Source of the DNA: a virus
DNA: 33,675 nucleotides
Virus record (IMG/VR): IMGVR_UViG_3300020221_000062
Span: 1-33,675 of that record
Strand: one strand, 5' to 3'
Shown piece by piece: positions 1-33,675 of this stretch (positions are counted from its first letter, which is position 1; every line of letters starts with the position of its first letter). A program made the translations under genes and the position numbers. The notes below the pieces were generated by a model. The model was not told the DNA's origin and did no database searches. It saw only the letters and a program-made list of their open reading frames with translations.

Positions 1-1041
1 CAACCTATTTCACAACGGGGGTGGTTCGATGTCCTTGACGACTGGCTTAAGAGAGATCGTTTCGTTTTTGTTGGTTGGTCTGGATTACTTCTTTTTCCCA
101 CAGCTTATCTTGCTATTGGTGGTTGGCTTACTGGGACAACTTTCGTTACGAGTTGGTACACTCATGGCCTTGCATCCAGTTATCTTGAGGGTGCAAACTT
201 TCTTACTGCGGCAGTTAGTACTCCAGCAGATTCTATGGGTCATTCTCTTCTTCTTCTCTGGGGTCCTGAGGCTCAGGGAGATTTCGTCCGCTGGGTCCAA
301 CTTGGGGGACTCTGGCCTTTTGTGGCGCTCCACGGAGCCTTCGCTCTTATAGGTTTTATGCTCAGGCAGTTTGAAATTGCCCGTCTAGTAGGTATCCGTC
401 CGTACAATGCGATTGCTTTTTCAGGTCCTATTGCCGTATTCGTTAGCGTATTCCTCATGTATCCTCTGGGACAATCCAGTTGGTTCTTTGCGCCGTCATT
501 TGGTGTTGCAGCGATCTTCCGCTTCCTTCTATTCCTCCAGGGATTCCACAATTGGACGCTCAATCCCTTCCATATGATGGGAGTTGCTGGTATACTGGGT
601 GGAGCATTACTCTGTGCAATTCACGGAGCAACAGTTGAAAATACACTTTATGAAGATGGAGAAAAGTCAAACACTTTCAAAGCCTTTGAACCGACTCAGG
701 AAGAAGAGACGTACTCAATGGTTACTGCTAACAGGTACTGGAGTCAGATCTTTGGTATTGCGTTTAGTAATAAGCGTTGGCTTCATTTCTTTATGTTATT
801 TGTTCCCGTTATGGGGCTTTGGACTTCTTCTATTGGTATTATTGGGCTTGCTCTTAACTTGAGAGCATACGATTTTGTATCACAAGAAATCCGTGCAGCA
901 GAAGATCCTGAGTTTGAAACATTCTACACGAAGAACATTCTTCTCAATGAAGGACTTCGTGCTTGGATGGCTCCTGTGGATCAACCTCACGAGAACTTTG
1001 TGTTCCCAGAGGAAGTATTGCCAAGAGGTAATGCTCTGTAA
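1..1041 (+). CDS. psbD: Photosystem II D2 protein, 5' end cut by window
   Basis: This encodes the D2 reaction-centre protein of photosystem II, a thylakoid membrane protein that pairs with D1 and binds chlorophyll, pheophytin and the quinone QA. Frame 1 is open from the first base. It shows the D2 hallmarks [20 protein letters not shown] at the N-terminus, [32 protein letters not shown], then [20 protein letters not shown] and the C-terminus PRGNAL. The 346 residues present compare with about 352 in the family, so only a handful of N-terminal codons lie outside the window. Phage-borne psbD is a well-known cyanophage auxiliary gene that keeps photosynthesis running in infected cells. A terminator follows directly, so it probably ends its own transcription unit, perhaps one shared with psbA upstream (not visible). 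Confidence 0.98.
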
Positions 1042-1053
1042 ACTACTCAAGAT

Positions 1054-1077
1054 GGGGGTGGAAACACCCCTTTTTTA
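1054..1077 (+). terminator. Rho-independent terminator after psbD
   Basis: A six-base-pair GC-rich stem, GGGGTG (1055-1060) with CACCCC (1065-1070), closed by a GAAA tetraloop, is followed by six T residues. It lies 13 bases after the psbD stop and separates psbD from the glutaredoxin unit. Confidence 0.9.
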
Positions 1078-1175
1078 GTCAATATGATAACTTCAGAAAC
1101 TTCATACAAGCTCGCAGAAATAATTAGAGCAACTTGGCCTCAACTTTACAATTCATCCAAGTCACCCTATAATGG

Positions 1176-1183
1176 TATAAATA
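1176..1183 (+). promoter_or_regulatory. T4-type late promoter upstream of glutaredoxin
   Basis: TATAAATA is an exact match to the T4 late-promoter consensus recognised by gp55-bearing RNA polymerase. It sits 23 bases before the ATG at 1207, which supports that start rather than the in-frame ATG at 1084. Confidence 0.7.
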
Positions 1184-1206
1184 ATTCCCAAAAACTATTA
1201 AGAAAT

Positions 1207-1443
1207 ATGAAGTTCACAGTTTATTCGAAAGACGGTTGTCCATATTGCACAAAGATACAACAGGTGTTAGAATTATCGAAACTTGAACATAAGGTGTATA
1301 AATTAAATGAGGACTTCACCAAAGAACAGTTTTATGCTGAGTTTGGTAAAGGATCTACATTTCCTCAAGTCATTATGGATGACAAACACCTCGGTGGTTG
1401 TACTGATACAGTCAAGTACCTTCAAGAAAACAAAATTATTTAA
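1207..1443 (+). CDS. Glutaredoxin
   Basis: A 78-residue glutaredoxin, a small cytoplasmic thiol oxidoreductase that in T4-like phages can reduce ribonucleotide reductase. The active site CPYC is at residues 11-14 directly after a beta strand (KFTVYSKDG). The cis-proline motif TFPQV (51-55) and the GG..D glutathione-binding segment (63-67) are in the expected places, and the length suits the family. The frame is open upstream to an ATG at 1084, but the extra 41 residues do not resemble glutaredoxin and a late-promoter motif lies inside them, so the ATG at 1207 is preferred. The stop codon overlaps the next start by one base, suggesting co-translation. T4 calls its comparable thioredoxin/glutaredoxin-like gene nrdC, but orthology is not shown here. 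Confidence 0.9.
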   Translation: MKFTVYSKDGCPYCTKIQQVLELSKLEHKVYKLNEDFTKEQFYAEFGKGSTFPQVIMDDKHLGGCTDTVKYLQENKII

Positions 1444-1802
1444 TGGAACAACACTTTAATGAAATGTATTTTGATGTAGAGAAAGCAGTTGATCTTGCAT
1501 TTAATGGACAATTTGTGTTAAAATTCTATGACTATCTACAAGTCATAGGAGCGAAGAAAGTTGATGTAGAACAGTTCATTGAAAGTTCTACTGCAGCAAA
1601 TATTAGTGAAATGGTAATGGAATTGGATGAGTATCTTGAGGGAGGCCCAGATAACCTTCATAAACAACTTAGAGAAGCATACGGACATATTCCAAAACCA
1701 CAAGCTAAAAAAATCAGAAATTACTTGTATAACATCCTTGAGGATGCTTGGAGATATAATCATGACAAGAGGAGGGGACGAAGAAAAAAGCAAACTAAAT
1801 AA
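1443..1802 (+). CDS. Conserved cyanophage protein of unknown function
   Basis: 119 residues, not assigned to a named family. It looks like a soluble helical protein: an acidic N-terminal half with alternating hydrophobic residues, a segment ELDEYLEGGPDNLHKQLREA near the middle, and a very basic C-terminal tail (RYNHDKRRGRRKKQTK) that could contact nucleic acid. The ATG shares one base with the stop of the glutaredoxin gene (TAATG), so the two are probably translated together from the late promoter at 1176. A hairpin with a T-rich tail follows the stop. Confidence 0.8.
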   Translation: MEQHFNEMYFDVEKAVDLAFNGQFVLKFYDYLQVIGAKKVDVEQFIESSTAANISEMVMELDEYLEGGPDNLHKQLREAYGHIPKPQAKKIRNYLYNILEDAWRYNHDKRRGRRKKQTK

Positions 1803-1807
1803 TTCCG

Positions 1808-1830
1808 AACCCGAGATCAATCGGGGTTTT
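1808..1830 (+). terminator. Probable terminator after the glutaredoxin operon
   Basis: CCCGA (1810-1814) pairs with TCGGG (1821-1825) around a six-base loop, followed by GTTTTGAGTT. The stem is short and the T tract is interrupted, so termination may be partial. Confidence 0.55.
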
Positions 1831-1895
1831 GAGTTATTACTTAGAAATAGGAGGAGGAAATCACCAAAGCCAAAAACTTTCCAAGTGAGATTTGG

Positions 1896-1933
1896 CAAAA
1901 TGATTTCCCTCTTTCGCAGGGAGTTTCATTTTG
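1896..1933 (+). other. Long intergenic hairpin in a gene-free leader
   Basis: CAAAATGA (1896-1903) pairs with TCATTTTG (1926-1933), and TTCCCT (1905-1910) pairs with AGGGAG (1918-1923) with one G-T pair, giving about 14 pairs interrupted by a one-by-two internal loop and capped by CTTTCGC. No T tract follows, so it is not a classic terminator. It lies between the terminator at 1808 and the small membrane protein at 1986; the rest of 1831-1985 shows no ORF that I believe. Confidence 0.5.
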
Positions 1934-1985
1934 GATTTGAATTTCATTTGGACGTGAGAAAAAAGTAACTCTCTGGAGAAAATAA

Positions 1986-2210
1986 ATGGAAACAGCATAT
2001 GTAATAACATTCGCAGTAATGTTCACGTTGCTCTTTTTTATGACAGGAGGTATAATTGGTTGGTTGACTTATAGACATCTATTAGAAACAAGGCCTCCAT
2101 ACTTACATCCAGAATTTTTTGATGAAAATGGCCAGGTAATTCCTGACGAAATAGTATCTGTACGATTTGAAAATGACTATGACTACGACGAAACCGAAGA
2201 GGACGACTAA
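1986..2210 (+). CDS. Small single-pass membrane protein
   Basis: 74 residues with one strong hydrophobic helix (about residues 4-28, ending GGIIGWLTYRHL) and a highly acidic C-terminal tail (NDYDYDETEEDD). It is probably an inner-membrane or thylakoid-membrane protein with the tail in the cytoplasm; topology is inference. GGAG lies about 8 bases before the ATG. Its last codons overlap the start of the next gene by 38 bases in another frame. Short membrane proteins of this form are common in cyanophages, and no function is known to me. Confidence 0.75.
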   Translation: METAYVITFAVMFTLLFFMTGGIIGWLTYRHLLETRPPYLHPEFFDENGQVIPDEIVSVRFENDYDYDETEEDD

Positions 2211-2679
2211 AGCAACTGCAACAGCAGAACCAGTTAAACTTCCTCCCAATCCATTCATGAACGAGATTCTTGATCTCGTTTCATCGCAAAAGACTAATGC
2301 TAAAAAAGTAGAACTCTTAAGAGAGCATGAGAATGATGCTCTTAAGTCTCTGCTGATTTGGAACTTTGATGAATCAGTAATCTCAGAATTGCCTGAAGGT
2401 GAAGTTCCATTCCGTCCCAATGAGAATCCTCTTGGAACTGATCACTCATCTCTTCGTAGAGAGTGGAAGCACTTCTATAACTTTGTAAAGGGTGGCAATA
2501 ATACTCTTTCAAAGATTCGTAGAGAAACAATCTTCATTCAGATTCTTGAAGGACTTCATCCACTAGAGTCAGAAGTTCTTTGTTTGGTTAAAGATAAGAA
2601 TCTGCAATCCAAATACAAAATTTCTTTTGATGTTGTAAAAGAAGCTTACCCCGACATTCAATGGGGAGGACGTTCTTAA
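2173..2679 (+). CDS. DUF6433-like conserved cyanophage protein
   Basis: About 168 residues. The body matches what I remember of the DUF6433 family of T4-like cyanophages: a short basic Thr/Lys-rich N-terminus, a helical stretch (EILDLVSSQKTNAKKVELLR), then a segment ending LPEGEVPFRPNENPLG, then FVKGGNNTLSKIRRETIFIQ and the C-terminal EAYPDIQW. The function is unknown. Possible starts are ATG 2173, ATG 2179 and TTG 2167; none has a clear Shine-Dalgarno sequence, and the gene begins inside the upstream membrane-protein gene. Its stop overlaps the next ATG (TAATG). The family name is from memory and unsearched. Confidence 0.8.
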   Translation: MTMTTTKPKRTTKATATAEPVKLPPNPFMNEILDLVSSQKTNAKKVELLREHENDALKSLLIWNFDESVISELPEGEVPFRPNENPLGTDHSSLRREWKHFYNFVKGGNNTLSKIRRETIFIQILEGLHPLESEVLCLVKDKNLQSKYKISFDVVKEAYPDIQWGGRS

Positions 2680-2936
2680 TGTGTACAGTGCTACACGAAA
2701 AATGTGAAAAGGGGGTAGCGAAGGATAGATCGCTGCCCATCAATTCTCATTTGGTTACATATCTTTTAGATGGTATCGTCACTTATGATATTGTAATGTG
2801 TCATAAGATGGCAGACATCTTTGATATGTATTGGGATAAATATCGAGAAGATTTGAAAAAGATTGAATACACTAATGGACGAGTCAATCCTAGACTTTGG
2901 GATAATAAAACACCTGATAAAAAGAAAAGGAAATGA
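2679..2936 (+). CDS. Conserved hypothetical protein
   Basis: 85 residues, family not recognised. A GGAGGA Shine-Dalgarno (2665-2670) lies 8 bases before the ATG at 2679, which favours this start over the in-frame ATG at 2661. The protein has a Cys-containing N-terminus, a central helical region and a lysine-rich C-terminal tail (DNKTPDKKKRK). It starts on the stop codon of the DUF6433-like gene and ends in an ATGA overlap with the next gene, so it belongs to one translationally coupled run ending in speD. Confidence 0.75.
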   Translation: MCTVLHEKCEKGVAKDRSLPINSHLVTYLLDGIVTYDIVMCHKMADIFDMYWDKYREDLKKIEYTNGRVNPRLWDNKTPDKKKRK

Positions 2937-3112
2937 GTGAAGGATTTAGTGAAGAAAAAATTGAAGTTGCTATTAACAAAGACGAAGTAAATAAACTTCT
3001 GAAAAAGTATAAGAAGATTAAAAAATATATGAAGTCACCACTTTATCAAGTGATGGTTATGGATGGAACTGAAAAGATTGTATCTGATTTATTAAGCGAC
3101 ACTGATGGGTAA
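2933..3112 (+). CDS. Short lysine-rich hypothetical protein
   Basis: 59 residues beginning MSEGFSEEKIEVAINKDEVN, with a lysine-rich helix (KLLKKYKKIKKYMK) and an acidic C-terminus ending LLSDTDG. The ATG overlaps the previous stop in an ATGA junction and the stop lies 8 bases inside speD. This tight packing and an uninterrupted frame with codon use like its neighbours support a real gene. No function can be proposed. Confidence 0.65.
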   Translation: MSEGFSEEKIEVAINKDEVNKLLKKYKKIKKYMKSPLYQVMVMDGTEKIVSDLLSDTDG

Positions 3113-3431
3113 ACATTATTTACTGAACCTCTATGGATGTTCATTTGTTCTTCTGAATGATGAAGACTATCTTATAGACTTGTTAGTAAATGCCGCGATT
3201 GCAAGCGGTGCAACAGTATGTCAAACAATTCATAAGAAGTTTTATCCACAGGGAGTTACAGTATTGTGTTTACTTTCAGAAAGTCATATCAGTATTCATA
3301 CATGGCCAGAGGAAGGAAAAGCAGCGGTAGATGTTTATACTTGCGGTGATTGCAATCCTAAGATAGGATGTGATATAATTATTGAGCAATTATATGCAAC
3401 GAATCATACATTAAGTTACATTGAACGGTAA
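3105..3431 (+). CDS. speD: S-adenosylmethionine decarboxylase proenzyme
   Basis: A 108-residue class 1B (bacterial/archaeal) AdoMet decarboxylase, which makes decarboxylated AdoMet, the aminopropyl donor for spermidine synthesis. The self-cleavage site is clear: SESHISIHTWPE, with cleavage expected between Glu59 and Ser60, the serine becoming the pyruvoyl cofactor. His65 and Cys80 have the same spacing from the serine as the catalytic His and Cys of the family. Further family signatures are LLNLYGC at the N-terminus and AAVDVYTCGDCNP. The enzyme is cytosolic and normally works as an oligomer of the cleaved subunits. speD is a known cyanophage auxiliary gene. It ends the coupled run of small genes and is followed by a separate promoter. 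Confidence 0.95.
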   Translation: MGKHYLLNLYGCSFVLLNDEDYLIDLLVNAAIASGATVCQTIHKKFYPQGVTVLCLLSESHISIHTWPEEGKAAVDVYTCGDCNPKIGCDIIIEQLYATNHTLSYIER

Positions 3432-3449
3432 CAAAAGTTACAAAATAAC

Positions 3450-3477
3450 TTGCATAAATTTATGTAGGTTCTATAAT
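3450..3477 (+). promoter_or_regulatory. Sigma70-type promoter of the leader/DUF4278 unit
   Basis: TTGCAT (3450-3455), a 16-base spacer and a perfect TATAAT (3472-3477). Transcription would start near 3484, exactly where the conserved leader RNA begins. Confidence 0.75.
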
Positions 3478-3483
3478 ACCTAT

Positions 3484-3541
3484 ATCGTTCATCTGGAATA
3501 TCCAGACGGAAGTAAGCCGACTCGGAACGGATCGTTCATCT
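3484..3541 (+). ncRNA. Candidate glutamine riboswitch (glnA / Downstream-peptide type)
   Basis: The leader starts ATCGTTCATC, then a perfect hairpin TCTGGA-ATA-TCCAGA (3492-3506), then the core ACGGAAGTAAG (3506-3516), then a possible small hairpin CCG-ACT-CGG, then GGAACG (3524-3529), whose last five bases pair with CGTTC (3486-3490). Order and sequence match my memory of the glnA and Downstream-peptide RNAs of marine cyanobacteria and their phages, which bind L-glutamine. The first 11 bases recur exactly at 3531-3541, just before the ATG at 3542, so ligand binding could alter access to that start. The RNA sits under its own promoter and in front of short ORFs, the usual setting of the Downstream-peptide class. 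A covariance-model search was not possible here. Confidence 0.7.
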
Positions 3542-3694
3542 ATGGAAGCACTCATTCTAACTTGCTTACAAGCACAATTAATTGCTGGGAGAATTCACAA
3601 ACAGGACATTCCCATTCAAGTAAAGAATGATTTAATCTGGGAGATCAAACAGATCTCTCCAAAAACGTGCAAAGTAGACGCAAAAGCCGACTGA
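3542..3694 (+). CDS. 50-residue protein directly under the glutamine-type leader
   Basis: A short ORF starting MEALILTCLQAQLIAGRIHK and ending CKVDAKAD. The first 20 residues form an amphipathic or hydrophobic helix, followed by a Lys/Asp-rich segment containing NDLIWEIKQ. The ATG abuts the second copy of the ATCGTTCATCT element. It resembles small conserved cyanophage and picocyanobacterial proteins, but I know no function. Its last codons overlap a sequence (CTGAAGGAACGC, 3691-3702) identical to the 3' core of glnA-type RNAs, so the end of this gene may double as RNA structure. Confidence 0.7.
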   Translation: MEALILTCLQAQLIAGRIHKQDIPIQVKNDLIWEIKQISPKTCKVDAKAD

Positions 3695-3734
3695 AGGAAC
3701 GCTCTTTAACCTCAAAAACTAAGGAGAAACCCTA

Positions 3735-3893
3735 ATGTCACAAGTAGTATATCGCGGTGTTGCATATGACACTGAAACACCTAAGCAAGAATATCAACAC
3801 TGGTATTCAGAAACACATGCACCAGCACATCCAGCAAACACCTATCGCGGTGTTGCTTACCGTCCTTGCCACAACTCGGAGGTAACAAAATGA
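3735..3893 (+). CDS. DUF4278-type small protein
   Basis: 52 residues with two copies of a YRGVAY motif (residues 6-11 and 37-42) encoded by a 14-base exact repeat (3750-3763 and 3843-3856). The motif is the signature I know from the cyanobacterial DUF4278 domain. AAGGAG lies 8 bases before the ATG, a strong ribosome site. As I recall, small DUF4278-type proteins in cyanobacteria include nitrogen-responsive partners of PII such as PirA; that link is from memory. A place behind a glutamine-type leader would fit such a role, but nothing here proves the target. The stop overlaps the next small ORF (ATGA). Confidence 0.75.
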   Translation: MSQVVYRGVAYDTETPKQEYQHWYSETHAPAHPANTYRGVAYRPCHNSEVTK

Positions 3894-3976
3894 ATTGGTT
3901 GAATGTGATCCGCACACAGATTCAAAAGCAAAAGAAACTTCAAGCCGCACAGTATTATATTGCCACTTTGGGATGA
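3890..3976 (+). CDS. Very short ORF, possibly 5' part of a frameshifted gene
   Basis: 28 residues, MNWLNVIRTQIQKQKKLQAA followed by QYYIATLG and a stop. GGAGGT lies 7 bases before the ATG, which overlaps the DUF4278 stop, so it is probably translated. If the frame shifts by +1 just before the stop, the reading continues WDEVPDTTSSAISYHYKRWC and ends at 4037, which looks like protein. It could be a real 28-residue peptide, a sequencing or evolutionary frameshift, or a recoding site. The start is credible; the true end is uncertain. Confidence 0.4.
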   Translation: MNWLNVIRTQIQKQKKLQAAQYYIATLG

Positions 3977-4119
3977 AGTACCTGATACCACTTCTAGTGC
4001 TATTTCGTATCATTACAAACGATGGTGTATTCTCTGAGCAAAGAAAATTCCCCGCCAAAAAACAACCTCCCGAAATTCGAAAGGTTGAAAGAAGAAAGGG
4101 GAAAAAACATAATAGATCT

Positions 4120-4147
4120 AAGGAGGGTTGACAACCCTCCTTTTTTT
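4120..4147 (+). terminator. Strong rho-independent terminator
   Basis: AAGGAGGGTT (4120-4129) pairs perfectly with AACCCTCCTT (4133-4142) around a three-base loop GAC, and the T run extends to 4147. It closes the unit that began at the promoter at 3450. Confidence 0.93.
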
Positions 4148-4156
4148 ATGTAAAAT
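4128..4156 (+). promoter_or_regulatory. Sigma70-type promoter nested in the terminator
   Basis: A perfect TTGACA (4128-4133) spans the loop of the terminator, followed after exactly 17 bases by TAAAAT (4151-4156). It would drive the 55-residue gene at 4178 and thyX. Confidence 0.85.
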
Positions 4157-4177
4157 GAGTTAGTACAACCATAACTT

Positions 4178-4345
4178 ATGGATATTCAGAACTTAAAACT
4201 TATTGTTCGAAACTTAAAGTCTCTGGTAGATTGTTTGGAATCTGAAATCTATTCAAATAGAGAGAATTATAAGTATGAGGAAGTCGCACCTCATATTAAT
4301 GACTACGACGAAATTTTTGAAGACGATGACGGATACCCAGACTAA
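4178..4345 (+). CDS. Small acidic conserved protein
   Basis: 55 residues starting MDIQNLKLIVRNLKSLVDCL, a leucine-rich amphipathic helix, and ending in a very acidic tail (NDYDEIFEDDDGYPD). It is the first gene after the promoter at 4128, with a 5' leader of about 15 bases, and it ends one base before the thyX start. The pattern of a helical N-terminus with an aspartate-rich end recalls small cyanophage proteins of unknown function. No catalytic motif is visible. Confidence 0.75.
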   Translation: MDIQNLKLIVRNLKSLVDCLESEIYSNRENYKYEEVAPHINDYDEIFEDDDGYPD

Positions 4346-4346
4346 T

Positions 4347-5036
4347 ATGAAACCAGAAGTAAAACTTATTTCAGTTACACCAAATGCTGAACAGCACATT
4401 GCATATTGCGCTCGCGTAAGTAATCCAAAGAATCAAGAGAACTCTAATTTTGAAGGATTGCTTAAATATTGTATTAAGAATCAACACTGGAGCATCTTTG
4501 AACATGCTTTTCTTACAGTTGAAATTAATACCTCGTTGGCGATTGCTACGCAGATCTTGCGTCACAGAAGTTTCACGTTTCAGCAGTTCAGTCAAAGATA
4601 TGCAGACAGTACAGAACTTCAAGTTGAACTTCCTGTACCTGATCTTAGGAGACAAGATGCAAAAAATAGACAAAATAGCACAGATGATCTTGGAGATTAT
4701 CTGAAGATGTCTTTACAAGAACAAATCAATAATCATTTCAAATCTTCACTGTCACTTTATAATGATCTTTTAGGATATGGCGTGGCTAAAGAATGTGCAA
4801 GGTTTGTACTTCCTCAAGCAACTATGACACGTCTTTACATGTCAGGTAGTGTGAGATCATGGATTCATTATATTGATCTTCGCAGCGCACATGGTACTCA
4901 GAAAGAGCACATGGAAGTTGCAGAGGCAATTCGTTGCATCTTCACTTGTCACTTTCCAACAATTTCATCTGCTCTTGGATGGGAACGTGAAGGGTGTTCC
5001 GAATGTGTCGATGCTCCTTCTATTATCATAGAATAA
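4347..5036 (+). CDS. thyX: Flavin-dependent thymidylate synthase
   Basis: ThyX methylates dUMP to dTMP using methylene-tetrahydrofolate and FAD/NADPH, supplying thymidine for phage replication. The 229-residue protein carries the family signature RHRSFTFQQFSQRY (RHR at 72-74, Ser at 82), the N-terminal YCARVSNP, the HWSIFEHA segment and the C-terminal FVLPQATMTRLYMSGSVRSW, all typical. The active enzyme is a tetramer. The ATG at 4347 is chosen because it follows the upstream stop by one base and gives the usual length; the frame is open to an earlier start at 4275 that would overlap the acidic gene. Cyanophages commonly carry thyX rather than the T4 td gene. Confidence 0.96.
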   Translation: MKPEVKLISVTPNAEQHIAYCARVSNPKNQENSNFEGLLKYCIKNQHWSIFEHAFLTVEINTSLAIATQILRHRSFTFQQFSQRYADSTELQVELPVPDLRRQDAKNRQNSTDDLGDYLKMSLQEQINNHFKSSLSLYNDLLGYGVAKECARFVLPQATMTRLYMSGSVRSWIHYIDLRSAHGTQKEHMEVAEAIRCIFTCHFPTISSALGWEREGCSECVDAPSIIIE

Positions 5037-5039
5037 ATA
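5032..5039 (+). promoter_or_regulatory. Possible late promoter before the FmdB-like gene
   Basis: AATAAATA overlaps the thyX stop and lies 25 bases before the next start codon. It fits NATAAATA but differs from TATAAATA in the first base. Confidence 0.4.
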
Positions 5040-5064
5040 TCCTTACATACAATGGAGGTGGAAA

Positions 5065-5307
5065 TTGCCAACGTATCCAGTTAAAAATTTAGAAACGGGT
5101 GAAACAAAAGAACTCTACATGTCGATGGTAGAGTATGAACAATGGAGAAAAGATAACCCTGGTTGGGATAAAGATTGGAGCCAAGGATGTGCTGGAGTTG
5201 GAGAAGTTGGAGAGTGGCAACAAAGACTTGTGAATAAAAATCCAGGTTGGAACGAAGTTCTCCGTAAAGCTTCAAAAATGCCAGGAGCAAAAGTAAAACC
5301 CTTTTAG
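5065..5307 (+). CDS. FmdB-like small phage protein
   Basis: 80 residues starting MPTYPVKNLETGETKELYMS. The MPTY start, the MSMVEYEQW segment and the C-terminal GWNEVLRKASKMPGAKVKPF resemble a widespread T4-like cyanophage family related to FmdB zinc-ribbon proteins, but the zinc cysteines are absent: one Cys only, at residue 42. The start codon is TTG, supported by GGAGGTG ending 4 bases before it; the ATG at 5052 reads into an early stop. It lies 4 bases before phoH and may be co-translated with it. The molecular role is unknown. Confidence 0.75.
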   Translation: MPTYPVKNLETGETKELYMSMVEYEQWRKDNPGWDKDWSQGCAGVGEVGEWQQRLVNKNPGWNEVLRKASKMPGAKVKPF

Positions 5308-5311
5308 AATA

Positions 5312-6067
5312 ATGCCAAGAAAAAGAAATCAACCTGCAACTCCAGTTCCATTTGGAATGAGCAACAAGCAAATGAAACGTAAGAAACCAATCAATTTGGA
5401 TTTCATGAAGACAATTGATCCTCTTACAGATAATCAAGAAGAGTTTTTTAGATCATATCAAATCGGACAAAACATCGTCGGATATGGTTGTGCTGGTACA
5501 GGTAAAACCTTTATCGCGCTCTACAATGCCCTTCAGGACGTTCTTGATGAGAAGAGTCCATATGACAAGATCTACATTGTGAGATCGCTTGTGGCCACCC
5601 GTGAGATTGGATTTCTTCCTGGAGATCATGAAGACAAATCATCACTCTACCAGATTCCTTATAAGAATATGGTGAAGTATATGTTTGAGATGCCAGATGA
5701 TAATTCTTTTGAAATGCTTTATGGCAATCTCAAGAGTCAAGGAACGATTAGTTTCTGGAGTACGTCATTTATTCGGGGAACAACCCTTGATAATGCGATC
5801 ATTATTGTAGATGAATTTCAAAATTTAAATTTCCATGAATTAGATTCTATTATTACTCGTGTCGGTGAGAACACAAGAATTATGTTCTGTGGTGATGCAA
5901 CTCAATCAGATCTTGTGCGTACCAACGAGAAGAATGGTATCATTGATTTTATGAGAATTCTTCGTGCAATGCCATCCTTTGATATCATTGAGTTTGACGT
6001 TAAAGATATTGTTCGCTCTGGATTGTGTAAAGAGTACATTATTGCAAAAATGGAACTTGGACTTTGA
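5312..6067 (+). CDS. phoH: PhoH-like ATPase
   Basis: A 251-residue P-loop ATPase of the PhoH family. The Walker A motif GCAGTGKT is at residues 59-66, and Walker B IIIVDEFQN at 163-171 is followed by the sensor-like FCGDATQSD. The N-terminus is basic. PhoH resembles the helicase core of superfamily 1 but its biochemical role in phage is unsettled; it is so common in marine phages that it is used as a marker gene. The link to phosphate stress is inherited from the E. coli name and should not be assumed. Its stop overlaps the next ATG by one base. Confidence 0.95.
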   Translation: MPRKRNQPATPVPFGMSNKQMKRKKPINLDFMKTIDPLTDNQEEFFRSYQIGQNIVGYGCAGTGKTFIALYNALQDVLDEKSPYDKIYIVRSLVATREIGFLPGDHEDKSSLYQIPYKNMVKYMFEMPDDNSFEMLYGNLKSQGTISFWSTSFIRGTTLDNAIIIVDEFQNLNFHELDSIITRVGENTRIMFCGDATQSDLVRTNEKNGIIDFMRILRAMPSFDIIEFDVKDIVRSGLCKEYIIAKMELGL

Positions 6068-6738
6068 TGGCAAATAAAAAGATATATTATTTAGATTATA
6101 ATGATGGACATTTTGGAGATCAACTTTTATATAGAGAGGGAGATCTTTATCATAAATCTTTTGTCTATTCTAAATGTCCTGTGTTTAACCACAAGGCAAA
6201 TAGAACTTTTGTAGCATTCTCTCCAATAGATTTTACAATTAAAGTAGATAAAAAAAATCAATTAATTTTATCGGATAACAACAATTATATTATTTGTGAT
6301 CAAGAGCATTTAATGTCTCCACTTCCAGTAATTCAATTAAATTTTCCTAGATTTTTATTCTGGACTAAAGAATCAAATATTTGGTTTGAATATAAAACTC
6401 ATCCAATGACATCTTTAAATAATAATTTTATTGGTGTTGAAGGATGGTTTAATCTGTCTAATTGGTATAGAAATTCTAGTAATGCTTTTACTATTGTTGA
6501 TGAAAAAAAACCCGTGGTAATAAAAAAAGGTGATCCAATGTTCAGAGTATCTTTTATACCCCCAAATTTTGACGATGGAATTATTTTAAAAAAAATTGAT
6601 GATAAAAATAAAGTAAGTGAAATTTTAGAAAAATATAATTCCAGAGACAATAAAAAATCAAACTGGAAATCAAAATTATTTTCTAAAACTAAAATTCAAA
6701 CATGTCCATTTAAATTTTTACATAAAAGTGATGTTTAA
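6067..6738 (+). CDS. Unrecognised protein, AT-rich gene
   Basis: 223 residues starting MANKKIYYLDYNDGHFGDQL. It looks like a globular beta-rich protein with many aromatic residues; a central part reads WFEYKTHPMTSLNNNFIGVE and then WFNLSNWYRNSSNAFTIVDE, followed by a charged C-terminus. The pattern vaguely recalls DUF6065-type proteins, but I am not confident. Codons are clearly richer in A and T than in phoH before it and the nuclease after it, which may point to separate acquisition. The ATG shares one base with the phoH stop and the last 8 bases overlap the nuclease gene. Confidence 0.75.
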   Translation: MANKKIYYLDYNDGHFGDQLLYREGDLYHKSFVYSKCPVFNHKANRTFVAFSPIDFTIKVDKKNQLILSDNNNYIICDQEHLMSPLPVIQLNFPRFLFWTKESNIWFEYKTHPMTSLNNNFIGVEGWFNLSNWYRNSSNAFTIVDEKKPVVIKKGDPMFRVSFIPPNFDDGIILKKIDDKNKVSEILEKYNSRDNKKSNWKSKLFSKTKIQTCPFKFLHKSDV

Positions 6739-7408
6739 TCATGTAGAACTTGATCTTCCTCAACTTGAGCGAGAGACTATTGATGGTGTGCGATATTATA
6801 AAGTTTCTGATGAAGAGGAACTTCGTAAGTTAGTATCGATTACTTCTGTAACAAGTCATTTTAACAAAGAAATCTTTGCAAAGTGGCGAGCCAGAGTTGG
6901 TGATGCTGAAGCAGATCGTATTACACGAAGATCAACGAGTCGTGGGACAGATACTCATACCTTGATTGAGCAGTATCTGAAGAACATGGATTGCAACTCC
7001 GATGTTCTTCCACTTTCTGAAATGTTGTTTCAGAATGCGATTTCGACTCTGAAGCGTATAAATAATATATACGCTTTGGAAGGTTCTCTATATAGTTTGT
7101 ACCTGGGAATTGCAGGTACGGTTGACTGCATTGCAGAATTTGATGGAGAACTTGCAATTATTGATTTCAAAACGTCAGAGAAACCAAAAAAACGAGAGTG
7201 GATTGATCACTACTTCGTGCAATGTTGTGCTTATGCTTGCATGTTACATGAACTCACTGGAATCTCAGTTAAAAAGTTCGTAATTATTATGACTTGTGAA
7301 AATGGAGATGTTGAAGTTTATGAAGAAAGAGATAAAGCAAAATACATACGTCTTCTTACACAATATATTAAAAAGTTTGTAGACGACAAACTAATGCAGA
7401 TGTCTTGA
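6731..7408 (+). CDS. RecB-like PD-(D/E)XK exonuclease
   Basis: 225 residues with the RecB-type nuclease core: RGTDTH (71-76), a Glu at 118, GTVD (129-132), the central IDFKTS (144-149, catalytic Asp145 and Lys147) and YFVQCCAY (161-168), whose Gln164 is the typical motif of this family. Such single-domain nucleases occur in many T4-like cyanophages and probably act in DNA recombination, repair or host-DNA degradation; the exact substrate is unknown. The start is ATG 6731, inside the end of the previous gene; a GTG lies one codon upstream. A perfect inverted repeat with a TATAAATA sequence lies inside the gene at 7052-7076. Confidence 0.85.
   Translation: MFNHVELDLPQLERETIDGVRYYKVSDEEELRKLVSITSVTSHFNKEIFAKWRARVGDAEADRITRRSTSRGTDTHTLIEQYLKNMDCNSDVLPLSEMLFQNAISTLKRINNIYALEGSLYSLYLGIAGTVDCIAEFDGELAIIDFKTSEKPKKREWIDHYFVQCCAYACMLHELTGISVKKFVIIMTCENGDVEVYEERDKAKYIRLLTQYIKKFVDDKLMQMS
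7052..7076 (+). repeat. Intragenic perfect inverted repeat with late-promoter-like core
   Basis: AAGCGTATA (7052-7060) and TATACGCTT (7068-7076) are perfect inverted copies around AATAATA. The sequence TATAAATA runs from 7057 to 7064. It is inside the nuclease gene, so it could be an internal late promoter for gp33-gp59, an RNA hairpin, or chance. Confidence 0.4.
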
Positions 7409-7414
7409 CAGGCA

Positions 7415-7423
7415 TGTTATAAT
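7415..7423 (+). promoter_or_regulatory. Extended -10 promoter before gp33
   Basis: TGTTATAAT is a perfect -10 box with the TG extension. The nearby TTGACA (7405-7410) is only 7 bases away and cannot be its -35; the hexamer at the right distance (7395-7400) matches poorly. It would drive gp33, gp59, the DUF1825 gene and gp32. Confidence 0.55.
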
Positions 7424-7473
7424 ATTAGTAGAGTTAATAGGATAGTCTATTGCGTATTACAGTTTTGGGCCCG

Positions 7474-7731
7474 ATGGAGAATGAATTAGAAAAGGTATTA
7501 GAGAGTAAGTTTTTCTGTTCTTCTCGTTTTGCACAAGAGATTGAAACACTCGTGCAAACGAATTTGGATATGAATTACATTGATGCTATCGTTCACTTCT
7601 GTGAGACGAATAATATTGATTTGGAATCCGTGCCTAAACTGATTTCAAAACCCCTGAAAGAGAAACTTAAGTACGAGGCAATGGAACTTAACTTTCTCAA
7701 AAAGACTTCCCGTGCAAAATTAGTCTTTTAA
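7474..7731 (+). CDS. gp33: Late-transcription coactivator gp33
   Basis: Gp33 binds the flap of host RNA polymerase and connects the gp55-polymerase to the sliding clamp to activate late promoters. The 85-residue protein ends LSKPL-type then MELNFLKKTSRAKLVF, a C-terminus I recognise from cyanophage gp33 proteins; the helical middle (YIDAIVHFCETNNIDLESVP) fits too. Its place directly upstream of gp59 and gp32 matches the T4 33-59-32 gene group. The ATG at 7474 gives the usual length; a TTG at 7450 in the same frame would add 8 residues (MRITVLGP) that do not resemble the family. Late motifs elsewhere in the window are its expected targets. Confidence 0.82.
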   Translation: MENELEKVLESKFFCSSRFAQEIETLVQTNLDMNYIDAIVHFCETNNIDLESVPKLISKPLKEKLKYEAMELNFLKKTSRAKLVF

Positions 7732-7787
7732 TTCCATTTTGGGGGGGAAAAATTCTCCGGCAAAAAATCCTTATATTACTTTTTTGA

Positions 7788-8384
7788 ATGAATCCCTTTG
7801 AAGTTTATAAAACATATCTTGCTCTTAAAAACCACTTTACCAAACCAGAATACGACTATCAAAAATATTGTGGTAAGGTAAAAGCCAATCTTCAGTCATT
7901 TTATAAAAGGCGAGATAGATTCTTTTATGAGAAGATTTCGAGAAATAAAGACGATCATGAGATTATTGAGTTTTTTGTCTCAAATTTCGTATCTGCCTCA
8001 GATCCTGCCAATTTGTGGATTGGTAGTATTATAAGAGAAGGAGATAAAACTCACAAAGAATGGCAAAAACGCCAACAAAGTCTATCCTATCAATTTAAAG
8101 AACAATCAGAAGAATTGTTCAAGACACATAAATTTGAGGATGTTTTCAATTGCACGAAAGGACATCCTCCTGTTCTAAAGATGTTCCTGAGCGGGAAGAT
8201 TAGCCTGGAAACCCTGGTGATCTATGATAGAATATTCATGTTCAGGAACAAATTTGACAAGAAATTGATGGATCCCGTGTGGGAAACCGTCAGTCTAAAA
8301 ATTAAAAAATACAACCCATTTCTAAATATTGATGTATTCCGTTATCGTAAAATCTTGAAGGAAATTATTGTAGGAGACGCATGA
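7788..8384 (+). CDS. gp59: DNA helicase loader gp59
   Basis: Gp59 loads the replicative helicase gp41 onto forked DNA covered by gp32. The 198-residue protein keeps the T4 pattern: N-terminal NPFEVYKTYLALKNHF, then SFYKRRDRFFYEKIS (T4 has a similar YQKRRDKYFFQKLS segment), FFVSNFVSASDPANLWIG (T4 ISNLVANQDAWIG) and a C-terminal helical part. T4 gp59 is 217 residues. The start has no clear Shine-Dalgarno; the 56 bases before it contain a run of seven G residues at 7741-7747. It overlaps the next gene in an ATGA junction. Confidence 0.9.
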   Translation: MNPFEVYKTYLALKNHFTKPEYDYQKYCGKVKANLQSFYKRRDRFFYEKISRNKDDHEIIEFFVSNFVSASDPANLWIGSIIREGDKTHKEWQKRQQSLSYQFKEQSEELFKTHKFEDVFNCTKGHPPVLKMFLSGKISLETLVIYDRIFMFRNKFDKKLMDPVWETVSLKIKKYNPFLNIDVFRYRKILKEIIVGDA

Positions 8385-8725
8385 GCTTTTTTGATTCCGA
8401 AGTTGTCCGCGCTGAGATGACTGAAATTTCCGAATTACAAGAGGAAATTTATAAAAATGTGTTTAGTTTCTTTAGAATGTCCAAAGAAGCAAAGAAAAAT
8501 CATGTTGAATTAATGCAAAGACTGTTGGAAAAACAACAGATTCTTTACACTCGTTTGAGTTTATCAGATGATCCTGAAGCTCAGCAAATGAAGGAAAGAA
8601 TCTCCGAGTCTGCTACAATGATGGGACTTCCTCCCAATGTTGATATGAATGTCATCTTCAACAACATGTCTCAGTTGATTGAATCCATGAAGGAAAAGAT
8701 TGACAAAGACGAAACTTCCGTCTAG
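8381..8725 (+). CDS. DUF1825 family protein
   Basis: 114 residues starting MSFFDSEVVRAEMTEISELQ. This closely resembles the DUF1825 family, small helical proteins found in nearly all cyanobacteria and in many of their T4-like phages; the FFDSE start, the RLLEKQQILYTRLSLSDDPE segment and MMGLPPNVDMNVIFNNMSQL are typical. The function is unknown. It begins on the gp59 stop (ATGA) and sits between gp59 and gp32, genes that are adjacent in T4, so it may act with the replication complex. It was probably acquired from a host. Confidence 0.88.
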   Translation: MSFFDSEVVRAEMTEISELQEEIYKNVFSFFRMSKEAKKNHVELMQRLLEKQQILYTRLSLSDDPEAQQMKERISESATMMGLPPNVDMNVIFNNMSQLIESMKEKIDKDETSV

Positions 8726-8773
8726 AATGATGGAGTACACAAAGGCCAAATCCAACAAATACGAGGTACACAA

Positions 8774-9721
8774 ATGTCGTTTGCTAATCTGAAAAAGCAA
8801 TCTAAACTCGGTTCGCTCACCGATAAACTTGTCAAAGAAGTTGAAAAAATGAGCACTTCTGGTGGTGGAGCAGATGAACGCTTCTGGAAACCAGAAATGG
8901 ATAAAACTGGTGTTGGTTCAGCAGTTATCCGTTTTCTTCCCGCTCCTGATGGCGAAGAAATGCCCTGGGTGAAGATATATTCTCATGCATTCCAAGGAAA
9001 TGGAGGCTGGTATATTGAAAACAGTCTGACAACTCTGGGACAGAAAGATCCTGTTTCTGAGCACAATCGTGAACTGTGGAACAGTGGCAGCGAAAAGGAT
9101 AAAGAGACTGTTCGTAAGCAGAAGCGTAAACTGTCCTACTATTCCAACATTTACGTTGTGAAGGATCCTGCAAATCCTCAGAACGAAGGTAAAGTTTTCC
9201 TGTTCAAGTTCGGCAAGAAGATCTTTGACAAGATTCTGAATGCAATGCAGCCAGAGTTTGAAGATGAAGAACCAATCAATCCCTTTGATTTCTGGACTGG
9301 TGCTAACTTCCGCCTGAAAATCCGTAAGGTTGAAGGTTACTGGAACTACGATAAGTCGGAGTTTGATTCTTCTTCTCCTCTTTTGGAAGATGATGATGCA
9401 CTGGAAGCACTCTGGAAGAAAGAGTATTCTCTGTCTGCACTTGTTGCACCAGATCAATTCAAGTCTTATGAAGATCTTGAGAAGCGTCTGGGATATGTTC
9501 TCGGACAGAAAGGTGCTGCTGCAAAAGCAAAGGTGATGGAAGAAGAGGAAGAGTATGAGTCCTATAACTCAACTCCCTCCAAGGAAGAGAGTGTGATGGA
9601 AGAACTGGAAGAGTCTTATCGCAAGAGCAAGTCTACTCCTTCGCTTCCTAAACTGTCATCTGAGAAAGATGAAGACGAAGATGATGCAATGCGTTACTTC
9701 CAGAAACTCGTGGATGATTGA
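8774..9721 (+). CDS. gp32: Single-stranded DNA-binding protein gp32
   Basis: Gp32 coats single-stranded DNA cooperatively and organises phage replication, recombination and repair. The 315-residue protein has the basic N-terminal cooperativity region (FANLKKQSKLGSLTDKL), an OB-fold core with GGWYIENS and the near-T4 stretch NIYVVKDPANPQNEGKVF then KFGKKIFDKI, and an acidic tail (EDEDDAMRYFQKLVDD) that in T4 recruits partner proteins. The zinc ligands of T4 are not all kept: His71 aligns with the T4 His, but the CPVC pair is replaced by DPVS (92-95) and the first Cys by Asn/Ser. Its stop codon directly abuts the stop of gp53 on the other strand. Confidence 0.96.
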   Translation: MSFANLKKQSKLGSLTDKLVKEVEKMSTSGGGADERFWKPEMDKTGVGSAVIRFLPAPDGEEMPWVKIYSHAFQGNGGWYIENSLTTLGQKDPVSEHNRELWNSGSEKDKETVRKQKRKLSYYSNIYVVKDPANPQNEGKVFLFKFGKKIFDKILNAMQPEFEDEEPINPFDFWTGANFRLKIRKVEGYWNYDKSEFDSSSPLLEDDDALEALWKKEYSLSALVAPDQFKSYEDLEKRLGYVLGQKGAAAKAKVMEEEEEYESYNSTPSKEESVMEELEESYRKSKSTPSLPKLSSEKDEDEDDAMRYFQKLVDD

Positions 9722-10390
9722 TCACTCGTAGAGTCTGATATTATCTCCTTTCTTCAGGGTGCGGCTCACATATTGAGTCGCACCTTCTTTGTATATCATT
9801 GTATCTTGAAGATCATTGAAGATAACATTCAAATAATCTGGTTTCAGTAAAAAGATATTTCTTTTCTCATCTTGAATTAAATCTTCGTACTGATAGTTTG
9901 TGACTTCGGTTGTAATATTAGTTCGAGTAACTTCTTGTCCTATGATATCATCATAATATGTTACTGAATAGTTTTGTTCAACCTGGAGTCCTTTTGGAAG
10001 AATAACAATTCCTGCACTATTTTTAACTTCGATGGTTTCATAGTGATGAACCGCATTTAAATTTGCATATGAACCATACTTTTCAATTAAATACTTATCA
10101 AAAACTTCTTGAGTCATTGGCCATTCAGTTTGAATGTTCAAGATGTTATTTGCAAGCAGAACTACCCAATCAAGAGTATCTTCTCCATAAATCTTGAAAG
10201 CAACTTGATCTGGACGTTCGTCGCCAATGATTGAATACTTTGTAAAGAATGCTAAGTTTTGAAAGATATCTTCTCTAAACTTTGCTCTTTTAAAGAGATT
10301 CTTAACAGCAGCATAATCTGAAATGTTTTTCTCGTCAGCATTGCGACTGACGTAATCAAAATTAGGAACGTTGCGGAAGTATGCTGACAT
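9722..10390 (-). CDS. gp53: Baseplate wedge protein gp53
   Basis: 222 residues starting MSAYFRNVPNFDYVSRNADE. Gp53 joins the wedges in the T4 baseplate. The N-terminus (YFRNVPNFDYVSR), the DYAAVKNLFKRAKFREDIFQ segment and the part with PDQVAFKIYGEDTLDWVVLL and NNILNIQTEWPM are typical of cyanophage gp53. Its start lies one base from the stop of gp48, so the two are co-translated. Its stop is back to back with that of gp32 with no space for a terminator. Confidence 0.9.
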   Translation of the reverse strand: MSAYFRNVPNFDYVSRNADEKNISDYAAVKNLFKRAKFREDIFQNLAFFTKYSIIGDERPDQVAFKIYGEDTLDWVVLLANNILNIQTEWPMTQEVFDKYLIEKYGSYANLNAVHHYETIEVKNSAGIVILPKGLQVEQNYSVTYYDDIIGQEVTRTNITTEVTNYQYEDLIQDEKRNIFLLKPDYLNVIFNDLQDTMIYKEGATQYVSRTLKKGDNIRLYE

Positions 10391-10391
10391 T

Positions 10392-11732
10392 TTAGTAACC
10401 TATCATTGTATCTTTGTTCTCATCAAGTTTTGTATAATCATCCTCAAAGATTGGATCGATTTCACTAAAAGATAATGTAAGTTCGTATGCTGTCATGGCA
10501 CCATCATAAAATGTTGCATAATTTCCTGCAGGAGTATAATTTACATTGCAATTTGTAAGAGCACAAGTTTTAATTTTATTCATCCATGGATGATCTTCAT
10601 TTGTTTCGCGTAATTGATAAGAAATATCAAAAATATTTGGTGCTTTTAAAAAGAGATTTGTTTTTGCTCTCTGAACTGCCATTCCTTGCTTAAAGAATCG
10701 AATGATTTTTCTAATTTCTTTTGATTCTTTTTCCTCACGAGCAGATAATGTAAAACTAAATGAAAATGTTCTCAATTGTGGGCCATTAAAAAGAAGTTCA
10801 AGGTTGGGGTTTAGAACTGCTCCAGTAACCCTTGAGAAAAAGGTTTTGTTTCCACCTGCTGCTTCTCCTGCAAAAAATGCAGCAGCTGCTGCTTTTAATT
10901 CTGGTGATGCGTTTTGTAATCCTTTTGCAACATCTCTTAAAGATTGTTCTGCACCCATAACTCCATTTTTTATCGCACCATATGAAGCTGCAGCCGCGAG
11001 GGCTTGAAGAGCAGTCATTTCATCACCACCCCAATTTACAGTATTTTGATCACTAATTGTTGGAGAAATTGGTAAAAATACAGATCCGAATATTTCTTTT
11101 TGATTATCTTTTGTTGAGATATTAGAACCAGAAAAAGTTCCGAAATTTTGCCCAATTCCAATTTTTTTGGGAGCATACCTATACATTGTAAATTTAATTC
11201 TGTCTTGATTTTCTGGAAAATCAATTGGATATTTAAGTGGTTGTCCTGCGTTATAATAATCGGTGCGTATTTCTGCAGATGAGATGCTTTGATTTAGCGT
11301 TGATAGATCTCTGATTCCAGTTGTTGCGTCTTCTAGAGTAAATAATGATCCCGATTCCACAGCTGCAGCTTGTTGCTTTTCAACTAATGAATTATATGGT
11401 TGATATGAGTTAGCATCCTTAAATCCTTGTTTTTGATTATCTGGAAGTTTATTAATTATTGTAGTTGTATTTTTAGTAAAAGTTTCTTGATTTTGATTTA
11501 GTAAAGCACCAAACGTTTCTGTACTACTAAACCCTACTCCAGAGGGTAGAACATCGTCATTAGATCCAAGTGGTTCAAATTTTTTATTTGTTATATTCCA
11601 TTCATATAAGGTATTATTATTTTTATCTACAATTCTTGGAGGTGTTGTTGGATTACTTGGATCGATAGCAGTCTTTACCGTTGCTGTTCCAGTGGCAGTT
11701 TTGATTGGATATGGTGTATACTGTATTGCCAT
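10392..11732 (-). CDS. gp48: Baseplate tail-tube cap protein gp48
   Basis: 446 residues. Gp48 caps the baseplate hub and provides the platform on which the tail tube starts. The N-terminal half is rich in Pro, Thr and Asn and varies between phages. The C-terminal half carries the recognisable part: NPNLELLFNGPQLRTFSFSF, then SKEIRKIIRFFKQGMAVQRA, KTCALTNCNVNYTPAGNYAT and LTLSFSEIDPIFEDDY, all matching gp48 proteins of T4-like cyanophages. It is longer than T4 gp48 (about 364), the extra length being N-terminal. There is an 18-base gap to the upstream gene with no clear Shine-Dalgarno. Confidence 0.88.
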   Translation of the reverse strand: MAIQYTPYPIKTATGTATVKTAIDPSNPTTPPRIVDKNNNTLYEWNITNKKFEPLGSNDDVLPSGVGFSSTETFGALLNQNQETFTKNTTTIINKLPDNQKQGFKDANSYQPYNSLVEKQQAAAVESGSLFTLEDATTGIRDLSTLNQSISSAEIRTDYYNAGQPLKYPIDFPENQDRIKFTMYRYAPKKIGIGQNFGTFSGSNISTKDNQKEIFGSVFLPISPTISDQNTVNWGGDEMTALQALAAAASYGAIKNGVMGAEQSLRDVAKGLQNASPELKAAAAAFFAGEAAGGNKTFFSRVTGAVLNPNLELLFNGPQLRTFSFSFTLSAREEKESKEIRKIIRFFKQGMAVQRAKTNLFLKAPNIFDISYQLRETNEDHPWMNKIKTCALTNCNVNYTPAGNYATFYDGAMTAYELTLSFSEIDPIFEDDYTKLDENKDTMIGY

Positions 11733-11750
11733 TAGATAGAACTTTTTTAT

Positions 11751-12122
11751 CTATTTAGTGACGAACTTTTCAAACCTCAATGATCTCAAATACTCAAGTT
11801 CATTTGCTCTAATCGTATGCATTTTACCAACAACTTCAATCCAAGTATAATTTCGCATTGCTAACCAGTGATAATTAAAAGCCTTGAATCCCCATCGCTC
11901 AATTGCGGTAACTTGAACTAATGGATGTTCATCATAAGTAATATCTGGTGTTTTGGGAAGATATATGAACGTATAATATCCACCAATATCAGGAATATAT
12001 TCACTTTCAGTAAAAACCTCCAGAATGTTCATCATAATGAGTTCTGGATTATTCAATCCTTTAATTTTTTTCTTGAGTTTCGCAACTCTAGTTGATGCAC
12101 TTTGTCCGAAACCTTCTGCCAT
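11751..12122 (-). CDS. Conserved structural-module protein of unknown function
   Basis: 123 residues starting MAEGFGQSASTRVAKLKKKI, with a basic helical N-terminus and a later beta-rich part (YTFIYLPKTPDITYDEHPLV, then VTAIERWGFKAFNYHW). Not recognised by family name. It sits between gp48 and gp4 in a minus-strand operon, its ATG overlapping the gp4 stop by one base, so a role in baseplate or head-tail assembly is likely. The order gp4, this gene, gp48, gp53 is familiar from T4-like cyanophages. Confidence 0.75.
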   Translation of the reverse strand: MAEGFGQSASTRVAKLKKKIKGLNNPELIMMNILEVFTESEYIPDIGGYYTFIYLPKTPDITYDEHPLVQVTAIERWGFKAFNYHWLAMRNYTWIEVVGKMHTIRANELEYLRSLRFEKFVTK

Positions 12123-12565
12123 TACTTGATACCGAGTTCTTCCTCTGTAATAATTTTAAACTCGATCATGTGATCTTTACAGAATTCAACTGCTGCTTTC
12201 CATTTAGCTTGGTTAGTTGCATAAGTATAAACTTCAGTTAGATATGATTTAGTCGTTCTTGATCTTGGTTTAGGTGGTTGAGTTTGTTTTTTAGGTTTAA
12301 TCTCAATCACATATTTTTTGATTTCTCCATTCTGCTCACGAACTTTAATAATAAAATCTGGAAAATATGTCCTCACTCTTTGCTTAACAGGATCATAGTA
12401 TTTGATGCGAATTTCTTCAGATCCCCAAGCGATGATACTTTCGTTCAAATCGCACCAATGACAAAACTTGCGTTCCCAACTACTTCTGCAGATAATATTA
12501 TTTGGATCGCCTTGATATTTTTTTGGATACGATGGAATATAACGACTTTTGATGCTTTCGCCCAT
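12122..12565 (-). CDS. gp4: Head completion protein gp4 (nuclease fold)
   Basis: 147 residues. T4 gp4 (also called gp50) completes DNA-filled heads before tail attachment. The protein has a TnsA-like PD-(D/E)XK fold signature: SSWERKFCHWC with Glu31, YFPDF with Asp70, and VIEIKPKKQ with Glu88 and Lys90. The C-terminal part (AKWKAAVEFCKDHMIEFKII) is typical of the family. All three catalytic positions are present, so it may trim DNA; activity is inference. It is the first gene of the minus-strand operon; the 38-base gap to gp54 is AT-rich and must hold two divergent promoters or their ends, though I see no exact NATAAATA in it. Confidence 0.87.
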   Translation of the reverse strand: MGESIKSRYIPSYPKKYQGDPNNIICRSSWERKFCHWCDLNESIIAWGSEEIRIKYYDPVKQRVRTYFPDFIIKVREQNGEIKKYVIEIKPKKQTQPPKPRSRTTKSYLTEVYTYATNQAKWKAAVEFCKDHMIEFKIITEEELGIK

Positions 12566-12603
12566 TATCTTACATACATAATATATACCGTAAAAGTATT
12601 TAG

Positions 12604-13377
12604 ATGGCAGGAATCAAACCATCAATTAAAAAGATAGATGATATAAAACATCAGTTACTGCAACCAGCATTAACTTCTCATTATATTTGTTCGATTGAAT
12701 TTCCTGTTGAAGGAAATTTTGATACGATTTTATCTGATAATGGATTCTCTAGAGGTGGAATAAGAGATTTGTTGTCCATTTCTTGCACCGAAGCAAGTCT
12801 TCCAGGATCTTCATTAGCGACTCATGAACTTAATAATGATTTTACTGGAATAACACAAAAACATGCATATCGTAGATTGTATGATGATCGTGCAGACTTT
12901 ACTTTTTATGTGGATCAAGATTATAGTCAAATTAGAATTTTTGAAATGTGGGTAAGGTACATTGCTGGAGAACAAAATGCATTTGGTGAAGGAAATAATC
13001 TTTCATATAAAGTAAATTACCCTAAAAATTATAAAGCACCAGCAATTTATATTACTAAATTTGAAAGAGACTTTGGAACAGAAAAGTCTAAAAATAAAAC
13101 CATGGAATATGCGTTTATTAATGCATTTCCCGTAGCAGTGAATTCTATTCCAGTTTCATATGATAGTTCTTCATTACTGAAAACTACAGTAGCATTTGCT
13201 TATGATCGATATATTGCAAATAATGTAAGATCTGAAAAAGCACCAATCAATGATTCAATTGCTGGAATTCCTCAAAATCCAAATTCCTTAAATTTATATG
13301 GTTCTAGGCCAACAGATATTCCTAGAACAGTTCAATTAGATCCAAATAGGCCTACATTAGCTCAGTTGAACGAGTAA
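12604..13377 (+). CDS. gp54: Baseplate tail-tube initiator gp54
   Basis: 257 residues. Gp54 forms the ring on gp48 from which gp19 tube subunits polymerise. Family hallmarks are LLSISCTEASLPGSSLATHE, then NNDFTGITQKHAYRRLYDDR, DFTFYVDQDY, and later YAFINAFPVAVNSIPVSYDS followed by TTVAFAYDRY. These match cyanophage proteins annotated as gp54 and share the tube-protein fold, so gp19-like assignment is the main alternative; position next to gp48 and length favour gp54. It reads away from gp4 across a 38-base divergent gap. Confidence 0.82.
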   Translation: MAGIKPSIKKIDDIKHQLLQPALTSHYICSIEFPVEGNFDTILSDNGFSRGGIRDLLSISCTEASLPGSSLATHELNNDFTGITQKHAYRRLYDDRADFTFYVDQDYSQIRIFEMWVRYIAGEQNAFGEGNNLSYKVNYPKNYKAPAIYITKFERDFGTEKSKNKTMEYAFINAFPVAVNSIPVSYDSSSLLKTTVAFAYDRYIANNVRSEKAPINDSIAGIPQNPNSLNLYGSRPTDIPRTVQLDPNRPTLAQLNE

Positions 13378-13383
13378 TAAATA
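13376..13383 (+). promoter_or_regulatory. Late promoter before gp26
   Basis: AATAAATA overlaps the end of the gp54 stop codon and lies 25 bases before the gp26 ATG. It fits the NATAAATA pattern at a suitable distance. Confidence 0.5.
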
Positions 13384-13408
13384 ATCATACTGAATTTTAT
13401 AGGTTGTC

Positions 13409-14125
13409 ATGCCTTTACCAAAGATCTCTACACCAACGTATGAGTTGGAATTGCCATCATCTGGACAAACAATTCAATATCGTCCTTTCCTAGTTCGAGA
13501 AGAGAAACTTCTTGTGATTGCGATGGAAAGTGAGGATACAAAACAAATCACAAATGCAATCAAGACTGTCATTAAGAGTTGCATTTTAACCAAGAATATT
13601 AAGGTAGAAACCTTACCAACCTTTGATATTGAATATCTCTTCCTTAACATCCGTGGAAAGTCAGTTGGAGAAGAGATTGAAATCAATATCATCTGTCCTG
13701 ATGATGAAGAAACTTCTGTTCCTGTAAAAATTGCTCTTGATGAGATTCAAGTGCAGAAGAACGAAGATCACACTAATAAGATTAAATTAGATTCATCAAT
13801 CATGATGGAGATGAAGTATCCATCACTCGATCAGTTCATCAAAAACAATTTTGATTTGAGTGGCAATACGATGGATCAATCATTTGATTTAATTGCATCT
13901 TGTATTGACAAGATTTATACTGATGATGAAGTGTGGACAGCAGGTGATGTTACGAAGAAAGAACTGATGGAGTTCTTGGATCAAATGAACTCAACTCAAT
14001 TTAAAGAGATCGAAAAGTTCTTTGAAACGATGCCTAAACTTTCTCATACTGTGAAAGTTACCAATCCGAAAACTGAAGTAGAAAGCGAAGTAGTTTTAGA
14101 AGGGTTATCGTCTTTTTTCGCATAG
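13409..14125 (+). CDS. gp26: Baseplate hub assembly protein gp26
   Basis: 238 residues starting MPLPKISTPTYELELPSSGQ, which with TIQYRPFLVREEKLLVIAME is the typical start of the T4 gp26/gp51 family. Gp26 is needed to assemble the central hub of the baseplate and may work as a chaperone for the tape-measure protein; that last idea is inference. The C-terminal part holds SFDLIASCIDKIYTDDEVWT and a helical region that fits the family. A small ORF follows after two bases, then the tape-measure-like genes, an arrangement resembling the chaperone genes before tape measures in other tailed phages. Confidence 0.85.
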   Translation: MPLPKISTPTYELELPSSGQTIQYRPFLVREEKLLVIAMESEDTKQITNAIKTVIKSCILTKNIKVETLPTFDIEYLFLNIRGKSVGEEIEINIICPDDEETSVPVKIALDEIQVQKNEDHTNKIKLDSSIMMEMKYPSLDQFIKNNFDLSGNTMDQSFDLIASCIDKIYTDDEVWTAGDVTKKELMEFLDQMNSTQFKEIEKFFETMPKLSHTVKVTNPKTEVESEVVLEGLSSFFA

Positions 14126-14127
14126 GC

Positions 14128-14310
14128 ATGATCCATATGGATCTTGAGAATTATTATCAACTTAACTTTGCCTTGATGCAGTATCATAAATACTCATTAA
14201 CGGAGATTGAAAATATGATTCCGTGGGAAAGAGACATTTATGTGGCTCTTCTGAAGAATCATTTAGAGGAAGAAGAACTCAAGCAAAAGCAACAAAGTAA
14301 TGGTTGGTAA
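14128..14310 (+). CDS. Small protein between gp26 and the tape measure
   Basis: 60 residues, MIHMDLENYYQLNFALMQYH then KYSLTEIENMIPWERDIYVA and a Glu/Lys/Gln-rich end. ATG 14128 or ATG 14137 could be the start. It is one of those short, well-conserved proteins found after gp26 in T4-like phages. Position just before the tape-measure-like gene and the WERDIYV segment suggest a tail-assembly chaperone, similar in place to lambda gpT, but this is inference. The next gene starts 11 bases before its stop. Confidence 0.75.
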   Translation: MIHMDLENYYQLNFALMQYHKYSLTEIENMIPWERDIYVALLKNHLEEEELKQKQQSNGW

Positions 14311-16159
14311 TCCTCGTACAGAAACTATAGACGAAAGAATTGTCAGGGCTTTAAATCTTGATAGTGAATTCGAAATGAGTTACGAGGAATATTCTCGTCA
14401 TCTGAAAGAAGCAATGATTGCTTCAAGAATGGCAAAGTCGCGCTATTCTTCTGAAGAATCAATGCTTTTTGGATTAGAATTTAGAAGAGTTAAGGGTAAG
14501 AAAGGTAGATTTATAATTAAAGTCAAGAAAACAAAAATCACTGCATCTGGATTGGGTTTGGGTGGATTTGCCAAACCACTGAGAATGGCACAAAGAAGAT
14601 TAATGCTTGCACCATCTCGTGCAGCTGCTGGAGTTGGAGCAGAGCAAGATATTTTTACAAAGATTGATGATCTTCTTGCATCAATTCTATCAAGTGTTAC
14701 GGAACAAAATAAAGAAACAAAAAAACAGGTTGAAAATGATAGAAAGGAAAAAGAAAATAAAAAGCGTAAGCAAAAAGAACTAGGATTAGAAAAAGGTAAA
14801 CAAGCACTTAAGAATATTGTCTCTACAATTACAAAACCATTTCAGTCAATCTTAGATAAGATTATCAACTTTTTTGTGATGACATTCCTTGGTAGAGCAG
14901 TGTTTAAACTGTTGGAATGGTTCAGTGATCCAAAGAATAAAGATAAAATTAAAACGATTTCTAAATTCTTGAAAGATTGGTGGCCTGCATTACTTGGCGC
15001 GTTTGTTTTATTTGGAACTCGTTTTGGAAAAGGAGTCAGAGTCTTAACTCGTATTGCAATAACAGCAATCGCTAAACTAGGTAAAGCATCTGTTGCTCTA
15101 CTTAGATTTGCTAAGAATAATCCTATATCAGGAGGATTGATTGCTGCTGGTGCAGTTGCAGGAACTCAACTTGCATCAAGAGCGTTTAGTGGTGGAGAAG
15201 AACAAGGATTCTGGGGTGGTGGATTTGCAAGAAAACTTTTTGCTTCTGGTGGTAGAGTCAGTGGGCCTGGTGGAATTGATAAAGTACCTGCCTGGTTAAC
15301 TAACGGCGAATTCGTCATGTCAAAGGGTGCTGTTGATAAGTTTGGTGTAGGGACACTTGAAGCAATGAATGCTGCAGGCGGGGGAACTAACGTACCAACA
15401 ATTGGCCCTGGTGGAGTGTATGCTCAAGGCGGTGGATTACTTGATTTTCTACCTGGAACTGGAACTGTTATGGCTCCAACAGGACGTGAACTTGGATATC
15501 AAGATAAACTTTTAGGATTTGATAATCCATTCACTTCTAGAAGAGTCTTATCTCAATTAAAGACTTATAGAGAGAGTGATGTAGAAAGATATAATAAAAT
15601 GCGATCCAAAGCAGGAGCATCAGATCGTCTTGTTAAAGATATGTTTGGAAGGCATAAAAGTGTTACTTTACCTCGTGCTAGAGCAAGAGCAGCACAGTCA
15701 CCTACTACACCTTCAAGAGGAGCACAAACTGCAGCTAGTATAAGTGGGTACACTCAAAATTTCAGAGATCAATATCGTCAAATCACAGGAAAAGATATTG
15801 GGACGATGAGTCAGGCAGAAGCCTACAAACACATGGCACAAAAATATGGAACGAAAACCAGAGCTGAGCAAATGGGTATGTTATCCAGAGCTAGTGGCGG
15901 AAGAGTTCCTGAAAATGCATTCCAATCTCCAGCGTCACCAAGGTTGCCAACCTTGAAGTTTATCAAACAAAAAATTTCCACATATGTTCGTCCTTTACCA
16001 AAAAGACAACCACAAACTTCAGGTATGATTGGTGCAATGCCGAATGGAAATAGTCCAGCAAGAAATACTCCCACTGCACAAGAACCACCAATCAGTTTTA
16101 ATGCTATTCATCCGAAAGGAACAAGAATTGCAGAAGCAGTCTATGGAGTTAGAAAATAA
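14300..16159 (+). CDS. Tape-measure-like tail/hub protein
   Basis: 619 residues. The N-terminal 130 residues are soluble, followed by a Lys/Glu/Gln-rich coiled coil (about 134-170), two hydrophobic segments (about 187-210, IINFFVMTFLGRAVFKLLEW, and 227-245) and a Gly/Ala-rich half. The motif GPGGIDKVPAWLTNGEFVMS (about 320-340) is the glycine-rich repeat typical of phage tape-measure proteins (GTGNTDTVPAMLTPGEFV type). It therefore probably runs inside the tail tube like T4 gp29, which is close in size (590). Its stop overlaps the next ATG by one base. Which of this and the next protein sets tail length cannot be told from sequence. Confidence 0.7.
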   Translation: MVGNPRTETIDERIVRALNLDSEFEMSYEEYSRHLKEAMIASRMAKSRYSSEESMLFGLEFRRVKGKKGRFIIKVKKTKITASGLGLGGFAKPLRMAQRRLMLAPSRAAAGVGAEQDIFTKIDDLLASILSSVTEQNKETKKQVENDRKEKENKKRKQKELGLEKGKQALKNIVSTITKPFQSILDKIINFFVMTFLGRAVFKLLEWFSDPKNKDKIKTISKFLKDWWPALLGAFVLFGTRFGKGVRVLTRIAITAIAKLGKASVALLRFAKNNPISGGLIAAGAVAGTQLASRAFSGGEEQGFWGGGFARKLFASGGRVSGPGGIDKVPAWLTNGEFVMSKGAVDKFGVGTLEAMNAAGGGTNVPTIGPGGVYAQGGGLLDFLPGTGTVMAPTGRELGYQDKLLGFDNPFTSRRVLSQLKTYRESDVERYNKMRSKAGASDRLVKDMFGRHKSVTLPRARARAAQSPTTPSRGAQTAASISGYTQNFRDQYRQITGKDIGTMSQAEAYKHMAQKYGTKTRAEQMGMLSRASGGRVPENAFQSPASPRLPTLKFIKQKISTYVRPLPKRQPQTSGMIGAMPNGNSPARNTPTAQEPPISFNAIHPKGTRIAEAVYGVRK

Positions 16160-18738
16160 TGGCAATTAACGCACAGAAGTTTCTACCACCATCAAGAACT
16201 TTTGCTGCATTAAAGCCAAGTTCTGTAGGAACTGGTGGTGGTACGTTAGTCCGCATTGAGAAAAAAGTTATTACGCTCGATAAACTTGTTAAGAATAATT
16301 TATTTCTTCAAAAGAAAGGTGGAGCACTTGCACTTCGAGAAAAAAATGCACTTGCTCTTCAAGAAAAAGAAAAAGAGTTAGAAAAAGAAAAACCTAAAAA
16401 AGTAAAAGGTTTAAGTATACCAAAACTTCCTGGATTTGGATTTTTGGGATGGGTTAAAAATTGGATTTTTAATACTATTCTTGGATTCTTTGTAGTAAGA
16501 ATGATTGATCATCTACCAAAGATGATTAAAATGGCATCATTTGTTGGCCCAGCAGCAGAGGGGATTTTAAATCTTTCTGGTGGAATATTGAATGGAATAA
16601 TATCATTCGTTGATGCTGGATATAAAGCTGTAGAAGCAACTCGTGGATTGGTTGGTAAGACTTTTGGAAATGATGCTCTTAAGCAGTTTGACACCTTAGC
16701 GAATAATTTTGAAAACTTTATGAATCTTGCCATCATTGCAGCAATGGCAAGTTCTGATGCTATTATGGGTAGTTTTGGTAAGAAAGCTGCTGAAAAAGGT
16801 GCAGGAACTATTGCCAGAAGAGGCGCAGGAAGAATGGCAACGAGAGCGGGAGCTAAAGTTGCAGGAAAAGCAGGTGCAAAGTTTGGCGCAAAAATAGGTT
16901 CTAAACTCTTGAAAGGAATTCCATTCGTAGGTGCTGCACTTGCGATTGCTGAAGGTGTGATGAGAATTCGTGAGGGTGATGTTGCTGGAGGCCTTCTTTC
17001 CTTTGGTTCAGCAATCCCTGTTGCTGGTTGGGGATTTTTAGCGGTTGATATGCTCCGTGAGTTTGGAGTTCTGAAATTTGCTGGTGGTGGATATGTAAGA
17101 AGGCCAAGAAAATATGCAGGCGGTGGATCCACATCCCCAAGAACATTATCAAAAAAACCTGCAAAGAGAAGAGTTTCTGTAGCACCACAAAAAGTCAAAC
17201 CAGGTTCTGATGTTGGTGGACAGAAAAAGGTTGAAAAAATATTCCCTAAAGCACCGCAAGACAAAAAGACTAAAACTACAGATCCATTAGGATACCTTGA
17301 AACGGCATCAAATACATTAGGGAAAGCAGATGTATTTGGCCCACTATTCACGATTGCAATCAAGACAGTTCTTGGCAACAAACCATCGTCATTGGACTAT
17401 AAAAATGCTGGTGTAGCATTGAATGGATGGGTGTCTAATAATTTTGCATCTGTAGGTAAATTTGCTAGAGGTGGTGAAGTAGATGGAAGAATGCTTTTCA
17501 CTGGTGAAGATATGAGCGATGCTATTGCTAAAGCAGTTCAAACTTCAGTATCCTCGGAGGTTGATAAAACTATTAATGATTTGATGAAGCAATTGATGTT
17601 ACAACCAGAGGCTTATCAAGAGAAAAAAGATCAACAAGCACCAACAACAACTCCAGGACAAATGACGCCAGGTTCTGTTCCTGGTGGACAATTAACAATG
17701 GAGCAATTGGTTGGACTTGCCAAAGGTGCAGGTTTTAGTGATAGAGAAGCAGTCATTATGGCAGCAATTGCCATGGCAGAGTCTGGTGGCAATTCTAATG
17801 CTCGCAACTTCAAACCACCCGATAAATCATATGGATTGTGGCAAATTAACATGTTTGGCAGTTTAGGCCCTGCAAGAATGAAAGAATATGGACTTAGTTC
17901 TGAGTCTCAATTGCTCGATCCTGTTACTAATGCTAAAGCAGCATATGCGATTAGAAAAAGTCAAGGATTGGGTGCATGGACGGTTTATAAAACTGGAAAA
18001 TATAAAAATCACCTGCAAGCTGCAGAGGCAGCAAGGAATGCACCTTCATTAGCAGTTTCTCCAAAGATGGGTGGTGCTATTAATGCTAAAGGAATTGTTG
18101 AATATATCACAGGAGATCCAAATACTCCTGTAGGTAGATTTGATCTTTCTGGACATGGAACCACAGGTAATTATCATGATCACATTGCATTTGCAACTTT
18201 GCAAGATAAAGAAAATGCGAAGGCAGCATTAAGAGCAGCAGGAATACAAATTGGTAGTGAATATAGACCTGGAGATCCTGGTTATCATGGAAAAAATTTA
18301 GCAATTGATGTTCCTGGACATCAGTGGGGAGGCCGTGGTGCGATTGGAGAAACTGAATATCGTGGCTCAAGAAAAGTTAGACAAATTTTGGGATTAGCAT
18401 CTGGAAAATTTGCTGTTGGAGGTAGAATTCCAAGGCCAACCATTGCAATGATGGGTGAAAAGGGACAAGAATTTGTATTTGATGCTGATACAACTAGGGG
18501 ACTCGATTCAATGGCTCCTGGTTTTCTTGATTATCTGAACAAAGCAAAAACAAAACCAGAGTTAGCAAATATTTTAAGAACTTATGGTGATGAACCAGAG
18601 GTGATATTTGTCCCAATACCTATGCCATCACAATCACAACCTCCAATGTCGATCGGAGGCAAATCATCATCTGGTGGTGTGGTAAATAGTCAGGATAATT
18701 CTTGGATGTTTGATCGTCTAGCAACAGGGACTGGTTAA
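16159..18738 (+). CDS. Tape-measure-like protein with lytic transglycosylase domain
   Basis: 859 residues. N-terminus: Lys/Glu coiled coil (about 55-85), a membrane-like helix (about 94-116), then Ala/Gly/Lys-rich sequence. Residues about 515-600 form a lysozyme-like transglycosylase domain with AIAMAESGGNSNARN (probable catalytic Glu541) and SYGLWQINM. Residues about 635-740 carry NYHDHIAFAT, then SEYRPGDPGYHGKNLAIDVP, which resembles D,D-carboxypeptidase or M15-type zinc peptidases. The C-terminus has GGRIPRPTIAMMGEKGQEFV (about 754-773), the ending typical of tape measures. It would open peptidoglycan during DNA injection, since the gp5-like protein downstream has no visible lysozyme domain. 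The transglycosylase call is firm; the peptidase call is tentative. Confidence 0.8.
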   Translation: MAINAQKFLPPSRTFAALKPSSVGTGGGTLVRIEKKVITLDKLVKNNLFLQKKGGALALREKNALALQEKEKELEKEKPKKVKGLSIPKLPGFGFLGWVKNWIFNTILGFFVVRMIDHLPKMIKMASFVGPAAEGILNLSGGILNGIISFVDAGYKAVEATRGLVGKTFGNDALKQFDTLANNFENFMNLAIIAAMASSDAIMGSFGKKAAEKGAGTIARRGAGRMATRAGAKVAGKAGAKFGAKIGSKLLKGIPFVGAALAIAEGVMRIREGDVAGGLLSFGSAIPVAGWGFLAVDMLREFGVLKFAGGGYVRRPRKYAGGGSTSPRTLSKKPAKRRVSVAPQKVKPGSDVGGQKKVEKIFPKAPQDKKTKTTDPLGYLETASNTLGKADVFGPLFTIAIKTVLGNKPSSLDYKNAGVALNGWVSNNFASVGKFARGGEVDGRMLFTGEDMSDAIAKAVQTSVSSEVDKTINDLMKQLMLQPEAYQEKKDQQAPTTTPGQMTPGSVPGGQLTMEQLVGLAKGAGFSDREAVIMAAIAMAESGGNSNARNFKPPDKSYGLWQINMFGSLGPARMKEYGLSSESQLLDPVTNAKAAYAIRKSQGLGAWTVYKTGKYKNHLQAAEAARNAPSLAVSPKMGGAINAKGIVEYITGDPNTPVGRFDLSGHGTTGNYHDHIAFATLQDKENAKAALRAAGIQIGSEYRPGDPGYHGKNLAIDVPGHQWGGRGAIGETEYRGSRKVRQILGLASGKFAVGGRIPRPTIAMMGEKGQEFVFDADTTRGLDSMAPGFLDYLNKAKTKPELANILRTYGDEPEVIFVPIPMPSQSQPPMSIGGKSSSGGVVNSQDNSWMFDRLATGTG

Positions 18739-18743
18739 CAGAT

Positions 18744-20126
18744 ATGTCACAAGTATTTGAGTCATTAAAGAAAAGTGATAATAATATTACACGGTTTGAG
18801 GTATATCCAAACGGTGGTGGGGAACCTATTGACATATCTCAAGGTATTGCAGAACTTCGTTACTATGAGAATGTTTTATCAGAAACTGTTAAACTTACAG
18901 TATTTGTTGCTGATACAGGAAATGCACAATCAGCGGATGATGGCACTGGAGGAAAGATTGGTATTGATGATGCATTGAAGTTGGGTAATGGTGAGAAAGT
19001 ATATGTCGAGTTCAATGATGCTTATTTTGAAGTTACTGATGAGAAATCAAATCAACTTTCATTTACCACAGATGATAAGGCTCTTTATCTGAATGAAAAA
19101 GAAAAGTTACCCGAGACACCACTCAAAAACGTTTACATGTTTGAGTTTGTCTCTAAAGAATATTTGATGAATGAGAGTAAAAGAGTTTCGAAAAGATATG
19201 ATGGAAAGATTTCCGATTCTGCTGAAAAGATACTGAAGAATGTTCTTGAGACAAAGAAAGAATTAGACATTGAGACATCTGAAAATAATTTTAACTTTAT
19301 CGGAACTCTCAAGAAACCACTGTGGATGTTAATGTGGTTAGCAAAAAAAGCAATTCCACAAAAGCAAAACGCAAAAGGAAACACTGCTGGTTATTTGTTT
19401 TTTGAAACTTATGACGGATATACATTTAAATCAATTGACTCATTATTATCGGATACTGGAGAAGGTGATAGTGGAAGTAAAGCAAAATATAAGTCTTATA
19501 TCTTCAACAATAGTCCTTCATCTGAAGTTCCTGTTGGATATGACAGCAAAATTTTAAGTTACGAAACAACTAACACAGGAAACTTCCAAGCAAAATTAAT
19601 GCTAGGAACATATAATTCTGCAAAGAATGCAATCAATGCATTTGATAGTTCATTTAATCAAAGTCCAATTGATATTTCTAGACAGATTAGAGGTATTAAT
19701 ATTGCTGGATTGGATTTTAATTTCGTAAATGACACCTTTATTCAAAATGCATCAAGATTTTCTTGGAGTTTTGATTCGGTTGGTGTTTTACCTACGGGAA
19801 ATACAATTGAAGAACAACTTGATAAATCAAAAGAATTAGATATTGATAAGTCTGAAATTCAAAATAGAGCAGCATCAAGATACAATCAACTCTTTACAAT
19901 CAAATTGGAGATTATGATTGCTGGTGATTTTAGTTTACGAGCAGGTGATTTAATCTATTGTGACTTCCCAGAATTAACAAATAAAACAAATATAGGTAAT
20001 AATCCTCGTATGAGTGGCATATATATGATATCGGCTCTTTGTCATCGTATTTCGCCTAATGAAACATATACCAAACTTGAGTTGATTAGAGACTCTTATG
20101 GTAGAAAGCCTAATAAAGCACTATGA
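18744..20126 (+). CDS. Baseplate hub protein (gp27-like)
   Basis: 460 residues starting MSQVFESLKKSDNNITRFEV. The mixture of beta strands, a first domain with AELRYYENVLSETVKLTVFV, a later ASRYNQLFTIKLEIMIAGDF then LRAGDLIYCDFPEL and the end MSGIYMISALCHRISPNETY TKL is the pattern of hub proteins (T4 gp27, phage gpD-like), in which the last domain has a barrel that contacts the spike. The position next to a gp5-like OB-fold protein supports it. Exact orthology to gp27 is inferred. The stop overlaps the next ATG (ATGA), coupling it to the CP12-like gene. Confidence 0.7.
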   Translation: MSQVFESLKKSDNNITRFEVYPNGGGEPIDISQGIAELRYYENVLSETVKLTVFVADTGNAQSADDGTGGKIGIDDALKLGNGEKVYVEFNDAYFEVTDEKSNQLSFTTDDKALYLNEKEKLPETPLKNVYMFEFVSKEYLMNESKRVSKRYDGKISDSAEKILKNVLETKKELDIETSENNFNFIGTLKKPLWMLMWLAKKAIPQKQNAKGNTAGYLFFETYDGYTFKSIDSLLSDTGEGDSGSKAKYKSYIFNNSPSSEVPVGYDSKILSYETTNTGNFQAKLMLGTYNSAKNAINAFDSSFNQSPIDISRQIRGINIAGLDFNFVNDTFIQNASRFSWSFDSVGVLPTGNTIEEQLDKSKELDIDKSEIQNRAASRYNQLFTIKLEIMIAGDFSLRAGDLIYCDFPELTNKTNIGNNPRMSGIYMISALCHRISPNETYTKLELIRDSYGRKPNKAL

Positions 20127-20341
20127 ACAACAAATCACTTCAACAACACATCAATGACGATAGGGATGAATTAGATAATCCCAACATCAACAGTCAACGT
20201 CGTCGTCATCTAGAAGATGAACTTGATGCTCTTGAACAATATCAAGCAAATCATCCAGATGATGATAAGGATCCATCTCCTTTAGAACTTTATTGTGATA
20301 TGAATCCAGATGCTCTCGAATGTAGAGTTTATGATGATTGA
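20123..20341 (+). CDS. CP12-like protein
   Basis: 72 residues. The C-terminal SPLELYCDMNPDALECRVYD D is the CP12 signature: two cysteines (58 and 67) separated by eight residues with a proline turn, then ECRVYDD. CP12 is a redox-controlled, largely disordered protein that locks GAPDH and phosphoribulokinase and so shuts down the Calvin cycle in the dark. The segment ELDALEQYQANHP may be the equivalent of the AWD.VEEL core. The N-terminal cysteine pair of full CP12 is absent, so it should bind GAPDH through the C-terminal loop only. It sits between two hub genes with overlapping starts and stops, an odd place for a metabolic gene. Called gp-type name is not warranted. Confidence 0.75.
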   Translation: MNNKSLQQHINDDRDELDNPNINSQRRRHLEDELDALEQYQANHPDDDKDPSPLELYCDMNPDALECRVYDD

Positions 20342-20343
20342 TT

Positions 20344-22635
20344 ATGTCTGAGGCTTTATCATCGGGTAATTTTGAATCAGACTTTATCACTCAACCACCA
20401 CGCTGGTGGGGTAGGATTGTATCGAAAGAATCCTACAGCAAAAACACTGATGCGTCTACATTTCAAGGCGTCTATGAGAAACCAGGTTGGGGATACAGAT
20501 ATAAGGTAAGAATTTTCAGTTGGCACTCAGGAAAAGTCACGGAAGTCAAAGACATTGATCTTCCAATGGCAAATGTTGTGCTTCCAGTCACAGCAGGTTC
20601 TGGAATTGGTGGTGCTGCAACTTCACCATCACTTGAACCAGGTTCGATTGTCACTGGATTCTTTATGGATGGAATTGGTGGACAAGAACCATGGATTGAT
20701 GGTGTCCTTGGAAATAGTAACAATAATATTCCAAAAAAACAAGGTGGCAAGAGTCCTACTAATAAACCAACGAGAACTCCACCAACAAATCTTCAAAATC
20801 TGCGAGCTGCAGAACTGAAGGAATATTTAAATCCAGCAAGAACTCCAACTTCCTTTGAATTAAAAGCAGCGCAAACAGCACGTCAAAAAGCAAGAGCGGC
20901 TGGATTACCAACTGCCGAAGTTGAAAGACAGGTTCTCATTGCGACAATTCAAGCAAAACAATTAGAAGCAGCACCAACGGAACAGTTTTTGGGATATTCT
21001 GCTTTTAATGATACTTATAGTGATTCATCCAAGAATCCATCCAAGGTTGCAGATTTTTGTAGATTTGAGGATGCTCCAGTCTCAACTTTTGATGCTGTGC
21101 ATGTCACAACAGTCGCTGCTACAACTCAAGACGAAGACAGAAAAAGAGAACAAGCACTTTTAAGCGTATGTAAAAAAGATAATTCAGAAACAAAAGCAAC
21201 AAGTGTTGTTCTTTCAAACTTAATTAATGATATTCAAAGAGCAAAAAGATTTGCACAGGACACTGAAGAGTTAGCAGTAGAAGTTGAGAACCTCATTGAA
21301 AGTGCAGTCCCTGCAATCAGTTCATACTTAAAATCAATTTTATCTCAAGCAAGAGCATACATTAATAATGAGATATCCAAAGCAGTTGAAGAAAAAGTAA
21401 CCAAACTATTTCCTACAGATGCAACTGATTTAAAAAAAGCACAAGAAAAGGCATTGGATGCTTTATCTTGCTTCTTCAATAATCTCATTGAAGGACTCGC
21501 AGATTTAATCAAAGCAGCAATTAGAGAGTTAATCAATTTATTAATCAACACTCCATTGTGCGCTGCAGAAAGTTTTTTAAGTGGATTGTTGGATCAACTC
21601 TTTGCTTTAATCAATGGAGTGTTGCCAACAGTGTTGAGTGCATTAAGTGTAGTTTTGGGCGGTATCAGAACTATTAATGTGAGTGTTCAGCAATTTGCAG
21701 GTGCTTTAACACCAATTCTGAACCTCTTTACTTGTGATCCTGCTCCAGATTGTCCTGCATATGATCAAATTAGTCTTGCTGGACTAGCAATTCCTGGCGG
21801 TATTGATTTTGGAGTTCCTTCTGCACCAGTATGTCCTATTTTCCCACAAGTTTGCGGAGCTCCAACAGTATTTTTCTTTGGCAATACTATTAATAGAGCA
21901 TTGGCAAATCCAATCGTAAGTCCAATATCCAATGCATTGATTGCTTTTGATATTATTGATCCTGGACAATATTCATCGCAACCATTTGCTGTTGTATTAG
22001 ATCAGTGTGGAACTGGATCTGGAGCAGTTGTAGAACCAATTTTAGTTGATGGACAAATTCAGAATGTTGCGATTCTAAACCCTGGAGATGGTTACTTATA
22101 TGCACCAGATGGAAGTTTGGGTGGCAATGGAGTAACTTGGAAGAAACCTTATGAGTGTTATGTAAAGACTGCAAAAGGAGAGTATTTTGTTGTTCCTTAT
22201 GGACAAGAACCACCAGAGTTAGGTGAAGGTGATGAATTAATCTGTCCACCAGAAGAACAACCACCAGCGATTTCATATCCAGTTATTCTTTGTCTCGATA
22301 GTATTCTTGTTGCAGATGGTGGATTTGGATACACTCCTGGAGATGAAATTATTATCACTCCAGATAATGGAAGTGTTGTTGAACCTGTTATAAATGATAG
22401 AGGACAAATTACAGAAGTTAAAGTCATATCTGGAGCGTGTGGTTATACAGATCTTCCTGATATTCGAACAAACTCTGAAACTGGATTCAATGCACAATTG
22501 ATTCCAGTTCTAAGGCCTCAACGTGTTGATGATGTTGCTCCTGAGGTTCTTCCTCCAGGTGTTGAAGTCATTCAAGTTATTGATTGTGTGGGTAAAATTC
22601 CACCTAAAACTACATTTGATATTGTACCAAGGTAA
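20344..22635 (+). CDS. gp5-like baseplate hub OB-fold protein
   Basis: 763 residues starting MSEALSSGNFESDFITQPPR. Residues about 18-125 look like the OB-fold of T4 gp5 and related spikes: WWGRIVSKES, GYRYKVRIFSWHSGKVTEVK, then LEPGSIVTGFFMDGIGGQEP and WIDGVLGNSNN. No lysozyme motif is visible; the middle is helical and hydrophobic (about 419-445) and the last third has beta repeats with GDGYLYAPDG (about 580) and GFGYTPGDEIIITPDNGSVV (about 660). The TTG at 20338 two codons upstream is less likely than the ATG at 20344. It is followed after 5 bases by a spike-like protein that would supply the missing needle. Confidence 0.72.
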   Translation: MSEALSSGNFESDFITQPPRWWGRIVSKESYSKNTDASTFQGVYEKPGWGYRYKVRIFSWHSGKVTEVKDIDLPMANVVLPVTAGSGIGGAATSPSLEPGSIVTGFFMDGIGGQEPWIDGVLGNSNNNIPKKQGGKSPTNKPTRTPPTNLQNLRAAELKEYLNPARTPTSFELKAAQTARQKARAAGLPTAEVERQVLIATIQAKQLEAAPTEQFLGYSAFNDTYSDSSKNPSKVADFCRFEDAPVSTFDAVHVTTVAATTQDEDRKREQALLSVCKKDNSETKATSVVLSNLINDIQRAKRFAQDTEELAVEVENLIESAVPAISSYLKSILSQARAYINNEISKAVEEKVTKLFPTDATDLKKAQEKALDALSCFFNNLIEGLADLIKAAIRELINLLINTPLCAAESFLSGLLDQLFALINGVLPTVLSALSVVLGGIRTINVSVQQFAGALTPILNLFTCDPAPDCPAYDQISLAGLAIPGGIDFGVPSAPVCPIFPQVCGAPTVFFFGNTINRALANPIVSPISNALIAFDIIDPGQYSSQPFAVVLDQCGTGSGAVVEPILVDGQIQNVAILNPGDGYLYAPDGSLGGNGVTWKKPYECYVKTAKGEYFVVPYGQEPPELGEGDELICPPEEQPPAISYPVILCLDSILVADGGFGYTPGDEIIITPDNGSVVEPVINDRGQITEVKVISGACGYTDLPDIRTNSETGFNAQLIPVLRPQRVDDVAPEVLPPGVEVIQVIDCVGKIPPKTTFDIVPR

Positions 22636-22640
22636 TCTAA

Positions 22641-23186
22641 ATGACAAAAGCAGTTAATTTTGAATCAAAAGATATTAGAACTAAAGATGGCAATCTAAAG
22701 TTCGGACATATTCATCAGGATCAAACAAAATCATCGATTATGATGCAAGGCCAAGGAGGTCTTGAATACATTTCAATTGATCAATCTGGTGCCACTGGAA
22801 GATGGATTACAAATAGATGTAGAGGGAGATATCAGGTTAAGTGTGGTGATGAGATTAAAAAGGGACAACCTGCATTCTATGTTGACGCTGCCAATGGAGA
22901 CATTGTAATCCGCACTGGTGGTAGAATTAGAATGGAAGCAGAGAATATTGATATTATCGCAAATGGTGGAAGTGACAATAAAAATGGTATAATAACATTA
23001 AAGTCTAATGAGGAAGTTAAATTAGAAAGTAAAAAGATTACTTTAGACTCAAAAGAATCCTGCAACATTTTTGGAGCAGGAAGTGTTCAAGTATCAGCCC
23101 AGAACATCTTAAAAATGTATGGAGGTACGATGGAAAAACTTACAGGTGCAGGTAAAGCACTCCTAGATACAACAGCATTTAAGTAA
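22641..23186 (+). CDS. Spike-like beta-helix protein
   Basis: 181 residues. After an N-terminal part (ESKDIRTKDGNLKFGHIHQD) and a beta region with SGATGRWITNR, the sequence turns into short alternating strands: GDIVIRTGGRIRMEAENIDI, then NGIITLKSNEEVKLESKKIT, LDSKESCNIFGAGSVQVSA. This is the pattern of triple-stranded beta-helix needles such as the gp5 C-domain and VgrG. I infer that it is the membrane-piercing spike carried on the preceding OB-fold protein. The length is short for a complete gp5 needle. It is separated by 5 bases from the gp5-like gene and by 5 from the next, in the same operon. Confidence 0.65.
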   Translation: MTKAVNFESKDIRTKDGNLKFGHIHQDQTKSSIMMQGQGGLEYISIDQSGATGRWITNRCRGRYQVKCGDEIKKGQPAFYVDAANGDIVIRTGGRIRMEAENIDIIANGGSDNKNGIITLKSNEEVKLESKKITLDSKESCNIFGAGSVQVSAQNILKMYGGTMEKLTGAGKALLDTTAFK

Positions 23187-23191
23187 AAATT

Positions 23192-24112
23192 ATGAGTGGA
23201 ATGTCAATATCGCCAGAAATGATGTCTGGCCCGCTGTATGTAACCAGCGATAAATCAAAACCCAAAGCACTTAGAGATGGTGATAAGGACATAACTGGAG
23301 CGACTTATCTTCAAGGCCCAGTTCAGATTGGTATCGACGGAGCATATTCTTCCGTAGATGCAACTTTAATGGTTGGTAACTTGCAAAACAACCAGGCAGC
23401 AACTCCGGATAATGCTTTATATGTAAAAGGAAATACAACTCATGAGGGAAATTATACTCACACTGGTGATATGACACAAACTGGTGATTATATTCAGAAA
23501 GGTGATGTTGAACATATTGGCGATAGTTACCATGAGGGATGCTTTACAGTTGTAAGTCCACCAACATGTAGCTCACAATTCCAAGCAAATTTGGATATTG
23601 ATGGATATGTTCATATGACACAAGAACTTGAAGTTGGTACAACAGGACAGTTTGGTGGAAATGTAACTGCTTCTGAATTTACTGCTGGTGGCATCACATT
23701 AACTTCAAGAAAAGCATTTGATATTCCTCATCCAACGAAAGAAGGGTGGAGACTCAGGCACATCTGTCCAGAAGGCCCCACTGCAGATGTTTATGTTCGT
23801 GGTAGAATTACAAATAAAACAAAGATTGAACTTCCACATTATTGGATGAAACTTGTAGATCCGCGAACGATTACAGTATCTTTGACTCCCATTGGGGCAC
23901 ATCAAGATATTACAATTAAAAGAATTTCAGACAATGAAGTTCATCTCCAAGCAAAAGGTGGAATGCCAATTGACTGTTTTTATCACATTTATGGTGAAAG
24001 AATGGATGGAGAAAAACTGATTGCTGAGTATCAAGGAGATACTCCAGAAGCATATCCAGGGGACAATTCACAGTATTCTGTCGCTGGATATCATTACGAT
24101 CAGAGGGGTTGA
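23192..24112 (+). CDS. Fibre- or spike-like virion protein
   Basis: 306 residues. The N-terminal third has LYVTSDKSKPKALRDGDKDI and a short repeat THTGDMTQTGDYIQKGDVEH (about 87-107), typical of trimeric beta-structured fibres. The C-terminal part, RKAFDIPHPTKEGWRLRHIC then EGPTADVYVRGRI, LVDPRTITVSLTPIGAHQDI and PIDCFYHIYGER, is a conserved module seen in virion proteins of many aquatic viruses. The protein is probably a surface-exposed tail or baseplate component. It ends the late structural run; its stop is contained in the -35 box of the next promoter. Confidence 0.7.
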   Translation: MSGMSISPEMMSGPLYVTSDKSKPKALRDGDKDITGATYLQGPVQIGIDGAYSSVDATLMVGNLQNNQAATPDNALYVKGNTTHEGNYTHTGDMTQTGDYIQKGDVEHIGDSYHEGCFTVVSPPTCSSQFQANLDIDGYVHMTQELEVGTTGQFGGNVTASEFTAGGITLTSRKAFDIPHPTKEGWRLRHICPEGPTADVYVRGRITNKTKIELPHYWMKLVDPRTITVSLTPIGAHQDITIKRISDNEVHLQAKGGMPIDCFYHIYGERMDGEKLIAEYQGDTPEAYPGDNSQYSVAGYHYDQRG

Positions 24113-24137
24113 CAGGGTTCTTTGGATGTACTATAAT
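24109..24137 (+). promoter_or_regulatory. Consensus sigma70 promoter of the tRNA region
   Basis: Perfect TTGACA (24109-24114), 17-base spacer, perfect TATAAT (24132-24137). The -35 box contains the TGA stop of the fibre-like gene. It should give strong early transcription of the tRNA and small-ORF cluster. Confidence 0.92.
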
Positions 24138-24162
24138 ATCCAAGTAATCAAAAACAAACCAA

Positions 24163-24351
24163 ATGATAGCCGAAGAAGAGTATCTGACTCGTTGTGTAGT
24201 TGATCCTCAACTGCGAACCTTTCGTCTTTATTCAAGTGAAGGTTCAGAAAAGAAAGTGTCTTGTGAGACTGTCGATCAGTTTATGAATGTTCTGCAAATG
24301 GTTCGTTCACAACTTGACGAAGACACTCTTGTTTATGTCAATCCCCTTTGA
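24163..24351 (+). CDS. Small conserved hypothetical protein
   Basis: 62 residues starting MIAEEEYLTRCVVDPQLRTF. It looks like a small alpha/beta protein: strands with RTFRLYSSEG and a helix VDQFMNVLQMVRSQLDEDTL, then VYVNPL. It is the first gene after the consensus promoter at 24109. A hairpin with a T-rich tail overlaps its stop codon, just before tRNA-Gly. Not recognised by family name. Confidence 0.75.
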   Translation: MIAEEEYLTRCVVDPQLRTFRLYSSEGSEKKVSCETVDQFMNVLQMVRSQLDEDTLVYVNPL

Positions 24352-24359
24352 GGGATTTT
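24340..24359 (+). terminator. Weak hairpin overlapping the stop codon
   Basis: AATCCC (24340-24345) pairs with GGGATT (24352-24357), loop of six, followed by TTTA. It may attenuate transcription or mark the tRNA precursor 5' end. Confidence 0.35.
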
Positions 24360-24361
24360 AT

Positions 24362-24433
24362 GCGGATGTAATTCAGTGGTAGAATGGCTGCCTTCCAAGC
24401 AGTTCGTCGCCCGTTCGAATCGGGTCATCCGCT
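24362..24433 (+). tRNA. tRNA-Gly (TCC)
   Basis: A 72-base cloverleaf: acceptor GCGGATG with CATCCGC, T discriminator, D arm TTCAGTGGTAGAA, anticodon stem GCTGC/GCAGT with loop CTTCCAA (anticodon TCC) and a T arm with GTTCGAAT. The 3' CCA is not encoded. It would read GGA and GGG glycine codons; GGA is frequent in these phage genes, which would make the tRNA useful against a GC-richer host pool. Confidence 0.95.
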
Positions 24434-24450
24434 CTAGTTTACAAGTTTTT

Positions 24451-24657
24451 ATGAATCCCTACAAAATCAAACAAGCATCTTTAAAAGAGATTCCAGTGAA
24501 AACAACACCAGAAAATGTACGAGAGGCAAATGAAGGGTTATTTCATGCTAAAATGACTTTACCCGCTGCTGCTAAACATTGTGGAATGACACAAAAAGAA
24601 ATGAAGTTGACATTCTTTGAGTTCTTGAAGTATAATCCACCTACTTACCAAACGTAG
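24451..24657 (+). CDS. Small HTH-like conserved protein
   Basis: 68 residues starting MNPYKIKQASLKEIPVKTTP. The region LPAAAKHCGMTQKEMKLTFF looks like a helix-turn-helix: AAAKHCGM turn, then TQKEMKLTF as recognition helix, so it may bind DNA; this is inference. The ATG at 24451 is chosen because an earlier in-frame start would run through tRNA-Gly. It lies between tRNA-Gly and tRNA-Leu in the same transcript. I do not know a function. Confidence 0.7.
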   Translation: MNPYKIKQASLKEIPVKTTPENVREANEGLFHAKMTLPAAAKHCGMTQKEMKLTFFEFLKYNPPTYQT

Positions 24658-24665
24658 GTTCTTAT

Positions 24666-24740
24666 GGGCGGGTAGTCCAACAGGCAGGAGACACCAAACT
24701 TAAAATTTGTTCAGTGCGGGTTCGAATCCCGCTCCGCCTA
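24666..24740 (+). tRNA. tRNA-Leu (TAA), short variable arm
   Basis: A 75-base cloverleaf: acceptor GGGCGGG with TCCGCCT (two G-T pairs), A discriminator, D arm with a short GTC/GAC stem, anticodon loop CTTAAAA (anticodon TAA), T arm GCGGG-TTCGAAT-CCCGC. No CCA is encoded. The variable region is only about five or six bases, whereas bacterial and T4 leucine tRNAs have a long extra arm; the D and T arms nevertheless resemble leucine tRNAs. Confidence 0.85.
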
Positions 24741-24767
24741 TGTACTTCTAAATAAAATCAAAAAGCA

Positions 24768-25037
24768 ATGAAGTATCGGATCGAAACTGCCTATTGCTGG
24801 TATGACAAAGGTTCAAAAATTGTATTGATGTATTTCATTAATAATGTGCCTTTTACCTTCGACGAACTACCAGAAATAGCATTCTCAGATCCAGAGTTGA
24901 TCGAATTAGCAGATCAACAACTCCGATGGGAACCTGAGGATCTTTATAAAACATCATTTTATCTCATTGATGAGCAATGCCATCCAATGTTATTTAATTT
25001 AGAATTAGAGAATCCTGAATGTCTTCCCGTTGATTAA
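24768..25037 (+). CDS. Conserved hypothetical protein between tRNAs
   Basis: 89 residues starting MKYRIETAYCWYDKGSKIVL. Composition is acidic and rich in Glu, Leu and aromatic residues; it looks like a compact alpha/beta protein. It lies between tRNA-Leu and tRNA-Thr, with tRNA-Thr beginning one base after its stop codon, so gene and tRNA are in one transcript. No motif or family is recognised. Confidence 0.72.
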   Translation: MKYRIETAYCWYDKGSKIVLMYFINNVPFTFDELPEIAFSDPELIELADQQLRWEPEDLYKTSFYLIDEQCHPMLFNLELENPECLPVD

Positions 25038-25038
25038 T

Positions 25039-25110
25039 GCCAGATTAGCTCAGTGGTAGAGCAACGGTTTTGTAAACCGTTGGCCGTCGGTTCAAGTCCG
25101 ACATCTGGCT
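25039..25110 (+). tRNA. tRNA-Thr (TGT)
   Basis: A 72-base cloverleaf: acceptor GCCAGAT with ATCTGGC, T discriminator, D arm AGCTCAGTGGTAGAGC, anticodon stem AACGG/CCGTT with loop TTTTGTAAA centre (anticodon TGT), T arm GTCGG-TTCAAGT-CCGAC. No CCA is encoded. Reads ACA and probably other ACN codons. Confidence 0.96.
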
Positions 25111-25129
25111 TGAGTTCATAAAAAACTCT

Positions 25130-25720
25130 GTGTCATTAATTTCACAAAAAGACAGACAAATCGCAGTTGACGCACTTAATGCACTGATGAGTATGGAAAA
25201 TGATTTTCATAAACAAATAAAAATTTATGATGATATTTTTGATTTTCATTATAAGTCATTCCTTTTTTCATTTCTTTGTAATTCTAAGTTTAAAATTGGT
25301 TGGAGTGATGGATCTACAATTGACAAAGACATAGATAAGTATTTGCATTCGTGGTTTTCTAAAGATGATATTACAAATTGTTTAATTTTAGAAAAAATAC
25401 AAAATAGTTCACTTTTTGATCACATATGCAATTTAAATCTTGAAAAGGTGGTTTGTAATTTAAGTACTTCATCAGATTCGCATTTTATTCATACGCACCT
25501 AGACAAATTAGTTTTAGTTTATTATGCAAATTTAGAGTGGCGTAATGGTTGGCACGGAGAAACTTTATTTTATGACGACTCATGCAAAAATATAATTTTT
25601 GCATCTCCTTATACACCAGGAAGAATTATAGTTTTTGATGGATCAATTCCACACACTATTAGGCCACAGTCTACACATGCCACAAAATTTAGATTTACTT
25701 TAAGTTTATTTTTTTCATAA
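25130..25720 (+). CDS. 2OG-Fe(II) oxygenase-like protein
   Basis: 196 residues. The C-terminal half has the double-stranded beta-helix dioxygenase pattern: HTHLD (His123-x-Asp125 of the HxD iron motif), GWHGETLFYDD (140-150), VFDGSIPHTIRPQ with the distal iron His175, and KFRFTLSLFF with the probable 2-oxoglutarate-binding Arg188. Such enzymes are frequent in T4-like cyanophages; substrates (protein, nucleic acid or small molecule) are unknown. A GTG at 25130 is taken as start because the first residues look like protein; ATG 25187 or 25193 are alternatives. The gene is very AT-rich and comes right after tRNA-Thr, suggesting recent gain. Confidence 0.85.
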   Translation: MSLISQKDRQIAVDALNALMSMENDFHKQIKIYDDIFDFHYKSFLFSFLCNSKFKIGWSDGSTIDKDIDKYLHSWFSKDDITNCLILEKIQNSSLFDHICNLNLEKVVCNLSTSSDSHFIHTHLDKLVLVYYANLEWRNGWHGETLFYDDSCKNIIFASPYTPGRIIVFDGSIPHTIRPQSTHATKFRFTLSLFFS

Positions 25721-25843
25721 TAAACGTAAACAAACCTAGATATTTTTTTACTATTCAATTCAAAAATTCCAATTTAACTTATCAAAAAGTATATAATTGG
25801 AGCGTAAAGAATAAACTATTATCTTGGAAACAAAACAAAGTTG

Positions 25844-26455
25844 ATGAGTAAAAGTGCTTACTTTATAGATAGTGTGAAGAAGTGTGAAGTAGAAGATCTG
25901 CTTTACACTTTTCATTATCTAAAGGATGAAAGTAAAACTTTTAAGACTCAATACAATTATGGCCTCTACAGAAATTCTGTTACGGATATTCTGCACGTTG
26001 GTGGTTGTCTCGGGGTGTGCATCTTTACTGGGCTCTCAGTCCCAGAAATAGCAGTAGGCGCATTTGGTTTAGAAAGACATGAACAAAATGGACTTTATGA
26101 ACTTTCGAGACTTTGTATTCATCCAGATCTTCAAAAAGAAGAGCATAATATTACATCATGGTTTGTGAGTCGTTGTATCAAGAGGTTTAGAAAAGATGCC
26201 CGCGTTCGTTGTATTCTTAGTTACGCTGATGCTAATCACCACTCTGGAACTATATACAGAGCTTGTAATTTTAAGTATTACGGTTTAACCGATCCAAAAA
26301 AAGATTTTTATTATGCTGACGGAACTAAACATTCTAGGGGTAGTGTTAGAGGTATTGATGGTGAGTGGAGGGATCGCTCTCGTAAACATCGCTATCTTAT
26401 GGTATTCGAAAAGGAACTAAAAGAACGCTTGACATGGAAAGAAAAATCGTGGTAA
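25844..26455 (+). CDS. Mom-like GNAT protein, candidate DNA modifier
   Basis: 203 residues starting MSKSAYFIDSVKKCEVEDLL. The order of elements fits the phage Mu Mom family (a GNAT-fold protein that makes methylcarbamoyl-adenine in DNA, hiding phage DNA from restriction): TFHYLKDESKT, NYGLYRNSVTDI, GGCLGVCIFTGLSVPE, YELSRLCIHPDLQ, and near the C-terminus RCILSYADANHHSGTIYRAC followed by NFKYYGLT. SYAD..HHSGTIYRA.NF is the most telling segment. The enzyme uses acetyl-CoA in Mu as far as known. Family membership is from memory; target base and real activity are inference. The 123-base gap before it is AT-rich with a TATAAT but no good -35. A promoter for the next gene lies inside its 3' end. 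Confidence 0.75.
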   Translation: MSKSAYFIDSVKKCEVEDLLYTFHYLKDESKTFKTQYNYGLYRNSVTDILHVGGCLGVCIFTGLSVPEIAVGAFGLERHEQNGLYELSRLCIHPDLQKEEHNITSWFVSRCIKRFRKDARVRCILSYADANHHSGTIYRACNFKYYGLTDPKKDFYYADGTKHSRGSVRGIDGEWRDRSRKHRYLMVFEKELKERLTWKEKSW

Positions 26456-26458
26456 AAT
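26429..26458 (+). promoter_or_regulatory. Sigma70-type promoter before the halogenase-like gene
   Basis: TTGACA (26429-26434), 18-base spacer, TAAAAT (26453-26458), 18 bases before the ATG at 26477. It lies mainly inside the Mom-like gene. Confidence 0.75.
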
Positions 26459-26476
26459 ATTATAAAAAATAATTAT

Positions 26477-27652
26477 ATGAAAATTGCAATTATTGGAAAA
26501 GGCACTGCATCCATTGTAACCGCACTTACATGTATTAAAAATAATCATGAAGTTGATATCTATTATGATCCAAACCAACCGCATATCAGTGTAGGAGAAT
26601 CTACCACACCACATGTTGCACAATTAATATATGAAATTCTTGGATTAAATATTTTTGATTTAATAGAAGAAGATATTGCATCTATTAAACAAGGAATTAA
26701 ATTTATTAATTGGGGAAATGGAACATCATTTAAACATATATTTCAAAATAATCAAATTGCTTTTCATTTTGAAACTCAAAAATTTAATCCATTTATCAAC
26801 AATATTTTAGAACAAAATAATTATATAAAATACATCCCTAAAAGAGTAAATGAATATAGAATTGATGAAGATAAAGTTTATATTGAAGATGAATGTTATG
26901 ACTTTATAATTTTTTGCTCGGGGTGGTGTAATGAATCCGAATATATTAAACCATACTTTGAAACAGTAAATTCTGGTGTTTTATTTACTGACGAAAAAAT
27001 AAATGAATATGGATTTACACTTCATAATGCAACGGAAGATGGATGGCAATTTGGATTACCTTTTCCAAATAAAAATATTACAAAATGTGGTTATTTGTTT
27101 GATAGAAACAAAATTTCTATAGATAAAGTCAAAAAAAAATTAAAGCATCTTGAAATAAAAAATAGTTATGAATGGACGCCAAAATTTTCTAAAAAAATAA
27201 TTCAAAATCAACACATAGCTTATAATGGAAATAAACTTTTTTTCTTAGAACCTCTTCAAGCTCTTTCAATTTATTATTTCATTGAATTTGCAAATTTTAT
27301 TTGTGAATATTTGAAAGATAGATCTGTTGAAAATTTTTGTAAAATTAATAAAAATTATCACTATGAAATGTGGACATATCAATTATCTTTAGCATATCAC
27401 TATCAATATGGATCAATTTATGATAGTAACTTTTGGAATATAACCAAGAAAAAGGCAAAAGAATTTATGTCGTTTACTATTAACGGAAATGAAGAATTAC
27501 TTCTTTCTCATATGGTTAATGATATAATTTTAAAAGGAAAAACAGATCTTTCAAAAATTGGTATTTTCGGATTTGATGATATTCGTCAATTGCATTGTGG
27601 AATGACACAAACTAAAATAAATGATATTTTTGAAAAATACTTGACAATTTAA
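26477..27652 (+). CDS. Flavin-dependent halogenase-like protein
   Basis: 391 residues. The N-terminus MKIAIIGKGTASIVTALTCI is an FAD-binding Rossmann motif. VGESTTPHVAQL (39-50) is the GEST.P signature of tryptophan halogenases, and Lys71 in ASIKQGIKFINWG aligns with the catalytic lysine of that family. DGWQFGLPFPN (188-198) resembles the WxWxIP motif with the second Trp replaced by Phe, and LFFLEPLQALSI (254-265) the FLDPL segment near the flavin. Typical halogenases have 500-550 residues, so this is a short form. Similar genes are known in cyanophages; substrate and halide use are unknown, and a hydroxylase role is possible. The gene is very AT-rich. It has its own promoter. Confidence 0.85.
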   Translation: MKIAIIGKGTASIVTALTCIKNNHEVDIYYDPNQPHISVGESTTPHVAQLIYEILGLNIFDLIEEDIASIKQGIKFINWGNGTSFKHIFQNNQIAFHFETQKFNPFINNILEQNNYIKYIPKRVNEYRIDEDKVYIEDECYDFIIFCSGWCNESEYIKPYFETVNSGVLFTDEKINEYGFTLHNATEDGWQFGLPFPNKNITKCGYLFDRNKISIDKVKKKLKHLEIKNSYEWTPKFSKKIIQNQHIAYNGNKLFFLEPLQALSIYYFIEFANFICEYLKDRSVENFCKINKNYHYEMWTYQLSLAYHYQYGSIYDSNFWNITKKKAKEFMSFTINGNEELLLSHMVNDIILKGKTDLSKIGIFGFDDIRQLHCGMTQTKINDIFEKYLTI

Positions 27653-27669
27653 AAATTTTATCTTATAAT
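27641..27669 (+). promoter_or_regulatory. Consensus sigma70 promoter after the halogenase-like gene
   Basis: Perfect TTGACA (27641-27646), 17-base spacer, perfect TATAAT (27664-27669). The only thing it can drive before the terminator at 27711 is a short RNA. Confidence 0.9.
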
Positions 27670-27675
27670 TTAAAA

Positions 27676-27740
27676 GCGATTTCGAATCAAATCCCTTCCG
27701 TGTGACTTTAAAACCTCCAATTACTTGGAGGTTTTCTTGT
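27676..27740 (+). ncRNA. Candidate short non-coding RNA
   Basis: Between a consensus promoter and a good terminator, a transcript of about 60-65 bases is expected, with no ORF inside. It contains GATTTCGAATC, which can form a small hairpin, an unpaired CCCTTCCG stretch that could base-pair with a target, and the terminator stem. Transcription start is estimated from the -10 box. No known RNA family is recognised. Confidence 0.5.
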
Positions 27741-27741
27741 T
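27711..27741 (+). terminator. Rho-independent terminator
   Basis: AAACCTCC (27711-27718) pairs perfectly with GGAGGTTT (27727-27734) around an eight-base loop, followed by a TTCTTGTTT tail. Confidence 0.85.
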
Positions 27742-27742
27742 T

Positions 27743-27750
27743 GATAAATA
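27743..27750 (+). promoter_or_regulatory. Late promoter of the giant fibre-like gene
   Basis: GATAAATA fits NATAAATA, sits right after the terminator and 29 bases before the ATG at 27780, the right distance for a T4-type late start. Confidence 0.65.
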
Positions 27751-27779
27751 ATCCATAACGGAAACTATAGTTTAATAAG

Positions 27780-30700
27780 ATGGGTCTCTCCAGATTAGAT
27801 AATTTTCTGAAATCAGTTCGTGGTACGATTCTCTACGTTGATCCAAACAGTCTCGATGCCACCGACAGTATTGAAAATCAGGGCAATTCACTTGCACGTC
27901 CATTCAGAAGTCTTCAAAGAGCTTTAATTGAAGCAGCAAGATTTTCATATCAAAGAGGATTAGATAACGATAGATTTGGTAAGACTACAATTCTTCTTTA
28001 TCCTGGAGATCACTTTGTTGATAATCGTCCTGGTTGGATTCCTGACGGGGCAAATAATTTTAGATTAAGAAGCGGAGCAACATCATCAAACTTAACAGAG
28101 TTGACATTAACCACTAACTTTGATGTTTCTGCAGAAGATAACGAGTTATACAAATATAATAGTATTCATGGTGGTATCATTGTTCCTCGTGGTACATCCA
28201 TCGTTGGTATGGATCTTCGTAAAACAAAGATTCGTCCTCTTTATGTTCCAGATCCAGAAAATGATAATATTGAAAGATCTTGTGTACTCCGCGTAACTGG
28301 TGCTTGTTATTTTTGGCAATTCACAATTCTTGATGCAGATCCTAATGGAACTTGCTATAAAGATTATACAACAAATATCTTTGTTCCTAATTTTTCACAC
28401 CACAAGCTTGCTGGATTTGAATATGCTGATGGTGTTAACAATGTAAAAATTGACGATACTTTCCAAACATTTGAAACATCCAGAACTGATCTGGACATGT
28501 ATTATGAGAAGGTTGGTATTGCATATGGAATTACATCTGGAAGGCCAGTTTCGCCAGATTATCCATCTGAAGTAGATCTTCAACCAGTCATTGATGAATA
28601 TCGTATCGTTGGTTCTAGAGGTGCTGCAGTAGGTATCACAAGCATCCGTTCTGGTGATGGTATCACTGGCAATACAACAATCACTGTAACTCTTGAAGAA
28701 GAGTTTCCTCAATTAAGTGTTGATACTCCAATTCAAATTAATGGAGTTGCTGCTGCAGGATATGACGGACAATTTGTTGTCAATGCAGTCAATAGCCTTA
28801 CAGAAATTCAATATAAGGTTCAAAATACACCAGTTAGTTTCTTACCATCAGTTGCTGGTGCTACCCTGAACATTGCTGTTGATACAGTAACCTCAGCATC
28901 ACCATATATCTTTAACGTTTCGTTGAGATCTGTCTATGGTATGTGTGGCTTGCTTGGAGATGGATCCAAAGCAGATGGATTTAAATCAATGGTTGTGGCT
29001 CAATACACCGGTATTGGACTACAAAAGGATGATAATGCATTTGTCAAATATGATTCTTCTTCGGGAACATATCGTGATTCTACAACTGTTGCAAATCTGC
29101 ACACAGATTCTCTTGCGAGATTCAAACCAGCATATGAAAATTTCCATATTAAGGCAGTTAATGATGCTTACATGCAATTGGTTTCCGTCTTTGCAATTGG
29201 ATTTACAGAACATTTTGCTGTAGAGTCTGGTGGTGACTTTTCAATCAACAACTCAAACTCAAACTTTGGCGCAAAAGCATTTAGAGCATCTGGATTCAGA
29301 AAAGATGCATTTGCAAGAGATGATGTTGGATACATCACTCACTTCATTGCACCAAAAGAAATTGAAGATACGGAAATTAGTGTTGGATTTGCAGCAATTG
29401 ATATTCCCAGAACAGTCAGTGCTGCGACAACTCACAAACTTTATTTGTTTAATGAAACAGAACTTGATAATCCTCCAATCACAGTTATTGATGGATATCG
29501 TTTAGGTGCAAAAGAAAATGATATCATTTACACTGAATTAAACGTAGCAACTGGTGGTGGATCCACAGATATTAATGTATTTTCGGCACGTATTGTCATG
29601 CCGAATACACAAAATACTGGAACAGAAGTTTCTTCAGAGAAGTCCTTCTATGTAGGAAGAACTGTTGCTGGCATTAACAGCGTCAGTGCTAATGTTCTTA
29701 CCTTAACTTCAAATCATTCATTCCTGAATGGAGAATCAGTTCGTGTTATTAGTGAGAATGGACATCTTCCAGATGGTGTAGAGTTTAATACTGTATATCA
29801 TGCAATTACAAATGATGTTGCATCAATTAATGCAAATCAAATTAAATTAGCACAATCATTAAATGATGCAATCAATGATAATGAAATTACTCTGAATAAC
29901 AAAGGTGGAACACTGCAAATTGTAAGTAGAGTTTCGGATAAAAATCCTGGAGAACTTGGCCACCCTGTTGGTTTTGATACTGTTCAGGGACAATGGTTCG
30001 TCAACGTTGCAACTGCTGCATCAGAAAATAGCATTTACCCAACTCTTGCAGCACTCCCAACACCAAATCCTGGTGATAAGACTTCAAGAAGTTATATCAA
30101 GAGAAAGCCAGATCAAAGAGGGTTAATTGACACAACTTATCGTGTTCGTTATGTTATTCCAAAAGATTCGACAACTATTGCTCGTCCACCTTTGGATGGA
30201 TATATCATTCAAGAATCCAATAGTGTTCTTGGTGCTGGAACAACAGAAATTGCAGAGTTCTTTGATCCTGCAGGAACAACATTAACTAACTCAACTCAAT
30301 TCAGAAATTTCAGATTTATTGCTGATGCGAATTGGGTTGGTGGAACCGCAAATATCATTACTGAATTCCCCCATGACTTAAATGTTGGATCTGAAGTTGA
30401 AGTTATCAATGTTCTGAGTGGTAACAATACAACTGGAATTGCTAACTCAGCATTTAATGGAACTCATACAGTTACTGGAATCGGCAGTGCAAGACACTTT
30501 AGTTTTGCATTAACAGGAGATCCTGGTGCGTTCTTAAATGATACTTCAACTAGAAACGCAGATCTTCCATACTTTAAGAGAAAGAAATTAAAGAATACTT
30601 ATCAGGTATTCAGAAGTGAAGAAGTTCAACCATATGTTTCAAATGTTCAAGACGGTGTTTATCACCTGTACATCATTAATGCATCTAACTCTCCAACGGT

Positions 30701-33675
30701 TACTCCTTTTACAAACCTTAAGTTTAGTCAACCAATTCAATACTTATATCCACAAACGAATCGTGATAATCCGGTTTCTGATCCAGATTCAACGATCTGT
30801 TTTGCATCCCCAGATTTAATTGGCCAAGTTTTGGTTAATGATCCTCAAAAGAGTATCACAAAAGAAACTGTTGAAAAGAATCTGTCCGACTTTAGTGTTG
30901 GAATTGGAATTACAAATGCAACCTCTAGTTCTTCAACTGCACATACACTCTTTACAACCATTGATCATGGACTCTGTGGTATTACATCAGTTACCATTAC
31001 AAACGCAGGATCTGGATATGCTGCAGGAAACTACTATAATGTAAGATTAAATGGTGGTTCTGGTGTAAATGCAACAGCAAGAGTCACCGTCTCTGCTGGC
31101 GGAACTGTAACTGCTGTCAAAGTTATGGATGGCGGTTCTGCATATATTGTTGGAGATAGTTTATCATTAGTTGGTGTCGGAACTATTGGATCGGGTGCTG
31201 CAATCGAAGTTGCAAACATCTATAGTCATGTAGGAGAATCAATTGCAATTTCTGGAATTTCCTCTGCCGCATATGATGGATACAATACTCTTTATAAGAT
31301 TACTGCAGTTCCAGCATCACAACAAATTACAGTTCAATCTTCAGAGGCAATCAACAACTTACCAACTGCGGTAGGACTTGGCGTTACTGTTACAGCAAAT
31401 GCGAGTGTTCTCTTAACTGGTAAAACACTTGGCATTTCGACATTTACTTATGAAGCAACATCGGGAATCGGAACCTTAACGTTTACTGATTCTCATGGAT
31501 TTAGAGTAAATAACAAACTTCGCATTTCAGGTGCTGATAGGGCATTGTTTAATGGTGATTTTATTGTTACCAAGTTGAACAACTGGCAATCTCTTGCAGT
31601 TAACATTGGTATTGCAACAACGGCTCCTTCTACTGGTGGGAACATTACTGTCTATCGTCCAGCATTGACTGCTCTTGCTGGAGATCTGACAAATGTAAAT
31701 GAGACTGTCTCTGGACGTTTAATTTCACAGTATGCTGGTATCTCAACAGCATTGGGTGCTGATTATGCTGCAAATGCATCGGATACTGCTCCACTGTTTA
31801 TTCAAGATGCTGATACACTTGGACTCAATGTCGGAGATTATCTCTTAATTGATGATGAAATCTTCCGTATCAGAACTGATATTTCTGGAAATAATTTCCA
31901 AGTTTTTAGAGAACTCTTTGGTACTCCAAGACAAAATCATGCTTACGGAACTGCAATTCGTAAGATTAAACCGCAACCAGTTGAATTAAGAAGAAACTCA
32001 ATTCTTCGCGCATCCGCACATACATTTGAATATCTTGGATTTGGCCCTGGTAACTATTCAACTGCATTCCCAGAAAGACAAGATAGAGTTCCTTCATCTC
32101 AAGAAATTCTTCTTGCTCAAGCAACAAAAACTGAGGGTGGACTTGCCATCTATACTGGTATGGATGATAAGGGTAATTTTTATACAGGCACTAAAAGACT
32201 TAATCCATCAACAGGACAAGAGGAAATTTATGAAACTCCAATTCCAACAACAACTGGAGAAGATGCTCAAGGTGGTAGCAATAGTGTTGGATCAGATATT
32301 GTTGCAACATCAGAAGTTTTAGTCGATCGTTCAATTAAAGTCGAAGGCGGCGCAGATTCAAATCTGATTTCTGAATTCAACGGCCCAGTTGTATTCAATA
32401 AAAAGATTACATCGACTGCAGATGAAGGTGTTGAAACAAAATCACTCTTCTTAAAAGGTGATGCACAAGTTGCTCGTGAATTTACTGTTGGTGTTGGATC
32501 GACTCCAACCGTATTAGGATCCTATGGTGATGTCAAATATAAGGCCAATCCAATTCACCGCGAATATATGGGTTGGATTTATACAGTTCAGAATCAGTGG
32601 GAACCATTCGGATTCATTGGAACTCTTCCAAATGGACTTGTATTTGGTGCTGCAAACCAGGTTCTTTATAAGAACCCACTCGGAGAAAATGCAGGTAACC
32701 AAGACTTCTTGTTTGATCAGAACTCTACACTGATCATCGGTTCTCAATCTGTTGTTGGAACTGCTGGATCTACAGGAACTCAAAATCAAAAGATTCAAAT
32801 TCATGGTGGCGCATACTTCCATCAAAATGTTGGTATCGGAACAACAACTCCAACTGCAGCACTGAATGTTGTCGGTAATGTTGGCATCACAGGTATTGCA
32901 ACATTTGGAACCAATGCAGTTATAATTAATGGAACTAACACTAGAGTAAACGTTGGTATCACTTCAATCACATCTGGTATTGTTACTGCTTCTTCTGGTA
33001 TCGTTACTTACTATGGTGATGGACAATATCTCAAAAACATTGATAGTTCGAAGTGGCAAAATGTTGCTACAGGACTTGGGACAGGAATCTACAGTAAAAA
33101 CTCACTTCGCGTAGGTATTGGAACCACAATCCCAGAAGCAGTTCTTCATGTCTCAACTGGTGTTTCTACAAGTGTTGATGGTGGACTTGCAAGATTCTTA
33201 ACGCCAAATCTTGGAATTGGCTCAATCAGTAGTTTCACTTTGGGTAGAAGATTTGCTTCTGGAACTAACTTCCAATCTGTATTGTTTAATTACAATTACT
33301 TTGGTAGTTCTGCTTCAAGTGGATCATTTCTTGCAATTAGTCATGCTGGACAAGGAAATACTCTTGTTGTTGCTGATAATGATCGTGTTGGTGTTGGAAC
33401 TACAAATCCCCAAGCAAAACTTCATGTTAATGGAACAATTATATCTGATCAAGGTATTGCAGTTTCATCCGGTGGCATTAATGCTGATGGACAAACTATC
33501 ATTGCAAATACTTTTACTGGAACTGCTGCTAATGCTATTAATGCAACAAATGCCACAAACGCCACCAATGCCACAAACGCCACCAATGCCACAAACGCCA
33601 CTGCTGCAAACAATGGTGCAAAAGCTTGGGTAAGTTTCAATTCTGGCGGGGGAGTACTTGCAAGTTATAATGTAT
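27780..33675 (+). CDS. Giant fibre-like virion structural protein, 3' end outside window
   Basis: At least 1,965 codons, still open at the window edge. The N-terminus MGLSRLDNFLKSVRGTILYV then DPNSLDATDSIENQGNSLAR and TTILLYPGDHFVDNRPG is typical of a large cyanophage tail or baseplate fibre protein, with a pectate-lyase-like beta-helix expected. In the middle is ITNAGSGYAAGNYYNVRLNG (about 1073-1092), a repeat of the GSGYxxG type. Near the end are three copies of a V-GIGTT-P-A-L-V unit (32829, 33109, 33385), an Ala-Thr-Asn tandem repeat (33549-33602) and AKAWVSFNSGGGVLASYNV, the start of a C-terminal domain common in phage fibres. It is expected to bind the host or decorate the baseplate; the real binding domain would be past the window. 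Confidence 0.85.
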   Translation, partial: MGLSRLDNFLKSVRGTILYVDPNSLDATDSIENQGNSLARPFRSLQRALIEAARFSYQRGLDNDRFGKTTILLYPGDHFVDNRPGWIPDGANNFRLRSGATSSNLTELTLTTNFDVSAEDNELYKYNSIHGGIIVPRGTSIVGMDLRKTKIRPLYVPDPENDNIERSCVLRVTGACYFWQFTILDADPNGTCYKDYTTNIFVPNFSHHKLAGFEYADGVNNVKIDDTFQTFETSRTDLDMYYEKVGIAYGITSGRPVSPDYPSEVDLQPVIDEYRIVGSRGAAVGITSIRSGDGITGNTTITVTLEEEFPQLSVDTPIQINGVAAAGYDGQFVVNAVNSLTEIQYKVQNTPVSFLPSVAGATLNIAVDTVTSASPYIFNVSLRSVYGMCGLLGDGSKADGFKSMVVAQYTGIGLQKDDNAFVKYDSSSGTYRDSTTVANLHTDSLARFKPAYENFHIKAVNDAYMQLVSVFAIGFTEHFAVESGGDFSINNSNSNFGAKAFRASGFRKDAFARDDVGYITHFIAPKEIEDTEISVGFAAIDIPRTVSAATTHKLYLFNETELDNPPITVIDGYRLGAKENDIIYTELNVATGGGSTDINVFSARIVMPNTQNTGTEVSSEKSFYVGRTVAGINSVSANVLTLTSNHSFLNGESVRVISENGHLPDGVEFNTVYHAITNDVASINANQIKLAQSLNDAINDNEITLNNKGGTLQIVSRVSDKNPGELGHPVGFDTVQGQWFVNVATAASENSIYPTLAALPTPNPGDKTSRSYIKRKPDQRGLIDTTYRVRYVIPKDSTTIARPPLDGYIIQESNSVLGAGTTEIAEFFDPAGTTLTNSTQFRNFRFIADANWVGGTANIITEFPHDLNVGSEVEVINVLSGNNTTGIANSAFNGTHTVTGIGSARHFSFALTGDPGAFLNDTSTRNADLPYFKRKKLKNTYQVFRSEEVQPYVSNVQDGVYHLYIINASNSPTVTPFTNLKFSQPIQYLYPQTNRDNPVSDPDSTICFASPDLIGQVLVNDPQKSITKETVEKNLSDFSVGIGITNATSSSSTAHTLFTTIDHGLCGITSVTITNAGSGYAAGNYYNVRLNGGSGVNATARVTVSAGGTVTAVKVMDGGSAYIVGDSLSLVGVGTIGSGAAIEVANIYSHVGESIAISGISSAAYDGYNTLYKITAVPASQQITVQSSEAINNLPTAVGLGVTVTANASVLLTGKTLGISTFTYEATSGIGTLTFTDSHGFRVNNKLRISGADRALFNGDFIVTKLNNWQSLAVNIGIATTAPSTGGNITVYRPALTALAGDLTNVNETVSGRLISQYAGISTALGADYAANASDTAPLFIQDADTLGLNVGDYLLIDDEIFRIRTDISGNNFQVFRELFGTPRQNHAYGTAIRKIKPQPVELRRNSILRASAHTFEYLGFGPGNYSTAFPERQDRVPSSQEILLAQATKTEGGLAIYTGMDDKGNFYTGTKRLNPSTGQEEIYETPIPTTTGEDAQGGSNSVGSDIVATSEVLVDRSIKVEGGADSNLISEFNGPVVFNKKITSTADEGVETKSLFLKGDAQVAREFTVGVGSTPTVLGSYGDVKYKANPIHREYMGWIYTVQNQWEPFGFIGTLPNGLVFGAANQVLYKNPLGENAGNQDFLFDQNSTLIIGSQSVVGTAGSTGTQNQKIQIHGGAYFHQNVGIGTTTPTAALNVVGNVGITGIATFGTNAVIINGTNTRVNVGITSITSGIVTASSGIVTYYGDGQYLKNIDSSKWQNVATGLGTGIYSKNSLRVGIGTTIPEAVLHVSTGVSTSVDGGLARFLTPNLGIGSISSFTLGRRFASGTNFQSVLFNYNYFGSSASSGSFLAISHAGQGNTLVVADNDRVGVGTTNPQAKLHVNGTIISDQGIAVSSGGINADGQTIIANTFTGTAANAINATNATNATNATNATNATNATAANNGAKAWVSFNSGGGVLASYNV
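33549..33602 (+). repeat. Three 18-base tandem repeats
   Basis: Three in-frame copies of AATGCCACAAACGCCACC (the third with one change at its last base) encode an Asn-Ala-Thr series. They use GCC and AAC codons unlike the AT-rich sequence around them, so replication slippage is a likely origin. The number of copies may vary between relatives. Confidence 0.85.

Follow-up and report, generated by a model that had tools for sequence, protein, structure and literature searches.

A C-type CP12 gene packed into the baseplate hub gene run of a T4-like cyanophage fragment and its apparent tie to late-type promoter motifs

Phage cp12 is a textbook example of an auxiliary metabolic gene. Its product is believed to channel carbon and NADPH into nucleotide synthesis, and such a role predicts that cp12 is expressed together with the replication genes. 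A position of cp12 near gp5 is one of several locations described by Sullivan et al. (2010). The gene, its gp5 neighborhood and the hypothesis that phage CP12 inhibits the Calvin cycle, which an earlier note on this DNA had taken up, have already been published and are not new. In cyanophage P-HM2, cp12 belongs to the middle expression cluster, like all auxiliary genes of this phage (PMC5082946). The late promoter of T4-like cyanophages has been described as NATAAATA (PMC2984593), and the GAPDH-binding site of CP12 is located at its C-terminus (PMC11257934).

The stretch of DNA analyzed here (33,675 nucleotides, hereafter the window) represents part of a T4-like cyanophage genome. Its left part contains a psbA gene truncated by the window start, together with phoH and genes for thymidylate synthase, a helicase loader and a gp32-like protein. 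These are followed by gp53/gp48/gp2/gp4-type genes on the minus strand, and then by a plus-strand run composed of tail tube, gp26-like, gp51-like, two large ORFs, GC15-type, cp12, gp5-like and more ORFs. The tightly packed part of this run opens with the gp26-like baseplate hub gene (13409-14125, plus strand, as are all the following; Pfam T4_baseplate, E = 9e-78) and a gp51-like baseplate hub assembly catalyst (14128-14310; phrog_634, E = 3.2e-29). It continues with a large ORF of unknown function (14300-16159; phrog_35029, E = 1.2e-60), which has gaps of -11 and -1 to its neighbors, and an ORF with a lysozyme-like (SLT) domain (16159-18738; Pfam SLT_3, E = 1.2e-17). A T4-GC15 tail (hub) protein gene (18744-20126; phrog_350, E = 8e-77) lies directly upstream of cp12 (20123-20341), and the gp5-like baseplate hub/tail lysozyme gene (20344-22635; phrog_1922, E = 3.3e-76) follows. 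The intergenic gaps from the gp26-like gene to the ORF at 23192 range from -11 to +5 nucleotides. The earlier placement of cp12 inside a baseplate hub operon is supported in that the gene sits tightly packed in this hub gene run. It is also evident that cp12 starts on the stop of a hub gene and ends 2 bases before the gp5-like start, as had been claimed: the cp12 ATG overlaps the TGA of the GC15-type ORF by 4 nucleotides (ATGA), and the gp5-like gene, listed from a TTG at 20338, has its in-frame ATG at 20344, 2 nucleotides past the cp12 stop. A special meaning of the 4-nucleotide overlap was considered and rejected: among 55 distinct loci, 14 have a spacing of -4 and 40 others one of +1 to +43, and adjacent gene pairs in the window are packed alike.

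Several other elements were observed on the plus strand of the window. A glutamine riboswitch aptamer (Rfam RF01739, 37.5 bits, gathering 35) is present at 3484-3533. Just past the hub gene run, beside tRNA-Gly, tRNA-Leu and tRNA-Thr genes, there are two perfect sigma-70 consensus promoters (24109-24137 and 24607-24636; TTGACA, 17 or 18 nucleotides, TATAAT). A Mom-like DNA modification protein gene (phrog_1384) and then a tryptophan halogenase-like gene (phrog_2928) occupy 25841-27652.

On homology, the ORF at 20123-20341 is a CP12 gene. Its 72-residue translation, MNNKSLQQHINDDRDELDNPNINSQRRRHLEDELDALEQYQANHPDDDKDPSPLELYCDMNPDALECRVYDD, matches Pfam PF02672 with E = 4.7e-15 (56.5 bits; cut-off, 22.7) over residues 6-71 (66 of the 72 residues) and phrog_627 with E = 1.4e-24. 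The best PDB sequence matches are CP12 chains, some of them solved with GAPDH (e.g., 6gfo, E = 1.6e-05). Together, these matches put the CP12 identity far beyond chance, and the CP12 HMM search, which had been named beforehand as a refuting test, returned a match. The C-terminal end of the protein is LYCDMNPDALECRVYDD. It contains the pair C58-x8-C67 followed by RVYDD (20294-20323, plus strand), a putative GAPDH-binding C-terminus that aligns to CP12 chains solved with GAPDH. With C58, C67 and ECRVYDD all present, the protein shows the C-type pattern (C-x8-C with ECRxYDD), and its N-terminal half is free of cysteines, which sets it apart from the canonical N/C type; the C-terminal signature and the lack of an N-terminal cysteine pair had both been read correctly before. 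The AWD_VEE core is not recognizable in the window CP12, in which EDELDALEQYQ is aligned opposite WDALEELQAE of 6gfo. The AlphaFold model consists of three helices (mean pLDDT 90.6), and its top PDB fold match is CP12 in the cyanobacterial GAPDH-CP12 structure 6gfo. It is a weak match, with E = 0.03 (probability 0.97) and an rmsd of 11 over 71 columns, and it supports, without proving, a predicted GAPDH-bound form of the same kind.

We then compared the cysteine patterns of phage and host proteins. The C-x8-C pair is present in all 171 distinct phage CP12s and in all 62 distinct picocyanobacterial host CP12s, and a loss of the cysteines in close relatives, the other refuting test that had been proposed, was thus not observed. 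By contrast, an N-terminal C-x6-9-C pair is found in none of the 171 phage or 62 host proteins. Most of these 62 host CP12s are 72 residues long, and each of the five host genomes checked has a single CP12. Since the CP12 of S. elongatus lacks the N-terminal pair yet is functional (PMC11257934), this pair is not required for the C type. The lack of the pair in the 62 host proteins and in the functional S. elongatus protein makes it most likely that the short form came from the host as is, and removes the missing N-terminal cysteines as a mark of a recycled fold, as the earlier note had taken them to be. The function more likely to be missing is PRK binding. Records titled Bifidobacterium breve and Flavobacteriia also carry picocyanobacterial CP12, and these bins are probably mislabelled or contaminated.

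Conservation of CP12 is highest in the C-terminal tail, in phage and host alike. Among 42 close relatives, cp12 has a median dN/dS of 0.13, with each of the 298 usable pairs under 0.5; the putative GAPDH-binding signature in the tail is kept under strong purifying selection. In the phylogenetic tree, the phage CP12s, including that of the window, fall on one side of a branch with support 100/99 and the hosts on the opposite side. The tree has only 71 columns and its hosts were sampled from the best 80 matches, so that it is compatible with a single phage acquisition of cp12 rather than proof of it. The P-HM2 CP12 groups with hub-linked relatives inside the phage clade, suggesting that the location of P-HM2 cp12 beside talC is derived.

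CP12 was found by tblastn in 372 annotated phage records. In a first set of 59 distinct cp12 proteins, GC15 is directly upstream of cp12 in 54 of the 55 loci with detectable GC15. In a larger and more diverse set, a GC15 match ends no more than 300 nucleotides upstream of cp12 in at least 163 of 234 loci, a lower bound because GC15 diverges and a single GC15 sequence served as the query. Among annotated isolates, the order tail gene-cp12-gp5 with nothing between is found in S-RSM4, S-SSM7, S-CAM4, S-T4, DSL-LC02, S-SCSM1 and SynMITS9220M01. Other genes or tRNAs lie between cp12 and gp5 in Syn19, S-WAM1, S-SZBM1, S-CREM1 and metaG-MbCM1, and cp12 is located away from the hub genes in P-HM2, S-SKS1 and S-SRM01. 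In P-HM2, GC15 and gp5 directly adjoin, with no cp12 between them.

The motif NATAAATA is found about 30 nucleotides before the first gene of the packed run, as in a T4-type late unit: an ATAAATA at 13377-13383 (plus strand), at -32 of the gp26-like ATG, is the candidate promoter of a transcript carrying cp12. A second ATAAATA, of uncertain function, is located inside the gp51-like ORF (14186-14192, plus strand), 29 nucleotides before an in-frame ATG. P-HM2 likewise has ATAAATA at -29 of its annotated gp51, which is 31 codons long; the motif could point to a different gp51 start or to an internal late promoter. There is no ATAAATA between 14192 and 20123. The whole window contains 7 copies of the motif against 11 expected; a window-wide enrichment was therefore rejected, and the evidence lies in the position of the motif in relatives.

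Among 179 distinct phage cp12 upstream sequences, NTAAATA is located at -45 to -24 of cp12 in all 69 with a gap of at least 25 nucleotides, in 18 of the 21 with a gap of 13-24 nucleotides and in 1 of the 89 packed ones, with a chance expectation of about 1.3% per upstream sequence. The exact ATAAATA accounts for 61, 8 and 1 of these, respectively. The search had been widened after a first look, from -36 to -24 and ATAAATA to -45 to -24 and NTAAATA; the stricter first count was 54 of 69 at gaps of at least 25 nucleotides versus 1 of 89 packed. As a control, a motif of the NTAAATA type precedes only 10 of the 54 P-HM2 genes whose upstream gap is 25 nucleotides or more, showing that the pattern is not common to all gaps. 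Related upstream sequences are not independent, and the counts therefore overstate the number of events, but the pattern spans divergent phages, Syn19, S-WAM1, P-SSM3, S-SRM01, S-SKS1 and S-SZBM1 among them. When 70 phage cp12 upstream sequences were aligned on the motif, the information was mainly in ATAAATA and just downstream of it, and no conserved -35 element was found. Packed copies of cp12 such as that of the window appear to ride on the hub operon. The late-type control that had been proposed for this cp12 is thus suggested from two sides, by the ATAAATA that precedes the first hub gene at -32 with none directly before cp12, and by an NTAAATA of their own in relatives with a gap. Judged from these motifs, cp12 in the window and in nearly all sampled relatives looks wired to the late, particle-building program. 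The novel part of this work is a testable regulatory claim, namely that cp12 is tied to a late-type program across cyanophages.

The measured case of P-HM2 has to be weighed against this claim. P-HM2 cp12 has ATAAATA at -31, overlapping TTGACA, and is nevertheless expressed in the middle cluster, so the motif alone is no proof of late timing. An overlap of ATAAATA and TTGACA before cp12 (cttgacATAAATActtgtatagtatag) is seen in P-HM2 and its close relatives, and only in this group. It could be a hybrid promoter, which would possibly explain the middle expression, and hub-linked cp12 may behave differently from P-HM2 cp12. The competing explanation is that cp12 is a middle-time gene despite its hub position, expressed with the replication genes from an internal promoter or through middle-time use of ATAAATA. 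In addition to the P-HM2 data, it can draw on the proposal that middle genes of cyanophages may be transcribed from overlapping early and late promoters (PMC2984593) and on one sigma-70-like site in the window that matches at 10 of 12 positions (19974-20003). However, sigma-70-like sites in the region number 38 against 40 in shuffles, a count indistinguishable from chance by which a strong internal sigma-70 promoter was rejected. The 70 aligned upstream sequences show no conserved -35 element, and the TTGACA overlap is confined to the P-HM2 group. We consider middle-time expression unlikely, although it keeps a real share of the probability. A broader proposal, which we hold tentatively and at somewhat below an even chance, is that cp12 is generally late, being either packed in the late hub operon or provided with its own NTAAATA. 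Inhibition of the Calvin cycle would then be strongest at virion assembly rather than at genome replication, and the middle class of P-HM2 would be a special case resulting from relocation beside talC and a promoter that overlaps TTGACA.

We propose, with good though not full confidence, that the window encodes a phage C-type CP12 that probably acts as a cytoplasmic GAPDH inhibitor and is read from a late-type hub transcript. Its C-terminal tail, with a C-x8-C disulphide, would bind GAPDH in the host cytoplasm and slow NADPH use by the Calvin cycle, leaving NADPH and pentose phosphates for phage synthesis, while PRK engagement in the canonical style is probably absent. The window cp12 lacks a promoter motif to itself; it is probably transcribed as part of a late-type message that starts before the gp26-like gene, and its translation would be coupled to that of the upstream hub gene; late timing is predicted in the same way. 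Cytoplasmic GAPDH inhibition is the likeliest role since the C-terminal signature is conserved under strong purifying selection. The charged helical middle of phage CP12, unlike the canonical AWD_VEE, and the ECL in place of ECR in some phage CP12s could indicate a different partner, in that a protein without the canonical N-terminal half forms no GAPDH-CP12-PRK complex and regulates something else. This is improbable, given that the tail is the part best conserved in phage and host and that the picocyanobacterial hosts, with one CP12 in each of the five genomes checked, share the short form. That cp12 is a decaying or neutral passenger might be thought from its small size, its accessory nature and the empty hub slot of relatives such as P-HM2, but its low dN/dS contradicts decay, and a gene present in 372 records whose promoter motif is kept whenever it is unpacked is almost certainly no passenger.

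The earlier note had also raised a virion role for a recycled CP12 fold. In such a role the fold might serve as a small part of the hub or baseplate, or the protein might be packaged and delivered on entry. The tight packing and 4-nucleotide overlap of cp12 would agree with a virion role, as would the presence in virions of the flanking gene products, GC15 and gp5; GC15 has been detected in the S-SM1 virion (PMC3037559), and gp5 is likewise a virion protein in S-SM1. S-SCSM1 shares the gene order of the window, and its record gives the virion-protein label to gp5 and to the tape-measure gene two places before cp12, but not to CP12. On its own this is weak evidence, because the adjoining GC15-type gene lacks the label too. 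In the available portions of the reports, however, the non-structural virion proteins named for S-SCSM1 do not include CP12, and the virion proteomes of S-SZBM1 (30 proteins) and S-CREM1 (14 proteins) are presented without CP12, although it is annotated and hub-linked in these phages. An 8-kDa protein is easily missed by mass spectrometry, and this absence is evidence against a virion role rather than its exclusion. The location of cp12 away from the hub in three phages and the hub without cp12 in P-HM2 also argue against it. A virion role is therefore disfavored, and we regard it as very improbable.

The motif in 69 of 69 unpacked upstream sequences points to the late transcription machinery as controlling cp12 in the majority of the cyanophages sampled. 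Should expression data bear this out, what phage CP12 is for would have to be reconsidered: it might, for example, provide energy for late protein synthesis, or the Calvin cycle might be stopped before lysis.

The window cp12 adds one more member to an established gene family, and its location is likewise known. It is most similar to the cyanophage CP12 of T4-GC337/phrog_627 (e.g., SynMITS9220M01, S-RSM4, S-SSM7 and Syn19), with which it shares a similar length, the C-x8-C tail and the slot between the GC15 tail gene and gp5, whereas some phrog_627 relatives have cpeT, tRNAs or other genes before gp5. Among the matches listed, its identity to annotated phage records is at most 68%, and identical copies occur in only two uncultured viral contigs. 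The P-HM2 CP12 belongs to the same family (46% identity) and has the same tail and an ATAAATA at -31, but its gene is located beside talC in a metabolic region and not in a hub operon. Canonical CP12-N/C, such as that of Synechocystis, shares the C-terminal cysteine pair and tail with the window CP12 and differs in having an N-terminal cysteine pair and the AWD_VEE core (PMC11257934), both of which the window protein lacks. The CP12 of picocyanobacterial hosts (e.g., Synechococcus WH7803) has the same 72-residue form without N-terminal cysteines and the same C-terminal signature, but carries AKAEGN...KVRHL where the phages have NPxxSxQxRRH and lies on a separate side of the tree.
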